DNA of 64,000 nucleotides from an uncultured Cryomorphaceae bacterium (GTDB lineage: Bacteria; Bacteroidota; Bacteroidia; Flavobacteriales; Schleiferiaceae), in NCBI GenBank assembly GCA_937120475.1, contig CAKZJV010000007.1, forward strand, positions 1,132,068 through 1,196,067. The letters are read 5' to 3'. Below are positions 1 through 64,000 of the stretch, one piece after another. Each line of letters opens with the position of its first letter. The stretch's first letter is position 1. Below the pieces are notes generated by a model. That model had not been told where the DNA came from, did no database searches, and saw only the letters and a list, made by a program, of their open reading frames with translations. The translations under genes and the position numbers were made by a program.

Positions 1-99
1 ATAATCCAGGAAGTAATCCTCGTACATACCCGAAACCCGGGTAATGCTCACACCGTTGTTAGGGGGTGTATTGTTATTGGAAGATTGGATATCGTCCAT
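1..99 (-). CDS. parC: DNA topoisomerase IV subunit A (ParC), N-terminal fragment
   Basis: Only the first 33 codons are inside the window; the gene runs off the left edge. Read on the minus strand from the ATG at 97-99, the peptide begins MDDIQSSNNN and ends in MYEDYFLDY, the conserved start of the GyrA/ParC breakage-reunion domain. The stop of the upstream membrane-protein gene and this ATG share one base (TGATG), so translation is probably coupled. ParE lies two genes upstream in the same direction, which favours ParC over GyrA. The enzyme decatenates daughter chromosomes as a ParC2-ParE2 tetramer. The polar, Asn-rich first 15 residues are not conserved in the family as I know it. Confidence 0.9.
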   Translation of the reverse strand, partial: MDDIQSSNNNTPPNNGVSITRVSGMYEDYFLDY

Positions 100-563
100 C
101 AATCACTGTTATTTTTTCTCAGAACCTTTTCCAGCGATAATTTCAAATCTGATAACTCCTTGGAATTCAGGTAGGAAATGTTGATTTTTTGTTTTTGCAA
201 AATACCTTCCTTACTCTGAACCGCTACGGTTAAAGTTCTACGCAAAGGATATGATTTTATATGAAACCGCGCCAACTTTCGCTTGGGAAATTCAAAGTGT
301 TTTACAAACCATCTACCCAACCAACGCAAGTGGGGCTCTTCAGCAGTAAAATTAAGTACTTCACCATCGCTATCGTAATGAAAAACGGGTAGGCCCCGGT
401 AAATAAACACTACTACTATAGGAATAATAAAAGGGGTGACTTTAAACAGGTTTCCCAACGAACCATCGATGTTCATCACCACCAGATCGAAGATGACACC
501 TAAAAAGCAGAGTGCATACAACACACCCGTCACTTTTTTATTTCTTTCCGACTTTATGCGCAT
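99..563 (-). CDS. Small membrane protein between parE and parC
   Basis: A 154-residue protein of unknown function. It has two predicted membrane segments (about residues 11-28 and 40-57), then a basic soluble tail of about 95 residues rich in Lys and Arg and ending in a short charged helix. The ATG (561-563) directly abuts the parE stop (564-566), and its own TGA overlaps the parC ATG, so it is wedged into the parE-parC operon with no spare bases. That spacing suggests co-translation with both topoisomerase subunits. No catalytic motif is visible. I believe related flavobacteria carry a similar gene here but could not check. Confidence 0.75.
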   Translation of the reverse strand: MRIKSERNKKVTGVLYALCFLGVIFDLVVMNIDGSLGNLFKVTPFIIPIVVVFIYRGLPVFHYDSDGEVLNFTAEEPHLRWLGRWFVKHFEFPKRKLARFHIKSYPLRRTLTVAVQSKEGILQKQKINISYLNSKELSDLKLSLEKVLRKNNSD

Positions 564-2426
564 TTACGATTTTTCCACTTCCTGTTCAAAGAGGTCTTTC
601 TCCACCCGCAGGTTCTCAATTATAAATTCTTGGCGCTGTGGTGTGTTTTTACCCATGTAAAAGCCCAGCAGTTCTTCAATGGTCGCTTCTTTACTCAGCA
701 TAACCGGGTCTAAGCGAATATCTTCATTTATGAAATGCTTGAACTCATCCGGTGAAATCTCTCCCAACCCTTTGAATCGGGTAATCTCTGCTTTTACCCC
801 TAATTTCAACAGTGCTGCTCTTTTCTCCTCTTCACTGTAACAGTAATGCGTTTCCTTTTTATTGCGTACCCGGAAAAGCGGGGTTTGCAGGATAAAAAGG
901 TGCCCTTCCTTTACCAGTTCAGGAAAAAATTGGAGGAAGAAAGTAATCAAAAGCAGGCGAATGTGCATGCCATCCACATCGGCATCGGTAGCAATTACCA
1001 CATTATTATAACGAAGATCTTCCAGACCTTCTTCAATGTTGAGGGCCGCCTGCAGCAGGTTGAACTCCTCATTTTCGTAAACCACCTTTTTGGTGAGCCC
1101 GTAACAGTTCAGGGGTTTCCCCTTTAAACTGAAAACGGCCTGGGTATTTACATCGCGTGACTTGGTGATAGACCCTGAAGCAGAGTCACCCTCGGTAATA
1201 AAAAGGGTAGTGTCTAACCTCCGTTCATTCTTTTGATCGTTGTAATGTATCCGGCAATCGCGCAGCTTGCGGTTGTGCAGGCTCGCTTTTTTAGCCCGTT
1301 CACGAGCCAGTTTTTTAATGCCGCTAAGCTCTTTCCGCTCCTTCTCGGCCCGTAAAATCTTTTTGTAAATAACTTCGGCAATACCCTCGTTTTTGTGAAG
1401 GAAATTATCCAACTGCCGTTTTACAAAGTCGTTAACAAAGGTGCGTACCGTAGTAAGGCCCGGCCCCATATCGGTAGAGCCCAGTTTCGTTTTGGTTTGT
1501 GATTCAAAAACCGGTTCAATCACCTTTATGCTGATAGCGGCCACCACCGACTCACGGATGTCGGAAGCATCAAAATTTTTATTGTAAAAATCGCGCAGGG
1601 TTTTTACCAATGCCTCACGCAGAGCAGATTGGTGGGTACCGCCCTGGGTGGTGTGCTGACCGTTAACGAAAGAGTAGTACTGGTCGCTCTGGCTCTTTTC
1701 AGCATGGGTAAGGGCCAGTTCAATATCCTCTTCTTTCAGGTGAATAATATCGTGAATGACCTCTCCATCCAGGTTATCTTTTAAAAGGTCTTTCAAACCA
1801 TTTTCCGAATGGATTTTGGTGCCATTGTAAACAATGGTAAGGCCCGGGTTGAGATAGGCATAGTTCCAGAGCATTTTCTCAATGTACTCCGTAGCAAAGC
1901 GGTAATTCTTGAAAATGGAACCATCCGGGCGAAAAACAATTTTGGTACCCTTACGCAGGCTGGTCTCTTTTACAGGCTCATCTTCTATAAGTGCTCCACG
2001 TTCAAATACCGCCACTTTGGTTTGGCCATCACGAACAGACTGTACCATAAAATAATCGGAGAGGGCGTTTACCGCCTTAGAACCAACCCCGTTTAAACCC
2101 ACGGATTTTTTAAAGGCCTTGGAGTCGTACTTGGCTCCCGTATTGATCTTGGATACTACATCCACCACCTTACCAAGCGGAATACCACGACCATAGTCGC
2201 GAATGGAAACCTCGCCCTCTTTGATGTTGATCTCAATGGTTTTACCGGCCCCCATCACAAATTCATCGATGGAGTTATCAACTACCTCCTTTACCAGGAT
2301 GTAAATACCATCGTCCGAAGAAGATCCGTCACCCAGTTTACCGATATACATACCGGGCCGCAAACGGATGTGCTCCTTCCAGTCCAGCGAACGTATATTT
2401 TCTTCTGTATAATTTTCAGATGCCAT
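564..2426 (-). CDS. parE: DNA topoisomerase IV subunit B (ParE)
   Basis: The 620-aa ATPase subunit of topoisomerase IV. The GHKL ATPase signature is present: the [10 protein letters not shown] Asn box near residue 47, DYGRGIP at 77-83 and [13 protein letters not shown] at 110-122. The TOPRIM metal-binding motifs follow: TEGDSASG at 411-418 and DADVDGMHI at 481-489. The length is typical of flavobacterial ParE and shorter than GyrB, because there is no GyrB-type insert. It starts at ATG 2424-2426 (MASENYTEE) and is followed without a gap by the membrane-protein gene and parC. ATP binding drives strand passage during decatenation. ParE rather than GyrB is supported by the neighbouring parC start. 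Confidence 0.95.
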
Positions 2427-2545
2427 AGAAATCTAACAAATCCGGGTTAAAGAGAATGGCTAAAAATAGAAAATATGAGCAAAGCCTAGGCCAGACGGGC
2501 TTTCCCAGTTTTCAACAGTTTATTAAGAATAAGAGACGGTTTTGG

Positions 2546-3637
2546 CTATACGTTGAAACGGAAATGCATAATATCACCGTCCTGAACCGTGTATTCCTTT
2601 CCTTCTATACCCAGCTTTCCCGAGTCCCGCACAGCACTTTCCGACCCCAGCTCAACGTAATCCTTGTACTTAATAACCTCGGCACGGATAAACCCTTTTT
2701 CAAAATCAGTATGGATAACGCCTGCAGCCTGCGGAGCGGTAAAACCTTTTTGAATGGTCCAGGCGCGTACTTCCTTTTCACCAGCGGTAAAATAGGTTTG
2801 CAGATCCAGTAGGTCATAGGCTGCCCGGATAACCTTATTCACACCCGGTTCATCCAACCCAATGTCTTCAAGAAACATCTGGCGCTCCTCATAATCCTCC
2901 AGCTCGGCAATATCTGCCTCAGTGGCCACCGCCAGGTAAATAACCTCGGCATTTTCCTGAGCTACCGCCTCCTTCACCTTCTTTACCCAATCGTTTCCTT
3001 CCCTGGCAGAAGCCTCATCTACATTACACACGTATAAAATAGGCTTATCCGTTAAAAATTGAATATCCTTCAGCAGGGCCGCCTCATCATTATTACGCTC
3101 AAAAGTCCGTACACTTTTCCCCTCTTCCAGGTAGGATTTTAAACGCTCCAGGGTTTGCACATGCTGTAACTCCACCTTATTGCCGCCCTTAGAGCCTTTT
3201 TTGTGCTTGTCTATCCTTTTTTCAAGGGTTTCAAGGTCTTTAAGTTGAAGTTCTATATCGATAATCTCCTTATCGCGAATGGGGTTAACATCTCCCTCTA
3301 CATGGGTGATATTGTCATTTTCAAAACAGCGCAAAACGTGAATAATGGCACTGCATTCGCGAATGTTTCCCAAAAACTGGTTTCCCAAACCTTCACCTTT
3401 GCTGGCCCCCTTAACCAAACCGGCAATATCCACAATTTCAACCGTGGCCGGAACTACCCTTTGGGGCTTCACCATATCCTCCAGTTTATAGAGGCGCGGA
3501 TCGGGTACCGTTACCGTGCCTACATTGGGCTCAATCGTACAAAAGGGAAAATTGGCCGATTGCGCCTTGGCGTTGGACAGGCAATTGAAAAGAGTGGATT
3601 TACCTACGTTGGGAAGACCTACAATTCCGCACTTCAT
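2546..3637 (-). CDS. ychF: Redox-regulated ATPase YchF (OLA1 family)
   Basis: A 363-aa translation-factor P-loop protein. The N-terminal G1 motif GLPNVGKSTLFNCLS (residues 7-21) is followed by DIAGLVKGASKGEGLGNQFL (switch II/G3). The G4 motif is YVCNVDE instead of NKxD, which explains the ATP preference of the family. A coiled-coil insert lies near residues 130-175. The C-terminal TGS domain ends in the typical GKEYTVQDGDIMHFRFNV. The family binds ribosomes and responds to stress. It is a single-gene unit, and a TATCTTTG box sits 23 bases upstream of the ATG. The length matches the family. Confidence 0.96.
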   Translation of the reverse strand: MKCGIVGLPNVGKSTLFNCLSNAKAQSANFPFCTIEPNVGTVTVPDPRLYKLEDMVKPQRVVPATVEIVDIAGLVKGASKGEGLGNQFLGNIRECSAIIHVLRCFENDNITHVEGDVNPIRDKEIIDIELQLKDLETLEKRIDKHKKGSKGGNKVELQHVQTLERLKSYLEEGKSVRTFERNNDEAALLKDIQFLTDKPILYVCNVDEASAREGNDWVKKVKEAVAQENAEVIYLAVATEADIAELEDYEERQMFLEDIGLDEPGVNKVIRAAYDLLDLQTYFTAGEKEVRAWTIQKGFTAPQAAGVIHTDFEKGFIRAEVIKYKDYVELGSESAVRDSGKLGIEGKEYTVQDGDIMHFRFNV

Positions 3638-3659
3638 AAGGGATCAATTTTTAAGGCGG

Positions 3660-3667
3660 CAAAGATA
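3660..3667 (-). promoter_or_regulatory. Bacteroidota -7 box for ychF
   Basis: The minus strand reads TATCTTTG, an exact match to TAnnTTTG, 22 bases before the ychF start codon. No good -33 TTG is visible at the right distance, so this is half of a promoter. Confidence 0.5.
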
Positions 3668-3776
3668 CATTTTTAGGGCTTTCCCGGAATATTACCAGCT
3701 ATTACCGATGAGGGGCGAGTCACCTCCTTTTTATGGAAGTTATTAACATCCTTTAGTGCTCTTTTTAAGGTCTGAC

Positions 3777-3784
3777 TATATTTG
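3777..3784 (+). promoter_or_regulatory. Bacteroidota -7 box for dnaX, almost touching the start codon
   Basis: TATATTTG matches TAnnTTTG exactly, and the dnaX ATG (3792) begins only 7 bases after it. If transcription starts 4-6 bases past the box, as is usual for this promoter type, the mRNA would have a leader of only a few bases. Confidence 0.5.
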
Positions 3785-3791
3785 TGACCGC

Positions 3792-5555
3792 ATGGAGAAT
3801 TTCATTGTTTCCGCCCGGAAATATCGCCCGCAGAATTTTGAAGAAGTAGTAGGTCAACAACACGTTACCCGCACTTTGCGCAATGCGATCGAGCAAAATC
3901 ATTTGGCTCAGGCCTTGCTGTTTACCGGCCCCCGGGGGGTGGGGAAAACCACCTGTGCCCGTATCCTGGCCCGCATGATCAATAGTGAGGATGGTGACCC
4001 GGTTGACCAGGACTTTGCCTTTAACATATTTGAGTTGGACGCGGCTTCCAACAACTCGGTTGATGATATCCGTAACCTGATAGACCAGGTTCGTTTTGCT
4101 CCACAAGCCGGTCAGTACAAGGTTTATATCATTGATGAGGTACACATGCTTTCACAAGCGGCCTTCAACGCCTTCCTCAAAACCCTGGAAGAACCTCCCA
4201 AACACGCCATTTTTATTCTGGCCACTACCGAAAAGCACAAAATCATTCCAACCATTTTAAGTCGTTGCCAGATTTTCGATTTTAAGCGTATTACGGTGGA
4301 AGATATTGCCGGGCACCTGGAATCGGTTGCCCAACAGGAAAAAGTGGATGCTGAGCCGGAAGCTCTGCATATTATTGCCCAGAAAGCGGATGGAGCCCTG
4401 CGTGATGCGCTTTCTATTTTCGACCGTATCGTGTCGTTTTCCGGTCAAACCATTACCTACCGGGATGTTATTGATAACCTGCGAATACTGGATTACGATT
4501 ATTACTTCCGCACGGTTGACCTTATTAATACTGGCGACTCGGCCGGGCTGCTTTTGCTGTTCAATGAAATTTTGGACATGGGCTTTGACGGCCATCAATT
4601 TATCAACGGGCTGGCCGGTCATTTCAGGGATTTGTTAGTATGTAAAGACCCGCAAACGCTCAGTTTGCTGGAGGTGGCGGAAAGTACTCGCCAACGTTAC
4701 CGTGAACAGGCCCAAAGCCTTAGTATGATTTTCGCTTTAAAAGCTCTGAAAGCTTTAAATGAAGTGGATGTTCGCTACAAGGGAAGTAACAGTCCACGCC
4801 TGTTGGTAGAATTGGTACTGTTGCAACTAGCCAATCCGGAAGGCCAGGGTACCGAAAAAAAAAAGCCTGAACCCAAGGGGCTAAGCACCCCGGCCAAACC
4901 AAAGACCATTTCCCCCGCAGTGGTTTCTGCTCCAAAACAAGAAAAGCCTCCGAAACCACATGCTACCGAGGTATTACAAAGAGAGGTTGAAAAAAGACCT
5001 GCACCCGAAACCAAAAATCTTGAACCTGCTCAGGTAGCTGAGAAAGAAGGTTCGTATTCCTCCCGTCTTAAATCCAGGAGTAAACGCAGCGCATTTTCTA
5101 TTTCCGAAACTGTAGATAAAGAAGCGGTACAAGAGGAGAAAAGTGAAACCGAAGAGGATGCCAACGAAACCAAACCGGGCCTGGCCCGTGAAGATTTTAA
5201 TGAGAATCAATTACTCAACCTTTGGAATGAATATATGACCATGCTTCGCGGCATGCAAAAGCAAAAAATATACGGGAGCCTGAACAATAAAAAGCTGCAC
5301 CTCAAAGAAGGTTTTATGGTGGAGATTGAGTTGGAAAATGAGATTCAGCAATCTTTCTTTGAAGAAGAAAAACGCGACCTGATTCAGTTCCTACGTCAAA
5401 AGCTCAACAACTTTTATATACGTTTTCAGGTTAAAATTAAACCTTCCACACAAAATACCGAGCCCTACAGTGCCGAAGAGAAATTCCAATATATGGTAGC
5501 CAAAAACCCCAACCTGCTGCTGCTCAAACAAAAACTCGATCTTGATATTGAGTAA
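3792..5555 (+). CDS. dnaX: DNA polymerase III subunit tau/gamma (DnaX)
   Basis: The clamp-loader ATPase, 587 aa from ATG 3792 (MENFIVSARKYRPQ); an in-frame TTG/ATG further upstream at 3756 adds residues unlike the family. Walker A is GPRGVGKTT (46-54), Walker B is IIDEVH (113-118), and the sensor region ATTEKHKIIPTILSRCQ is intact. The four-Cys zinc module normally between Walker A and the DAASNNSVDDIR segment is absent and replaced by a short acidic linker. Domain III ends near residue 350 and is followed by a Pro/Lys/Glu-rich linker and a C-terminal tau domain (about 475-587). A run of ten A bases at 4855-4864 lies exactly at the domain III/linker border, with stops just after it in both other frames, so both tau and a short gamma form are plausible. 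Confidence 0.96.
   Translation: MENFIVSARKYRPQNFEEVVGQQHVTRTLRNAIEQNHLAQALLFTGPRGVGKTTCARILARMINSEDGDPVDQDFAFNIFELDAASNNSVDDIRNLIDQVRFAPQAGQYKVYIIDEVHMLSQAAFNAFLKTLEEPPKHAIFILATTEKHKIIPTILSRCQIFDFKRITVEDIAGHLESVAQQEKVDAEPEALHIIAQKADGALRDALSIFDRIVSFSGQTITYRDVIDNLRILDYDYYFRTVDLINTGDSAGLLLLFNEILDMGFDGHQFINGLAGHFRDLLVCKDPQTLSLLEVAESTRQRYREQAQSLSMIFALKALKALNEVDVRYKGSNSPRLLVELVLLQLANPEGQGTEKKKPEPKGLSTPAKPKTISPAVVSAPKQEKPPKPHATEVLQREVEKRPAPETKNLEPAQVAEKEGSYSSRLKSRSKRSAFSISETVDKEAVQEEKSETEEDANETKPGLAREDFNENQLLNLWNEYMTMLRGMQKQKIYGSLNNKKLHLKEGFMVEIELENEIQQSFFEEEKRDLIQFLRQKLNNFYIRFQVKIKPSTQNTEPYSAEEKFQYMVAKNPNLLLLKQKLDLDIE
4855..4864 (+). promoter_or_regulatory. Candidate slippage site in dnaX (A10 run)
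   Basis: The in-frame codons are GAA AAA AAA AAG CCT (Glu355-Lys-Lys-Lys-Pro). Shifting to the -1 frame gives AAA GCC TGA, a stop after one new residue. Shifting to the +1 frame gives AGC CTG AAC CCA AGG GGC TAA, a stop after six. Products would be 359 or 363 aa, against 587 aa for tau. A short possible hairpin (GGGG at 4877-4880 with CCCC at 4888-4891) follows. Known precedents are ribosomal frameshifting in Escherichia coli dnaX and transcriptional slippage on an A9 run in Thermus thermophilus dnaX. Confidence 0.6.
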
Positions 5556-5578
5556 ACAATTCTTACATTAAGAGTTAT

Positions 5579-5586
5579 TATTTTTG
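5579..5586 (+). promoter_or_regulatory. Possible -7 box for icd
   Basis: TATTTTTG matches TAnnTTTG and lies 95 bases upstream of the icd ATG, giving a leader of about 90 bases. The leader contains the direct repeat AGATCAT (5606-5612 and 5620-5626) around a TTTGCAAA palindrome. No -33 TTG lies at a good distance. Confidence 0.3.
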
Positions 5587-5672
5587 CCTGCCTTTTGCTT
5601 AGGTTAGATCATTTGCAAAAGATCATCCAGGCCTTTCGCATATTTATTACATTTCAAAAAAACGACCAGTAA

Positions 5673-7919
<2,247 letters not shown>

Positions 7920-7931
7920 GGTGAATAACTT

Positions 7932-7956
7932 AAAACCCGGCCTGAGGCCGGGTTTT
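7932..7956 (+). terminator. Intrinsic terminator after icd
   Basis: A perfect 11-bp stem (AAAACCCGGCC / GGCCGGGTTTT) with a TGA loop lies 13 bases after the icd stop. T-rich sequence follows and the flanking A/T runs make it potentially bidirectional. Confidence 0.9.
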
Positions 7957-7994
7957 GTATTTTTAAGCTCTCCATAAGCTTTAACCTTTTTTGA

Positions 7995-8705
7995 ATGCGA
8001 AATATTCTTTTATACTGTGGCCTGGCTCTTTCCTACCTGGGTTATGGCCAAAGTGGAAAGCTCCCGGCACAGTTCCTAAACGTACAGTATTACCTGTTTC
8101 AACCTTCCCAAAACTACAACTTCGACCCCTCCATTAGCAATAATCCCTACCGCATAACCCCCCTGCTAAGTCATGATTTCAGTTTCATTTATTCTAAGGA
8201 GATCAGTGCATCGGAATATTTTAATGTTGGTTTGAGCTTTCGTCATGCCCAATCACAGATCAGGGACGTACCTGGGGGCGACTTCATTGATCCTTTCTAC
8301 GGTTTCGTAAAGCAAGAGACGGCCACCCGTAAGTTTACCAGCAATGATCTTTTCATACACCTTGGGCTGGGGAAAATTATCGCCCTGGATTCCCGTAAAC
8401 GATGGGGCGTGATGCTCTCCCTGAATATTGGATTGGGCTACCCGGTAAATTTTTATGAAACCTATTATAGAAACGAAGTAGAGATCGCCAAATACGGTAC
8501 TCCCAGTAAAGATTTAATCCCTGAAACCATCTCTCTGGAAATTACACCCTCTACCGCCCTGCAATACTATCCGTTTAAAAAGCGATCATGGCAAAACGTG
8601 GGCTTTCAGTTGGGAGGGCGTTTTATTGCCAATGCCACCCGTTTAAAAACCAATGGCCCCCGCTATGCTTACGGTATTTACACCGGCATGATTTACAATT
8701 TATAG
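7995..8705 (+). CDS. Predicted outer-membrane beta-barrel protein
   Basis: A 236-aa protein with an N-terminal signal peptide (about residues 1-18, MRNILLYCGLALSYLGYG, then Q). The rest alternates polar and hydrophobic or aromatic residues in short strands (for example FSFIYSKEISASEYFNVGLSF, residues 55-75) and ends in a terminal aromatic/Leu strand (YAYGIYTGMIYNL). That pattern suits an 8- to 10-strand outer-membrane barrel. There is no enzymatic motif and I cannot assign a family. It lies alone between the icd terminator and the M15 peptidase gene 30 bases downstream. Confidence 0.7.
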   Translation: MRNILLYCGLALSYLGYGQSGKLPAQFLNVQYYLFQPSQNYNFDPSISNNPYRITPLLSHDFSFIYSKEISASEYFNVGLSFRHAQSQIRDVPGGDFIDPFYGFVKQETATRKFTSNDLFIHLGLGKIIALDSRKRWGVMLSLNIGLGYPVNFYETYYRNEVEIAKYGTPSKDLIPETISLEITPSTALQYYPFKKRSWQNVGFQLGGRFIANATRLKTNGPRYAYGIYTGMIYNL

Positions 8706-8719
8706 CATCTCACTTTTGC

Positions 8720-8727
8720 TAATTTTG
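8720..8727 (+). promoter_or_regulatory. Bacteroidota -7 box for the M15 peptidase gene
   Basis: TAATTTTG matches TAnnTTTG exactly and ends only 8 bases before the ATG at 8736, implying a leader of a few bases at most. It lies just past the stop of the preceding barrel gene. Confidence 0.45.
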
Positions 8728-8735
8728 CCACCTGT

Positions 8736-9446
8736 ATGAGAACTTTATTAATCACAATGGTCAGCTTGTTGGTTTCCGGCTTTACATTGAAAGATAAGCC
8801 GGTTTACACCAAGGCCGAACTCATTGGCAACTTCAGGCCGGAGGAGCATCCCGACTTTGATAAACTGCGCAGCAAATACACCACTAAGGAGGAGGCCTAC
8901 CTGCGAGAGGAGGTTTACGATGCCTTTAAAGATATGTGGAAAGATGCCAAACGCGATGATATTGAACTGGTTATAATTTCGGCTACCCGTAACCACGCTT
9001 ACCAGGCCAACATCTGGAACCGTAAATGGAACAGCTTTGGCGGTGCAGAGGAAGACCGGGCCGAACGGATATTGCAATACAGCAGTATGCCGGGTACCAG
9101 TCGCCACCATTGGGGCACCGATTTCGACCTGAATAACCTGGAAAATTCCTATTTTGAAAGTGGTGAGGGTTTGAAGGTGTACCAGTGGTTACAGGCTAAT
9201 GCCCATAAATACGGTTTTTTTCAACCTTATACCGCCTTTAATGCTTTTAGAGATGCGGGCTACCGTGAAGAAAAGTGGCACTGGAGCTATTATCCCATCG
9301 CCAACCAACTTCAAAGAGCTTATACCCACATTGTAAATTACCAGGATTTAAATGGCTTTAATGGCTTCGGCTACGCCAGTAAACTGGATGTGATCAATAA
9401 TTATGTTAACGGAATCGAAGTTCCGCAAATACTACTCAACCAATAA
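8736..9446 (+). CDS. M15-family D-Ala-D-Ala carboxypeptidase-like protein (VanY type)
   Basis: A 236-aa exported zinc peptidase acting on peptidoglycan stem peptides. A short N-terminal hydrophobic segment (residues 1-17) is a likely signal peptide. The zinc site is visible: [10 protein letters not shown] at 122-131 fits SxHxxGxAxD with His124 and Asp131, and WHW at 181-183 supplies His182. The Arg/Trp-rich helix around 85-100 ([18 protein letters not shown]) is the usual substrate-binding element. The pyrophosphatase gene follows 2 bases later and is probably co-transcribed. The substrate (LD- or DD-peptide bond) cannot be settled from sequence. Confidence 0.88.
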
Positions 9447-9448
9447 GC

Positions 9449-9994
9449 ATGAAATACTTTAATCCCTGGCACCATACCCAGCCTAACCATCATGAAGGGC
9501 ACGTAAACGGCATTATCGAAATTCCCAAACACACCCGTGCCAAATATGAACTGGATAAGGATAGCGGCCTGTTAAAACTCGACCGGGTTCTTTATTCGGC
9601 TATGTATTACCCCGCCAACTATGGCTTTATTCCGCAAACCTACTGTGATGATAAGGACCCCCTGGATATCCTGGTGTTATCACAAATTGAAGTGGTTCCC
9701 CTGTGCCTGGTAGAGGCCAAGATCATTGGTGTTATGCGCATGCTGGATAATAATGAGGCTGATGATAAGATTATTGCCGTTGCCGCTGGCGATCCGGCTA
9801 TCAATCACTACAACGATATATCCGAACTTCCGGAACATAACATCCGTGAACTGCGCAGCTTTTTTGAGGACTATAAAAAACTGGAACACAAAGAAGTAAT
9901 CGTGGAAGAATTTCAGGATAAGAACACTGCCATCCATATTTTAAACGAAGCCCTAGAACTATACCGCCAGGAAATTGCCCCGTTTCACAATTAA
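9449..9994 (+). CDS. ppa: Inorganic pyrophosphatase (family I)
   Basis: A 181-aa soluble family I pyrophosphatase that hydrolyses PPi to two phosphates and pulls biosynthetic reactions forward. Signature elements are the [17 protein letters not shown] substrate region, [12 protein letters not shown], the metal-binding Asp cluster [11 protein letters not shown] (family pattern D-x-D-P-x-D), and the later DDKIIAV. The length is normal. It starts at ATG 9449, 2 bases after the M15 peptidase stop, so the two genes probably share the promoter at 8720. Confidence 0.96.
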
Positions 9995-10052
9995 ATTCCT
10001 GGTTCATAATCAATTTGCCGTTCCGTGGGTTACTTACTAAAACCCCGGAACC

Positions 10053-11096
10053 ATGAAGTACTGTATATCTCTGATTTTTTCTCTCCTGTTAAGTATCATT
10101 AGTGCACAACCCTTGTTCCGGGTGTTGCATTACTCTGAAACCTCCGGTTTTGACCACAATACCCGCCAAAACTCACTGGCCATGCTGCAATCCATGGGTG
10201 GTAAGTACAATTTTTTGGTGGACGATGATCAAAGTGGTGATGCTTTCAATACCCTCACCGGCTTATCGGAATATGCGGTGGTCATTTTCGCCAATACCTC
10301 CGGTGATGCCATCCTCGACTCTTTACAAAGAGCCAATTTTGAAGATTATATGGCCCAGGGTGGGGCCTTTTTGGGTATTCATGCCGCTTCCGATACGTAT
10401 CGTCACTCAACTGCTAATGGTACCAATACCGGTGCCTGGAACTGGTACGCCCGCATGCTCGGGGCCAGTGTGCAAAACAACCCCAATCACGTTAGCGGTA
10501 CCCCTACTTATTCCATGTCGGTAACCGGTTTTCACGAAACCACCGAGAATGTACCCAGCCCCTGGGTGAAGGCAGAAGAATATTATTATTGGGGTAACGG
10601 TTATTACAACACCAAAAATGTACCCCTGCTAAAAGTGCAACAAACCGTAGGGCCCAATGGGCAGGCAAATCCTTATGACAGCATTCGGCCTATGTCATGG
10701 TACCGGGTTTTACCGGACAGCGGAACCGTTTTTTATACCGCTCTGGGCCACGCCAATAGTAATTATACCAGTGATACGGCTTTTTACAATCACATCCGGG
10801 ATGCCATACTGTGGATTGCTGGTCGCTCCACCTTGAGTGCCATAGCTAATGAAAGAAACCGTGAGCTTTTTGAACTGTATCCGGTTCCCGTAGATACTGA
10901 GTTGATACTGGAAAATTTACCCAAGGATTGGGTGAATGTGCAAATACGCAACGCAGCCGGGCAACAGATGATGATCATCGACAAGTATGATAAAGACCTT
11001 CGCGTTATAAACGTGGGGCAATTGGACTCCGGGAATTATTTTCTCATTATATCAACTCCCAATAAAGTCAAACGCATTCAGTTTATCAAAAACTAA
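10053..11096 (+). CDS. Secreted ThuA-domain protein with T9SS sorting domain
   Basis: A 347-aa protein with a signal peptide (residues 1-18), a ThuA glutamine-amidotransferase-like domain (about 20-255), and a C-terminal T9SS type A sorting domain (about 268-347, with ELYPVPVDTELIL, LDSGNYFLIIS and VKRIQFIKN). ThuA domains bind or process sugars (known from trehalose and PVC-type catabolic loci) and often occur in secreted proteins with T9SS tails. The fused tail says this copy is exported across the outer membrane. Its stop overlaps the next ATG (TAATG), coupling it to the DoxX gene. Confidence 0.88.
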   Translation: MKYCISLIFSLLLSIISAQPLFRVLHYSETSGFDHNTRQNSLAMLQSMGGKYNFLVDDDQSGDAFNTLTGLSEYAVVIFANTSGDAILDSLQRANFEDYMAQGGAFLGIHAASDTYRHSTANGTNTGAWNWYARMLGASVQNNPNHVSGTPTYSMSVTGFHETTENVPSPWVKAEEYYYWGNGYYNTKNVPLLKVQQTVGPNGQANPYDSIRPMSWYRVLPDSGTVFYTALGHANSNYTSDTAFYNHIRDAILWIAGRSTLSAIANERNRELFELYPVPVDTELILENLPKDWVNVQIRNAAGQQMMIIDKYDKDLRVINVGQLDSGNYFLIISTPNKVKRIQFIKN

Positions 11097-11440
11097 TGAT
11101 CGGTGTTTACCTGATGTCCGCCATCTATATATTGGCAGGAATCAGCCATTTTATAAAGCCGCGGCTATACCAGCGAATTGTACCTCCCTTTATACCTTTT
11201 GCGAAAGCCGCAGTATTCTGGAGTGGTGTGGCTGAAATTCTTCTGGGTATGGCCCTGTGGTTTGATGCAATCCGTTCGGTAGCCGCCTGGGGAATTATTA
11301 TCTTATTGATCGTTGTTTTTCCGGCTAATATTTACCAGTTGGCTGAACCCAAAGCACGTTTGGGCCTTCCCTTATGGTTGCTTATTTTGAGACTGCCTTT
11401 GCAACTGATCCTCATTTATTGGGCTAGCCTATATCTTTAA
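11096..11440 (+). CDS. DoxX-family membrane protein
   Basis: A 114-aa integral membrane protein with four predicted helices (about residues 2-20, 40-57, 62-80 and 92-112) and the DoxX-like loop GISHFIKPRLYQRIVPPFIP after helix 1. DoxX proteins are small four-helix proteins linked in some systems to redox or sulfur metabolism; the role here is unknown. It starts on the base shared with the ThuA stop (TAATG), so it is translationally coupled to a secreted protein. About 140 A+T-rich bases without a gene follow before the efflux operon. Confidence 0.8.
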   Translation: MIGVYLMSAIYILAGISHFIKPRLYQRIVPPFIPFAKAAVFWSGVAEILLGMALWFDAIRSVAAWGIIILLIVVFPANIYQLAEPKARLGLPLWLLILRLPLQLILIYWASLYL

Positions 11441-11581
11441 AAGCAGCGCATTTCCTCTTTCTGTTTTTGTTAAAATTCTCTTAAAAGCTTCTATAATACC
11501 CGGCTTTTTGGCGATTACCCGCTTAATATTTATACCAAAAAATTATATTAGCCTAACCCTAAACTTTGACCCCAGGTTAGA

Positions 11582-12844
11582 ATGAAAAAAAAACACCTTC
11601 CGTTTATTTTGATAGCCATAGTGGTTGTAATTGTGGTAGCTTGGTCTTTTTCCAGTGAAAGTGAAGAAGAGCAGGAAATTACCACCACGGCCTTTATCGG
11701 TAATTTTCAGGACCTGGTGGTAAGTTCGGGGGAGCTGATTGCTAAGAACTCTGAAGACATTTTGGGCCCCAACGGTATGCAGCGCTACGGTTTATACAAC
11801 GTTCAGATTGCTGAAATTGTACCGGAAGGCTCTTATGTAGAGCAGGGTGACTTTGTATGTAGCCTGGATAAATCCGATATCAATACCAAGATCAACGATG
11901 TTTTAGTGGACCTGGAAAAAGCCGAAAGTCAATATACCCAGACTAAGTTGGACACTTCCTTAACACTACGTGAAAAACGGAATGAACTGGCCAACCTCGC
12001 TTTCCAGATCCGCCAGAAAAAGATTGAACTGGAACAAAGTGCCTATGAGCCTCCAGCCACTATTCAACGTTTAAAGCTGGATTTGGAAAAGCTGGAACAG
12101 GACCTTACACGGTCGGCAGAGAATTACCAGATCAAAAAGAGACAGAGTACCGCTAAAATGATAGAGGCCGGTGCTGAGTTGCAACAAAAGAAGAACCGCC
12201 TCGAAAAGCTGGAGGAGTTAATGGGTCAATTCACCATTAACGCCCCGAAAAGCGGAATGGTGATTTACAAACGTGAGTGGGACGGAGAAAAGCGAAAAAC
12301 AGGCTCCACCATTTCACCCTGGGACCCGGCCGTAGCCACCCTCCCCGACCTTAGTCAGATGCTCTCCAAAACTTACATCAACGAAGTGGATATCCGGAAA
12401 GTGAAAACAGGGCAAATCGTAGCGCTGGGGCTTGATGCCTTTCCCGATATTCAACTCAGCGGAACCGTAACCCAGGTTGCCAATGTTGGGGAAACGCGCA
12501 AAGGTTCTGACACCAAGGTTTTTGAAGTGGAGATTACGGTAAATGAAAGTGACTCCACCTACCGGCCCGGAATGACTACCAGCAACCAGATACTCACCAA
12601 TGAAATAAATGATGTATTACAAATTCCGCTGGAAGCCGTATATGCTCAGGACAATATGAGTTTTGTTTACGTAAAAGACGGAGTAACCATTAAAAAGCAG
12701 CAAATCCAACTTGGCCCGGCCAATGATGAATTTGTCATTGTAGAAAATGGCATTGAGGAAGGTACGGAAGTTTACCTTTCGGAACCGGTTTCTGCCCGTG
12801 ATCAGGAAATACAAACCCTTACGGCCAATACTGCCGGGCTCTGA
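11582..12844 (+). CDS. Efflux periplasmic adaptor (MacA/HlyD-like membrane fusion protein)
   Basis: A 420-aa membrane fusion protein. One N-terminal membrane anchor (residues 6-24) is followed by an acidic segment, split lipoyl-like half-motifs (about 70-105 and 215-245), an alpha-helical coiled-coil hairpin between them (about 105-215, rich in Lys/Glu/Gln), and beta-barrel and membrane-proximal domains to residue 415. It should bridge the inner-membrane permease to the TolC-like channel encoded two genes downstream. Its TGA and the permease ATG overlap (TGATG at 12842-12846). A near-consensus TAAACTTTG lies 14 bases before the ATG. Confidence 0.9.
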   Translation: MKKKHLPFILIAIVVVIVVAWSFSSESEEEQEITTTAFIGNFQDLVVSSGELIAKNSEDILGPNGMQRYGLYNVQIAEIVPEGSYVEQGDFVCSLDKSDINTKINDVLVDLEKAESQYTQTKLDTSLTLREKRNELANLAFQIRQKKIELEQSAYEPPATIQRLKLDLEKLEQDLTRSAENYQIKKRQSTAKMIEAGAELQQKKNRLEKLEELMGQFTINAPKSGMVIYKREWDGEKRKTGSTISPWDPAVATLPDLSQMLSKTYINEVDIRKVKTGQIVALGLDAFPDIQLSGTVTQVANVGETRKGSDTKVFEVEITVNESDSTYRPGMTTSNQILTNEINDVLQIPLEAVYAQDNMSFVYVKDGVTIKKQQIQLGPANDEFVIVENGIEEGTEVYLSEPVSARDQEIQTLTANTAGL

Positions 12845-14193
12845 TGAAAAAGCTTTGGAGTGAAAGAAACCTGACCAACCTGCGGATTGCCTTCGATGCC
12901 CTCCGGGCCAACCAGGTACGTTCCATACTTACGGCCCTGGGTATCATATTCGGAGTAGCAGCTGTGATCACCATGCTGGCCATCGGCAAGGGGGCGAAAG
13001 AAGAAATCCTGAGCCAGATCGAACTGGTAGGGGTTAACAACATAGAGATACGCCCGGTAATTGAACAAGAAGAAGGTGAAGTAGGTGAAGAAACGGGAAT
13101 AATCGAAAAAAAGAAATTCTCCAAAGGGCTGGACCTCCAGGATGTAGAAAGTATTTCGCTCGTTTTGCCACAGGTATCCCGCATAAGTCCTGAAATTATT
13201 ATTGAAACCTTTGTTATTAATCAAGGGAAACAAAGAAGTGCCAAGCTCATTGGGGTTTCACCGGCATTTTTTGAGATATCCAACATCCACATTCGCGAGG
13301 GGCAACATTTTTCGTCATTACAAATTGAAAATGCCGAAGCCGTTTGTATTATCGGAAGTGGTGTTCAAAAGAAGTTTTTCACCGGCACCAACCCCATTGG
13401 TAAAGAGTTGAAGGTAGGCAACCAATGGCTTACGGTGATCGGGGTTACGGAGGAAAAGTCCATCTCCCAAAAAGCCCTGGATAACCTAGGTATTCGTGAT
13501 TATAACATGGATATATACACCCCCATTGAAACGGTGTTGATCCGTTATAAAAACCGCGCCTTGCTGATAGCCGGTGAGCCACCTGCCAGGTGGAGGCGAT
13601 CGGATGATGAAGATGAAAAACAGGAAGCGGGTGCTTTCAATTACCACCAGATTGACCGTATGGTGGTACAGATGTCTAAAAGTGAATACCTCAATGCCGG
13701 TGCTGAAGTAATCAGCAGGCTACTGAAACGCAAGCACAACAACGTAGTTGATTTTGAAATTACCATCCCCCAGCAACTCCTGGAACAGCAGCAAAAAACC
13801 AAGGATATATTTAACCTGGTTTTAAGTGCCATTGCCGGAATTTCCCTTTTGGTGGGCGGTATCGGTATCATGAACATTATGCTGGCCTCCGTACTGGAGC
13901 GTACACGTGAAATCGGTACGCGTATGGCCATTGGGGCTAAAAAGAGCGACATCATCAGTCAGTTTTTATTCGAGGCTCTTTTGATCAGCCTTAGTGGCGG
14001 TATTATTGGTATTATACTAGGTATGCTGGCCTCTTACCTTATTTCGGAACTCGCCAGCATCAAGACTTTGGTTTCACCCTGGGCCATTTTTATTTCCTTT
14101 GGTGTGGCCTCCGCCACCGGGCTCATTTTTGGTTTATCACCGGCCCGCAGAGCGGCCCAGCAAAATCCCGTTGAATCCCTGCGCTATGAATAG
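12844..14193 (+). CDS. ABC transporter permease, FtsX/MacB type (no ATPase domain)
   Basis: A 449-aa permease with a MacB periplasmic core domain (about 22-300) between helix 1 (RSILTALGIIFGVAAVITML, 25-45) and three C-terminal helices (about 325-350, 375-400 and 410-430), ending in the conserved SPARRAAQQNPVESLRYE. The cytoplasmic MacB motif ERTREIGTRMAIGAKKSDI is intact. True MacB carries an N-terminal ATPase; this one has only about 20 residues before helix 1, and no separate ATPase gene is nearby. A charged insert (EQEEGEVGEETGI, near residue 75) and another (RRSDDEDEKQEAG) decorate the periplasmic domain. It is coupled to both neighbours by overlaps. Confidence 0.9.
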   Translation: MKKLWSERNLTNLRIAFDALRANQVRSILTALGIIFGVAAVITMLAIGKGAKEEILSQIELVGVNNIEIRPVIEQEEGEVGEETGIIEKKKFSKGLDLQDVESISLVLPQVSRISPEIIIETFVINQGKQRSAKLIGVSPAFFEISNIHIREGQHFSSLQIENAEAVCIIGSGVQKKFFTGTNPIGKELKVGNQWLTVIGVTEEKSISQKALDNLGIRDYNMDIYTPIETVLIRYKNRALLIAGEPPARWRRSDDEDEKQEAGAFNYHQIDRMVVQMSKSEYLNAGAEVISRLLKRKHNNVVDFEITIPQQLLEQQQKTKDIFNLVLSAIAGISLLVGGIGIMNIMLASVLERTREIGTRMAIGAKKSDIISQFLFEALLISLSGGIIGIILGMLASYLISELASIKTLVSPWAIFISFGVASATGLIFGLSPARRAAQQNPVESLRYE

Positions 14194-15652
14194 ATTTGTT
14201 TTCTCTGTATTAGGCATTTTATATGGTTTTATGGCCTGGGCCCAGGGATTGCAATCATTATCCCTGAAGGAAACCATCCAAAGGGCCAAAGAGCAATCGC
14301 CCTCCTATTACCGTGCTGTAAACCAGGCGGAAAACGAGTATTGGAACTTTCGCCAATTCAGGGCTTCCAATATGCCGCAATTGCGTTTAAACGGAACCCT
14401 GCCGGAATACAGTAAATCCATTTCCCGGGTTTTGCAGGATGACGGTACCTATGCCTTTCCCCAAAGTGAGCAACTCCTGTTGGATGCTTCGCTGGCCCTT
14501 AACCAAAGGGTGCTTCTTACCGGTGGTAGTTTATCCTTTTCATCTTCCTTGCAACGTACGGATATCTATAACCCGGTGCGCAGGCTCGATTATTTCTCAG
14601 TGCCGGTGTCATTAAGCTACTCGCAACCCATGATGTTGTACAACGAACTCAAATGGAATAAGCGCATTCAGCCTTTGGCTTACCGGGAGTCGGTTCGTGC
14701 CTTTCATGAGGATATGGAAAACATTGCCAGTGAAGCTACCGATCTTTATTTTAACGCACTGGAAGCGTCTATTAACCGGCAAATTGCACTTTTCAACGTT
14801 TCCAACAACGATACGCTTTTTCAAATTTCAAAGGGACGTTACAACTTGGGCAAAATTGCAGAGAACGACCTCCTTCAAATTGAACTCAACCTGCTAAACG
14901 CCCGTAACTCCCTGCGCTCCGCAGAACTAAACTATGAAATTGCCACCCAAAACCTGAAACGCTACCTGGGCATACCTACCGATGCCGGGCTGTCGCTTTC
15001 CATACCGGCCGAAGTTCCATTTATTGAGATACCGGTAGAAAAGGCTATGGAGGAGGCACGTAGCAATCGCCAGGCTGTACTGGAGTTTCGCAGGCGCAGG
15101 TTGGAAGCGGAACAAGCCGTGGCCGCAGCCCGTGGGCAAAGTGGGTACAACCTGAATATGCAGGCTAACTTCGGTCTATCTAAGCGGGAGAACGAATTTG
15201 AAAATGTTTACGCCTCCCCTTTTTCGCAACAAAACCGTATTTCGGTAGGTGTAAGTATCCCCATTGTGGATTGGGGCAATGCCAGAGCGCAGGTACGCAG
15301 AGCCAAAGCCAATCGCGACCTGGTGGAAGTGAATGTACAACAGGACGAAATTAATTTTGAGCAGGAAGTGTACCTCCAGGTAATGCGTTTCAATATGCAA
15401 AGTGCACAATTGGAAATTGCCGCCAAAGCCGATACGGTAGCCCAAAAACGATACGAAGTAACCAAGCAACGTTACCTCACCGGAAAAATCACTATCACCG
15501 ATCTCAACCTTGCGCAAAGTGAAAAAGACAGTGCCCGTAAAAACTACCTGGGTGCCTTACGATCCTTCTGGTCATCCTACTACACCCTACGTAGGCTAAC
15601 CCTCTATGATTTTGTAAATCAGCGACCTATAAGTTACGAATACGACTTTTAG
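14186..15652 (+). CDS. TolC-family outer-membrane efflux protein
   Basis: A 488-aa outer-membrane channel protein from ATG 14186, which overlaps the permease stop by 8 bases. A signal peptide (about residues 1-20, MNRFVFSVLGILYGFMAWAQ) is visible only with this start, so the longer reading frame from 14099 is rejected. Two OEP repeats (about 30-230 and 240-470) show long amphipathic helices with the usual beta-strand inserts. It completes a MacA-MacB-TolC-like tripartite exporter. The substrate is unknown; macrolides, peptides or lipids are known for relatives. Confidence 0.92.
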   Translation: MNRFVFSVLGILYGFMAWAQGLQSLSLKETIQRAKEQSPSYYRAVNQAENEYWNFRQFRASNMPQLRLNGTLPEYSKSISRVLQDDGTYAFPQSEQLLLDASLALNQRVLLTGGSLSFSSSLQRTDIYNPVRRLDYFSVPVSLSYSQPMMLYNELKWNKRIQPLAYRESVRAFHEDMENIASEATDLYFNALEASINRQIALFNVSNNDTLFQISKGRYNLGKIAENDLLQIELNLLNARNSLRSAELNYEIATQNLKRYLGIPTDAGLSLSIPAEVPFIEIPVEKAMEEARSNRQAVLEFRRRRLEAEQAVAAARGQSGYNLNMQANFGLSKRENEFENVYASPFSQQNRISVGVSIPIVDWGNARAQVRRAKANRDLVEVNVQQDEINFEQEVYLQVMRFNMQSAQLEIAAKADTVAQKRYEVTKQRYLTGKITITDLNLAQSEKDSARKNYLGALRSFWSSYYTLRRLTLYDFVNQRPISYEYDF

Positions 15653-15667
15653 AGTGGCTTTGACCTC

Positions 15668-15686
15668 TTTTCAGGAGACCTGAAAA
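15668..15686. repeat. Perfect inverted repeat after the TolC gene
   Basis: TTTTCAGG / CCTGAAAA with an AGA loop lies 15 bases after the tolC-like stop. T runs lie in the left arm and A runs in the right arm, the reverse of a standard intrinsic terminator for the plus strand. A second hairpin GAAGGG / CCCTTC follows at 15720-15737. Both may limit read-through into dinB, or be operators. Confidence 0.45.
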
Positions 15687-15746
15687 ATTAATTTTCTCAT
15701 TTACAGCACAATGAACATCGAAGGGTAAAATCCCTTCCTGAAAAAC

Positions 15747-15776
15747 TTTGTTCCATGTTTTTATTTTCTAATTTTG
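15747..15776 (+). promoter_or_regulatory. Consensus Bacteroidota promoter of dinB-dnaE
   Basis: TTTG at 15747-15750, an 18-base spacer and TAATTTTG at 15769-15776 match both elements of TTTG-N17-23-TAnnTTTG exactly. Transcription should start at about 15781-15783. This is the best promoter match in the window. Confidence 0.8.
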
Positions 15777-15788
15777 TTAGAGTTCTAA
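15777..15788. promoter_or_regulatory. Palindromic operator candidate overlapping the dinB start site
   Basis: TTAGA-GT-TCTAA is a perfect 5-2-5 inverted repeat that starts at the base after the -7 box and covers the expected transcription start. The position suits a repressor, plausibly the SOS regulator, because the operon encodes two error-prone polymerases. No repressor gene is in the window. Confidence 0.55.
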
Positions 15789-15801
15789 TAAAAATAGATA
15801 A

Positions 15802-17028
15802 ATGACATCATCAGGAGGAAATAAAACGATTGCTCATTTAGATTTAGATAGCTTTTTTGTATCCGTGGAAAGATTGGCAGACAGGCGTTTACACAATAAA
15901 CCGGTACTGGTGGGAGGCACCGGAAGCCGGGGTGTGGTAGCCTCGTGCAGCTATGAAGCCCGGAAATTTGGCATCCACTCAGCGATGCCTATGCGTATGG
16001 CTCTTCAACTATGCCCGAGTGCCATCGTCATTAAAGGGGACTCCAGCCGCTACACTAAATTCTCCAATATGATTACAGACATCATCCGGCAGGAGGTTCC
16101 CCTTTTTGAAAAAACGTCTATCGATGAGTTTTACCTTGACCTTAGTGGCATGGACAAGTTCTTTGGCTGCTTTAAGCTCACTTCCGAAATACGGGATACT
16201 ATTATCAAAGAAACCGGCTTACCCATATCCTTCGGCCTCTCTGTTAATAAAACCGTAGCCAAGGTAGCTGCCGGTGAGGCCAAACCTAATAACCGAAAAG
16301 AGGTACCCCGGGGAGAAGAGATTCCCTTTCTCTCCCCCCTGTCCGTACAAAAAATACCCATGGTAGGTGAAAAAACCACCCAAATGCTCAGCCGTATGGG
16401 TATTAAGAGAATCCATACCCTGCAACAAATGCCGGTTCAACTTATGGAAAAAGCCATGGGGAAAAACGGCATACTGTTGTGGAAAAAAGCCAACGGCATT
16501 TGCGATGCTCCCGTTATTGCCTACCATGAAAAAAAGTCAATTTCACTGGAGCGTACTTTCCAGAAAGACACAACCCATGTCGAGAAACTCGAAACTCTAC
16601 TCATCGCCATGGCAGAGAACCTGGCCTTTCAGTTACGTCAGGGCAACAAGCTTACTGCCTGCGTAACTGTAAAGGTCCGGTACTCTGATTTCAATACCTA
16701 TACCCTGCAAAAACGCGTGCCTTACACCGCCAACGACCAACAATTGATTGATTATACCAAGGAGCTCTTCAACAAACTATACCACAAACGTTTGCTGGTA
16801 CGGCTGGTAGGCCTGCGTTTTAGCCACCTGGTAGGTGGAGGCCACCAGATCAATATGTTTGATGATAACGTAGAAATGATACGCTTGTACCAGGCTATGG
16901 ATCATGTGCGCAACCGTTTTGGATTGAACGCTGTAAAAAGGGCCCGTACTATGGAAAGTACCGGCCTGGGACGCATGAATCCCTTTAACGGCATGCCCCC
17001 GGTAATACTTGCCCACCGAAGAGCCTGA
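15802..17028 (+). CDS. dinB: Y-family DNA polymerase (Pol IV/DinB-like)
   Basis: A 408-aa translesion polymerase. The metal-binding palm motif HLDLDSFFVSVERL (about 12-25), the fingers segment SRYTKFSNMITDII, and the catalytic SIDEFYLDLSG (about 108-118) are intact. A helix-hairpin-helix region (about 170-215) and a little-finger domain (about 235-340) follow. The C-terminal QINMFDD segment (about 350) resembles a beta-clamp-binding motif. The gene is followed after 4 bases by a DnaE-type alpha subunit, the arrangement of inducible mutagenesis cassettes. Expression is probably controlled by the palindrome over the start site. Confidence 0.93.
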   Translation: MTSSGGNKTIAHLDLDSFFVSVERLADRRLHNKPVLVGGTGSRGVVASCSYEARKFGIHSAMPMRMALQLCPSAIVIKGDSSRYTKFSNMITDIIRQEVPLFEKTSIDEFYLDLSGMDKFFGCFKLTSEIRDTIIKETGLPISFGLSVNKTVAKVAAGEAKPNNRKEVPRGEEIPFLSPLSVQKIPMVGEKTTQMLSRMGIKRIHTLQQMPVQLMEKAMGKNGILLWKKANGICDAPVIAYHEKKSISLERTFQKDTTHVEKLETLLIAMAENLAFQLRQGNKLTACVTVKVRYSDFNTYTLQKRVPYTANDQQLIDYTKELFNKLYHKRLLVRLVGLRFSHLVGGGHQINMFDDNVEMIRLYQAMDHVRNRFGLNAVKRARTMESTGLGRMNPFNGMPPVILAHRRA

Positions 17029-17032
17029 AAAA

Positions 17033-19990
17033 ATGTACCTGAATTGCCACTCTTTTTACAGTTTCCGTTACGGTACCCTAAGGCCGGAGCAACTGGTGGA
17101 ATGGGCGGCAGATAAAAATATACCTCGCCTGACCTTAACCGATATCAACAGCACAGCCGGGTGCCTTGAATTCATCCGGCTGGCTAACGCAAAAGAGGTA
17201 AAGCCCGTGGTGGGGGTCGATTTCAGAAACGGCATCGACCCCTGCTTTGTGGCACTGGCGAAAAACAATGAAGGCTTCCGGGAAATCAACACTTATCTTT
17301 CACTTCACCTGGAAAACAAACTCCCTTTTCCTGCGGAGGCCCCGGAATCTTTTCAAAATGTATTTGTGATATACCCTATTACCAAAGCTCCTGAACGAGC
17401 CTTGCAGGATCATGAATTCATCGGGGTACGCTCTTCCCAGCTTATTAAGCTACAATTTTCACGCTGGCGTAATCAACATTCCAAGGTGGTGATTTTGCAG
17501 CCCTCTACCTTTTTTCAAAAACGGGACTACAATGCTCATCGCTTGCTACGCGCTATTGACCAAAACACTTTGTTGAGCAAGCTCCACGATTGCGAACAGA
17601 CCAGTGCACACGACCGCTTTTACAGCCCTGAAGCACTGGAGCAGGCGTTCCGTGATTTTCCCCGGATTATCCACAATACCAACCGTATTCTGCGGGAATG
17701 TGGCATCGAGTTTATCTTCAAAGATTATCAGAAGTCGCTGAACCGCAAGACTTTTAAACCCAGCCTGGATGAGGACCGTGCCCTGATCCGGCATTTGTGT
17801 GCGGAGGGCCTGCAGTACCGCTATGGCAGCAATCCCGGGGCCGACAAACTGCTACGCATGGAAAACGAGTTGGAAGTAATTGAGAAGCGGGGCTTTTACA
17901 GCTACTTTCTTATTAACCATGATATTATACGTTACGCGCGCCACAAGGGTTATTTTTACGTAGGCCGTGGCAGCGGAGCCAATAGTATGGTGGCCTACCT
18001 CTTAAGAATTACGGATGTGGACCCTATAGAACTGGATCTGTATTTCGAGCGCTTTATGAACCCCCACCGCAGGCACCCGCCTGATTTTGATATGGACTTT
18101 TCCTGGCGCGACCGTGAAGATGTAACCCGCTACATATTCAATCGCTACCCCGAAGCAGCCCTGCTCGGCTCACACACCACTTTTAAAAGCCGGGCCGTAG
18201 TACGCGAACTGGGAAAGGTAATGGGATTACCGGCCCGTGATATAGACCAGATCAGCCACCCCCGTTACCGGCCTGAAAAACCGGACAGTATAGCCCAACT
18301 GGTTTTAAAATACGGGAATTACATTGCTGATTTTCCCAACCACATGAGCGTACATTCCAGCGGTATTCTCATTCCCAACGATGACATTCATTATTGCGGG
18401 GGTACCTTTTTACCTCCCAAGGGTTACCGCACTACTCATTTTGATATGTACTCAGCAGAAGATATAGGGCTTTCCAAGTTTGACATACTCGGGCAACGTG
18501 GCCTGGGTAAAATCAAAGATGCGCTGACCATTATCCGCCATAACCAACCCAATAAAAATTTACCGGATATTCATAACGTTGAGCCCTTTTTTCACGATAA
18601 AAAAGTAAAAGACCTGCTGCGTGAAGGTAAAACCATGGCCTGCTTTTACGTAGAGTCTCCCGCCATGCGGGGCCTGCTCACCAAACTGCGGGCCGATCAT
18701 TACCTGGGGCTCGTGGCGGCCAGCTCCATCATACGGCCGGGTGTGGCCAAATCCGGTATGATGCAGGAATATATCAAACGCTTTCGCAAACCGGAAACCC
18801 GGCAATACGTTCATCCCAAGTTGCGGGAAATACTGGAAGGCACTTACGGGGTAATGGTGTACCAGGAAGATGTTTTAAAAGTAGCTCACTTTTTTGCGGG
18901 GCTCGATCTGGCTGAAGCCGACATCCTGCGCAGGGGTATGTCGTGGAAATTCCGTGAGCGTAACGAGTTTTGGAAAGTGCGCGATAAATTTTTCAGCAAC
19001 TGTGATAAATTCGGCTATGACCCCGACACCACCCAAGAAGTATGGCGGCAAATTGAAAGCTTTGGGAATTTTGCCTTTGCCAAAGGGCACTCTGCCTCCT
19101 ATGCCGTGGAAAGCTATCAAAGCCTTTACCTGAAAGCATATTATCCCCTCGAATATATGGTGGCTACCATTAACAACGGTGGCGGCTTTTACCGCAAGGA
19201 AGTTTACATAAACGAAGCCCGCTTACACGGGGGTACCATTGAGCCACCCTGTATAAACCAAAGCCAGTGGGAAACCACCATTGAGGGTAAACACATTTTT
19301 TTAGGCATTAACCTTTTGCATGAACTGGAAACCCGGGTGGCAGAAAATTTCCTGAAGAACCGTGAACGTTACGGGCCTTTTGAAGATCTTCAGAACTTTG
19401 TGGACCGGGTGGAAATATCGTTGGAACAGCTTATTCTCCTTATCCGCATACACGCCTTCCGCTTTACCGGCAAGGATAAAAAGGAATTGCTGTGGGAAGC
19501 CCATTTTCTGCTGGGCGGTTCCAAAAAATTCATACCCGTGAGTGATCTTTTTCGTGTAAAAAATCCTTCGTATAAGCTACCTGACCTGGAACACGAACCC
19601 CATGAGGACGCCTATGATGAAATGGAACTTTTGGGATTTCCGCTCAGTTCACCTTTTGAACTGATACCGGACAAGCCCACCGGCATTACCCTGGCGGAAC
19701 AATTACCGCAAAGTATTGGGCAAAACGTTCGGATGTTGGGTTACCTGGTACACACTAAAAACCTCAACACCCGCGGGAAGAATAGCCGTCATATGCAATT
19801 CGGAACCTTTTTAGACGAGCGGGGAAATTTTATCGATACCGTACATTTTCCACAGGTGGCGGCCCGTTACCGTTTCCAGGGCAAAGGCATCTACTTATTG
19901 CAAGGGAGGGTGGTTGAAGAGTTTGATTTTGTGAGCCTGGAAGTCACCCACATGGAGAAGTTGCCTTATGCAAGCCTGCAGACTGCCTGA
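17033..19990 (+). CDS. DNA polymerase III alpha subunit, DnaE2-like (error-prone type)
   Basis: A 985-aa C-family polymerase from ATG 17033; a TTG at 17009 inside dinB is less likely. An N-terminal PHP domain starts at YLNCHSFYSFRYG, where replicative DnaE has HxHS, so metal ligands look lost. The palm is intact: GRGSGANSMVAYLL (about 307-320), PPDFDMDF (349-356) with two catalytic Asp, and KFDILGQRGL with the third. It is shorter than replicative DnaE (about 1150-1450 aa in Bacteroidota) and lacks the long C-terminus, but keeps an OB-like end. Pairing with a Y-family polymerase gene supports a translesion role; it is probably not the replicase. Confidence 0.9.
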   Translation: MYLNCHSFYSFRYGTLRPEQLVEWAADKNIPRLTLTDINSTAGCLEFIRLANAKEVKPVVGVDFRNGIDPCFVALAKNNEGFREINTYLSLHLENKLPFPAEAPESFQNVFVIYPITKAPERALQDHEFIGVRSSQLIKLQFSRWRNQHSKVVILQPSTFFQKRDYNAHRLLRAIDQNTLLSKLHDCEQTSAHDRFYSPEALEQAFRDFPRIIHNTNRILRECGIEFIFKDYQKSLNRKTFKPSLDEDRALIRHLCAEGLQYRYGSNPGADKLLRMENELEVIEKRGFYSYFLINHDIIRYARHKGYFYVGRGSGANSMVAYLLRITDVDPIELDLYFERFMNPHRRHPPDFDMDFSWRDREDVTRYIFNRYPEAALLGSHTTFKSRAVVRELGKVMGLPARDIDQISHPRYRPEKPDSIAQLVLKYGNYIADFPNHMSVHSSGILIPNDDIHYCGGTFLPPKGYRTTHFDMYSAEDIGLSKFDILGQRGLGKIKDALTIIRHNQPNKNLPDIHNVEPFFHDKKVKDLLREGKTMACFYVESPAMRGLLTKLRADHYLGLVAASSIIRPGVAKSGMMQEYIKRFRKPETRQYVHPKLREILEGTYGVMVYQEDVLKVAHFFAGLDLAEADILRRGMSWKFRERNEFWKVRDKFFSNCDKFGYDPDTTQEVWRQIESFGNFAFAKGHSASYAVESYQSLYLKAYYPLEYMVATINNGGGFYRKEVYINEARLHGGTIEPPCINQSQWETTIEGKHIFLGINLLHELETRVAENFLKNRERYGPFEDLQNFVDRVEISLEQLILLIRIHAFRFTGKDKKELLWEAHFLLGGSKKFIPVSDLFRVKNPSYKLPDLEHEPHEDAYDEMELLGFPLSSPFELIPDKPTGITLAEQLPQSIGQNVRMLGYLVHTKNLNTRGKNSRHMQFGTFLDERGNFIDTVHFPQVAARYRFQGKGIYLLQGRVVEEFDFVSLEVTHMEKLPYASLQTA

Positions 19991-20074
19991 GTTCAAAATT
20001 AATTTTACGTTAAATCGCGCCTGTAAACTTTATTACGGAATAACTTTTGCTAAAATTTGGAAGACTCCCAACCC

Positions 20075-20866
20075 ATGAAAAAAACTATCCTTTCTTTTGC
20101 TATTCTCTTCATTATCAGCTCCTGTGCATTTCACCATGGCTCCATCAGTGGCAGCGGTTATCCCACTAATGCCGAAAATGAAATCACCGGCACAGCCTAC
20201 GGTACCTCCAAAACCACCCATGTACTGGGTATCGGAGGCCTAGGCACTGACGCCATAGTTCTTGAAGCTAAAAAAAACCTTTACGATAATTACAAACTGG
20301 AGCCCGGTCAGAGCTTTGTTAACTTCTCCGTAGATTTTAAGCGTTCCTATTTTTTGCTGTTCAATACCACACGCGTTGTTGTAAGTGCCGATGTCGCCTC
20401 TTTCAATTCTTCAACTACCCCCAATAAAAAAACCAACACCGCCTCAAGCGCACTTTTTAAAGAAGGTGAAGACTTGTACATGCCGCTTTCTGATTATCAT
20501 TTAGCAAAAGTTTTTGTGCTTGATTATTCTCAATTATCTGAAAGTAAAGACCCTAAAACGGTAACCGTAGTATATTTTGATGCTAAAGGCCGCCCTCAGG
20601 TAGCAAATAAATCACCTCAAAACTTTTTCCGCTCTCAGTCGGCTTCTGATGAAATGAAAAAACACGGATTAAAACCGGGAGATATTATTGAATTCAGGGG
20701 TGAAGCCTATCGCAATTATCACCCGGAGATATCAAACCATCAACGAGACGGCAACTACAAAGGCATTGTAAAAGGATTTAATGGCGAATTTATAGCGGTA
20801 GAGATCATTTCACCCCCCATCCATAAAAATTACCGGGTTCATACCAACTTTATCGTAAAGGACTAA
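20075..20866 (+). CDS. Predicted lipoprotein (DUF6567-like)
   Basis: A 263-aa secreted protein from ATG 20075. The signal peptide ends in a lipobox, ISSC at residues 14-17, so Cys17 should be lipidated. The mature part begins with a Gly/Ser/Thr-rich stretch (GTAYGTSKTTHVLGIGGLG) that resembles small Bacteroidota lipoproteins annotated as DUF6567, followed by about 190 residues without a recognised domain. An in-frame TTG at 20057 would spoil the signal peptide. The function is unknown. It is a stand-alone gene; a TA-AAA-TTTG sequence lies 16 bases before the ATG. Confidence 0.75.
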   Translation: MKKTILSFAILFIISSCAFHHGSISGSGYPTNAENEITGTAYGTSKTTHVLGIGGLGTDAIVLEAKKNLYDNYKLEPGQSFVNFSVDFKRSYFLLFNTTRVVVSADVASFNSSTTPNKKTNTASSALFKEGEDLYMPLSDYHLAKVFVLDYSQLSESKDPKTVTVVYFDAKGRPQVANKSPQNFFRSQSASDEMKKHGLKPGDIIEFRGEAYRNYHPEISNHQRDGNYKGIVKGFNGEFIAVEIISPPIHKNYRVHTNFIVKD

Positions 20867-20933
20867 AATCACCAATTCCTTTAGCCGAAGGAGGAAATAT
20901 TAGTAATATTGGGAACCTGAAAAATCGCTTATC

Positions 20934-21830
20934 ATGAAATTTGGAAAAGTTGATAACCCCGAAGAAATTGATTTCACCTTGCCTGCCGATCACCCTGAAA
21001 CCAGCCGGGTTTTAAAGGAAAAAGGAGCAAAGTCTGCTAAGCCGGAGGTTTACGTAGGTTGTGCCAAATGGAATCGCTCGGATTTAAAGGGGTTTTATCC
21101 CCGGGGTACCAAGGATGAATTGGAATACTACTCCCGTCAGTTCAATTCTATTGAACTGAACGCCACCTTTTACCGTCCCTACGGGGCCGATCAGTACGAA
21201 CGTTGGGCCGAGAAAACGCCTTCTGATTTTAAATTTTTTCCCAAGCTCAACCAGGAAATCAGTCATTGGAAAAGGCTAAACGATGCCGGTGATATCACCC
21301 GGATTATCGTGGACAGCACCCTGGCCCTGGACGCTCAGTTAGGTATGCTTTTTTTACAATTGCGCGATGACTTCAAGCCCAAGGATATCGGGAGGATCGA
21401 AACCTTTTTAAAGGAATTTCCCCAAGGGGCACCACTGGCCGTAGAGGTTCGTAATGAAGAGTGGTTCAGGGAACCTGTGGCTACGGAAATTTACAATATG
21501 CTGGAAGCTTACGATACCACCAACATTATTGTTGATACGGCCGGGCGTAGAGATATGTTGCACATGAGGCTGACCACACCTTATGCTTTTGTGCGCTACG
21601 TGGGTGCCAATATAGAATCTGATTATACTCGCCTTGAGGAGTGGGTGGAAAGGCTCGAAAGCTGGACCGCACAGGGAATAAAGGGTATCTATTTTTTCAT
21701 CCACCAAAACGTGGAAAAGGAATCCCCCCTCCTGGCCGCTCATTTCATTGAAAAACTAAACGAAAGAATGGGAACGGGCCTTAAGGTCCCGGAAAGGCCG
21801 GATGATAAATCCGGTAAACTAAAGCTCTAA
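20934..21830 (+). CDS. DUF72 domain protein (YecE-like)
   Basis: A 298-aa cytosolic TIM-barrel-like protein of the DUF72/YecE family, biochemical role unknown. Diagnostic segments are VYVGCAKWNRSDLKGFYPRG (about 39-58), QFNSIELNATFYRP (about 70-83), KFFPKLNQEISH, and the C-terminal FIHQNVEKESPLLAAHFIEKL. An N-terminal extension of about 38 residues (EIDFTLPADHPETSRVLKEK) is seen in bacteroidotal members. The SDR gene follows 29 bases later in the same direction, so the two may be co-transcribed. Confidence 0.93.
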   Translation: MKFGKVDNPEEIDFTLPADHPETSRVLKEKGAKSAKPEVYVGCAKWNRSDLKGFYPRGTKDELEYYSRQFNSIELNATFYRPYGADQYERWAEKTPSDFKFFPKLNQEISHWKRLNDAGDITRIIVDSTLALDAQLGMLFLQLRDDFKPKDIGRIETFLKEFPQGAPLAVEVRNEEWFREPVATEIYNMLEAYDTTNIIVDTAGRRDMLHMRLTTPYAFVRYVGANIESDYTRLEEWVERLESWTAQGIKGIYFFIHQNVEKESPLLAAHFIEKLNERMGTGLKVPERPDDKSGKLKL

Positions 21831-21859
21831 GCAAAATCTTCACACCAAAACCAATAAAA

Positions 21860-22579
21860 ATGGAATCACTGGAAAACAAAACCGCAATTATAACCGGGGG
21901 CAGCAAAGGCATCGGGTACGGTATTGCCGAAGCCCTGGTGCGGCAAAACGTAAATGTGCTTATCACCAGCCGCAATGCCGATGCCGCTGATAAAGCCGCT
22001 GAACGTTTGAATTCTCTGGGGCTTGGCAAGGTTATAGGCTTTGAAGCCGATGTGCGTAACCTGGATCAACAAATTAAGGTAGTTGATAAAGTACTCAATA
22101 CCTGGGGAAAGCTGGACGTACTTATTGCCAATGCCGGTGTGGGGCATTTTGCCAGTATTGAAGATTTGAGTGTGGAGCAGTGGCAACAAACTATTGACAC
22201 CAACCTTACGGGTGTTTTTTTCAGCATTAAGGCCAGCCTGGAAGCCCTGAAAAAATCCCAGGGCTATATCATCACCATTTCCAGCTTAGCCGGCACTAAC
22301 TTTTTCCCTACCGCTTCAGCCTATAATGCCAGTAAATTCGGACTTACCGGTTTTTCACAAGCGGTAATGCTGGATGTACGGCACCACGGCATTAAGGTTT
22401 CCACCATTATGCCCGGTTCAGTAACCTCTCATTTTAACAACCACCAGCCTGACGAAAGTGATGCCTGGAAAATACAGCCCGAGGACATAGGACAAATGGT
22501 AGTGGACTTATTGCAAATGCACCCCAGGACCTTGCCCAGCAAGGTGGAAGTAAGGCCCAGTATGCCCCCAAAAAAATAG
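21860..22579 (+). CDS. SDR-family NAD(P)-dependent oxidoreductase (FabG-like)
   Basis: A 239-aa classical short-chain dehydrogenase. The cofactor motif TGGSKGIGYG lies at about residues 12-21, NAG at about 89-91, the catalytic Ser in ISSLAGT at about 138, and YNASK (Tyr and Lys) at about 152-156. The C-terminus is shorter than in FabG and ends in EVRPSMPPKK; family members with this ending are often called 3-ketoacyl-ACP reductases, but the substrate cannot be inferred. It lies 29 bases after the DUF72 gene and converges with the acyltransferase, 2 bases separating the stops. Confidence 0.92.
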   Translation: MESLENKTAIITGGSKGIGYGIAEALVRQNVNVLITSRNADAADKAAERLNSLGLGKVIGFEADVRNLDQQIKVVDKVLNTWGKLDVLIANAGVGHFASIEDLSVEQWQQTIDTNLTGVFFSIKASLEALKKSQGYIITISSLAGTNFFPTASAYNASKFGLTGFSQAVMLDVRHHGIKVSTIMPGSVTSHFNNHQPDESDAWKIQPEDIGQMVVDLLQMHPRTLPSKVEVRPSMPPKK

Positions 22580-22581
22580 AG

Positions 22582-23226
22582 TCAGAATATTTCGGGATTA
22601 TAATTTTCAGGATGCTTGCCTTTAATAGGCCGGTATTTTTCCTGGATGTGATACATATCCGTTTCAAAATCACCGGAAGGGGTAAAAACATCCAGTACAC
22701 CAGCTGTTTTTCGGGAATAGTCCAGGTAACCCAAACTGATAGGCACATTGGCCTCCCTGGCAATGCGGTAAAAGCCGGTACGCCACTTTGGAGCTGCTTT
22801 ACGGGTTCCTTCAGCCGGTACCAAAAGTACCATCTGCTTTTTGGTTTTCATTAGTTCTATGGCGTAATCCGTAAGGTGGTTTTTCTTGAGTGAGCGGTTT
22901 ACTCCAACCGCACCCGTCCAGCGAAAAAACCAACCGAAGAGGCCATTGGTATATTCGCTTTTTATAAAATATTTCAGATCGATGCCCATCCGCCAAAAAG
23001 CCGCCAGGGCAAAGGGAAAGTCCCAGTTGGAAGTGTGAGGGGCGGCCACCATAACCGAATGCTTCATACGGTCGATCTCCTCTTTTTTTTCGGGAACTTT
23101 CCAACCGGTGATCTTCAGAAACAGGATTGCTAAAAACTTTTTCAAGCCACGTAATTTGAGCCAAAAATAGAACTTTGAAACCGGGAAGTCATATCCAGCC
23201 CGGGCTAACTGCAAAGGACTATTCAC
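22582..23226 (-). CDS. 1-acyl-sn-glycerol-3-phosphate acyltransferase-like protein (PlsC family)
   Basis: A 214-aa membrane-associated acyltransferase. The catalytic H-x4-D motif is PHTSNWDF (about 62-69), and the second motif is VPAEGTRK with the usual EGT (about 138-141). This subgroup (short, HTSNWD type) acylates glycerolipids or related acceptors. The start is uncertain: GTG at 23224-23226 gives MNSPLQ, but homologs as I remember them begin near residue 30 (KKFLAILFLKITGWKV), where a TTG is in frame. It is divergent from the MBOAT gene across 55 bases. Confidence 0.85.
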   Translation of the reverse strand: MNSPLQLARAGYDFPVSKFYFWLKLRGLKKFLAILFLKITGWKVPEKKEEIDRMKHSVMVAAPHTSNWDFPFALAAFWRMGIDLKYFIKSEYTNGLFGWFFRWTGAVGVNRSLKKNHLTDYAIELMKTKKQMVLLVPAEGTRKAAPKWRTGFYRIAREANVPISLGYLDYSRKTAGVLDVFTPSGDFETDMYHIQEKYRPIKGKHPENYNPEIF

Positions 23227-23254
23227 TCTTAATTATACCATTTGAAATTATAAT

Positions 23255-23262
23255 TAGTTTTG
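23255..23262 (+). promoter_or_regulatory. Bacteroidota -7 box for the MBOAT gene
   Basis: TAGTTTTG matches TAnnTTTG exactly and ends 19 bases before the ATG at 23282. No well-placed -33 TTG was found. Confidence 0.45.
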
Positions 23263-23281
23263 GCACTTCCTATGAATTAGC

Positions 23282-24703
23282 ATGGTTTTCAGTAGTACCC
23301 TTTTCCTATTATACTTCCTACCCATCTTCCTGCTGGTGTATATTTTAATTCCCCGGAGCTTCAAGAATTACTGGATTTTAATTGGAAGTGTACTGTTTTA
23401 TAGCTGGGGGGCACCCAAGTTTGTCTTTGTAGTGCTGGCCTCTACCTTTCTGGACTTTTACATTGTAAAGTGGCTTCACCAATCGCAAGACGTAAGCCAA
23501 CGGAAGTGGCTATTGGCACTTTCCATAAGCATAAACCTGGGCTTACTGCTCTTTTTTAAATACGCCAATTTCTTTGTTGAAAATCTCAATGGCTTTCTTG
23601 GTTCTGTGGGTGTGGAACGTGTAGGTTGGACCTCCATAGCACTACCGATCGGTATTTCCTTTTATACCTTTCAAACTCTTACCTATTCCATTGACGTGTA
23701 CCGAAGGGTTCACGAACCGTTGCAAAAAGTCAGCGACTACCTGTTGTATATCCTATCCTTCCCACAACTCATTGCCGGTCCTATTGTACGGTATAGTTCA
23801 ATTGCCGGTGAAATTACCGACCGTAAGGAAACGGTAAATGACCGGCTGTTGGGCCTTTATCGCTTTGCCATAGGTTTAGGAAAAAAAGTGCTCATCGCCA
23901 ATGTTATGGGGCAACAGGCTGATATGATACTGAACGGTGATCTAACGAATTTAAACAGCCCCCAGGCCTGGTTGGGAATTTTGGCTTATACCTTTCAAAT
24001 TTATTTTGACTTTTCCGGTTATTCCGACATGGCGATAGGCCTTGGTAAAATGATGGGTTTCACTTTTCCCGAAAACTTCGAATCGCCCTATACCTCCCGA
24101 AGTATATCTGAATTCTGGCGCAAGTGGCACATAACCCTCGGTACCTTTATGCGGGATTACCTGTATATTCCTTTAGGTGGAAACCGGGTAAACCACAAAG
24201 GCCGTTTGTATTTTAACCTGTGGTTTGTATTTCTACTTTCAGGGCTGTGGCATGGTGCAGCCTGGAATTTTGTTTTATGGGGTGCTTTTCACGGCCTGTT
24301 CCTCATTTTAGATCGAATTTTTCTCCTTCGATTGCTGGATAGGTTAGGAAAAATAACTGCCATCATTTTCACCTTTTTCGTCACCGTGTTGGGTTGGGTG
24401 ATTTTCAGGCTCGAAAGTCTGGCGGACATCCAAGTTTATTTTTCCCGTCTATTTGCTTTTGAAGATGGAGGTTGGGGTGAAATTTTCCCACCTTTTAGGG
24501 TTACCCTTATGTTGGCCATCTTTTTCTCTTTTATTACCATAACGAAATGGGGACAAAAACTAAGGGATTTCTTTTTTTACCAGCCACATTATACCAGCCG
24601 GCAACACTTGCTGCTCAGTGGTATTGCCATGATTTTACTGTATTTGTCCGTTAGTTCGGTAATCGCTTCAGGCTTTAACCCTTTTATTTATTTCAGATTT
24701 TAA
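23282..24703 (+). CDS. MBOAT-family O-acyltransferase (AlgI-like)
   Basis: A 473-aa inner-membrane protein with about 10-12 helices that transfers acyl groups to an extracytoplasmic acceptor. MBOAT landmarks are SFYTFQTLTYSIDVYR (about 127-142), FPQLIAGPIVRY (about 160-171), YFDFSGYSDMAIGLG (about 242-256), WRKWHITL with His283, and the catalytic His324 in SGLWHGAAWNF. The next gene begins on the base after its stop and encodes an AlgX/AlgJ-like partner, the standard arrangement for O-acetylation of an exopolysaccharide. The acceptor is unknown; the surface-glycan genes lie about 10 kb away. Confidence 0.93.
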   Translation: MVFSSTLFLLYFLPIFLLVYILIPRSFKNYWILIGSVLFYSWGAPKFVFVVLASTFLDFYIVKWLHQSQDVSQRKWLLALSISINLGLLLFFKYANFFVENLNGFLGSVGVERVGWTSIALPIGISFYTFQTLTYSIDVYRRVHEPLQKVSDYLLYILSFPQLIAGPIVRYSSIAGEITDRKETVNDRLLGLYRFAIGLGKKVLIANVMGQQADMILNGDLTNLNSPQAWLGILAYTFQIYFDFSGYSDMAIGLGKMMGFTFPENFESPYTSRSISEFWRKWHITLGTFMRDYLYIPLGGNRVNHKGRLYFNLWFVFLLSGLWHGAAWNFVLWGAFHGLFLILDRIFLLRLLDRLGKITAIIFTFFVTVLGWVIFRLESLADIQVYFSRLFAFEDGGWGEIFPPFRVTLMLAIFFSFITITKWGQKLRDFFFYQPHYTSRQHLLLSGIAMILLYLSVSSVIASGFNPFIYFRF

Positions 24704-25864
24704 ATGGCCTTGTCTTCACATAAACTGAAATGGATGCTCTTTACGGTGGCAGGGATAATGCTATGCTTACCGTTAACCGTCCATGTGATAAAAAGTGATG
24801 GTGAAAAGGATGCCCTGGGAGGTTCGTTCAGCTATATCGAGCGACCGGTGCTGAGTCTTGAAAAATGGCTGAAGGGAGAGTACCAGGACCATATGGAGCG
24901 CTACGCCTCTGAGAATGTGGGCTTACGCCCGATGTTCATACGTATTCATAATCAAATTGCGTACACGGTGCATAATTATGCACGGGCTAATAGTATCATT
25001 ATTGGAAAGAAGAACTTTTTGCACGGTCAGGCTTACATTGATGCCTACGTAGGCAAGGATTTTATCGGGCACGATAGTATCCGCGAAAAAGTTTTTAAGC
25101 TGAAGAAAATACAGGATACCCTGGCTCGGAAAAATATTTCACTGGCCGTAATTCTGGCTCCGGGCAAAGCTTCCTTTTATCCCGAAACTATCCCCGACCG
25201 TTATTTGAAAAACGGAAAGGAAACCACCAATTACGAGGTTTATTTAGAGGAACTACAAAAGCAACAGGTGAACCATTTAGATCTCAAGCATTGGTTTCTT
25301 CAAATGAAAGACACTTCACGATATCCCCTTTTCCCCAAGGGTGGTATCCACTGGAGTCATTATGGTGAAGTACTGGCTGCCGATACCATACTGAACTATG
25401 TAGAGCAATTAACTCAACTACCTTTTGCTGATGTGGTAATCTCAGGTATGGAAACCAGCCGTAGAATGCGCTTTACTGATGAGGATATTGAAGACGGGAT
25501 GAATTTGCTTTTTGACGTTCCGGATTTGGAGATGGCCTATCCTCACTATCGCATAGAACCGGACACTTCAGGCGGTAAGCCAAAGGTGTTGGCTGTATCC
25601 GATAGCTATTATTGGGGCATGTACAACTGGGGCTTTTCAAAAGTGGCCCTGAACGGAGGGGAATTTTGGTATTACCATAACGACATTCACCCGGCTCACG
25701 ATGGAAGTCCCCGTTTTGTAAAGGATGAAAATATTCTTGAAAACCTGGAAAAGCATCGTGCGGTTATTTTAATATCTACAGATGCCAACCTCTATAAATT
25801 CGCCTACGGTTTTATCGAGGACATCTACCAAATCTACTACTCCGGAGATACCCTTTCTGAATAA
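24704..25864 (+). CDS. AlgX/AlgJ-like SGNH-type acetylation partner
   Basis: A 386-aa protein with a single N-terminal signal anchor (about 9-27) and a periplasmic SGNH-like domain. The family signatures are GGIHWSHYGEVLAA (about 221-234, with the catalytic His and Trp) and AVSDSYYWGM (about 296-305, with Ser in the block I position). Such proteins take acetyl groups passed across the membrane by the MBOAT protein and put them on a polysaccharide. It is directly joined to the MBOAT gene (no spacer) and ends 5 bases before the convergent helicase stop. Confidence 0.86.
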   Translation: MALSSHKLKWMLFTVAGIMLCLPLTVHVIKSDGEKDALGGSFSYIERPVLSLEKWLKGEYQDHMERYASENVGLRPMFIRIHNQIAYTVHNYARANSIIIGKKNFLHGQAYIDAYVGKDFIGHDSIREKVFKLKKIQDTLARKNISLAVILAPGKASFYPETIPDRYLKNGKETTNYEVYLEELQKQQVNHLDLKHWFLQMKDTSRYPLFPKGGIHWSHYGEVLAADTILNYVEQLTQLPFADVVISGMETSRRMRFTDEDIEDGMNLLFDVPDLEMAYPHYRIEPDTSGGKPKVLAVSDSYYWGMYNWGFSKVALNGGEFWYYHNDIHPAHDGSPRFVKDENILENLEKHRAVILISTDANLYKFAYGFIEDIYQIYYSGDTLSE

Positions 25865-25869
25865 AAGAC

Positions 25870-27300
25870 TTATTCGTTTGAAAAGTAATCGTCTTTAAAA
25901 CCCATCAGGTATATTTTGGATTGAGCCCTGGTTACAGCCGTATAGAGCCATCGTAAATAATCCATGTCCACCTCACCAGTAGGTAACCACGGTTGCTCAA
26001 TAAAAACGTTTTTCCACTGCCCCCCTTGTGCTTTATGGCAGGTAATGGCGTAGGCAAACTTTACCTGCAGGGCATTAAAGTAAGGGTTGGCCTGTACCTT
26101 TTGGTGACGTTTGTACTTTTGAGGGATATCGGCATAGTCTTCCAAAACCTTTTGATACAATTTTGAAGATTCCTCCCAGGGTAATGATGGAGCAGCCATA
26201 TCCAAAACGTTGAGCATTAAAACCGTTTCAAAGGGGTCCATGTCCTCGTAATCCACCATGCGTACCTTTACCCGCACAAAGCGCAGGTCGTACAGGTTTT
26301 TGTACTCATAAATTTCCAGTAGTTCAATAATATCACCATTGGCAATAAAACCAGCCCTCGATTTTTCCGATACCCAGAAGTAATTGTTTTTTACCACCAT
26401 GAGGTAATCACCGGGTGATATCTCATCTTCCTGCCACAGTATTCGCCTTCGGATTTGTTGGTTAAACAGGTTAGCCCTTTTATTGGAACGTACTATAATG
26501 CTGGTTCCTTCCCGGCCTTCATCCCTGAATGAGGCTTGTAAGGCGTCTTCCACTTCGTAACCTTCCAAGAGCCTTACAAAATCAGGGCTGACTTTAAAGC
26601 GTGGAATTTTCATTTGCTCCTGCTGCTGCATACTCCGCAGGGTAGTGGCATTATCCAGTATCCCGGAATCTTCCGCTTGCCGCATTACTTCTTTCAACTC
26701 TACTTCCACGCACTCCTTCCGGAAGGTGGCACCCAGGTAATTTACATCCAGGGCCGGGCTCTGATCTGTTCCCACCGGTGGCAACTGGGCATTGTCACCA
26801 ATCAATATCAGCTTACAATTCACCCCACTGCGCACAAATTCAATAAGATCGTGAAGCAAACCACCGGAAAGCAGGTTAAAATCGCTGCTGTTATCCTGTA
26901 TCATGGATGCCTCATCTACAATATAAAGCGTATGGGTGGCTTTATTTTCCTTGAGGCGGAAACTCATACCACCTTTTTTATCACGTGCGGGCCTGAAAAT
27001 ATGGCGATGTATGGTGGATGCTCTTTTATGGGAATACTGGGTCATTACCTTGGCCGCCCTTCCCGTAGGTGCCATCAGCACCACTTTGCGTTTAAATTCA
27101 GGAAGGGTTTTCACCAGGGTTTTAATGATGGTGGTTTTACCGGTTCCGGCATACCCTTTCAAGAGAAAAATTTCATCAGCATTGAGGCGCAGGCAATACT
27201 CGGAAAGCCTGGTTAGTGCTATTTCCTGGTCCAGGGTGGGTTGAAACTGAAAGTTCTTTAGAAAGCCCTGGTAGAGTTTCTTTTTTTGAATAACATCCAC
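25870..27300 (-). CDS. RecD-like ATP-dependent DNA helicase (AAA_30/UvrD_C_2 type)
   Basis: A 476-aa superfamily 1B helicase. Walker A is GYAGTGKTT (49-57), motif Ia is MAPTGRAAKVM, motif II is YIVDEASM, motif III is LIGDNAQLPPVG, and motifs V/VI are ITCHKAQGGQWKNV and LRWLYTAVTRAQ. It lacks the N-terminal domain of RecD2 and RecC-binding regions, so it is the short stand-alone flavobacterial form, probably acting in DNA repair. The reading frame begins with GTG (27298-27300, MDVIQKKK); no ATG lies near. A TATTTTTG box ends only 4 bases upstream of that GTG. Confidence 0.9.
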   Translation of the reverse strand: MDVIQKKKLYQGFLKNFQFQPTLDQEIALTRLSEYCLRLNADEIFLLKGYAGTGKTTIIKTLVKTLPEFKRKVVLMAPTGRAAKVMTQYSHKRASTIHRHIFRPARDKKGGMSFRLKENKATHTLYIVDEASMIQDNSSDFNLLSGGLLHDLIEFVRSGVNCKLILIGDNAQLPPVGTDQSPALDVNYLGATFRKECVEVELKEVMRQAEDSGILDNATTLRSMQQQEQMKIPRFKVSPDFVRLLEGYEVEDALQASFRDEGREGTSIIVRSNKRANLFNQQIRRRILWQEDEISPGDYLMVVKNNYFWVSEKSRAGFIANGDIIELLEIYEYKNLYDLRFVRVKVRMVDYEDMDPFETVLMLNVLDMAAPSLPWEESSKLYQKVLEDYADIPQKYKRHQKVQANPYFNALQVKFAYAITCHKAQGGQWKNVFIEQPWLPTGEVDMDYLRWLYTAVTRAQSKIYLMGFKDDYFSNE

Positions 27301-27304
27301 TTGT

Positions 27305-27312
27305 CAAAAATA
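27305..27312 (-). promoter_or_regulatory. -7 box touching the GTG start of the RecD-like helicase
   Basis: The minus strand reads TATTTTTG, an exact TAnnTTTG, followed by ACAA and then GTG. The transcript would begin at or beside the start codon. Confidence 0.45.
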
Positions 27313-27360
27313 AGGCTGCAGGCCACCTTCCAAAACAATTTAGTCAATAAAAAAAAGTTG

Positions 27361-27368
27361 TAGATTTG
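27361..27368 (+). promoter_or_regulatory. Bacteroidota -7 box for the gene at 27404
   Basis: TAGATTTG matches TAnnTTTG and lies 35 bases before the ATG. The -33 element is weak (TTTAG near 27340). Confidence 0.45.
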
Positions 27369-27403
27369 TGCGCAACGCAACGTAAAAACTCGCCAAAAGC
27401 ATT

Positions 27404-28012
27404 ATGGATTCTAAGTTTTCGGTCATTCTTAAAATCGTTTTAGCCTTAGTAATAATCTACCTTGGCTATATGTTGTACTCCATTATTCAGGAGCCTATTC
27501 AGTTTGAAAAATTAAAGGAAAAACGATATACCCAGGTTCAGCAACGCCTGGAAGATATTCGTGATGCCCAAAAGGCCTATCGTGCCGAGTACAACCGGTT
27601 TGCCAAAGATTTCAATACCCTCATCGCCTTTGTAGATACCGGCAAACAAAGCATAATTGAGCGTAAGGATTCATCTTTTACCTATTACAACAAAACCTAT
27701 CAGCAGGACATGGTGAAAGATACCATTGTTACTAAAATACTGGGGTACCAACCGGTTAAAGCCAGTCTTTACGGTGAGGATTATGATGCTTCCAAACTGC
27801 AGTATATCCCAACTACCGATGGTGAAAAGTTTGAGATGAGCGCCTCCAAAATCAAAGTAAACGATATTATAGTACCGGTTTTTGAAGCCAAAGCTTCCAA
27901 CAAACAGATTTTTGAGGATGTACTGGACAAGTACGATCAATTTATTGATAAGGACTACGCACTTACGGTAGGCTCCCTTACTGAACCCACCCTGAGTGGA
28001 AACTGGAGATAG
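27404..28012 (+). CDS. Conserved hypothetical membrane-anchored protein
   Basis: A 202-aa protein with one N-terminal membrane helix (about 8-26), a short amphipathic region with KEKRYTQVQQRLEDIRDAQKAYRAEYNRF (about 38-66), and a C-terminal alpha/beta part of about 130 residues. The layout of helix, then RYxxVQxRLxxIRxAQxAY, resembles type IV pilin-like or T2SS pseudopilin architecture, but there is no prepilin peptidase site, so that likeness may be superficial. It overlaps the DUF3822 gene by 17 bases and heads a probable three-gene operon with DUF3822 and rsmD. The function is unknown. Confidence 0.7.
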   Translation: MDSKFSVILKIVLALVIIYLGYMLYSIIQEPIQFEKLKEKRYTQVQQRLEDIRDAQKAYRAEYNRFAKDFNTLIAFVDTGKQSIIERKDSSFTYYNKTYQQDMVKDTIVTKILGYQPVKASLYGEDYDASKLQYIPTTDGEKFEMSASKIKVNDIIVPVFEAKASNKQIFEDVLDKYDQFIDKDYALTVGSLTEPTLSGNWR

Positions 28013-28853
28013 TCATATCGGTTCTAATCAGTTTATCAAAGACCCTTCTTTAGACCAAAACCGGATTAAGCAGAGCCATGCTGTATTAAACCTGCGCGGC
28101 AATGGCCTGGGAATTTTGGTGCTGGACCATCACCAGAAAAAGGTGCTGGCCTTGGGCGATTACCACAGCGCAACACCACTGGAAAATGAAGGTATTATCA
28201 CTTTTGCTGAAAACACCCTTCACTCATTGGGTCTGAAACTGGAAGAATGCCTCTCGGTAAGCTGGATATTTTCCGGTTCCAGAGCCTCACTTTTACCCCA
28301 GGAATTTTTTACTCCCGAAAAGGCCGGTAAGGTATTAGAGCTTACCTGCCGGTTGATGCCGGATGAAGTCGTTCATCACGATATATGGAATAAACACCAG
28401 GTAGCCAGTGTTTACCCGGTTCCCCGTGTATTGGAAGAGTGGTTGCAAAATTTTGAGGAACGTAAACTCATCCACAGTAGTACTGCACTGCAAGGCCTGG
28501 CCCAGCTTTACAAATATGATGAGGTTTTTGCCCTGCTCATAGTAGAAGAAGGTTATGCTGAGCTCTATCTGTCCGTAAACGGAAGACCTGTTTTTTACAA
28601 CCAGTTCCCTTATGCGGTAGAAGAAGATCTTTTGTATTACCTCCTTTTTGCCCTGGAACAAAACCGGATATTGGCCCCTGAGATCGATCTGAAAATTGCC
28701 GGGAAAAGCCCGAAAGGCAAAAAGCTGGATATGCTCTTGAGTGAATACATCGGTTCCGTAGCTCCCCTCGCTATTCCGGATGCTATGCAGCTTTCACCCG
28801 GCCTTACCGAGGAGCAATTAAGGTCACTCATCCTTTTAACAGGAGTTATATGA
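27996..28853 (+). CDS. DUF3822 family protein
   Basis: A 285-aa cytosolic protein matching the bacteroidotal DUF3822 family, which I recall as having an actin-like ATPase fold without assigned function. Visible features are the N-terminal HAVLNLRGNGLGILVLDHHQ segment (about 28-47), the repeated short beta-strand pattern, and LLIVEEGYAELYLSVNGRPVFYNQF (about 181-205). The start is GTG 27996, inside the end of the previous gene; no ATG lies in the first 100 codons. Its TGA overlaps the rsmD ATG (ATGA at 28850-28853), so it is translationally coupled to an rRNA methyltransferase. Confidence 0.82.
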   Translation: METGDSHIGSNQFIKDPSLDQNRIKQSHAVLNLRGNGLGILVLDHHQKKVLALGDYHSATPLENEGIITFAENTLHSLGLKLEECLSVSWIFSGSRASLLPQEFFTPEKAGKVLELTCRLMPDEVVHHDIWNKHQVASVYPVPRVLEEWLQNFEERKLIHSSTALQGLAQLYKYDEVFALLIVEEGYAELYLSVNGRPVFYNQFPYAVEEDLLYYLLFALEQNRILAPEIDLKIAGKSPKGKKLDMLLSEYIGSVAPLAIPDAMQLSPGLTEEQLRSLILLTGVI

Positions 28854-29398
28854 TCCGTATTATTAGTGGAAAATACCGCGGCAAACGCCTGCTGGCACCT
28901 AAAAACCTGCCGGTAAGGCCAACTACAGATATGGCCAAGGAATCGTTGTTCAATATATTGAATAACCACTTTTATTTTGATGAAATAAAGGCCCTGGACC
29001 TTTTTAGCGGTACGGGAAATATAGCGTACGAACTGGCCAGCCGGGGCTGTACCGACATCATTGCGGTTGATAGCTCCAAACTTTGTATTCGCTTTATTGA
29101 TAAAACCACCGACCTGTTACAAACCACCGGACTTTTCCCGGTACAATCAGACGTGTTCGGTTTTATTGATCGCGATTTTAACTCGTATGACCTCATCTTT
29201 GCGGACCCCCCTTACGATTTTGAGCATTACGATCAACTGGTGGATAAAATCTTCCTGAAAAAAATGCTTCGTGAAGAAGGCCTTTTGGTGGTGGAACACC
29301 AGGTAAGATCTGATCTTTCCGAGTTGCCCTATTTTCAATCTACCCGCAAATACGGCAACGTACGGTTCAGCTTTTTTGCTCTTGAAGAAAGCGAATAA
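28850..29398 (+). CDS. rsmD: RsmD-family 16S rRNA guanine-N2 methyltransferase
   Basis: A 182-aa SAM-dependent methyltransferase, equivalent to the enzyme that methylates G966 of 16S rRNA. The N-terminal RIISGKYRGKRLLAP and RPTTDMAKESLFNIL, motif I DLFSGTGN (50-57), and motif IV ADPPY (118-122) are all present. The start ATG overlaps the DUF3822 stop. Its last 32 bases overlap the convergent rdgB gene. Confidence 0.94.
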   Translation: MIRIISGKYRGKRLLAPKNLPVRPTTDMAKESLFNILNNHFYFDEIKALDLFSGTGNIAYELASRGCTDIIAVDSSKLCIRFIDKTTDLLQTTGLFPVQSDVFGFIDRDFNSYDLIFADPPYDFEHYDQLVDKIFLKKMLREEGLLVVEHQVRSDLSELPYFQSTRKYGNVRFSFFALEESE

Positions 29399-29951
29399 AT
29401 TGCCGTACCGCTTTACCCCGGTGGCTGATCTCGTTTTTCTCGGCAGCGTCCATCTGGGCAAAGGTTAACGGGTAACCTTCCGGTTGAAAAACCGGGTCAT
29501 AACCAAAACCTTTTTCACCTCGTGCAGTGGTGGTGATCCTACCCTTTACAATTCCCTCAAACAGGTATTCACGGCCATCATGATCAATAAAGGCAATCAC
29601 CGTTCTGAAACGTGCCTCACGATCCAACCTCTCCTTTAATTCACTTAATAACTTAGTCACATTGTCTTGTGAAGTGGCCGCCTCACCGGCATACCTGGCT
29701 GAATATACACCGGGAGCTCCTTGTAAGGCTGCTACCTCCAGGCCAGTATCATCAGCAATGCACGGCTCCCCGGTTTTACCATGATAATACCTGGCTTTTA
29801 TGAGGGCATTTTCTTCCAGGCTACTGCCTGTTTCCGGAATATCTTCGTGCATTCCCAACTCACCCAAGGTTTGAAGCTGATACCTTTCCGGCACCAGATT
29901 TTTGAGTTCAAAAGCCTTGTTTTCATTGTGGGTAGCAAAAGTGAGTTTCAT
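29367..29951 (-). CDS. rdgB: Non-canonical purine NTP pyrophosphatase (RdgB/HAM1)
   Basis: A 194-aa house-cleaning enzyme that hydrolyses XTP, ITP and dITP to the monophosphates. Signatures are FATHNENKAFELK (5-17), IPETGSSLEENALIKA, ADDTGLEV (about 67-74), GVYSARYAG, GFGYDPVF (about 147-154) and ISHRGKAV (about 175-182). Length and start (ATG 29951) are typical. It runs in the same direction as the upstream membrane-protein gene (2 bases apart) and rlmH, forming a short operon, and overlaps rsmD tail to tail. Confidence 0.95.
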   Translation of the reverse strand: MKLTFATHNENKAFELKNLVPERYQLQTLGELGMHEDIPETGSSLEENALIKARYYHGKTGEPCIADDTGLEVAALQGAPGVYSARYAGEAATSQDNVTKLLSELKERLDREARFRTVIAFIDHDGREYLFEGIVKGRITTTARGEKGFGYDPVFQPEGYPLTFAQMDAAEKNEISHRGKAVRQFIRFLQEQKS

Positions 29952-29953
29952 TT

Positions 29954-30643
29954 TCAGTCCGGTTTTAAATGATCTATTTCTTTTTCTACATTTTCCCTTA
30001 ACCTCGCCAATACCTTCTTATGCTCTACACTCATCATGTAAACCGCTTTTTTATAAAGTACAAAAGTGGTGACCAGGTTCTGAAATTCGGCTGCTTTCCA
30101 TACCTGGGCACCGGGAAGCTTGCTCATGGTAAAACCAGGCGGTTCCTTTACCGCCAGATTAGGTATGTTTTTGATAACGTAAGGGATCATGGAGTTGAGG
30201 ATAAACTCCCGGTCAATTTGATTCCATTCTTCTATATATCCGCGTAAATCCGTGTAGTACACCATAATTTCCCGGTTAAGGGTATCGTTACTCAATGAAA
30301 GCTGAAGGTTGCCCGATTGCAGTTCCTGAAAACCGATATCCACAATATTCATCATGCTGTAGGAGGTAATAATATCCACGTAAAGATTAAGAGAGTCGAT
30401 TACGGCTTCTTCTTCCCTGCCCTTCAAGTGGGCGGCATTTTTTTCAAAATATTCGAGTAAGGTACTATGCCGCCAAAGGTTAATGGAATCCCGTTGTAAA
30501 TTGGCTTGAATTACTTTCAAAACATCCCGTTCACGCTCCTGCCTCTGGTTTTGCTCTCTAAGGTCATTCATGAGCAGCGAAAAACTCACCCCTAAGGTTA
30601 CGATAACCAGCTCTGCAAAAAGGTAGCCTATACTTCTTTTCAT
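29954..30643 (-). CDS. Membrane-anchored protein, DUF6090-like
   Basis: A 229-aa protein with one N-terminal membrane helix (about 6-24, AELVIVTLGVSFSLLMND) and a helical soluble domain of about 200 residues. The order of helix, then ERERDVLKVIQANLQRDS, and the SLSNDTLNREIMVYY segment resemble DUF6090 proteins of flavobacteria, which have a helix ending in LQINNW followed by a similar helical bundle; here LLMNDL takes that place. The function is unknown. It sits between rlmH (6 bases upstream) and rdgB (2 bases downstream). Confidence 0.65.
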   Translation of the reverse strand: MKRSIGYLFAELVIVTLGVSFSLLMNDLREQNQRQERERDVLKVIQANLQRDSINLWRHSTLLEYFEKNAAHLKGREEEAVIDSLNLYVDIITSYSMMNIVDIGFQELQSGNLQLSLSNDTLNREIMVYYTDLRGYIEEWNQIDREFILNSMIPYVIKNIPNLAVKEPPGFTMSKLPGAQVWKAAEFQNLVTTFVLYKKAVYMMSVEHKKVLARLRENVEKEIDHLKPD

Positions 30644-30649
30644 TGACGT

Positions 30650-31123
30650 TTATTGATGATGATAAGGTTCATTTCGCAAAATACTAAGAGCCCGGTACAG
30701 TTGTTCCGCAAATATGGGCCTTACAATCTGGTGTGAAAAGGTCATGCGCGACAGGCTCATTTTTTCGTTGGCTCTTTCATAAACACCGGGGTCAAAACCA
30801 TAGGCACCACCTATGGTAAAGCAAACCTGCTTTAAGCCGCGGTTCATCAAATTTTGCAGATGCTCAGCAAATTCTAAAGAAGGCCTTTGTTTCCCATTTT
30901 CATCAAGTACGATAAGGTGATCTGAAGGCTGAATTTCCCGGAGGATCAAATCTCCTTCCCTTTGTTTTATGGCATCTTCAGAAAGGCTTTTCGTATTCTT
31001 CAGGTCGGGAATGGTTTTTACCTCAAAAGGCAGGTAATGTTGAATACGCTGGTGGTATTCCTGCGACAATTTTTGAATGGTATTTTCACGGGTTTTCCCG
31101 GTTTCGATCAAAAGTATCTTCAC
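30650..31123 (-). CDS. rlmH: 23S rRNA pseudouridine-1915 N3-methyltransferase (RlmH)
   Basis: A 157-aa SPOUT methyltransferase acting on the assembled 70S ribosome at position 1915 of helix 69. The C-terminal knot signature FTIGGAYGFDPGVYERA (about 101-117) and SLSRMTFSHQIVRPIFAEQLYRA (about 123-145) are clear, as is DENGKQRPSLEFA. The start is GTG at 31121-31123 (MKILLIETGKT), matching the family N-terminus. It is divergent from nadC and probably leads the rlmH-DUF6090-rdgB unit. Confidence 0.95.
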   Translation of the reverse strand: MKILLIETGKTRENTIQKLSQEYHQRIQHYLPFEVKTIPDLKNTKSLSEDAIKQREGDLILREIQPSDHLIVLDENGKQRPSLEFAEHLQNLMNRGLKQVCFTIGGAYGFDPGVYERANEKMSLSRMTFSHQIVRPIFAEQLYRALSILRNEPYHHQ

Positions 31124-31164
31124 AGCGTTGAATCTTGGGGTAAAAGTTAAGTACTTTGCAGCAC

Positions 31165-32013
31165 ATGTTTGATTTTGATGAATACCTGGATGATTTTATC
31201 AGCAGGGCTATAGTTGAAGATATAGGGCCTGGTGACCATAGCAGTAACTGCTCTATACCGGCAGATGCCCAGGGCCGGATGCAATTACTGGTAAAAGCCA
31301 GCGGGGTTATTGCCGGATTACAAGTGGCCCAAAGAGTTTTTCAAAAGGTAGATCCGGCCATTGAATGCGAACTGCTTTTAGAGGATGGTACACCTATAAG
31401 CCAGGGAGACATTGCATTTCGCCTGCATGGCCCTGAACGCTCCCTATTAAGGGCTGAAAGACTTTCCCTGAATCTTTTGCAACGGATGAGTGGTATTGCC
31501 ACTTACACCGCCAGGCTGGTAAAACTGGTAGAAGGTACCCGCACACAGATACTGGACACCCGCAAAACTACCCCTAACCTCCGTCCCCTGGAAAAATTGG
31601 CGGTACGGCTGGGAGGCGGACAAAATCACCGTATGGGCTTGTATGATATGATCATGCTTAAGGATAACCACATTGATTTTGCAGGTGGTATCAAACCCGC
31701 CATAGAAAAAGCACGTGCTTATCTTTCCCAAAACCAACTCAAACTGCCTATAGAAGTAGAAACCCGCAATCTAAAGGAGCTGCAGGAGGTATTGGATACC
31801 GGTGGTGTAGATCGGGTAATGCTGGATAATTACAGTATTGAGGACACTTACAAGGGTGTGCAAATGGTAAACGCCCAAATAGAAACCGAATCTTCAGGCG
31901 GAATCACGGAGCAAAACATTCGGTCGTATGCCGAAACCGGTGTGGACTTTATATCCGTTGGAGCCCTCACCCACTCCGTAAAGAGCCTTGACCTTAGTTT
32001 GAAAGCTATTTAG
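31165..32013 (+). CDS. nadC: Carboxylating nicotinate-nucleotide diphosphorylase (quinolinate phosphoribosyltransferase)
   Basis: A 282-aa NAD biosynthesis enzyme that converts quinolinate and PRPP to nicotinate mononucleotide, CO2 and PPi. Motifs include EDIGPGDHSS, ERLSLNLLQRMSGIATYT, DTRKTTPNLRPLEKLAVRLGG, HRMGLYDMIMLKDNH and the C-terminal ISVGALTHSVKSLDLSL. ATG 31165 is chosen over an in-frame TTG at 31156. It overlaps nothing but is only 4 bases before the YihY gene. No other nad gene is in the window. Confidence 0.96.
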   Translation: MFDFDEYLDDFISRAIVEDIGPGDHSSNCSIPADAQGRMQLLVKASGVIAGLQVAQRVFQKVDPAIECELLLEDGTPISQGDIAFRLHGPERSLLRAERLSLNLLQRMSGIATYTARLVKLVEGTRTQILDTRKTTPNLRPLEKLAVRLGGGQNHRMGLYDMIMLKDNHIDFAGGIKPAIEKARAYLSQNQLKLPIEVETRNLKELQEVLDTGGVDRVMLDNYSIEDTYKGVQMVNAQIETESSGGITEQNIRSYAETGVDFISVGALTHSVKSLDLSLKAI

Positions 32014-32017
32014 CCTT

Positions 32018-32959
32018 ATGCGAAAGCGGCTGAACAACATTTGGAACTCTATAAAATTACGCGCCCGCAACATTGAGCTTCCTTTGTTCGAAGGTTTAAG
32101 TTTGTACGATGTAGCCACCTTTTTCTTTAAGGGTATTGCCAAAGGCCGGGTAACCAATCGGGCAGCCAGCATCTCTTACAGCTTTTTCCTGGCCCTGTTT
32201 CCCGGTATTATATTCCTGTTTTCCATGATTGCCTTTTTTCCGATACAAGGCTTGGAAGAGGAAATATTCGAAGTTTTCAGGCGTGTTTTACCACCCGATA
32301 CCTACGAGGCTACACGCACCACCATTGAAGACATTTTGAAAAACAGAAGGCCCGATTTACTGTCTTTCGGATTTCTTTTTGCTTTAATTTTTGCTACCAA
32401 CGGTATCAATTCGCTGATCTCTAATTTTAACGATACCATTCATCAACTGGAAACACGGGGCTTCTGGCGACAGCAGTTGGTGGCTATCAGTCTTACGGCC
32501 CTACTGTCGGTAATGGTTATTGTTATGGCCACTCTTCTCATTTTCAGTTCTTCTGTATTAAATGCGTTGCTTTTATTTCTGAATCTCGATGAGATATCAC
32601 CTTTTATAATTGACTCTACCCGTTTTTTTATTTTGGTTTTCCTCGTGTTAGTGGCCATTGCCTTTCTCTACAACTTCGGGCCTTCTAAAAACCGGGAATG
32701 GCGTTTTATTTCACCAGGGGCCATATTGGCCACGGGGCTGATTATCCTGAGCTCGGTAGGCTTTAGTTTTTACGTGAGCAACTTTTCGCAGTACAACCGA
32801 TTGTATGGTTCTATTGGTACCTTGATTGTTATTTTACTATGGATCTATATTAATGCCCTGGTATTGATTATCGGGTTTGAGCTCAATGCCAGTATTGCTT
32901 TTGCCAAAAGCAGTTCCCAAAAGAAAAAACCGGAAATTGAGGACCACTTTAATGAATAA
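32018..32959 (+). CDS. YihY/BrkB-family inner-membrane protein
   Basis: A 313-aa integral membrane protein with six predicted helices (about 53-75, 115-135, 155-185, 195-220, 230-255 and 260-290). The family signature is RAASISYSFFLALFPGIIFLF (about 43-63, containing the conserved S-F), followed by YGSIGTLIVILLWIYINALVLIIGFELNA (about 267-295). The family was once called ribonuclease BN by mistake; its real role is unsettled, with export and cell-envelope functions proposed. It lies 4 bases after nadC and 3 bases before the DUF2147 gene, forming a probable operon. Confidence 0.9.
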   Translation: MRKRLNNIWNSIKLRARNIELPLFEGLSLYDVATFFFKGIAKGRVTNRAASISYSFFLALFPGIIFLFSMIAFFPIQGLEEEIFEVFRRVLPPDTYEATRTTIEDILKNRRPDLLSFGFLFALIFATNGINSLISNFNDTIHQLETRGFWRQQLVAISLTALLSVMVIVMATLLIFSSSVLNALLLFLNLDEISPFIIDSTRFFILVFLVLVAIAFLYNFGPSKNREWRFISPGAILATGLIILSSVGFSFYVSNFSQYNRLYGSIGTLIVILLWIYINALVLIIGFELNASIAFAKSSSQKKKPEIEDHFNE

Positions 32960-32962
32960 AGC

Positions 32963-33400
32963 ATGAAGAAGCTCATTTTTACCTGCCTCTCCATTTTTAT
33001 AGGATCAGGTGCCTACGCCCAGGCCGATGCTATATTAGGTACGTGGCTTACTGAAAAGAAGGATAGCAAAGTAAAGGTCTATAAAAAGGATAATAAATAC
33101 TATGGTAAAATAATTTGGTTGAAAGATGACCTTAATGATGACGGCAGTACCCCCAAAAGGGATGTCAATAATCCCAATGCGGATCTTCGCTCCCGAAAGC
33201 TTAACGGTATGAATATAATGACCGGTCTGGAATGGGACGCTGATGATAAGGAATGGAACGAAGGAGAGATTTACGATCCACGGGGTGGCAGCACTTATTC
33301 CATGTTTGCGCGACTGGAAGATGAAAATACTTTATACCTCAAAGGTTACATCGGTATCTCCCTGATTGGCCGTAGCACCACCTGGACGAGGGTAAAGTGA
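32963..33400 (+). CDS. Secreted DUF2147 family protein
   Basis: A 145-aa protein with a signal peptide (about residues 1-19, ending AYAQ). The DUF2147 domain covers the rest: GTWLTEKKDSKVKVYKKDNKYYGKIIWL (about 27-54), a DPRGGSTYSM turn, and the C-terminal LKGYIGISLIGRSTTWTRVK. The family is periplasmic with a lipocalin-like fold and unknown ligand. It is probably co-transcribed with nadC and yihY. About 190 bases without a recognisable gene follow (33401-33594), holding only a small CTGCT/AGCAG hairpin near 33503-33516. Confidence 0.88.
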   Translation: MKKLIFTCLSIFIGSGAYAQADAILGTWLTEKKDSKVKVYKKDNKYYGKIIWLKDDLNDDGSTPKRDVNNPNADLRSRKLNGMNIMTGLEWDADDKEWNEGEIYDPRGGSTYSMFARLEDENTLYLKGYIGISLIGRSTTWTRVK

Positions 33401-33594
33401 TATTTAAGGAACCCTGGTAATCTTGAGACCGGTAACCACGGCCGTAATGGTTCCACTCCTCATAGATGTCCTTAAAAAAATTGTGCTGCACTATCACCTA
33501 CTGCTGGTTAGCAGATGATAACCGGTTTGGTATATTATTTTAGTAGAGAAGCTAAACATTGACTGACTGTACTGTTTTTCGAAGCTGGACATAA

Positions 33595-36315
33595 TTACCT
33601 GATTAAGGTGATGTGCCCTGTTCTTACTTTACCATCCGTAGAAAGTATATAGTAATATACGCCTACGGAGCACTTTTCGCCATTGTAGTAACCATCCCAA
33701 AATTCCTCATAAGGATTCTCCGTGCGGAATAGCCGGGTGCCCCAGCGGTTGTAAATTTCAAATACATCCTGGTCACAACTTTCACCCGATATGGCGAAAA
33801 AGTCATTTATGTTGTCATTATTTGGGGTAAATACGTTGGGGATAAATATTTCCCTGGCAATTTTATCAAGATAAAGGGTGGTACTATCTTTAAAGGTAAT
33901 TCCGCAAAGGCTATCAAGAACTGTAAGATATACCGTGTAACTACCTTCACTCGAATATAGGTTGGTTGGTGCATCGGAAGCACTGGTTTTTCCATCACCA
34001 AAATTCCAGCGATAGATATAACGCTCTTGTTTATTTTCAACCGAAAAGCCGATCTCACTGTAGTTACATCGGGCCTCCTGGGCGATAATCTTAGGTTCAT
34101 CCGCAGGTTCCTGAACGCTTATAGTTTTTGATACCGAATCGGTTAGGTTACACCTGGCGTTGGTCACCAATAATTTTACTTGGTAAGAACCTCCGGTAGC
34201 GAAAGTGTAATTTACCGCTTGGCCGGAAAGCTTATTTCCATCACCCATATCCCAGGTGTAGCTGGAAGCCCCGGTATCAGAAGCCACTAAATCCACCTCC
34301 AGTCCACACGGTGATACTTCCGCATCAAAAGTTGCTGTAAAGCCCGATGAGAGAACCTCAATATTCACAGTATCTGCACTACCACATTTGGCCGATCCTG
34401 CATTTAGGTAATAGGTTGTACTGCTGAACGGTGCCACTTTTATGATTGGCTGGTTGGAATTTATCCCTCCCCCACTCCAACGTATGTTCATAGTGGCTGA
34501 ACTACTAAGAGTAATAGAATCTCCGGGGCATATTATCGTATCGCTTGCGATGATTATAGGGGTGGCAAAAGTATCCACTTGCACGGTAAACGAAACCGTA
34601 TCACCACAAGCGGCTACAGCCGCATAGGTAGTTGTAAAGGTGGGGTTTACTGAAATAGTAGAAGTGTCAGCCACCATGCCCTGGAACCATTGCACATTAC
34701 TAGCTCCATTTATGGAAAGCGTTGCCGAATCTCCCAGACAGATGAGCGTATCACTGGCGGTGATTTGCGAACTTTCCACATTAATAGTAACAGAGTCTCT
34801 TCCGGAGCAATTACCTGAAATTGTGTTCAGGTAATAACGAGTAGTGCTTGTAGGTAAAACTTTAACCGTAGGTTGGTTTGAATTAATTCCACCACCACTC
34901 CACCTTATATCAGACTGACGGTTACTACTCAGTAATACTGAATCGCCCGGGCACACTATGGTATCGGAAGCAGTGATTTCAAGATTAATTACAGAATCTA
35001 TTTTTACGGTAAGAGACAAAGTATCACCGCAGTTGGTGGTGGCTTTATAGGTAGTTGTGGCCATGGGGTTTACCAATATGGTGTTAGTGGTAGCGCCAGA
35101 GCCCTGAATCCATTGTACATCATTAGCACCTTGAATGATTAAGGTGGCCGTGTCTCCCTGACAAATGAGGGTGTCGCCTGAGATTTCGATCCGTTCACGT
35201 AATGCGAGTATATTTGGCAAGCCCCATCTGCTCTTACCCAATCCTAAGCCTAAACCGTTATCCACATAATTGCAAGCCGAACCCAACAAGTTTGGAGAAT
35301 TAATAACTCCTAAATATGCGATGCCTGCATCGCTAAGAGTATTTCTTGCTACATAAATCTTACCATCAGGACCTCTTTGCATCCCACCTATGGCAGAAGA
35401 ACTTGTAGCAACAAGTTGAACCGAAGAAGCAATTGCCGAACCGTTAAGTGTTAAATCAAACTGATAAATCTTATTTGAAGTATGGGTATTTGTGTAAAGC
35501 TTAGTTCCATCTCCAGAAAATTCAACACCGACCGAAGTTGGATAATTTCCTACAATTGTGACTGGGTTGGAGACAATTCCTGTGGCCATATCAAAATCAA
35601 ACAGCTCAAAAGTATTCCTATCCCTTATTGCCAAAGCCAACTTATCCCCTTTTGGAGAAATCTTCATGTGACCAATAGTATTTTTTATGCCATTACTACC
35701 ACCTGTATGCGTCACCCCTATTGAGCTCGTAATAGGATTAATGAGACCCGTTGGCGTTAGCAGATCAGCATAAAATTTATTAGACTGCCACTCGTGGGTC
35801 AAAATCCAAACATTACCATCACATCTAATAGCCCCAGTTAGCTTTTCAGTTAAATTATTCCTTACAAAAATGTTCTTTTGAGTGATATCTCCATTACCAT
35901 TTTGCAGATTCATATCAACAACAGAATAGCGCAGACCATTACTCCCTGCTAACTGAGCGATGGTAAAAACGTAGAATTTATTGGTATCTCCTGGATCTTG
36001 AACAATAAGTACCCCTTGCGAGCTTGACTCATGACCGAGAAGGCCAAATCCATTGGGCATTTGAGCATGATTTCTATTCCAAACCTTTATTCCATCACTA
36101 TAAAATAAAAGGTTACCATTTTTATCACTCATACCTGAACCACCTTCATAGCTAACTAATTGACCACCAGCCAAAGGTGTGGGTGGGGAGGTATTAAAAG
36201 TTATTCCGGCATTATAACCAAAAAACCAATTTTGATCCTGGGAAATTCCGGATAAAGGTAATAGGTATAGAAGCAAGGTGAAAAGTTGCCAGCCAAGCTG
36301 AACCCTGATACTCAT
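33595..36315 (-). CDS. T9SS type B secreted protein with beta-propeller-like, Ig-like and PKD domains
   Basis: A 906-aa cell-surface protein. It has a signal peptide (1-25), a beta-propeller-like region (27-372), four Ig-like modules beginning with (S)DTxxCxGD at about 380, 451, 522 and 592, two PKD domains with WDMGDG (about 688) and WNFGDG (about 770), and the gliding-motility-associated C-terminal domain (CHU_C type, 820-906) with FIPNVFTPNNDNINDFF and VFEIYNRWGTRLF. The modules alternate in two kinds (A-B-A-B), pointing to a tandem duplication of about 142 codons. The tail directs export by the type IX system with type B handling. It lies just downstream of the pseudaminic acid operon, 69 bases from pseI. 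Confidence 0.92.
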   Translation of the reverse strand: MSIRVQLGWQLFTLLLYLLPLSGISQDQNWFFGYNAGITFNTSPPTPLAGGQLVSYEGGSGMSDKNGNLLFYSDGIKVWNRNHAQMPNGFGLLGHESSSQGVLIVQDPGDTNKFYVFTIAQLAGSNGLRYSVVDMNLQNGNGDITQKNIFVRNNLTEKLTGAIRCDGNVWILTHEWQSNKFYADLLTPTGLINPITSSIGVTHTGGSNGIKNTIGHMKISPKGDKLALAIRDRNTFELFDFDMATGIVSNPVTIVGNYPTSVGVEFSGDGTKLYTNTHTSNKIYQFDLTLNGSAIASSVQLVATSSSAIGGMQRGPDGKIYVARNTLSDAGIAYLGVINSPNLLGSACNYVDNGLGLGLGKSRWGLPNILALRERIEISGDTLICQGDTATLIIQGANDVQWIQGSGATTNTILVNPMATTTYKATTNCGDTLSLTVKIDSVINLEITASDTIVCPGDSVLLSSNRQSDIRWSGGGINSNQPTVKVLPTSTTRYYLNTISGNCSGRDSVTINVESSQITASDTLICLGDSATLSINGASNVQWFQGMVADTSTISVNPTFTTTYAAVAACGDTVSFTVQVDTFATPIIIASDTIICPGDSITLSSSATMNIRWSGGGINSNQPIIKVAPFSSTTYYLNAGSAKCGSADTVNIEVLSSGFTATFDAEVSPCGLEVDLVASDTGASSYTWDMGDGNKLSGQAVNYTFATGGSYQVKLLVTNARCNLTDSVSKTISVQEPADEPKIIAQEARCNYSEIGFSVENKQERYIYRWNFGDGKTSASDAPTNLYSSEGSYTVYLTVLDSLCGITFKDSTTLYLDKIAREIFIPNVFTPNNDNINDFFAISGESCDQDVFEIYNRWGTRLFRTENPYEEFWDGYYNGEKCSVGVYYYILSTDGKVRTGHITLIR
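34351..35190 (-). repeat. Tandem duplicated A-B module pair inside the T9SS gene
   Basis: Residues 376-515 and 518-655 repeat the same two-module unit. The B copies share RWSGGGINSNQP and the A copies share NVQW/DVQW followed by a CGDT segment. The unit is about 142 codons (426 bases), so this stretch is a candidate for recombination-driven copy-number change. Confidence 0.7.
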
Positions 36316-36332
36316 GATATTAGGTTAAAAAA

Positions 36333-36340
36333 CAAAAATA
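36333..36340 (-). promoter_or_regulatory. Bacteroidota -7 box for the 906-aa T9SS gene
   Basis: The minus strand reads TATTTTTG, an exact TAnnTTTG, 17 bases upstream of the ATG at 36315. No clear -33 element was found. Confidence 0.4.
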
Positions 36341-36383
36341 ACAAACCTAAAAGAAAAGAAAGTGACCGGCAAGTTGTATTTTG

Positions 36384-37421
36384 TTATGACTTGATTAAAT
36401 CAAAACTCAAAGGTGTTCCCTTTTCAATATGTTTAGCTGCCACCCGGGAAAGCACTTCCTTATAATATTTGGGATGTAAGCCGTACCCGGGTCTTATAGA
36501 TCGAACGTTTTTAGCGGTAAAGACATCTCCTTCCTGGATATCCTCTACTGCGAAAAGTGAGCGAGCAAATTGCCGGTTCTTTTGCACTTTTTCATCCAAT
36601 TCATACGTTGCTTCACCCAAAGCGCTTTCCGCTGCCCTTACTGAATCCACCATATTCCTGAATTCCTCCGGGTCCAGTGAGAACTCCACATCCGGGCCAC
36701 CTATTGCCTTATCCAAAATGAAATGTTTTTCAATTACTTTGGCACCAACGGCTACGGAAATTGTGGGCACCAGGGTGCCTTTGGTATGATCAGATAGCCC
36801 AGCCTCCACTTTGAATCTGGTTTTTAAATCTGGGATAGTGTTTAAGTTGGCTAACTCTACAGGTGCCGGGTAAGAAGAGGTACATTTCAGCAGAACAATC
36901 TCATTATTACCCGCTTCTCTGCAGGTCTCTACCGCCAATTTAATATCCTCTTCAGTGGCAATTCCAGTACTTATAATTATGGGTTTGCCTTTATTGGCCA
37001 CGTATTCGATTAGTGGGATATCCTGTATTTCGAATGATGCAATTTTATAGGCCGGCACGTTAAAATTCTCCAAAAAATCTACTGCGGTTTTGTCAAATGG
37101 TGAAGAGAAACAAATCAAACCTTCCTCCTTGGCCGCTTCAAAAAGAGCTTGGTGCCAACTCCAAGGAGTATGGGCCTCTTCATAAAGACTGTAGAGGTTT
37201 CTACCATCCCATAGACTGCCATTGTTTATGAGAAAGTAGTCCTTATCACTATCCAAGGTAATCGTATCAGGGGTAAAGGTTTGAAGCTTTACAGCATCAG
37301 CACCGGCTTTTTTGGCCGCTTTAATCGTAGCAAGGGCAGTCTCCAGCTTGCCGCCATGATTGGCCGAGAGCTCAGCTATAATCAAACATTTTTTATTCAA
37401 ATCAAAACCACCTATTTCCAT
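36384..37421 (-). CDS. pseI: Pseudaminic acid synthase (PseI, NeuB family)
   Basis: A 345-aa enzyme condensing 2,4-diacetamido-2,4,6-trideoxy-L-altrose with phosphoenolpyruvate to give pseudaminate. The NeuB TIM barrel covers about 1-280: CLIIAELSANHGGKLETALA, AGADAVKLQTFTPDTITLDS, PAYKIASFEIQDIPLIEYVA, and GLSDHTKGTLVPTISVAVGAKVIEKHF. The C-terminal SAF antifreeze-like domain runs from about 285 to 345 (ENVRSIRPGYGLHPKYY). SIRPG is typical. It is the last gene of the pse operon and its start overlaps pseH by 10 bases. PseI rather than sialate synthase is inferred from the complete pse set around it. Confidence 0.93.
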   Translation of the reverse strand: MEIGGFDLNKKCLIIAELSANHGGKLETALATIKAAKKAGADAVKLQTFTPDTITLDSDKDYFLINNGSLWDGRNLYSLYEEAHTPWSWHQALFEAAKEEGLICFSSPFDKTAVDFLENFNVPAYKIASFEIQDIPLIEYVANKGKPIIISTGIATEEDIKLAVETCREAGNNEIVLLKCTSSYPAPVELANLNTIPDLKTRFKVEAGLSDHTKGTLVPTISVAVGAKVIEKHFILDKAIGGPDVEFSLDPEEFRNMVDSVRAAESALGEATYELDEKVQKNRQFARSLFAVEDIQEGDVFTAKNVRSIRPGYGLHPKYYKEVLSRVAAKHIEKGTPLSFDLIKS

Positions 37422-37861
37422 ACGTACAATTTACTGGGGTGCCCTCTGTAATTCAATTCTTCTTTAAACACGAATCCTGCTTTCTCAAAAGCCTTTATGG
37501 ATGCAATATTATCTTTTTTTATGAAGGCATGCACGGGTACCTTCCAAAGCTTGGAGTACTCCTTTAAGCCCTCCTTCAGTATTTTAGCTCCGTAGCCCTT
37601 CCCTCGTTGCGAGGGAGCAACGGTTATACCAATTATGGCGTGATTATCAAACCTTTCAAACCGTAACTGTCCTATACTTTCGTTGTTTTCTTCACCAATT
37701 AAAAAGAGGGTATCCGGATCATTGATTTTATCGAAAAGCCAATTCTTGTGCTCATCCAAAGAAATCTTCTCACTGTTATAGGAATTTTGCCTTACTGAAG
37801 GATCATTGGCCCAGCTGTACGTCAGTTGCAAGTCTTCCTTAATAACCCTTCTAAACTTCAT
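37412..37861 (-). CDS. pseH: UDP-4-amino-4,6-dideoxy-AltNAc N-acetyltransferase (PseH, GNAT fold)
   Basis: A 149-aa GNAT acetyltransferase from ATG 37861; a longer frame from 37915 reaches into pseG and lacks homology. The fold signatures are RRVIKEDLQLTYSWANDPSV at the N-terminus (typical of PseH), GQLRFER, ITVAPSQRGKGYGAKIL (acetyl-CoA pyrophosphate loop, Q/RxxGxG/A) and the C-terminal SIKAFEKAGFVFKEEL. It N-acetylates the C4 amino group formed by PseC. It overlaps pseG by 11 bases and pseI by 10, so translation is coupled. Confidence 0.9.
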   Translation of the reverse strand: MKFRRVIKEDLQLTYSWANDPSVRQNSYNSEKISLDEHKNWLFDKINDPDTLFLIGEENNESIGQLRFERFDNHAIIGITVAPSQRGKGYGAKILKEGLKEYSKLWKVPVHAFIKKDNIASIKAFEKAGFVFKEELNYRGHPSKLYVWK

Positions 37862-38837
37862 AACTCTCAATGATCTCTTTAAATATAGATGAGTAACGTT
37901 CAGGAGACTTTCCATCTACAACACCATTCGCAGAAAACTGATTCAGATCAATATCTCCGCTTAAAATCTTTTGAACCTTATTCTTCAACAGGTGCATGTC
38001 AAAACCTTCTACTCCAATAATAGCTTTTTTGCTGAGCCACCCTTTATAAGTATTGATTTGATTATCTACATAATAACCGGATATCGCAGGAGTTCCAACA
38101 CCAATACATTCGTATAGAATTCCGCTGGAAGGAACTACAGCGAAGTCTGCTTCAATAAGAGCCGTAGCCATTTTCTCTTCATTTAAGGCCTTGCTAACTT
38201 GAAGCCTGGCATCGTTTAGTAAAAGTCCTAATGAATTATAAAATGAATAGGCAAGACCAATAATCAGGTGAACTTTTTTCAGCTTTTGAAATGATAAAAG
38301 TAACTCAACCACTTTATGACTCAAGTTATCAGGGTCTGCCCCGCCAAAACATACCACCACACTGGATGGCGTATTCGTGTTTTTTGTTTTTTCGGATCGA
38401 AGAAACGCAGGCCTTAGCAAAGCATACTTTGGGCCTAGTAAAAACTTACAGTCACCAATGGTTTTATAATCATCTTCGCTAATTCCAGGTGCTGGGTTTA
38501 TAATGAAGTCAGCACAATAAGTTTGGTCGTGCTTATCATCAATTACAAAGAGTTTATGGCATTTCTCTTTAACGGCTTTTTGAAAATCAGTATCATAACC
38601 ATATCCATCCATCAAAACTATATCGTCATTTGAAAGGTGATTCAAAAAACCTGCTAAAGAATCAATTCTATGAAAGTCTATTCCATGCTGAAGAAGGATA
38701 TCCTTGATTAAGCTTTTATCACGACCATAAAATATTGGGGTAATACCCTTCTTGATCATTTGAACCAGTGCCAGACTACGTACAAAATGACCCAGGCCAA
38801 TGGACGGGCCTGCCTCCGCTAATACCCTTAAATTCAT
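37851..38837 (-). CDS. pseG: UDP-2,4-diacetamido-2,4,6-trideoxy-beta-L-altropyranose hydrolase (PseG)
   Basis: A 328-aa GT-B-fold hydrolase that releases UDP, giving the free sugar for PseI. The N-terminus LRVLAEAGPSIGLGHFVRSLALV contains the family's GxGHxxR motif at about 13-20 (His17, Arg20). Later SSVVVCFGGADPDN (about 158-171) and SSGILYECIGVGTPAI (nucleotide-binding loop, about 238-253) are conserved. It follows pseF after 1 base and overlaps pseH. A+T content is visibly higher here than in the neighbouring core genes. Confidence 0.9.
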   Translation of the reverse strand: MNLRVLAEAGPSIGLGHFVRSLALVQMIKKGITPIFYGRDKSLIKDILLQHGIDFHRIDSLAGFLNHLSNDDIVLMDGYGYDTDFQKAVKEKCHKLFVIDDKHDQTYCADFIINPAPGISEDDYKTIGDCKFLLGPKYALLRPAFLRSEKTKNTNTPSSVVVCFGGADPDNLSHKVVELLLSFQKLKKVHLIIGLAYSFYNSLGLLLNDARLQVSKALNEEKMATALIEADFAVVPSSGILYECIGVGTPAISGYYVDNQINTYKGWLSKKAIIGVEGFDMHLLKNKVQKILSGDIDLNQFSANGVVDGKSPERYSSIFKEIIESYEV

Positions 38838-38838
38838 T

Positions 38839-39531
38839 TTACAGCTTTTGAAGAAGTCCTGCTTTTAGCTCCGCCAGTTTCCAATCTGTGAGGTTATCAA
38901 TATCCTGAACTTCCATTTCACTTAATATGAGAGACCCGGAATTGCTTCCAAAAATTACTCCCGAAGACAAAAATTTCTGAGTATCAAACCAATAAAATTG
39001 CCCTGCGTCATGGTAGGCTTTAGGCAAATCCTGCGAGCGGGTATTCTGGTGTTCAGGCCAGTTCATACTAATCTTTTTGTCCTCTTCAAGTTTTAAAGAG
39101 CGCCAAATGGGGTAACTGAATTCAACCACTGGAAAAACTGAATCAAACTCCCCAATCTGCATTTCGTCCCAACCTTTTTTTAGTGACCTAGTGTTCAGCA
39201 AAGGAGCGGTTGGGTAAATACAACATGTGTATTCAAATTCTCTACCGTACTGCTGGTAAGCTTTTAAAACTTCGATGAGCACTTCAGCCGTTGTCGCCAA
39301 ATCACCTGAACTTTCTGCACTCCTCATAAAAGGAACCTTGGCCCCATACCGTTTGGCTACTTCAGCAATCTCATTATCATCAGTGCTCACCATTACTTCA
39401 TCAAACAAGCCTGAATCAAGGGCTACTTCAATGGAGTAGGCAATAATCGGTTTGCCGAGGAATGGTTTTATATTCTTCCCCGGAATGCGCTTGCTACCGC
39501 CCCTGGCTGGTATGATACATAGGTTTCTCAT
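38839..39531 (-). CDS. pseF: Pseudaminic acid cytidylyltransferase (PseF)
   Basis: A 230-aa CMP-sugar synthetase that activates pseudaminate with CTP to CMP-pseudaminate. The signature IPARGGSKRIPGKNIKPFLG lies at residues 7-26 (GGSKRIPGKN), followed by VMVSTDDNEIAEVAKRYGA (about 47-65) and YPTAPLLN. The PseF C-terminal half (DAGQFYWFDTQKFL) matches the pseudaminate rather than sialate subgroup as far as I can tell. Its ATG overlaps the pseC stop (ATGA at 39528-39531) and pseG follows after 1 base. Confidence 0.93.
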   Translation of the reverse strand: MRNLCIIPARGGSKRIPGKNIKPFLGKPIIAYSIEVALDSGLFDEVMVSTDDNEIAEVAKRYGAKVPFMRSAESSGDLATTAEVLIEVLKAYQQYGREFEYTCCIYPTAPLLNTRSLKKGWDEMQIGEFDSVFPVVEFSYPIWRSLKLEEDKKISMNWPEHQNTRSQDLPKAYHDAGQFYWFDTQKFLSSGVIFGSNSGSLILSEMEVQDIDNLTDWKLAELKAGLLQKL

Positions 39532-40682
39532 TTTTCAGTAAACTCTAAAACCTTATCTATTACAAATTGCTGCTCCTGCTCACTGAGGTTAGGATACATA
39601 GGAATACTCAAACACCTATCGTAGTAAGCTTCCGCCTTTTTGAAGTCACCCTTTTTCCAGCCAAACTGCCGGTAATAGGGCATAGTATGGACCGGAATAT
39701 AATGCACTTGGGCAAAAATTCCGTTTTCACGGAGATGATCATACAAGCCTTTTCTATCCTCAACCTGAATTACATAAAGGTGATAGGCATTGGAAAAACC
39801 ACGTTCCTGTTTCTGAAGGACCATCTTTTTTCCCGTAAAGGCCTTGTCATACCTCTCGGCAATGGCCTTTCGCTTCGCCATATTAGCGTCCGCTCGCTCT
39901 AACTGGCTCATGGCCAGAGCAGCTTGAAAGTCGGTAATACGATAGTTGTAACCTAAATCCTGCATTTCATAGTACCAGCCACCTTCATTCCTTTCCAGTA
40001 AATCGGGATTCTTGGTTATACCGTGGGTTCTGAGCATCAATAATTTTTGGTAGAGCGCTTCATCATTGGTAGTGATCATACCTCCTTCACCAGCGGCAAT
40101 GTGCTTTACCGGGTGAAAAGAGAAAATAGCCAGATCAGCAAACTGCCCATTTCCACAAGACTGTCTGTCTCCATTGCTGTCTGTAAAGTACCCTCCGGGT
40201 GCATGGCAGGCATCTTCAATAATCCAAAGCCCGTATTCATCGGCCAGCTTTCGGAATGCCTCTAAATCTACCGGGTAACCGGTAAAATCTACCGGTATTA
40301 TTCCCTTAAAGGTTCCTTTGGGGTGAGCTTCTAAAAGCTCCCTAACCTTATTGATGTCAATGATAAAAGTTTCCGGATCTATATCGGCAAAAGCCACCTC
40401 TCCACCGCAGTACCGAACACAGTTAGCGGAAGCTGCAAACGTTATTGGAGTGGTAATTACCTTATCTCCGGGCTGTACATTCAAGGCCAAAGCACAAAGG
40501 TGCAATGCCGCTGTTCCATTAGATACGGCAACGGCATATTTGCTGCCGACATACCCGGCAAAAGCTTCCTCAAATTCATTGATTTTAGGACCTTGAGTAA
40601 GAAAGTCCGAGCGTAGTGTTTCAATTACCGCTTGTTCATCAGCTTCTGTAATCTCCTGTCTGCCATAAGGTATTGCCTTCAT
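39528..40682 (-). CDS. pseC: UDP-4-keto-6-deoxy-AltNAc aminotransferase (PseC)
   Basis: A 384-aa PLP-dependent DegT/DnrJ/EryC1 aminotransferase. It uses glutamate to add the C4 amino group to the PseB product. The N-terminus IPYGRQEITEADEQAVIETL is typical of PseC. SNGTAALHLCALAL (about 54-67), IEDACHAPGG (155-164) and the Schiff-base Lys193 in FHPVKHIAAGEGG are intact. It lies 2 bases after pseB and overlaps pseF. Confidence 0.94.
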   Translation of the reverse strand: MKAIPYGRQEITEADEQAVIETLRSDFLTQGPKINEFEEAFAGYVGSKYAVAVSNGTAALHLCALALNVQPGDKVITTPITFAASANCVRYCGGEVAFADIDPETFIIDINKVRELLEAHPKGTFKGIIPVDFTGYPVDLEAFRKLADEYGLWIIEDACHAPGGYFTDSNGDRQSCGNGQFADLAIFSFHPVKHIAAGEGGMITTNDEALYQKLLMLRTHGITKNPDLLERNEGGWYYEMQDLGYNYRITDFQAALAMSQLERADANMAKRKAIAERYDKAFTGKKMVLQKQERGFSNAYHLYVIQVEDRKGLYDHLRENGIFAQVHYIPVHTMPYYRQFGWKKGDFKKAEAYYDRCLSIPMYPNLSEQEQQFVIDKVLEFTEK

Positions 40683-40684
40683 TA

Positions 40685-41701
40685 CTAAACGGTAAAAGTT
40701 GGATCAACAAACTCTTTTATCAAACTGCGCATTTCCTCTACGCTCACCCAGTCGTGGTTGTCACCAGAGTTGTAATGAAAGCCTTGCTCCACCTTTTTGG
40801 CTTTATGATGACTAATAAATTCGTCCAGGTTAAACCTGGGCACCTGGGGGAGTATAGTGTAATACTGTCCACAATCATAGGTGAAAAAGCTATCGGAAGA
40901 GGTAATCATTTCTTCATGAATCTTCTCCCCGGGTCTAATGCCAATTATCGGTTTTTCACATTCAGGGCCAACCGCCTCCGCTACATCGGTGATTCTATAG
41001 GATGGGATTTTAGGAACAAAAATTTCACCACCCCAGGCATGTTCCATAGCGTGAAGTACCATGTCCACTCCTCCTTGTAGTGAAATATTGAAACGGGTCA
41101 TTTGCGGATCGGTTATAGGAAGTACACCTTCTTTTTTCTTATTCAGGAAGAATGGTATAACGGAACCATTGGATCCCATAACATTTCCGTATCGTACCAC
41201 TGAGAACTTGATAGGGTTCCATCCTTTTATATTGTTAGCTGCTACAAAAAGTTTATCCGAAGCCAGTTTAGTGGCACCATAAAGGTTTATAGGCGCAGCC
41301 GCCTTGTCAGTTGATAAAGCCACCACGTTTTCCACATCCGTTTCCAAACAGGCATTAATGACGTTTTCAGCCCCTAAAATGTTGGTCTTTACGCATTCCA
41401 TGGGGTTATACTCCGCAATAGGAACATGCTTCATGGCTGCGGCATGAATCACATATTCTATCCCTTTCATGGCGCGTTTTAAGCGTTCAAAATCGCGCAC
41501 ATCACCAATAAAATAACGTATTTGCGGATACTTTGATGGCGAAAATTCCTGTGCCATCTGAAATTGTTTTTGCTCATCCCTGGAAAAAATAACCAGCCTT
41601 TTAACCTTTGGCCATTTGGAGAGAATATTTTCGGTAAGGGCTTTTCCCAACGAACCCGTACCCCCGGTTATCAAAACAGACTTATCGTTTAAATCTAACA
41701 T
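40685..41701 (-). CDS. pseB: UDP-GlcNAc 4,6-dehydratase, inverting (PseB/FlaA1)
   Basis: A 338-aa first enzyme of pseudaminic acid synthesis: dehydration and C5 epimerisation of UDP-GlcNAc. The NAD(P) motif is ITGGTGSLGKAL (10-21), AAAMKHVP lies at 87-94, and the active-site segment STDKAAAPINLYGATK puts Asp132, Lys133, Tyr141 and Lys145 where the family needs them. The C-terminus has the PseB feature GEKIHEEMI and an HNSGDN-like HYNSGDNHDWV. It heads the pse sugar genes, 35 bases after the flippase gene. Confidence 0.95.
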   Translation of the reverse strand: MLDLNDKSVLITGGTGSLGKALTENILSKWPKVKRLVIFSRDEQKQFQMAQEFSPSKYPQIRYFIGDVRDFERLKRAMKGIEYVIHAAAMKHVPIAEYNPMECVKTNILGAENVINACLETDVENVVALSTDKAAAPINLYGATKLASDKLFVAANNIKGWNPIKFSVVRYGNVMGSNGSVIPFFLNKKKEGVLPITDPQMTRFNISLQGGVDMVLHAMEHAWGGEIFVPKIPSYRITDVAEAVGPECEKPIIGIRPGEKIHEEMITSSDSFFTYDCGQYYTILPQVPRFNLDEFISHHKAKKVEQGFHYNSGDNHDWVSVEEMRSLIKEFVDPTFTV

Positions 41702-41736
41702 TCACGTTTTCTAAAGAAGCAGCCTATCAAGCTCAA

Positions 41737-43230
41737 TCAGTGTTTTAGCCTAATTCCAACACGGGCTGCTGTGTTTTGCACAAAACTATTAAAATCGGGG
41801 CTTAAGCGGAAAAAGTATATAGGCAGTATAAAGCTTACGAAAATTATAAGTCCATTTACGGGTAAGTCCACGTAAATATTAGATATATAAACCATTTCGG
41901 TAATTCCAAAACAAAGCAACCCAAACAGTAATACCCAAAGGTTATTCAGGGTGAAAGGGTTAAGGTCCATTTTCCACCACAGGACAATAAAACGAAAGAA
42001 GTTGTATAAAAATACGGAAATGAAGGTAGCAAGGGCCGCCCCTGTAATACCCATCATGGGTATGAAAATAAGGTTGGTACCGATAGCAACCAAGGAAACG
42101 CCTACCGAAAGGTAAACACTCCATTTATAAAAGGGGCTGTTTTGCATAATTTCGTTGTTAACCCCCATGCTCATATCCAAAACTTTGGATAGCCCAATAA
42201 ACATTACTACTCCTGAACCGGTAAGAAACAAATCCTTATTAGGCACAAAATTGTAAACCAGTTGCAGGTTGCTCCAAAGCCCCGTGAAGAGTATAATACT
42301 GATAATGGAAAGGTTTAAAGAAGACCGATGATAATAGTTCTCTATGGCTTTGCGCTCTTTACTCTTGAAGGCTCTGGCTACCAAAGGACTAATTATACTG
42401 TTGAACGATCGTTTCGGTAATTCAATAACCTGGGCAATTAAGAAGGCAATCCCATAAATACCTGTTTCTTCGAGGCCCAGGATTGAAGAAGTCATTATGG
42501 TATCAAGACGACTGACCAGTGCCCCTCCCCCCAAGCCCATGAACATAAACATGGTATAATTTAATAACGGCTTAAAATATCGCGTTCGGGCTATTCCACG
42601 GCTAGGTTTTATTACTTCACCACGCAAATGGCGGTAGTAAATAAACAATAGGCCCATATGGATGAGATTAATAACCACCAGGCTTTGCACAAGTCCGGTC
42701 AGGCTTATTACATTAAAAAAATAGAGACCTATGGCGGTAAGGTTAAAAAGGCGAACAAATATTTCACGAATCAGCCTTGGAATGGTTATACGTAAACGGG
42801 CCTTGATCAAAAACTCGATAACCTGAATGTACACCGATATAAAGGCGAGTGGTAAGAGATAATAGATGTACTCTACAAAAAGCGGAGATTCCTCAATATA
42901 TGCAGCCTGGATATGACCACGAAATATAAAAAAGAGTGTGAAAAATACAATCGAAGCCACCAGTGGTAAGCCTATTACATACCCCAGAAACTTACTCTCT
43001 TTTTCACGATTCGAGTTGAAATAGGGGTAATACTTAATAATGATGTTGAGTGAACCCGCATGAAGAAAAGGCACAATAAGAATAACGGCATCAAAAATCA
43101 CCTTAAGCAAGCCTATTTCCTCAGGTTGGAGCCATTTGGGCATAAAATAAAGCCAGATAACGTAGCCTAAAAGGGCACCTGCATATGAAACTATGGAAGT
43201 CTTTACTCCCTGCCGGATGACTATTCCCAA
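41737..43230 (-). CDS. Polysaccharide flippase (Wzx/MOP superfamily)
   Basis: A 497-aa integral membrane protein with about 12-14 helices and no soluble domain. The N-terminus GIVIRQGVKTSIVSYAGALLGY matches the common start of flavobacterial Wzx-like oligosaccharide flippases (MGIIxRQS), which supports TTG at 43228-43230 as the start codon. No ATG lies within the first 50 codons in a sensible place. It should move lipid-linked glycan repeat units across the inner membrane. It is the promoter-proximal gene of the minus-strand pse operon, so the flippase and the nucleotide-sugar pathway are probably made together. Confidence 0.88.
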   Translation of the reverse strand: MGIVIRQGVKTSIVSYAGALLGYVIWLYFMPKWLQPEEIGLLKVIFDAVILIVPFLHAGSLNIIIKYYPYFNSNREKESKFLGYVIGLPLVASIVFFTLFFIFRGHIQAAYIEESPLFVEYIYYLLPLAFISVYIQVIEFLIKARLRITIPRLIREIFVRLFNLTAIGLYFFNVISLTGLVQSLVVINLIHMGLLFIYYRHLRGEVIKPSRGIARTRYFKPLLNYTMFMFMGLGGGALVSRLDTIMTSSILGLEETGIYGIAFLIAQVIELPKRSFNSIISPLVARAFKSKERKAIENYYHRSSLNLSIISIILFTGLWSNLQLVYNFVPNKDLFLTGSGVVMFIGLSKVLDMSMGVNNEIMQNSPFYKWSVYLSVGVSLVAIGTNLIFIPMMGITGAALATFISVFLYNFFRFIVLWWKMDLNPFTLNNLWVLLFGLLCFGITEMVYISNIYVDLPVNGLIIFVSFILPIYFFRLSPDFNSFVQNTAARVGIRLKH

Positions 43231-43256
43231 TGAAAGATGATTTGATCAGAGAACCG

Positions 43257-43286
43257 CAAAGTTTACTAAATATTTCATATTGCCAA
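43257..43286 (-). promoter_or_regulatory. Promoter candidate of the flippase-pse operon
   Basis: On the minus strand TTG (43284-43286), 18 bases, then TAAACTTTG (43257-43265), which has one extra base inside TAnnTTTG. It lies 26 bases before the TTG start. The same variant box occurs before the MacA-like gene. Confidence 0.4.
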
Positions 43287-43305
43287 CTGAGTTTTGAACA
43301 TGTGC

Positions 43306-43313
43306 TACTTTTG
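43306..43313 (+). promoter_or_regulatory. Bacteroidota -7 box for the HP-motif glycosyltransferase
   Basis: TACTTTTG matches TAnnTTTG; TTG at 43280-43282 lies 23 bases upstream as a possible -33 element. The start codon TTG is at 43367, giving a leader of about 50 bases. It overlaps, on the other strand, the region of the flippase promoter. Confidence 0.45.
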
Positions 43314-43366
43314 AATTTACTTTGAACCTTATTCAAGCCTACCAGAACGATAACCTTTAACAGCTC

Positions 43367-45181
43367 TTGGATACTGTCATTCTTTTAAGATCACCCCAAC
43401 CCCATGAAGCTGACCTACTAAAACAGGCCAATCAGATTTTTGTCACCCACCCTTCCTTTATCGACTCTTCAAACTATAAACAGATAGAGTTGGTAAAACC
43501 GGAATCTGAAAAATATTATTTCCACCAGTCTTTTGAGTTAATAAAACAGTTTCCACACCAATATTATGCGGGAAAAAAGGTTGCTGAGCACCTTACCGTT
43601 GGTGGTTATTCTCTTTATTACTATACCAGGTTTATACTCATTAACCGACTCACTCCTGCTTTAAAGGAGCATTACCAGCTAAACCAAATTTTAAAGGGGT
43701 TACCCGCGAAAGGCAAAAAGGAAAAAATTACGGTGTTTCATACCTCACCTTACACTCCGCATTACAAAACCAATCTAAAAATTGAATTCAAAAGGCACGG
43801 AGCTACCAAAGCGGGTAAGCTCAACAAGGTTTCCTTTTATAGCCTTTTTCTCACACGCGCTTTGGTTGGAGTCGTAAAGAATATTTTCACAAAACGGGTA
43901 AAGCACTTATTTCTTTTTCCACAGGTTGAACCACAACCTTTACTAGACCGGGAAAACCTTAGCCGGAAAAACGGCAACCCTATTACGGACTACTATCTGC
44001 AGGATTTTTTAGATGAAGAGCATAGCTATATTCTGGAAGAACGTTACCCATTGAATGAAGGACGTTATAGGCTGAGTATATCTAATGTTTTTGGAAAATA
44101 CGGAAGGAGAAGCCTTCCCTTCGAACCATATTTACTACTGGCCATGCTAAAACTAAGAGGCAGTAGTATGTTAACCGAGCTGGCTCAAAATGAAAATACT
44201 CTATTCAAGGAAGTAGATCAAGAATCAGATGAGGGTATCCGGTTGCTCAATCACATTATGAAAGATTTAAGAACACTCCGGAAGTTAGGGTTAATAAGAT
44301 CTTACGCGGCTACTCTACTCCTCAAAAAATACAAACCCTCCGTAATTGGGTGCATTGATGAATATAGTGTAAAGAGTAAATCGGTATTGGATGCCGCGTC
44401 AGAGCTGGGAATTAAAACTTATGCCATTCAACACGGCATTATCCATAAAGCCCATATGGGATATCATTATTTACCGGAAGATACCCGCTATAATACATTC
44501 ACCGACCAACTCTTTGTGTATGGTGACGCCATAAAAAAACTGTTACAAGACCAGTATCACCAGGTAAAGTCCATTGAAGTTTCAGGTCAACTCAGAACGG
44601 ATATAATACCAATTTTGCAAGAAAAGCATCACCAAATCACCGTAAAGGGCATTGACCATTCCAAGCCCATGATATTGTATGCTTCTCAACCGGTTTTTTC
44701 AACTGGAGGGAGTGAGGTTCGTGACTCTATTAACCGTGATTTCTTTGCGCTTTCAAAAGAGCTTCCGAATTACCAATTTGTTCTAAAGCCACATCCCCGT
44801 GAAACCGATTGGAATTACTTCTATACTCTTGCGAAAGAGGTTAAGGCCAGCAATTTTTTAATTACCAATGAGGATATATATCTGTTACTTGCAAAGTGCA
44901 GTATGCTATTAACCCACAGCAGCTCCGTAGGGCCTGAAGCGGTGAATTTTGGCAAACCTCTGGTAGTTCAGGATTATCTCAACATTGATATTGTAAATTA
45001 CATCCGTGACGGTATTGGTTTTAAGGCCACCAACTACGCAGAGTTGAAATCGGTAGTTGAAAAAATTCTTTCTGGTCAGTTAGAGGTTCCTCAACAGGCT
45101 TTTGATATGTACCGACAACAATTTTCAGGACCTATAGACGGCTTGGTAAGCAAAAGAATTTTGGAAGCTGTTAAAACTTAA
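43367..45181 (+). CDS. GT-B-type glycosyltransferase with HP and SSS motifs (pseudaminyltransferase candidate)
   Basis: A 604-aa soluble protein with no signal peptide. The C-terminal half has the nucleotide-sugar half of a GT-B fold: YAIQHGIIHKAH (about 352-363), an HP motif LKPHPRE with His476-Pro477, and SSS at 518-520 in THSSSVGPEAVNFGKPLVV. HP and S motifs are known in bacterial sialyl- and polysialyltransferases and in CDP-glycerol transferases. The gene is divergent from a complete CMP-pseudaminate operon, so a CMP-pseudaminate transferase is a reasonable inference, not proven. The start is TTG (no ATG in the first 250 codons). Its stop shares TTAA with the convergent sulfotransferase stop. 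Confidence 0.75.
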   Translation: MDTVILLRSPQPHEADLLKQANQIFVTHPSFIDSSNYKQIELVKPESEKYYFHQSFELIKQFPHQYYAGKKVAEHLTVGGYSLYYYTRFILINRLTPALKEHYQLNQILKGLPAKGKKEKITVFHTSPYTPHYKTNLKIEFKRHGATKAGKLNKVSFYSLFLTRALVGVVKNIFTKRVKHLFLFPQVEPQPLLDRENLSRKNGNPITDYYLQDFLDEEHSYILEERYPLNEGRYRLSISNVFGKYGRRSLPFEPYLLLAMLKLRGSSMLTELAQNENTLFKEVDQESDEGIRLLNHIMKDLRTLRKLGLIRSYAATLLLKKYKPSVIGCIDEYSVKSKSVLDAASELGIKTYAIQHGIIHKAHMGYHYLPEDTRYNTFTDQLFVYGDAIKKLLQDQYHQVKSIEVSGQLRTDIIPILQEKHHQITVKGIDHSKPMILYASQPVFSTGGSEVRDSINRDFFALSKELPNYQFVLKPHPRETDWNYFYTLAKEVKASNFLITNEDIYLLLAKCSMLLTHSSSVGPEAVNFGKPLVVQDYLNIDIVNYIRDGIGFKATNYAELKSVVEKILSGQLEVPQQAFDMYRQQFSGPIDGLVSKRILEAVKT

Positions 45182-46014
45182 TCCCAGTATTTTATTGGCC
45201 TACCAAGAAATTCCTCCAACCGTTTTTTTTCTCCTTTGTAGTAAGGCCCAACCTTTTTTTGTAGCAATGCCTTTTCCTCGTCCGTGGCCTGTGGTTTACC
45301 AGAGCTATTAAATTTAAGGTAAATAGGTAAAATTATGGATTGTAACCAGTGGGGTACATATTCCTGGATTTTCAAGCCAGCCCGGTGTAAGGCAGTACTC
45401 TTCATCTTTAGAGTTTCGTTACGGGTGGTAAAGTCGAACGTATCGTAAAATTCAGGGGCAATATCAAGATTGGCAGCGATGTCCTTCATGCCCGCAACCG
45501 TATCGTTCATAAACTCTTCAAAAATGTAAATTAACATACGGTCACGGCCCAGGGCTTGTTCCCACTTTCCCAGGTAAGAAGTGTACAATCCGTGAGGCAA
45601 CCGGTCCGGAATGGCAAGGTAATCTTCAAACGGAATATTTCGCCTACCGGTACGGTAGCGTTCAAATAGGTATTGAGACATTAGTCTTTTCGCGGGTTCC
45701 CTTAGCATAAAAATCACCTTTGGCCGGGAAGGAAGTTTAGCTATTTGCTCTACCGCATTTTCAAAGTAAATGTAGGGTGCGGTAGCTTCGAAGATAATTT
45801 TACTATTGCGGCAATGCTCAAAATGCTTTTGATAAGGCTCTAAGCCATTCTCCAAAAAATTCAGTCCCTTGTTGAAACGATTTACCTCATCTGCAAAATA
45901 AAAGGTTTCCTTGGCCCTGGAGGCACAAGCATCGGGATGTGCAGCTAACCAAAAATATAAGGAGCTGGTACCGCATTTCGGAGCTCCGGCAATAATCACA
46001 TTAGGTAAACTCAT
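45178..46014 (-). CDS. Sulfotransferase domain protein
   Basis: A 278-aa PAPS-dependent sulfotransferase from ATG 46014 (MSLPNVIIAG); a TTG 6 bases upstream adds two residues only. The 5'-phosphosulfate-binding loop IIAGAPKCGTSSLYFWL (about 7-23) and the 3'-phosphate site VIFMLREPAKRLMSQYLF (about 101-118) are clear, and the catalytic base region ETFYFADEVNRF follows the loop. The substrate is presumably a surface glycan or lipid in this cluster. A TAAATTTG box (46031-46038, minus) lies 16 bases before the start codon. Confidence 0.9.
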   Translation of the reverse strand: MSLPNVIIAGAPKCGTSSLYFWLAAHPDACASRAKETFYFADEVNRFNKGLNFLENGLEPYQKHFEHCRNSKIIFEATAPYIYFENAVEQIAKLPSRPKVIFMLREPAKRLMSQYLFERYRTGRRNIPFEDYLAIPDRLPHGLYTSYLGKWEQALGRDRMLIYIFEEFMNDTVAGMKDIAANLDIAPEFYDTFDFTTRNETLKMKSTALHRAGLKIQEYVPHWLQSIILPIYLKFNSSGKPQATDEEKALLQKKVGPYYKGEKKRLEEFLGRPIKYWD

Positions 46015-46030
46015 GGGCAATTCTACACGC

Positions 46031-46038
46031 CAAATTTA
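46031..46038 (-). promoter_or_regulatory. Bacteroidota -7 box for the sulfotransferase gene
   Basis: The minus strand reads TAAATTTG, an exact TAnnTTTG, 16 bases before the ATG at 46014. No -33 TTG at the correct distance. Confidence 0.4.
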
Positions 46039-46092
46039 CGTAAACAAATTCCTGTTATATTAGCCTTCCTCAATTTGAATAAGCCTGAGCGA

Positions 46093-48570
46093 ATGAAGCC
46101 CATTAAGAGCTACCTCCATTACCTGATTCCCATTATCGGATTGATATTAGTAAACTTCCTTTACTTCTACCCTGCCCTACAAGGTAAGGTACTGGAGCAG
46201 GATGATATAATGCTTGGTTACGCCAAGGGAAAGGAAATCCGGGATTATCGTGAAGCCAATGGTGAGGAACCTCTATGGACACAGGCCATGTTCAGTGGAA
46301 TGCCCACCTTTCAAATTTCCACCAAGTACCCCAATAACTGGCTTACCGTACCTGCTCAAATACTGGCTTTTATTGGCGGCAATATGGCAGGTATCCATAT
46401 TATTTTCAGTTTGATGTTTGGCTTTTACATTTTGATGATCGCCCTGAAAACCAACCCCTGGCTAAGCGCAGTTGGTGCCATTGCTTTTGCCTTCTCCGCA
46501 TTTTTTATAATATCATATGGAGCCGGGCACAATGCCAAAGTACGTACAGCTGCTTTTATAGCACCTGTGGTGATGGGAGTTATTCTGACCTATCGCAAAA
46601 AATTCCTGGCGGGCTTTGCATTAACCGCTCTTTTCGTGGGGCTTTCAATTAACTCCAACCACTTTCAGATAACCTATTATATGGGTTTAATGCTCTTGGT
46701 TATTGCCCTGGTGGAATTCATTTTTGCAATTCGGGAAAAAACACAAGCTACCTTTTGGAAAGCCTCTGCTATATTGCTTCTGGCTGCCATTGTTGGCGTG
46801 GGTCCCAACATCAGTAACCTTTGGAGTACCTACGAATACACGAAGGAAACCATGAGAGGCGGTGGTTCAGAGCTTAGTTCGATGAAAGAATCGCAGGGAG
46901 GGTTAACCTTTGATTATGCCATGAACTGGAGTTATGGAATCAGTGAAACCTTCAATCTTTTTATTGCAGATTTTACCGGTGGAGGAATGGCTCAAACTTA
47001 CGAAGGCACTGAACTTTACGAAGATTTCAGGCCAAGAGTAGTACAAAGCCTTACATCCAGGGGTACCCCAAGGCAACAAGCTGAACAGCAGGCCGATCAA
47101 TATTTAGGATCAATGTTTTACTGGGGCGAGCAAAGTTTGGTAAACGGTGGTTACTACGTTGGAGCGGTTGTGTTTTTCCTTTTTGTGCTTGGTTTTTTTG
47201 TGGTAGATGGACGTATTCGCTGGTGGGTAGCAGCCGCTACCTTACTGGCATTCATGCTGGCCTGGGGAAAACACTTCCGGCCACTTAATGAGTTTTTCTA
47301 CAACTACGTTCCACTTTACAACAAGTTCAGAGTGCCCTCCATGACTTTTGTAATAGCTTTTTTCACCATGCCTTTTATGGGCTTTTTGGCTGCCGGGAAA
47401 TTGCTCAATGGTGATTATGATAAAGGTAAAATCAAAAAATATTTACTGAACTCCCTCTACATTACGGGTGGTTTATGTTTATTCTTTATAGTGCTGGGTG
47501 GAGCATTTTTTGATTTTGTTGGCCCAAGAGATGAACAACTGGCTAATCAAGGAATAGACCTGGGACTACTTGAAAATGACCGGATATCTTTAATGCGTAA
47601 TAGCGCCATTAAAACCCTGGCTTTTTGCGGACTTACCTTTGGGCTGTTTTGGCTGCTTATTCAGCAAAAACTCAAACCCTCTTATCTGATAGCTGGCCTG
47701 GCATTACTCGTAATTGCCGATCAGTGGTCGTTTGTAAAACAACATTTGGGTGCAGAGGACTTTATTACCGAAAGAGCCTATGAAAATACTTTTGCTCCAA
47801 CCGCTGCCGATCAGACCATCCTTCAGGACCCGGATCCTTTCTTCAGGGTTTTCAATACCACGGCCGGATTAACCTCGGATTCCTATACCTCTTATTACCA
47901 TAATTCCATTGGGGGTTATCACGGTGCCAAGCTCATCCGCTACCAGGATTTGATAGAAAACCAGCTTTCTAAAAACAACATGGCTGCCTTTAATATGCTA
48001 AATGCCAAATGGTTTATAATTGGTGATCGGCAAACCGGACAAAAACGCGCTCAACGTAATCCTGATGCCTGTGGTAACGCATGGTTTGTAGATGAAGTTA
48101 AAATGGTACCTGATGCCGATGCTGAAATGTCCGCCCTTACCGATTTTGACCCTAAAGCCACGGCTGTGGTGGATGAAAGATATAAAAGTTCATTACCCCA
48201 GAACCTAGAGGGCAGCTCAGAATCTACTATTAACCTCAAGGAGTTCGGTTTAAAAAAGCTGGTTTATGAAGCTAACGTAAGTGAATCGGAGCAGTTTGCT
48301 GTATTCTCGGAAATCTATTATGAAGGTGGTAACCATGACTGGAAATCCTACATTGATGGCAAGGAAACCGATCACATCCGGGTAAATTACCTGCTACGTG
48401 GTATGACCATTCCACAAGGTAAGCATACCATTACCTTTGAGTTTAATCCTCGCTCATATTACCTGGGTGAAAAAATCTCGTTAGTGTTTAGTATTATACT
48501 TTTGCTGTCCCTGGCCACTGTAATCTTTATGGGCTTCCGGAATCCTAAGGATACCGTTACCGAATCGTGA
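46093..48570 (+). CDS. YfhO-family multispanning membrane protein
   Basis: An 825-aa protein from ATG 46093 (MKPIKSYLHYLIPIIG). About 12 membrane helices fill residues 1-550, and a large extracytoplasmic beta-rich domain lies near 550-790 before a last helix (about 795-815). The conserved N-terminal loop QGKVLEQDDIMLGYAKGKEI contains acidic residues typical of GT-C glycosyltransferase-like folds. Firmicute YfhO glycosylates lipoteichoic acid; bacteroidotal members are called YfhO by similarity only. Its place between a sulfotransferase and an FkbM methyltransferase suits a role in surface glycan assembly. The TTG at 46075 is considered less likely as start. Confidence 0.85.
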   Translation: MKPIKSYLHYLIPIIGLILVNFLYFYPALQGKVLEQDDIMLGYAKGKEIRDYREANGEEPLWTQAMFSGMPTFQISTKYPNNWLTVPAQILAFIGGNMAGIHIIFSLMFGFYILMIALKTNPWLSAVGAIAFAFSAFFIISYGAGHNAKVRTAAFIAPVVMGVILTYRKKFLAGFALTALFVGLSINSNHFQITYYMGLMLLVIALVEFIFAIREKTQATFWKASAILLLAAIVGVGPNISNLWSTYEYTKETMRGGGSELSSMKESQGGLTFDYAMNWSYGISETFNLFIADFTGGGMAQTYEGTELYEDFRPRVVQSLTSRGTPRQQAEQQADQYLGSMFYWGEQSLVNGGYYVGAVVFFLFVLGFFVVDGRIRWWVAAATLLAFMLAWGKHFRPLNEFFYNYVPLYNKFRVPSMTFVIAFFTMPFMGFLAAGKLLNGDYDKGKIKKYLLNSLYITGGLCLFFIVLGGAFFDFVGPRDEQLANQGIDLGLLENDRISLMRNSAIKTLAFCGLTFGLFWLLIQQKLKPSYLIAGLALLVIADQWSFVKQHLGAEDFITERAYENTFAPTAADQTILQDPDPFFRVFNTTAGLTSDSYTSYYHNSIGGYHGAKLIRYQDLIENQLSKNNMAAFNMLNAKWFIIGDRQTGQKRAQRNPDACGNAWFVDEVKMVPDADAEMSALTDFDPKATAVVDERYKSSLPQNLEGSSESTINLKEFGLKKLVYEANVSESEQFAVFSEIYYEGGNHDWKSYIDGKETDHIRVNYLLRGMTIPQGKHTITFEFNPRSYYLGEKISLVFSIILLLSLATVIFMGFRNPKDTVTES

Positions 48571-48606
48571 CTTATTTAGGGTCTTACCGTTTTACCTAAT
48601 TCACCA

Positions 48607-49413
48607 ATGGGAATTTTAACTAAGATAGTTCGAAACCTAAAGAAAGGAAGTTTAATAAGTGCCGGCTCCAAAGCACTTTCGAACCGGTTTAAGAAGTGGC
48701 GTAAGAGCAGTAATCTCTTTTACAGAAGAGACTTTAAGCGTATTCTCACCAAAGAGTTGGAAAAGGAATTCCCGCCTATTGATCACAACCACTTAAAAAC
48801 CGGTAATTATTTTATCGATAAGAGACTTCCTTTAAATTCGGATAGTGTAGTGTATTCATTGGGAATATTGGAAGACACAAGGTTTGACGAAGCAATAGCC
48901 ACTAAATACAAGTGTGATGTTTATATGTTTGACCCAACACCACTCACCGTTAAATTTATGGCTGGTCAATCCAATCCACACTTTAAATATTTCCCAATTG
49001 GAGTATGGACTGAAAATACCAATCTAAAATTCTACCTACCTTCTCTGGATGGCTCAGCCTCCACCGTAAATGTAATGGGCGATAAGTATTTTGAAGCTAA
49101 GTGTAAAACGGTGGATACCATTATGAACGAGTTCGGGCATCAACATATTAACGTTTTCAAGGCAGACATAGAGGGAGCTGCGCTACCGGTAATAGAACAA
49201 ATAATTGATAAAGGCATTTTTCCCGATCAGATTATTGCTGAATTTGAACGCCCCGAGGGAGATATCAAACAAACCATTGATTTTTTTCAGCGTTTACTTA
49301 GCCTGACTGAAAAATGTCGTGAGCTGGGTTATAAGGAGTACCTGCTCCCTCGTAAGCACGCTAAATATTTTTCATTGGAAATTCTTTACAGCCGGCTTCA
49401 TAAACCGGACTGA
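48607..49413 (+). CDS. FkbM-family SAM-dependent methyltransferase
   Basis: A 268-aa predicted O-methyltransferase. An N-terminal basic helix region (about 1-55, many Lys/Arg) precedes the Rossmann domain: VVYSLGILEDTRFDEAIA (about 80-97), CDVYMFDPTPLTVKFM with the acidic SAM ligand (about 102-117), and the FkbM motif FKADIEGAALPVIEQI (about 184-199). Members methylate sugars of surface glycans and other metabolites. It sits 36 bases after yfhO in the same direction. Confidence 0.85.
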   Translation: MGILTKIVRNLKKGSLISAGSKALSNRFKKWRKSSNLFYRRDFKRILTKELEKEFPPIDHNHLKTGNYFIDKRLPLNSDSVVYSLGILEDTRFDEAIATKYKCDVYMFDPTPLTVKFMAGQSNPHFKYFPIGVWTENTNLKFYLPSLDGSASTVNVMGDKYFEAKCKTVDTIMNEFGHQHINVFKADIEGAALPVIEQIIDKGIFPDQIIAEFERPEGDIKQTIDFFQRLLSLTEKCRELGYKEYLLPRKHAKYFSLEILYSRLHKPD

Positions 49414-49429
49414 ATAGAGTATGATGGCT

Positions 49430-49437
49430 TAAATTTG
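49430..49437 (+). promoter_or_regulatory. Bacteroidota -7 box for the PhyH-type oxygenase
   Basis: TAAATTTG matches TAnnTTTG exactly and ends 26 bases before the ATG at 49464, so this gene may have its own promoter despite lying just after the FkbM gene. Confidence 0.45.
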
Positions 49438-49463
49438 TAGTTTATGAAGGTATTAATTCAACA

Positions 49464-50297
49464 ATGAGCCAGTTTCTTACCAGCACAAAAAATATTTTCT
49501 CCATTCTTTGGCAGGATTTCATAAACCTCATTCACCTGCCTGACCCATTGCCCCAAAAAAAGCAGCAACGTGAAATGGTGGAGGCTCTGCGTAATGATGG
49601 TATTGTATTTATTGAAGAATTTTTGGAGGCTGAAAGTTGCGATTCTCTCGCCAATAAACTCCTTGAGCTGACATCTAAGTATAAAAAATCTACTCAACTT
49701 GAAAATGGAGCTTATATCAATTTCCGAAATGAGAACAACAAGGATGCTTCAGATCATGGGATGATCGACATAATGTACGTGGACAATGCTCTCCCTGAAA
49801 TAAAAGAACTAAACGTAGATTTTGTTACTGAACTACTTGAGCAAACTCATAAGCAAGAGGTCATAAAGCTAAAAACCCATGCTTACGTAAATCGAGGAGT
49901 TAAAGGAACGCGAACCTTCCATATCGACAATACGCAGCCGTTGGTATATAAGGCCTTTGTTTATTTAACCGATGTTGAAGATGAAACCTATGGGCCGTAC
50001 TCCTTTATAAAAGGTTCCCAAAAATTATCTTTCCAGGTATATAAGAACCTGTTGGCTAATCTTTTTCGCAAAAACCACCCCACCGATATGGTTGATGTGG
50101 ATGAAAGAAAGCTTATCAAATGCATTGCTCCAAAGGGTACAATGATTATTTCCAATCAAAATGGAATTCATCGCGGAATGCCACAAGGTGATGATAAAAC
50201 ACGGATTGCGCTGGTGTTCAATTTCACAGTACTTTCTAAGCTCAGTTACTTACATAAAACGGCACGGGAAAAATTACGCAAGGCTAAAGAATCCTAG
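49464..50297 (+). CDS. Phytanoyl-CoA dioxygenase (PhyH)-like Fe(II)/2-oxoglutarate oxygenase
   Basis: A 277-aa double-stranded beta-helix oxygenase. The iron ligands are FHID (His153, Asp155) and His236 in NGIHRGMPQGDDKTRIAL, and the 2-oxoglutarate-binding Arg is Arg247. A hydrophobic N-terminal third (about 1-50) is helical. PhyH relatives hydroxylate small molecules, lipids and sugars; a surface-glycan or lipid substrate is suggested only by the neighbours (FkbM, GT4). It converges with the GT4 gene, their stops sharing CTAG at 50294-50297. Confidence 0.86.
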   Translation: MSQFLTSTKNIFSILWQDFINLIHLPDPLPQKKQQREMVEALRNDGIVFIEEFLEAESCDSLANKLLELTSKYKKSTQLENGAYINFRNENNKDASDHGMIDIMYVDNALPEIKELNVDFVTELLEQTHKQEVIKLKTHAYVNRGVKGTRTFHIDNTQPLVYKAFVYLTDVEDETYGPYSFIKGSQKLSFQVYKNLLANLFRKNHPTDMVDVDERKLIKCIAPKGTMIISNQNGIHRGMPQGDDKTRIALVFNFTVLSKLSYLHKTAREKLRKAKES

Positions 50298-51589
50298 CTC
50301 ACCAGGTCTTTTATAAGCCCGGCAAGCCTAGCCGTTAAGTAGCGCCTGCTGTATTTTTCTCTTTTTCCGCTGGTAGCGTTTGCGGCCGTTATTGGTTTTG
50401 TTAGTTTTTGCCTGATCCAGAGGTTCAGTCCCTCCGCATCGTCCACATCAAAAAATTGTCCGAAACTATTCTCATCTACAATATTGGCGGCATCGCTCTG
50501 CAAAGGCCCAACCCCTATAATTTGCTTTCCGGAGCCAATGTACTCAAATAGCTTAGCCGGTATTATTCCCTCATTTCCCTTAAGAGTAGGTATTAGCAGT
50601 AAAAGGAAATCGCTTGCGGCCAATATGCCCATAACTTCAGAGTGACTAACATAACCCCTGAAGTTAATTTCAAAGTGAATCTCACTTGCGCTCAAAAGGT
50701 TTTTAGCGTAATTATCCGCCTTACCCACCAAGTTGAAACATATGTTCTCCTGGTCCGCCTTATTCAATTTTTTCAGTCCATCTACAAAAGTGTGCAAGGG
50801 GTACTTTTCGGTAAGTGTCCCGCTGTAGGTAATCTGAACTTTTTCCGAAGACCCTATGGTTTTGGTGGTAGGTAAATCTTCTTCATCATACCCGTTGGTA
50901 ATGGGCCAAATTTTTTTCGGATCAGACACCTTACCGGCCAACATTTTCCCGAAACCGGGACTTGCCGTAGTGATCTTGTCTGCAGTGTTTAAAACCTTAG
51001 ACTCCAGTGAGCGCTCCTTTCGTCTTACCCATGCTGTGGGATAAAAGTCATTGTAGTAATAAATGTCCGTCCATGGGTCTCTGAAATCCGCTATCCAAGC
51101 TACACCCAGTTGTTTTTTAAGCTGTAAACCAATTAAATGGGTAGAGTGCGGGGGGCCGGTGGTAATAATAATGGAAACATTATCAGATGCAATTATTTCC
51201 CGGGCCTTTACCACCGCAAATCTTTTCCAGGCTCTCCGCGGATCAGGATAAAAGAAGTTTCCGCGGATAAAGCGAGCCAGCTTTTCCTTAAAGCCAGGTT
51301 GCTTTTCCTCACTGGCAAAACCTGAATAAGGTATTTCATTGCGGTTGGTAGCCTTTTTATAAGCTCCAAAAAGCTCCCTGGTTTCAGTGCGATAAACTTT
51401 AATCTCCTGAGGCACCTCTTTTTCCAGGGATTCATCAATGATGGGATAGGTCCCAAATTCAGGATCAACGGTTAAAACAATCGGCTGAATATCATTTTCA
51501 AGTAAATACTTAGAAAACTTTAACCATCGTTGAACCCCGGGCCCACCGGCCGGTGGCCAATAATAGGTTATGATTAGAGCCTTTGTCAT
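50294..51589 (-). CDS. Glycosyltransferase family 4-like protein
   Basis: A 431-aa GT-B glycosyltransferase. The N-terminal acceptor domain begins ALIITYYWPPAGGPGVQRWLKFSKYL (Gly-rich loop, about 4-29). The C-terminal donor domain has KVQITYSGTLTEKYPLHTFVDGL (about 249-271), RGYVSHSEVMGILAASDFLLL and the EX7E-type segment EGIIPAKLFEYIGSGKQIIGVG (about 341-362). It probably adds a hexose to a lipid-linked glycan. It is the only retaining-type glycosyltransferase seen in this part of the window. Confidence 0.9.
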   Translation of the reverse strand: MTKALIITYYWPPAGGPGVQRWLKFSKYLLENDIQPIVLTVDPEFGTYPIIDESLEKEVPQEIKVYRTETRELFGAYKKATNRNEIPYSGFASEEKQPGFKEKLARFIRGNFFYPDPRRAWKRFAVVKAREIIASDNVSIIITTGPPHSTHLIGLQLKKQLGVAWIADFRDPWTDIYYYNDFYPTAWVRRKERSLESKVLNTADKITTASPGFGKMLAGKVSDPKKIWPITNGYDEEDLPTTKTIGSSEKVQITYSGTLTEKYPLHTFVDGLKKLNKADQENICFNLVGKADNYAKNLLSASEIHFEINFRGYVSHSEVMGILAASDFLLLLIPTLKGNEGIIPAKLFEYIGSGKQIIGVGPLQSDAANIVDENSFGQFFDVDDAEGLNLWIRQKLTKPITAANATSGKREKYSRRYLTARLAGLIKDLVS

Positions 51590-51886
51590 TTATTGGTATT
51601 ACACCGCAAGGTTAAAAGAAATATTGAATACTCTGCCTTAAGTTTATTGAGAAAAGAGCCGTGGCAGAACCTAACCCCTTAATTAAGGTCAGTCGAATTA
51701 AACTTTCAGGCCAAAGCCTTCGGATTTCTTGTTTTTGGGAATATTCCAAGTGCATTGTCACCGCTTTCTGAACTCATCCTCAGTTAATATATTCATTTTC
51801 AATGTTTTACAATTTTAAAGCTTTATAAAGCACTTGATTGCCTTCAATGGTTTACTTACCTTCGAACCCTATAAACCTTAGCCCTT
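51590..51886. other. Longest gene-free stretch (297 bases)
   Basis: No open reading frame or RNA gene is recognisable here. Two perfect palindromes stand out: CCTTAATTAAGG at 51677-51688 and GGAATATTCC at 51738-51747. TTG (51838-51840) and TACCTTCG (51857-51864, one mismatch to TAnnTTTG, 16-base spacer) could be the promoter of the downstream T9SS gene. Confidence 0.4.
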
Positions 51887-54787
51887 ATGAGGAAATTACT
51901 CGCTTTCCTGTTTCTATATACTTGCTGCTCATCTCTATTGTTGGCCCAAACCTTCACATTAAAACAACTCAATGTAACTAATGGTAATGATCGTCAGGTG
52001 AACATTGGTGATTTAGATAATAACTCCTACCCCGACTTATTTTTCTCCAATATAAATCCGGCTTCGAGTGAATTTTATGTAAACTGGCGCGATACCCTTA
52101 TACAAGCAACCACCGGTTTAGGTAACGCACCAGATAGGGTTCGGTCAGCCTCCATAGGTGATTTTGACAACGACTGCCTGGCAGACATCTTTTTCGGCAA
52201 TGGCGGGGGTGGGTTTAACGGTTCGGCCAGAGCCAACCAGCTGTTTCAGAATGCTCCTTATGGATCTTTCACCGCGGTGAGCGGTCCGGGCTCATTATCT
52301 CAAAATACTAATTCTGTGGCTTGGGGAGATCATAATAAAGATGGTTTTCTGGATATGTTTATTGTTAACACCAGTTCGCAGAATAACAACCTATATACTA
52401 GCAATGGTAATGGCACCTATACCGGCCTAAGTGGACAAAGCGTAGTGCAGGATGGTGACAATGGAAGCTCCGGACAATGGGTGGATTTTGACAATGATGA
52501 TGACCTGGATCTTTTTGTGACCAATGCTTCCGATGAGGACAACCTATTATATGTACAGGATAGCATCGGTTACTTCAGCAAAGTTACAACTGGTGCTATT
52601 GTTAACGATGGGGGAACTTCCTTTTCCGGAGCCTGGGGCGACTACAATAACGATGGACATATAGACCTTTTTGTGGCTAACTCCGCAAACCAGGTAAATT
52701 TTCTTTACACCAATAATGGTAATGGAACCTTTAATAAGGTAAGCTCTCAGGACATTGTAACGCGCAACTCCTACTCTACTGGCGCGTCATGGGGTGACTT
52801 GAATAACGATGGGTATATTGACCTGGTAATTGCCAACGGCCGTACTTTACCTGGAAGTGTAAATGAAAACCTGGTGTATATCAATAATGGGAACGGTACT
52901 TTTAGCCGAATGACATCAGGCTCTATTGTAAGCGATCAGCAATCATCCACCTCGGTGGCCATCTCTGACCTGGATCGTGATGGAAATTTGGATGTGATCC
53001 TATCCTCGCGTAATCAAGCCAATGACATTTATTTCAGCCAGGGAGGCACCAACTCTTACCTTAGTTTTGATCTCTACGGAACTACTTCTAACAGCTCAGC
53101 CTTAGGAGCTAAAATCAAGCTCAAAGCTGATTTGGATTCCAGTGGTAACTCCACCTGGCAATACCGGGAGCTAATGTCCAATTCAGGGAACGGTCAAAAC
53201 GGCTTCGATATTCACTTCGGCATTAAAAAGGCAGCCGTAATAGATTCTCTGGTGATCAATTGGCCTTCGGGTCAGCAATGTGTATTCACCAACGTAACTC
53301 CGAACGCTTATTACCACATTACCGAAGGTATTTGCAGCATGGATACCGTCATTGAATCGAGGTTTACAGATACCAGCAGTTACCTGAATGCGTTTTTTAC
53401 CGATAAAAGTCGGGGACCGCTTGTTCGTCATTTCTGGGATTTTGGAGACGCTTCTATTAACTCCGATACCAGTAATTTACCAAACCCGAATTACCGGTAC
53501 AATCAACCAGGTACTTACACGGTGTGCCATTACATATATGATAACGTGTGCAAATGGGACTCTAGCTGTACGGTTGTTAATATTTGCCCGGACACCAGTG
53601 TACTGGGTTTTAATGATGTAGCTCTGGGACTTACTTTGAGCGTTACCGATACGTCCGTTTCAAACGCTTTCATCACCTCCTGGGACTTCGGGGATAATAC
53701 GCCTCCCGTAAACGGCAATAGTGTAAATCACACCTATTCTTCTGCCGGAACCTACACGGTTTGCCTTACGTTAACCGATAGCTGCCGCACCAAGAGTTTT
53801 TGCCGTACCATAACCGTTTGCAACGACACCTTGTTAGCTGGTTTTGGTTCCAGCCTCAACGGCTTAACCGTTTTGTTTAGTGATTCCTCGATAAATGCTA
53901 CTAGTATTTCCTGGAATTTCGGAGATGGAAATACAAGTAACTTAACCAACCCTCAACATACTTTCCCGGCACCGGGCTATTATTTCGTGTGCCAGACCGT
54001 AACGGACGCCTGTACCTCCAGTACTTTCTGTGATACTGTAGAAGTTTGCCTGGACACTGCGGTGGCCAATTTCTCAGTAAGCAGCAGTGGTGCGTTATTT
54101 AATTTCACCAGCCTTTCTTTAAACGCTGATCGTTACAACTGGGATTTCGGGGATGGCAACTTTAGCTCTAACCCTAATCCTAGCCATATTTTTAGTAACG
54201 AAGGAAAATTTACGGTATGCTTGGCGGTAAGCAACGATTGTTATTCGGATACCATTTGTCAGGAAGTAACGGTTTGTGCCAATCGAGGAGTATCGGATTA
54301 TACTTTTGCAAAATCTTCCTTGCCCAGATCGGTACAGTTCAACGAAAATGTCACCAATGCCATAAGCTACTCCTGGGATTTTGGCGATGGCTCGTCTTCC
54401 AATAACCCCAACCCCATTAAAATATTTGCTGATCCGTTGGTCTATAAGGTGTGCTTAACGGTTACAGACTCCTGCGGTTTGCAGGACAGTACCTGCAAAA
54501 ATGTAGATATGACGGAGGTGGGGCTCAGTGAATTGAAAATCCTGGCCGGCTTCCAGGTTTATCCCAATCCCACCCATGGTTTAGTACGCCTGGAAACTAA
54601 CGAGATTGCCGACAAGAACCTTGCGGTTGAGCTTATTGATCTGAATGGTAAAAAGGTGCTACGCTCTGTTTATCCTAAAAGGGAAAGAAGCATGGAACTG
54701 GATATGTCCTTCTTGCCCGATGGTATTTACATTTTGAGAATCCGGTTGGACGGGTATCCGCGAAATATCAGGATCAGCAAACAGTAA
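51887..54787 (+). CDS. T9SS type A secreted FG-GAP/VCBS, ASPIC/UnbV and PKD-repeat protein
   Basis: A 966-aa surface protein. It has a signal peptide (1-20, ending LLLAQ), FG-GAP/VCBS repeats with D-x-D/N-x-D-G calcium-type loops (about 35-385), an ASPIC/UnbV-type domain (about 395-480), and five PKD domains with W(D/N)FGD at about 517, 599, 676, 751 and 830, one every 75-80 residues. A type A sorting domain follows (about 885-966, with VYPNPTHGLVRLE). Each PKD repeat carries regularly placed Cys residues, unusual for calcium-type surface modules. The role is probably adhesion or scaffolding. A strong terminator follows its stop. Confidence 0.92.
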   Translation: MRKLLAFLFLYTCCSSLLLAQTFTLKQLNVTNGNDRQVNIGDLDNNSYPDLFFSNINPASSEFYVNWRDTLIQATTGLGNAPDRVRSASIGDFDNDCLADIFFGNGGGGFNGSARANQLFQNAPYGSFTAVSGPGSLSQNTNSVAWGDHNKDGFLDMFIVNTSSQNNNLYTSNGNGTYTGLSGQSVVQDGDNGSSGQWVDFDNDDDLDLFVTNASDEDNLLYVQDSIGYFSKVTTGAIVNDGGTSFSGAWGDYNNDGHIDLFVANSANQVNFLYTNNGNGTFNKVSSQDIVTRNSYSTGASWGDLNNDGYIDLVIANGRTLPGSVNENLVYINNGNGTFSRMTSGSIVSDQQSSTSVAISDLDRDGNLDVILSSRNQANDIYFSQGGTNSYLSFDLYGTTSNSSALGAKIKLKADLDSSGNSTWQYRELMSNSGNGQNGFDIHFGIKKAAVIDSLVINWPSGQQCVFTNVTPNAYYHITEGICSMDTVIESRFTDTSSYLNAFFTDKSRGPLVRHFWDFGDASINSDTSNLPNPNYRYNQPGTYTVCHYIYDNVCKWDSSCTVVNICPDTSVLGFNDVALGLTLSVTDTSVSNAFITSWDFGDNTPPVNGNSVNHTYSSAGTYTVCLTLTDSCRTKSFCRTITVCNDTLLAGFGSSLNGLTVLFSDSSINATSISWNFGDGNTSNLTNPQHTFPAPGYYFVCQTVTDACTSSTFCDTVEVCLDTAVANFSVSSSGALFNFTSLSLNADRYNWDFGDGNFSSNPNPSHIFSNEGKFTVCLAVSNDCYSDTICQEVTVCANRGVSDYTFAKSSLPRSVQFNENVTNAISYSWDFGDGSSSNNPNPIKIFADPLVYKVCLTVTDSCGLQDSTCKNVDMTEVGLSELKILAGFQVYPNPTHGLVRLETNEIADKNLAVELIDLNGKKVLRSVYPKRERSMELDMSFLPDGIYILRIRLDGYPRNIRISKQ

Positions 54788-54793
54788 AAAAAA

Positions 54794-54821
54794 GCCCGGA
54801 ATCAAATTCCGGGCTTTTTTT
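54794..54821. terminator. Bidirectional intrinsic terminator
   Basis: GCCCGGAAT / ATTCCGGGC (54794-54802 and 54806-54814) with a CAA loop, flanked by A8 on the left and T7 on the right. It serves the T9SS gene on the plus strand and the DUF4834 gene on the minus strand, whose stop lies at 54820-54822. Confidence 0.92.
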
Positions 54822-55077
54822 ATTTCTCTTTTACTTCTTCGTAATCCACATATTCACCAACCTTTTTACCGGTTGACTTTCCCCGGCTATTGGGCGAGTA
54901 GGTTATGGTAACATCACCCTCCCGTTGATTTTGAAAAGTGCTGTTGCTGTTATAGGGATTGTAACCTCTGGCTCTGCGGCCTCCCGTAGCATAACCCTGC
55001 CTGAATGGTTTTATAAAAAGATACTTCACCAGGAAGTATATGAGGTAAAAGAAGAGTGCGAATAATATAAACCCCAC
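54820..55077 (-). CDS. Small membrane protein, DUF4834-like
   Basis: An 85-aa protein with one N-terminal membrane helix (about 2-22, FILFALFFYLIYFLVKYLF) and a polar tail rich in Gly, Arg, Asn and Ser, ending in a charged KKVGEYVDYEEVKEK. This size and layout fit DUF4834 proteins of Bacteroidota. The start is GTG at 55075-55077, 6 bases after the carB stop, so it is probably translated from the rpmH-carB message. The function is unknown. Confidence 0.72.
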   Translation of the reverse strand: MGFILFALFFYLIYFLVKYLFIKPFRQGYATGGRRARGYNPYNSNSTFQNQREGDVTITYSPNSRGKSTGKKVGEYVDYEEVKEK

Positions 55078-55083
55078 AGTTTA

Positions 55084-57930
55084 CTATTTACTTAAATACA
55101 AGTTGCGTTCGGAATATATCTTTTTAAAGACCGGATCACTCAAATCCTTAATGAAGTATATCTTCTCACCGGTTGACTTCATTTCCGGTCCTAACGCCTT
55201 GTTTACATTATAAAATTTATTGAACGAAAAAACCGGTTGTTTAATTGCCCAACCGCCTTTCTTTGGGTTAAACTCAAAATCGCTGAGTTTATTTTTTCTT
55301 AACATTACCTTGGTGGCATAGTTCACGTAAGGCTCATCGTAGGCCTTCGCAATAAAGGGTACCGTCCTACTGGCCCTCGGATTGGCTTCTATAATGAACA
55401 CTTCATCATCCTTAATCGCAAACTGTATGTTGATCAAACCCACCGTACCCAGGGCCATAGCAATCTTTTTGGTATGTGCTTCAATTTGATGGATGATCAA
55501 ATCGCCCAGGTTAAAAGGAGGCAAAGTAGCATTGCTATCACCGGAATGTATTCCACAAGGTTCTACGTGTTCCATAATACCCATGATGTACACATTTTCG
55601 CCATCACAAATGGCATCGGCTTCCGCCTCTATGGCACCATCCAGGTAATGGTCTAGTAGCACCCGGTTACCGGGTATGGATTTGAACAGCTCAATGACGT
55701 GGTGCTCCAGCTCATCCTGGTTAATTACAATCTTCATCCCCTGGCCTCCCAATACGTAGGATGGCCTCACCAGAATGGGGAAACCGAGTTTATCGGCCAA
55801 CTCACGGGCTTCATCGGCATTGGTAATTACCCCAAATTCAGGATAAGGGATCTTATTGTCTTTCAACAGTTCCGAGAATCGGCCACGGTCTTCGGCAAGG
55901 TCTAGCGCATCAAAGCTGGTCCCTAAAATTTTAATGCCGTATTTGTTAATCTTCTCGGCCAGTTTTAAAGCCGTTTGACCACCTAGTTGTACAATAACTC
56001 CCTCCGGCTTTTCATGAAGGATGATGTCGTAGATATGTTCCCAGAAAACCGGTTCGAAATACAGTTTGTCGGCCGTGTCAAAATCGGTGGAAACGGTTTC
56101 AGGGTTACAGTTGATCATAATCGTTTCGTAGCCACACTCCTTGGCCGCCAAAACTCCATGAACACAACAGTAATCGAACTCTATTCCTTGCCCGATGCGA
56201 TTAGGACCTGAACCTAGCACCACCACTTTGGGCTTGTCGGTACGTTCGCTCTCGTTCTCCGAAAAACGCTGACCATCCGCTTCAACCTCCATTTCAAAAG
56301 TAGAGTAATAATAAGGGGTTTCAGCCTGGAACTCTGCCGCACAGGTATCCACCAGTTTCCACACCCGCTTAATACCATCGTTCACCCTGCGGGTATGCAT
56401 TTCACTTTCAAGGCACCCTACCATATGAGCGATTTGCCGATCGGCAAAACCTTTCATTTTGGCATCCAGCAATAATTCGCGTGGCAAGGTTTCCACGTTA
56501 TATTTTTCAATCTCACTGTGAATCTGCACCAGTTCCTCAATCTGTCGCAGGAACCACATATCTATCTTGGTGATTTCATGAATTCTGCGCAGCGGTATTC
56601 CCAACTGCATGGCATCGTAGATCACAAATACCCGGTTCCAACTGGCTTTTTCCAACATCTCAAGTACCCGGTCCTGGTCGGTATAACCCCTTCCGTCAGC
56701 ACCCAGGCCGTTGCGTTTTACTTCCAGCGATTGTGCAGCTTTTTGCAGTGCTTCTTGGAATGAGCGTCCAATACCCATCACTTCACCCACTGACTTCATT
56801 TGGATGCCTAACCTCCGGTCGGCACCTTCAAATTTCTCAAAGTTCCAACGGGGGATTTTTACGATCACATAATCCAGCGTAGGTTCAAAATAAGCGGTGG
56901 TAGTTTTGGTAATCTGGTTAAAAAGCTCGTCCAGATGGTAACCAATGGCCAGCTTGGCGGCAACTTTTGCGATGGGATAACCGGTTGCCTTGGAGGCCAA
57001 AGCTGAAGACCGGGAAACGCGGGGGTTGATTTCTATGGCCACGATGTCTTCATTCTCATCGTTACTCACCGCAAACTGTACGTTACAACCACCGGCAAAA
57101 GTTCCTATGGAGCGCATCATCAGAATAGCCATATCCCGCATCTTCTGGTAGGTGGTATCAGAAAGTGTCATTGCTGGAGCTACTGTAATGGAATCACCCG
57201 TATGGATACCCATCGGGTCCATATTTTCAATGGAACAAATAATGACCACATTATCATTGGCATCGCGCAGAAGTTCCAATTCGTACTCCTTCCACCCTAC
57301 CAGGGCCTTATCAATCATTACTTCGTGGATGGGAGAAACTTCCAGGCCACGGGAAAGAGCCTCTTCAAACTCGTCTTTAGTATGTACAAAAGTGGCCCCC
57401 GACCCTCCCAGGGTATAACTGGCGCGGATACAGAGTGGAAAACCAAATTCCTGGGCAATGGACTTACCCCTTAAAAATGAAGTAGCTGTTTTTGAGGGAG
57501 CAACCGGGATGTCTATCTTTTCCATCAGAACCCTGAATTCCTCACGGTCTTCGGTAATATTAATCGCATCGATGTCCACTCCTATGATACGTACACCGTA
57601 TTTTTCCCAAACCCCCTGCTTGTCCGCCTCTATGCACAGGTTAAGAGCGGTTTGACCACCCATGGTTGGCAATACTGCATCTATTTTATGTTTAGAGAGA
57701 ACTTCCTCAATAGATTCCACCTCCAGGGGCAGCAAATAAATATTATCGGCCACTACATTATCGGTCATAATGGTAGCCGGATTGGAATTGATGAGGGTTA
57801 CTTCGATACCTTCCTCACGCAGTGAACGGGAGGCTTGCGATCCCGAATAATCAAATTCACAAGCCTGGCCGATAATGATGGGGCCACTTCCGATGATGAG
57901 TACCGATTGGATGGATGAGTCTTTAGGCAT
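55084..57930 (-). CDS. carB: Carbamoyl-phosphate synthase large subunit (CarB), short form
   Basis: A 948-aa synthetase using glutamine-derived ammonia, bicarbonate and two ATP. Two homologous halves are present: the first ATP-grasp half starts VLIIGSGPIIIGQACEFDYSG (about 10-30), the second VVVLGSGPNRIGQGIEFDYCC (about 570-590). SYTLGGSGATFVH and SYVLGGQGMKIV, the two phosphate-binding loops, are intact. The protein stops soon after GPEMKSTGEKIYFIKD, where Escherichia coli CarB continues with a roughly 135-residue MGS-like allosteric domain (ornithine and UMP control). That domain is absent, which I believe is common in Bacteroidota. carA is not in the window. Confidence 0.96.
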   Translation of the reverse strand: MPKDSSIQSVLIIGSGPIIIGQACEFDYSGSQASRSLREEGIEVTLINSNPATIMTDNVVADNIYLLPLEVESIEEVLSKHKIDAVLPTMGGQTALNLCIEADKQGVWEKYGVRIIGVDIDAINITEDREEFRVLMEKIDIPVAPSKTATSFLRGKSIAQEFGFPLCIRASYTLGGSGATFVHTKDEFEEALSRGLEVSPIHEVMIDKALVGWKEYELELLRDANDNVVIICSIENMDPMGIHTGDSITVAPAMTLSDTTYQKMRDMAILMMRSIGTFAGGCNVQFAVSNDENEDIVAIEINPRVSRSSALASKATGYPIAKVAAKLAIGYHLDELFNQITKTTTAYFEPTLDYVIVKIPRWNFEKFEGADRRLGIQMKSVGEVMGIGRSFQEALQKAAQSLEVKRNGLGADGRGYTDQDRVLEMLEKASWNRVFVIYDAMQLGIPLRRIHEITKIDMWFLRQIEELVQIHSEIEKYNVETLPRELLLDAKMKGFADRQIAHMVGCLESEMHTRRVNDGIKRVWKLVDTCAAEFQAETPYYYSTFEMEVEADGQRFSENESERTDKPKVVVLGSGPNRIGQGIEFDYCCVHGVLAAKECGYETIMINCNPETVSTDFDTADKLYFEPVFWEHIYDIILHEKPEGVIVQLGGQTALKLAEKINKYGIKILGTSFDALDLAEDRGRFSELLKDNKIPYPEFGVITNADEARELADKLGFPILVRPSYVLGGQGMKIVINQDELEHHVIELFKSIPGNRVLLDHYLDGAIEAEADAICDGENVYIMGIMEHVEPCGIHSGDSNATLPPFNLGDLIIHQIEAHTKKIAMALGTVGLINIQFAIKDDEVFIIEANPRASRTVPFIAKAYDEPYVNYATKVMLRKNKLSDFEFNPKKGGWAIKQPVFSFNKFYNVNKALGPEMKSTGEKIYFIKDLSDPVFKKIYSERNLYLSK

Positions 57931-57982
57931 ATTTTTAAACTATTGCTTAGCAGTAATTTGTGAAGGCCTGAGGCCAAATTCC

Positions 57983-58013
57983 AAAAAAAAAGGTGTTGCC
58001 ACGGACAACACCT
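57983..58013 (-). terminator. Intrinsic terminator between rpmH and carB
   Basis: On the minus strand AGGTGTTG / CAACACCT with a 7-base loop is followed by nine T residues. It lies 30 bases after the rpmH stop and before carB, so carB is transcribed by read-through or from its own promoter. Confidence 0.88.
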
Positions 58014-58043
58014 CAAATATATTACTATGAGTAAAAGAGCATC

Positions 58044-58202
58044 TTAGCCTTTATAGTTTCCTTCATCTGAAACCGTCAATCGCTTACGACCCTTCGCTCT
58101 GCGGGAAGCCAAAACCTTTCGGCCATTTGCAGAAGCCATTCTTTCACGGAAACCGTGTTTGTTTTTTCTTTTTCTATTAGAAGGTTGATAAGTTCTTTTC
58201 AT
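58044..58202 (-). CDS. rpmH: 50S ribosomal protein L34
   Basis: A 52-aa, strongly basic ribosomal protein found by reading the minus strand. It begins [20 protein letters not shown] and continues [20 protein letters not shown], the hallmark L34 sequence, ending in a flavobacterial-type VSDEGNYKG tail. The ATG is 58200-58202 and TAA 58044-58046. It has its own promoter (58247-58275) and terminator (57983-58013), so it is a monocistronic unit. The gene is not next to dnaA or rnpA here. Confidence 0.97.
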
Positions 58203-58246
58203 TTCAATATATCTTTACCTCAGTTTGACGCTCTCATTTCGGCCTG

Positions 58247-58275
58247 CAAAGATAAAATAATTTTAAAAGCTACAA
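58247..58275 (-). promoter_or_regulatory. rpmH promoter
   Basis: On the minus strand TTG (58273-58275), an 18-base spacer and TATCTTTG (58247-58254), an exact TAnnTTTG. The leader to the ATG is about 40 bases. The -33 element lies 16 bases from the ATG of the divergent SDR gene. Confidence 0.7.
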
Positions 58276-58291
58276 TACTCTAGTCAAAAAT

Positions 58292-59077
58292 ATGGGATAT
58301 TTCTCTGAAAAAACGATTTGGATAACCGGAGCTTCTTCCGGAATTGGTGAAGCGCTCGCTAAAGAGCTTAGTAAAGATGGGGCCAAACTGATACTTTCCG
58401 CCCGAAGAGAAAACGAATTAGTGCGAGTACAGCAAGCCTGTGCCCATCCCGAAAAGGTAAAAATATTACCACTGGACCTGGAACAACATGAACAGGCTGA
58501 TGATTGGGTTAAAAAGGCCTGGGGCCTTTTTGGGGGCATTGACGGTTTGGTTAATAATGGTGGTGTAGGCCAATTCGGTGATTCTCTGGAAACCGATGAC
58601 CATGTAGAACGAAAGCTTTTTGAAGTCAATTACTTTGGTAATGTGGCTTTAACCAAAAGGTTGCTTCCTAAAATGTTGGAAGCCCAAAAAGGGCAGATTA
58701 TGGCGATTAGCAGCATTGCCGGAAAGTTTGGCCAGGCGAAGCTAGCAGCCTACTCGGCTTCCAAGGGGGCACTAACCCTTTATTACGAAAGCCTGAAGGA
58801 AGAGCTCTACCATACTCCGGTTAAAATACAAGTGGTGAGCCCCGGTTTTATTCAAACCAGTGTAACCCTCAACTCACTAAAGCCGGATGGATCGAAAATG
58901 AATAAGAACAGTCCGGCCCAGGAGAATGGGATGCCGGCCAGGGTTTTTGCCAAAAAGCTCAAAAAGGTGATGCAGGGTTCGAAATTTCACAGATACATCG
59001 GCCGTAAAGAATTGCTGGCGGTACCGATTCACACCGTATGGCCATCCGCCTTTTATAAATTGATCAGGAAAAACTAA
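58292..59077 (+). CDS. SDR-family oxidoreductase (DHRS7-like)
   Basis: A 261-aa short-chain dehydrogenase. The cofactor loop is TGASSGIG (11-18), followed by VNNGGVGQF (NNAG position, about 86-94), the catalytic Ser in ISSIAGKF (about 137-144) and YSASKGA (Tyr and Lys, about 151-157). The C-terminal tail (RYIGRKELLAVPIHTVWPSAFYKLIRKN) is like the DHRS7/retinol-dehydrogenase subgroup, which often reduces lipid-derived carbonyls; the substrate is unknown. It is divergent from rpmH. Confidence 0.9.
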   Translation: MGYFSEKTIWITGASSGIGEALAKELSKDGAKLILSARRENELVRVQQACAHPEKVKILPLDLEQHEQADDWVKKAWGLFGGIDGLVNNGGVGQFGDSLETDDHVERKLFEVNYFGNVALTKRLLPKMLEAQKGQIMAISSIAGKFGQAKLAAYSASKGALTLYYESLKEELYHTPVKIQVVSPGFIQTSVTLNSLKPDGSKMNKNSPAQENGMPARVFAKKLKKVMQGSKFHRYIGRKELLAVPIHTVWPSAFYKLIRKN

Positions 59078-59126
59078 TGGCCGGTGCAACTGCTATTCGT
59101 ATTTTTGATTTGCTGAAAATGAAGAA

Positions 59127-59948
59127 ATGGATTTAATAAACCCTACCTACACCTCTGCTGAGGCCCGCCAAAAACTACATCAACAATTTGAGACGGCTAT
59201 ACCTTGTCGCCACCTGGCACTGGATAATTTTTTAAACCAGGATATTGCCGATCAATTGTACGCCAACTTCCCGTCTATAGACTCACTAAATGTAAAGCGT
59301 AAAAGCCTGAATGAAAACAAGGCTGAAGATTATCACTTTGAGCGCTGGCACCCGGCCTTTTCCAAAGTACGTGAAGTGGTGGGCAGTAAGGAGTTTTGCC
59401 AATGGATGGTAGAAGTTACCGGCATTCCGGAGTTACGCACTACGCAGGACTCGCTAGGTTCAGGGGTGCACCAAGGTGCTAACGGCAGCTACGTTGATGT
59501 ACACGTTGATGTAAATATGAACCCTGAAGCGGGACTTTGGCGAAGAATAAACCTTTTGATTTACCTCAATAAAGAGTGGAAGGAAGAATACGGTGGTCAC
59601 CTGGAGTTATGGGATAAGGAAATGAAAACTATGCATCAACGAATTGCCCCCAGCCATAACCGGGCGGTGATTTTTTACACGGACGATAATTCTCCGCATG
59701 GTTACTCTAAGATAAATGTGCCGGAGGGGGAAACGCGAAAGTCCTTTTATACCTATTACTACACTGAAATCGGTGAAGGCTTTAAGTACCGGGATTCCAA
59801 GTTCCGCTCGCGGCCGGATGAGCCGTTGGCTAAGAAAGTAGTTACCGGTGCCAAGGAAAGTGTAAAAATCCGGGCCAAGCAATTTTTGAAGGCTTTAGGC
59901 GTAAAATCACTGGACTTCCATGACAAAAACCGGAAGGAAAAAAAATAG
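59127..59948 (+). CDS. 2-oxoglutarate/Fe(II)-dependent oxygenase (prolyl-hydroxylase-like fold)
   Basis: A 273-aa oxygenase. The iron triad is HVDVN (His126, Asp128) and His191 in NSPHGYSKI, and the 2-oxoglutarate ligand is Arg204 in GETRKSFYTYYYTE. The GLWRRINLLIYLNKEWKEEYGGHLELW core (about 136-162) is the P4H-type signature seen in bacterial 2OG-FeII_Oxy_3 proteins. A TATTTTTG box (59100-59107) precedes the ATG by 19 bases, so it may be transcribed alone. Possible substrates are sugars or proteins; nothing nearby settles this. Confidence 0.87.
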   Translation: MDLINPTYTSAEARQKLHQQFETAIPCRHLALDNFLNQDIADQLYANFPSIDSLNVKRKSLNENKAEDYHFERWHPAFSKVREVVGSKEFCQWMVEVTGIPELRTTQDSLGSGVHQGANGSYVDVHVDVNMNPEAGLWRRINLLIYLNKEWKEEYGGHLELWDKEMKTMHQRIAPSHNRAVIFYTDDNSPHGYSKINVPEGETRKSFYTYYYTEIGEGFKYRDSKFRSRPDEPLAKKVVTGAKESVKIRAKQFLKALGVKSLDFHDKNRKEKK

Positions 59949-59967
59949 AACCGATAGTTTCGGATAT

Positions 59968-60864
59968 TTAAGCCAGTTGCTGCTTCACTACTTCCAGCCC
60001 TTCCACAAAGGAGTGGGGGTTATAGCCTAATTCTTTAATGGCTTTATCTAAAACAAAACCGGTTTTAGGGGGCCGCTTGGCCGGTTGAGATAAAGTAGTG
60101 GAACTCACAGCTGTAATCTGGCTTTTATCGAGGTTCCAGAAGTCTGCCACTTGCCAAACTAACTCCAGGATACTCATAAAATCTTTTCCCGAAATATTGT
60201 AGATACCACGGGCCTTTTGTTTCGCGGCTAAAATGCAACCATCGGCCAGGTCCTCAGCCAAGGTTGGAGTGCGATATTGATCGTCAACCACGTTTATTTT
60301 CTGCCCCTTTTCCAAGGCACCCTTTGCCCATAAAACAATGTTGGAACGGCTCATTTCCTCAGCTACACCATATACCAAAACGGTTCTCAGTATGCTCCAT
60401 GAAATAGTACTTTCGGAAATCAGTTTTTCAGCCGTAAGCTTAGAAGCCCCGTAGTGACTTAAAGGATTGGGTACAGCTTCCTCCTTATAAGGCCCTTCTT
60501 TTCCGTCAAAAATAAAATCGGTGGAGATATGTACCAGGTGGGCATCCACCTGCTCACAGGCCGTGATAAGATATTTTACGGCATCAATGTTTAGCCGGTC
60601 ACACTGCTCGGGTTCCAGTTCACAGGCATCCACATTGGTCATGGCCGCAGTATTGATCACCACTTCAGGCTTATATTCCGAAATAAGCGCACTTACATTA
60701 GCACTATCGGTAATGTCCAGTGAACGATACGTATAGCCTCCCTGGTTTTTCAGCCGGTTTTCACCTCGCGCGGTGGCAATCAATTCAACTTCTTGATCGG
60801 ATTTAAGTTTGTGCACCAACTTTTGCCCCAACAGACCATTGGAGCCAGTAATCAAAATTCTCAT
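59968..60864 (-). CDS. RmlD-like NAD(P)-dependent sugar-nucleotide reductase/epimerase
   Basis: A 298-aa extended SDR. The NAD(P) motif ITGSNGLLGQKLV lies at 4-16, VVINTAAMTNVDACELEP (about 69-86) and ISTDFIFDG (about 113-121) are typical of RmlD, and SHYGASKLTAE provides the YxxxK site. RmlD reduces dTDP-4-keto-rhamnose, but no rmlABC genes are in the window, so the exact substrate is open. It ends a minus-strand chain beginning with DUF2851; its ATG is 6 bases after the PspC stop. Confidence 0.85.
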   Translation of the reverse strand: MRILITGSNGLLGQKLVHKLKSDQEVELIATARGENRLKNQGGYTYRSLDITDSANVSALISEYKPEVVINTAAMTNVDACELEPEQCDRLNIDAVKYLITACEQVDAHLVHISTDFIFDGKEGPYKEEAVPNPLSHYGASKLTAEKLISESTISWSILRTVLVYGVAEEMSRSNIVLWAKGALEKGQKINVVDDQYRTPTLAEDLADGCILAAKQKARGIYNISGKDFMSILELVWQVADFWNLDKSQITAVSSTTLSQPAKRPPKTGFVLDKAIKELGYNPHSFVEGLEVVKQQLA

Positions 60865-60870
60865 ACGTTT

Positions 60871-61032
60871 TTAATCTCTCGGTTTAACCAGGGCCAGAAT
60901 CAGGTAAATTAAAATAGGTGATCCTACCCCAACTATGGTTGCCACCACAAATATGATTCGAATCAGGGTAACGTCTGCGTTGAACCTTTCCGATAACCAG
61001 GCGCAAACCCCTAACAATTTGGACTGGGTCAT
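60871..61032 (-). CDS. Small PspC-domain membrane protein (53 aa)
   Basis: A 53-residue protein read on the minus strand from ATG 61030-61032 to TAA 60871-60873. It begins MTQSKLLGVCAWLSERFNAD and ends LALVKPRD, with one membrane helix (about 25-47, VTLIRIIFVVATIVGVGSPI). The order LLGVCAWLSERFNADVTLIRIIFV is the core of the PspC domain. Its ATG overlaps the TGA of the upstream K+ channel gene (ATGA), so it is translationally coupled. It resembles the 73-aa PspC protein on the other side of the channel (62045-62266). Confidence 0.85.
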   Translation of the reverse strand: MTQSKLLGVCAWLSERFNADVTLIRIIFVVATIVGVGSPILIYLILALVKPRD

Positions 61033-62045
61033 ACGTTTAAAACTTTATAGAGTGCTTTTATCTCTTCGGGATTACCCAACACAAAAAGACGACTGTTGGG
61101 GGTAAGAGCGGTATCGCCCCCGGGGTTAATGATATATTCCCCTTCCGGTGTTCTCAATCCGATAATGCTACAGCCGGTTTTTTGGCGGAGTCCCAATTCG
61201 TTTATTTTAAGACCATCCACACCATCCGTTAACTGGCTTACTTCAATTTCTTCCAGATTTATTTTACTGCTCCCTTCAATGGAAATAAAGTCAAGGAACT
61301 CTACAATATTAGGCGAAACCACCAGGGTAGCCATGTGCGCACCCCCTACCCCTTCCGGCATTACCACTGCATTGGCTCCGGCTGTCCTCAGTTTTTTCTC
61401 AGCACTTACGTTGGAGGCCCGCGAAATAATCCGCAATTCCTGGTTTATGGAACGGGCGGTAATTACCACGTACAGGTTATCGGCATCCTTACTCAGGGTA
61501 GCCAAAATCGAGCGGGCACGCTTTGCACCGGCATCTATAAGCGTTTCATCAAGAGTAGCATCTCCAAAAAGGTACAAAACCCCCTCTTCCTTGAGGTATT
61601 GATTAATGATGTCTTCATTATTTTCAATTACCACAAACTTTTCACCGTAAGCTTTTAGCTTTTGGGCTGCTCTCCTTCCGTTTCGGCCATAACCACAAAT
61701 AATGGTGTGCCCTTCAAGATTTCGAATCGTTTTTTCCAAGCGATACAGTTTTAGGTACCTTCCTAACTCCCCGGTTAGTACGGAGCGTGAAATTACTGAA
61801 ATACCATAAGCAAACGTTCCAAAGCTGCCAATGATCAATATGGAGGTAAAAACCCGGCCGCTTTCTGACAATGGGCGCACCTCGTTAAAACCCACCGTAC
61901 TCAAGGTAATGATAGTCATGTAAATGGCCTCGGAAAGGTTATACCCTTCAATAATCATATATCCTCCAACACCCAGGGTTATCAGGCCGCAAAGCACCAG
62001 CAGGGTAATATAAAACGTTTGAAAAATTTTGGAGCGTTCCACCAT
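61029..62045 (-). CDS. Potassium channel protein with RCK/TrkA domain
   Basis: A 338-aa channel subunit. Two membrane helices (about 10-30 and 65-85) flank a pore helix and filter. The filter reads TVGFNEV (50-56), not the canonical TVGYGD, with Asn in place of the second Gly. A TrkA-N (RCK) NAD-binding domain follows (about 113-230, HTIICGYGRNGRRAA), then a TrkA-C domain (about 250-338). RCK domains gate K+ channels in response to nucleotides or Ca2+. Both ends overlap small PspC genes by TAATG/ATGA junctions. Confidence 0.9.
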   Translation of the reverse strand: MVERSKIFQTFYITLLVLCGLITLGVGGYMIIEGYNLSEAIYMTIITLSTVGFNEVRPLSESGRVFTSILIIGSFGTFAYGISVISRSVLTGELGRYLKLYRLEKTIRNLEGHTIICGYGRNGRRAAQKLKAYGEKFVVIENNEDIINQYLKEEGVLYLFGDATLDETLIDAGAKRARSILATLSKDADNLYVVITARSINQELRIISRASNVSAEKKLRTAGANAVVMPEGVGGAHMATLVVSPNIVEFLDFISIEGSSKINLEEIEVSQLTDGVDGLKINELGLRQKTGCSIIGLRTPEGEYIINPGGDTALTPNSRLFVLGNPEEIKALYKVLNV

Positions 62046-62266
62046 TAAAGATCTAAAACCGAGGTGCGAGAGCTTTGCACGTAGTCCTTAACCTTTATCC
62101 AAAAAGCGAGAAACAGGTAAATCAACAGGGGCGAACCCAAGGTAATACATGAGGTGTAGATGAAATAGAGACGCACCACAGACGGACGGATACCGATGCG
62201 ATCACCCAGGCGGGTACATACTTCAAAACCTCTTCTTTCGCAATAATCCCGAACTTTATTGATCAT
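62045..62266 (-). CDS. PspC-domain membrane protein (73 aa)
   Basis: A 73-residue protein, minus strand. RGFEVCTRLGDRIGIRPSVVRLYFIYTS is the PspC core (about 12-39), followed by a membrane helix (about 40-57). PspC domains are known from the phage-shock regulator family. Its ATG lies 11 bases inside the end of the DUF2851 gene, and its TAA overlaps the channel ATG (TAATG). Together with the 53-aa relative it brackets the channel gene, so one operon makes two PspC-like proteins and a K+ channel. Confidence 0.85.
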   Translation of the reverse strand: MINKVRDYCERRGFEVCTRLGDRIGIRPSVVRLYFIYTSCITLGSPLLIYLFLAFWIKVKDYVQSSRTSVLDL

Positions 62267-63536
62267 CTTTTTTCTTCAGTATATCAGTTCCGATGGCGCA
62301 ATTTAAACATTTTTTAGGCTTGCAATAATGCTTAGAAAGCTGCGCTACGGCCTGTGAATCAAGGGCACTTTTTATTGGAAATCCCAATTCCTTATACATA
62401 CGAACTACCTTATTGTTCTCTGCCTTCATCTGGTCCAGAAGATCTATAGCCCGTTGCTTATAGAAGGGCTCATCTTTAAACAAGCCATAGACAAAGAGAA
62501 AAGGAATAATCACATTAATCACCAGTATGTCACGAAACTGAGTACCTATTTCCCCGATTTTTTGTTCGGTGAAGGAACCTAAACGGTAGTGGTGGTTCCA
62601 GTAGTCTGTAACCTCAACCGAGAGTAAATTGTACATCTGTTCAATGGTGCCGGTTTGTATAATTTGGGAAAACAGGTTAGCATGCTTACAAATTAATGCC
62701 GCTAGTTGCGCCATTCTCAGTGAAGGAAAAGCGGCCGGACGAAGGCGCGCAAACTTCCAAACGGAAGGCTCCATTGACTTGAGATTGTATTTGTGGCTTA
62801 AAAAGCGGTATTCCCGGGCCAGGGCCCTGCTGTAATCATCTTTGGGCTCCTCCAGCATACCGGCTGTTCCGAAAAATAAGGCTTCCAACTGATCTATGCG
62901 TTGCTGATGTTTGTGAACTACAACCCAGGACAGGTGCCGCGCCAGCACCTCCATCGGGCCCTCATTTATTTTCAACCCAAAACCACGACAAAGCCAGTGG
63001 TAAAAGGTAGCGTTCCAATCGTTTTGATTTTGTGACATGAGGCCGGAAATTATACCAGCTTTAGAACTCAACCTTTCTATTGAAACTGTTTCCAGCATCT
63101 TTTCCACGATGAAAGGATCAATTGTGGGCAAGTGTCGCTGGCAGGGAATGGGCGATTGATTATTCAGTAAACGTTCATAACGCCAGTACAGGCTTTCATC
63201 AAACCGGCCTTGGAGAGATAAAGTGGGCAAGATTATGCCCCTCGCATTTTGTACTTCGGAGTCATGCTCATAAACCACATGAAGAATAACGTTGTTGTAG
63301 GCCCGGTCATCCTGATGAGCATGACGGTTCCAATCTGAGCTTCTTACATGAATCTCAATATTACCCACCCAAAGTTGATCCCCTATTTGAACGCGTGCAT
63401 CGGAAAAGTCAGGGCCTGCATCGTGATTTTGATACCCAAAACGGTGAATGACCAATGGTTCTCCTTCGATTGTAGAAAGTTGTAAGGGTTTAAATTTCTT
63501 TTGTCTCCAGATGTAGTGCAGGAAGTCTTCGGTCAT
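62256..63536 (-). CDS. DUF2851 family protein
   Basis: A 426-aa cytosolic protein of a bacteroidotal family without known function. Family-typical sequence is TEDFLHYIWRQKKFKPLQL (2-20), QNHDAGPDFSDARVQIG (about 36-52) and WVGNIEIHVRSSDWNRHAH (about 55-73); the GPDF and EIHxxxSDW elements look like catalytic residues of a nuclease-like fold, but that is inference. It ends in a Cys cluster YCKPKKCLNCAIG (CxxxxCxxC). It is the first gene of the DUF2851-PspC-channel-PspC-RmlD chain and overlaps the next ATG by 11 bases. Confidence 0.87.
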   Translation of the reverse strand: MTEDFLHYIWRQKKFKPLQLSTIEGEPLVIHRFGYQNHDAGPDFSDARVQIGDQLWVGNIEIHVRSSDWNRHAHQDDRAYNNVILHVVYEHDSEVQNARGIILPTLSLQGRFDESLYWRYERLLNNQSPIPCQRHLPTIDPFIVEKMLETVSIERLSSKAGIISGLMSQNQNDWNATFYHWLCRGFGLKINEGPMEVLARHLSWVVVHKHQQRIDQLEALFFGTAGMLEEPKDDYSRALAREYRFLSHKYNLKSMEPSVWKFARLRPAAFPSLRMAQLAALICKHANLFSQIIQTGTIEQMYNLLSVEVTDYWNHHYRLGSFTEQKIGEIGTQFRDILVINVIIPFLFVYGLFKDEPFYKQRAIDLLDQMKAENNKVVRMYKELGFPIKSALDSQAVAQLSKHYCKPKKCLNCAIGTDILKKKDDQ

Positions 63537-63579
63537 CCCTTAAATATAGAAAAATACAATGGGTGCTTTTTTATTTTTA

Positions 63580-63619
63580 ATGTTTAAACATCAATGTTTA
63601 AACATCAATGTTTAAACGT
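63580..63619. repeat. Three tandem 12-bp palindromes before yceI (operator array)
   Basis: ATGTTTAAACAT occurs at 63580-63591 and 63594-63605, and ATGTTTAAACGT at 63608-63619, a spacing of exactly 14 bases. Each copy is self-complementary (the third has one changed base in the last arm). The third copy touches the -7 box TATATTTG at 63619-63626. Confidence 0.85.
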
Positions 63620-63626
63620 ATATTTG
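63619..63626 (+). promoter_or_regulatory. Bacteroidota -7 box for yceI
   Basis: TATATTTG matches TAnnTTTG exactly and lies 23 bases before the ATG at 63650. The -33 region falls inside the second palindrome, so a bound repressor would block both elements. Confidence 0.6.
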
Positions 63627-63649
63627 CTTGAACAAAAATTTAAAACACT

Positions 63650-64000
63650 ATGGAAACTTCCACACCAAGTAAGATAGACGTAACTGGCAAATGGGCCATT
63701 GACCCCGCCCATACCAACATTGATTTTGCGGTGGACCACCTCGTTATTTCAAGAGTTAACGGTAGCTTCGAAAAGTTTGACGGCTCCATCAGCAATGAAA
63801 ACGGAGCTTTTGAAGATTCGCAAATTGAATTCCGTATCGATACCGCTTCCATCAGCACCCGCAATGAAATGCGCGACACGCATCTGAAGAGCGATGACTT
63901 TTTCAATTCTGAAAAGTTCCCTCACATTCAATTAAGGAGTTCATCTGTCACCCAAAATGGTGAAGGCCAATACACCTTAAGGGGTGATCTTACCATCCGG
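63650..64000 (+). CDS. YceI-family protein, N-terminal part
   Basis: The gene is cut by the window end after 117 codons. It starts METSTPSKIDVTGKWAIDP without a signal peptide, so it is cytosolic, unlike Escherichia coli YceI. The YceI signature is clear: WAIDPAHTNIDFAVDHLVISRVNGSFEKFDG (about 15-45) and the metal- or lipid-proximal FRIDTASISTRNEMRDTHLKSDDFF (about 61-85). The family has a lipocalin-like barrel that binds isoprenoid or polyprenyl lipids. It is controlled by the triple palindrome immediately upstream. Confidence 0.88.
   Translation, partial: METSTPSKIDVTGKWAIDPAHTNIDFAVDHLVISRVNGSFEKFDGSISNENGAFEDSQIEFRIDTASISTRNEMRDTHLKSDDFFNSEKFPHIQLRSSSVTQNGEGQYTLRGDLTIR

Follow-up and report, generated by a model that had tools for sequence, protein, structure and literature searches.

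The question raised by this locus is whether a run of ten adenines (A10) within the dnaX gene of an uncultured Cryomorphaceae bacterium is an accident of a lysine-rich linker, or a programmed site at which a second, shorter clamp-loader protein would be made from the same gene. The gene lies within a 64,000-nucleotide stretch of genomic DNA, which was analysed as a whole and is referred to here as the window. The features that bear on the question are as follows (window coordinates).

3792..5555, + strand: dnaX, encoding tau (587 aa), a clamp-loader subunit (NF011531 match and reading of the ORF)
3792..4835, + strand: domains I-III (residues 1-348), common to tau and the predicted short form (TIGR02397, Pfam)
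4855..4864, + strand: A10 run, the predicted RNA polymerase slippage site (sequence; kept in relatives)
4859..4865, + strand: A_AAA_AAG heptamer, in frame, at the 3' end of the run; a possible extra -1 ribosomal site
4868..4870, + strand: TGA closing the -1 frame; predicted short form of 359 aa (if the mRNA gains one A)
4882..4884, + strand: TAA closing the +1 frame, inside CTA AGC; predicted short form of 363 aa (if the mRNA loses one A)
4866..5552, + strand: linker and C-terminal region, present in tau only (sequence; C-terminal matches in relatives)

The start of dnaX was taken as the ATG of 3792-5555; the ORF list begins at a GTG 12 codons upstream. The encoded protein scores 723 bits against the gamma/tau model NCBIfam NF011531 (cut-off 685), its best matches among solved structures are gamma/tau chains (E values of 1e-59 to 1e-63), and its nearest named relatives are mostly Flavobacteriales. 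The neighbouring genes encode what we take to be a topoisomerase B-type subunit (564-2426, - strand) and a YchF-like GTPase (2546-3637, - strand), and presumably a monomeric isocitrate dehydrogenase (5682-7919, + strand) and an inorganic pyrophosphatase (9449-9994, + strand). Domain III ends at about residue 346-348, given that TIGR02397 covers residues 6-346 and Pfam DNA_pol3_gamma3 stops at residue 348. The run occupies codons 355-358 (GAA AAA AAA AAG), in the context TACC GAA AAA AAA AAG CCT GAA, and thus lies just past the end of domain III; an earlier sequence-only reading had put it exactly at that end. Past the run, the -1 frame reads AAA GCC TGA (Lys-Ala-stop), and the +1 frame ends at the TAA listed above. 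Both stops could be read in the sequence as that earlier account had given them, and its predicted lengths of 587 aa for tau and 359 or 363 aa for the short forms likewise agree with it. Given where domain III ends, either short form would consist of domains I-III and a tail of 11 to 17 residues. Across the whole genome (3.65 Mb), there are 13 distinct runs of ten or more adenines (14 overlapping matches), two of which, as checked in 3-kb loci, fall within ORFs of at least 300 aa in the sense orientation, and dnaX is one of the two. The other A10 run is at codon 202 of a 544-aa ORF of the same genome (L163:895-2529; C7 near 639699), which has no Pfam match.

We propose that RNA polymerase would stutter on the A10 run, thereby producing dnaX mRNAs with 9, 10, 11 or more adenines. 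The unslipped and +3n mRNAs would be translated into tau, while the remaining mRNAs would lead the ribosome to a stop a few codons on, and hence to a gamma-like protein comprising domains I-III and a short tail. In E. coli, the tau-specific region binds the helicase and the polymerase; the gamma-like product would therefore be a clamp-loader motor without that region. We put at roughly 0.83 the probability that transcription is programmed to slip at this conserved run. That slippage takes place in the organism from which the window derives, how efficient it would be there, and that the cell produces the short protein and puts it to use, we infer from the DNA.

The closest precedent is dnaX of Thermus thermophilus, in which a run of nine adenines (A9) undergoes transcriptional slippage (PMC1088944, PMC5009743) and stops are found in both alternative frames (PMC5009743). 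In a large share of genomes, selection against A/T runs likewise becomes visible at a length of nine (PMC1088944). The window resembles Thermus in that a single ORF encodes tau, at least nine adenines in a row are located at the gamma/tau boundary, stops follow soon in both non-tau frames, and a short product is predicted from slipped mRNAs. It differs in having A10 rather than A9, and in that one tRNA-Lys was found in its genome, whereas two are reported for Thermus (PMC5009743). The same source mentions a few bacteria in which tau itself seems to need a shift (PMC5009743). Antonov et al. (2013) took shifts in two directions in one gene as a criterion for transcriptional realignment, and found ten adenines at the break in nine of 17 split dnaX genes, for which slippage was predicted (PMC3711429). 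Relatives described below in which tau lies in the -1 frame look like these two-ORF genes, whereas tau of the window is in frame 0 and is not split. The 2013 list covers genes in which the frame has to change, and single-ORF cases would hence be missing from it; its nine A10 species may well include Bacteroidota. Thermus-type slippage and split A10 dnaX genes are therefore already known. In the literature on dnaX slippage and frameshifting that was searched (open papers, in part, without their supplements), we did not find the spread of the device over the present group, the drift of tau among frames, or the replacement of the run by a pseudoknot.

The dnaX loci used for comparison came from the genomes of named species (80 loci) and, for the rest, from searches of genomes of the window's family, order, class and phylum, with one genome per species. 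Of the 295 other genomes in the order, class and phylum sample, 104 were read, drawn from the best-scoring matches listed. The search that yielded the 80 named loci used six seed peptides, one of which was EKKKPEPK, and is thus biased toward the run; the whole-genome sample is free of that bias. The resulting table holds 265 dnaX loci, with the organism's own copies (L081, L206) left out. Four loci (L136, L141, L142, L152) were placed outside the counts owing to a contig end, N's, or an in-frame stop ahead of the longest A run, which leaves 261 usable loci; L142 was restored by hand for the tree. Dereplication at 85% identity of the N domain reduced these to 152 loci. Among the 87 other genomes of the window's family, eight gave no reading of the site because they were fragmentary or had a weak match or none (G001, G012, G044, G059, G070, G072, G076, G085).

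Within the family, 80 dnaX loci were fetched, of which 75 have A10-A13, three have another recoding signal and two are unreadable. The run of at least ten adenines is therefore kept at 75 of the 78 readable loci, and AAG does not as a rule break it; in this respect, the check on relatives that accompanied the sequence-only reading came out in its favour. An estimate that AAG never interrupts the run was circular, the loci having been picked for the run, and was set aside. Among these best-scoring 104 of the 295 genomes, a run of at least nine adenines was found in all 35 loci from other families of the window's order, in 32 of 36 loci from other orders of its class, and in eight of 33 loci from outside the class, these eight coming from five of 21 families. 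Over the dereplicated Bacteroidota loci, which include that best-scoring subset, 121 of 152 have the run, and 92 of these 121 have exactly A10 and 17 have A9. When the count is confined to the loci from whole-genome searches plus the window, the run is present in 65 of 89; for the named loci, it is present in 73 of 80, distributed over Flavobacteriia, Sphingobacteriia, Cytophagia, Chitinophagia, Saprospiria and part of Bacteroidia. Near the end of the domain, the longest stretch of adenines measures 2-7 bases in 38 of the 261 usable loci and 9-13 bases in 223 (exactly A10 in 179), with no locus at eight. Outside the counts, L142 has an A8 further on, within the pseudoknot described below. A run of nine or more occurs elsewhere in the 152 dnaX genes just four times in 258,406 bases, and the length of 9-13 is held across deep branches and in dnaX genes of up to 60% GC. 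Judged from the sequences of its relatives, which keep the run or carry another recoding signal, the A10 run of dnaX is no accident.

The run is not universal, however, being absent from 31 of the 152 dereplicated loci, both Bacteroidaceae loci among them, and rare outside the window's class, so that gamma made by slippage is not needed everywhere. In two Bacteroidaceae and two other Bacteroidales loci (L045, L064, L048, L068), there is no run and tau is a single open frame; in these bacteria gamma may be absent, or produced in another way. A scan for in-frame slippery heptamers in the 36 loci that have neither the run nor the pseudoknot cassette revealed no consistent site. One of these 36 loci, L033, lacks the run in the usual place; an A10 lies some 265 nt beyond it, with stops in the -1 frame after one or two codons, and is possibly a displaced slippage site.

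Two closed off-frames in one gene are, taken alone, weak evidence for recoding, and those of the window carry weight because of a comparative closure test. A frame was counted as closed if it has a stop within 20 nt past the run, and the expectation was obtained by shuffling the next 60 tau codons, where the tau frame is the frame with the longest open stretch past the run. Both non-tau frames are closed in 102 of the 121 run-bearing loci, against 15.6 (sd 3.6) expected, although z-values from such shuffles overstate independence, the loci being related. Where tau is in frame 0, closure is seen for the -1 frame in 87 of 90 loci (41.4 expected) and for the +1 frame in 78 of 90 (26.6 expected); with the whole-genome-search loci only, both are closed in 40 of 48 frame-0 loci (4.5 expected). 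The proposal of the sequence-only reading, that two closed frames favour slippage by RNA polymerase, is thus supported by the relatives. In the runless dereplicated group, which contains one pseudoknot locus (L133), both frames are closed in three of 31 loci (1.7 expected), and the +1 frame alone in 13 of 31 (6.6 expected). The latter likewise exceeds what shuffling gives, which means that the run does not account for all of the +1 excess. Among frame-0 loci with closure within 29 nt, the -1 stops are TGA in 54, TAA in 18 and TAG in 17, and the +1 stops are TAA in 40, TAG in 33 and TGA in eight.

Slippage requires just a run of about nine or more adenines and closed frames, which leaves the frame of tau free to drift, and drift is what we observed. 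In the 121 run-bearing loci, the long open frame past the run is frame 0 in 90, -1 in 29 and +1 in two. For 87 of the 121, a match to the C-terminus of the window's tau was found in that frame (66 in frame 0, 19 in -1 and two in +1), for two in another frame (L061, L134), and for 32 in no frame. A FastTree phylogeny of the N domain has tau changing frame at least 23 times among the run-bearing loci, and no fewer than 13 changes of the -1 label are required by highly supported branches alone; these counts are approximate because the tree was quick and came with a long-branch warning. In L134 and L061, tau seems to shift frame again downstream of the A10, through either a sequencing error or a second break. 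The contigs of L154 and L141 end shortly past the run.

For a -1 shift by the ribosome, a fixed phase and heptamer would be needed, together with stimulators and a stop in the -1 frame only; none of these is the rule here. The phase of the run varies (phase 0 in 15, phase 1 in 74 and phase 2 in 32 of the 121 loci), as does the base directly 3' of it (G in 54, C in 37, T in 30), A_AAA_AAG is in frame in just 36 of the 121, tau is in the +1 frame at some loci, and there is a stop in the +1 frame as well, for which -1 frameshifting has no need. Nor did the 121 loci show an excess of structure past the run (mean z -0.41, versus -0.36 in controls 100 nt further on; z of -2 or lower directly past the run in 12 of 121), or an enrichment of Shine-Dalgarno-like tetramers at -24..-7, which occur in 14 of 121 loci against 0.109 of control windows and are therefore at background. 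A Shine-Dalgarno count with fewer motifs (28 of 121 versus 0.05) was discarded, as it is inflated by GGAG arising from GGA GAA codons that touch the run. For all of these reasons, we favour slippage over a -1 shift. The window itself nevertheless shares with E. coli dnaX, besides the predicted short and long products from one gene, an in-frame heptamer (4859-4865), with a TGA closing the -1 frame one codon on. Its genome has one tRNA-Lys (UUU) among the tRNAs called, which comprise 40 Rfam matches (150 of 252 candidates scored), with ARAGORN calling 39 of those places. A single tRNA-Lys combined with in-frame A_AAA_AAG is the E. coli condition, so some -1 shifting at the window's own heptamer is possible, and -1 is moreover the open frame in 29 of 121 relatives. 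It differs from E. coli in that it has no stem-loop that beats shuffles, the site and the next 59 nt forming a short GGGG/CCCC hairpin whose fold is no better than theirs (z 0.78), and in that its Shine-Dalgarno match is at most partial (AGGG at 4846-4849, noted by eye; none of the counted motifs is found upstream). The relatives that are likely ribosomal shifters have a pseudoknot, in contrast to the A-run loci with no structure excess. Given this lack of structure and of Shine-Dalgarno excess, we rejected a stimulated frameshift of the E. coli type as the main device at the window's site, and consider it unlikely that -1 shifting on the heptamer is what makes gamma here.

Sliding of the ribosome on the poly-A of unslipped mRNA could, in principle, yield both off-frames, being phase-independent and bidirectional, and with E. 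coli ribosomes as few as three AAA lysines were reported to suffice for truncated product (PMC4363877). In the PURE system with E. coli ribosomes, however, the same study describes little truncated product on A9 or A10 and a robust amount on A11, whereas A10 and A9 are the lengths found at 92 and 17 of the 121 loci. On these results, sliding on A10 was rejected, and it strikes us as highly improbable. Even less credible is that the run reflects chance, in the form of a lysine-rich linker with AAA-biased codons or of a tract that is phase-variable at the DNA level, with no programmed product. Lysine codons upstream in the same genes are indeed 69% AAA, and poly-A tracts can mutate in DNA. Against this stand the constant length of the run over deep branches and high-GC genes, its near absence from the rest of these genes, closure of the off-frames far above shuffles, and the split genes with a zero-frame stop right past the run, which would lose tau without recoding. 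Chance lysine richness was rejected on the run length, the closed frames and the drift of tau, and transcriptional slippage is the reading that we retain.

The three same-family loci that lack A10 are L133 (G061, genus g17), L140 (G060, genus g17) and L142 (G037, genus g15). At the place of the run, they have CCA AAA AAG TA(A/G), and the long open frame continues in -1. The A_AAA_AAG is followed by a 6-nt spacer and then by stem 1 of 10-14 bp, the loop of which pairs with sequence 9-10 nt beyond stem 1 to form stem 2. In alignment A1, six stem-2 pairs are standard in all three loci, five of them with changes on both sides, and L133 and L140 differ from each other by compensatory change at two stem-2 pairs. 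A common 6-bp register was found in none of 20,000 shuffles. The whole structure pairs at 98%, and sliding it lowers this to 51% or less, though such a control is tilted in favour of a structure that was drawn from these very sequences. Taken singly, stem 2 arose in two of 2000 shuffles for L142, 185 of 2000 for L133 and 94 of 2000 for L140; fold z-values are -2.4, -3.0 and -7.0 over 50 nt, and -2.2, -1.1 and -5.1 over about 70 nt, for L133, L140 and L142, respectively. The claim of a pseudoknot is thus carried by the shared register and covariation, since singly stem 2 stands out in L142 only. The three cassettes are not independent, given that L133 and L140 are close kin, one of which was dropped at 85% identity. 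On the strength of their sequences, these loci have a -1 ribosomal frameshift cassette with a covarying H-type pseudoknot at the place of the run. They are nearer to the E. coli type than the window is, but in them it is tau, and not gamma, that needs the shift.

All of the 75 other readable loci of the family have the run, and the two pseudoknot rows in the FastTree tree group together. The simplest reading, and the direction that we propose, is that the slippage run was replaced by the frameshift cassette. The exact cassette pattern was sought in 395 genomes of the order, a sample that does not include G061, and was found only in G037 and G060; six matches with one mismatch were obtained, none of them in dnaX. 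A covariance model run with strict filters, and without a positive control, on 395 genomes of the class gave one match, which is not in dnaX; it reported none of the three known cassettes, which were probably absent from the sample, and is therefore weakly informative.

Two kinds of signal at one place argue for selection for two products, and the run in most sampled dnaX genes of the class, the drifting tau frame, the closed other frames and the pseudoknot clade point the same way. We consider it probable, though with less assurance than the slippage site itself, that recoding of dnaX is frame-agnostic in the class to which the window belongs and in a few further families. Slippage would be so efficient there that the DNA frame of tau hardly matters, with tau having drifted among the three frames many times while the others were kept closed, and with one clade of two genera in the window's family having swapped the run for the pseudoknot cassette. 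If so, a translational device would have naturally taken the place of a transcriptional one at a single site of one gene, which would indicate that the short clamp-loader protein is under selection; the importance of the short gamma form was long controversial in E. coli (PMC5009743). Relatives with the run and those with the pseudoknot would, moreover, form clean pairs for comparing polymerase slippage with ribosomal shifting.

Automatic annotation may wrongly label split dnaX genes of this group as broken or truncated. The window's family is probably Schleiferiaceae, since L008, the only named locus from Schleiferiaceae, has a run context nearly identical to that of genus g18 of the window's family. 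Finally, genome G057 has two full-length dnaX genes on different contigs (L137 and L138, with A13 and A11), which represent either two copies or contamination.
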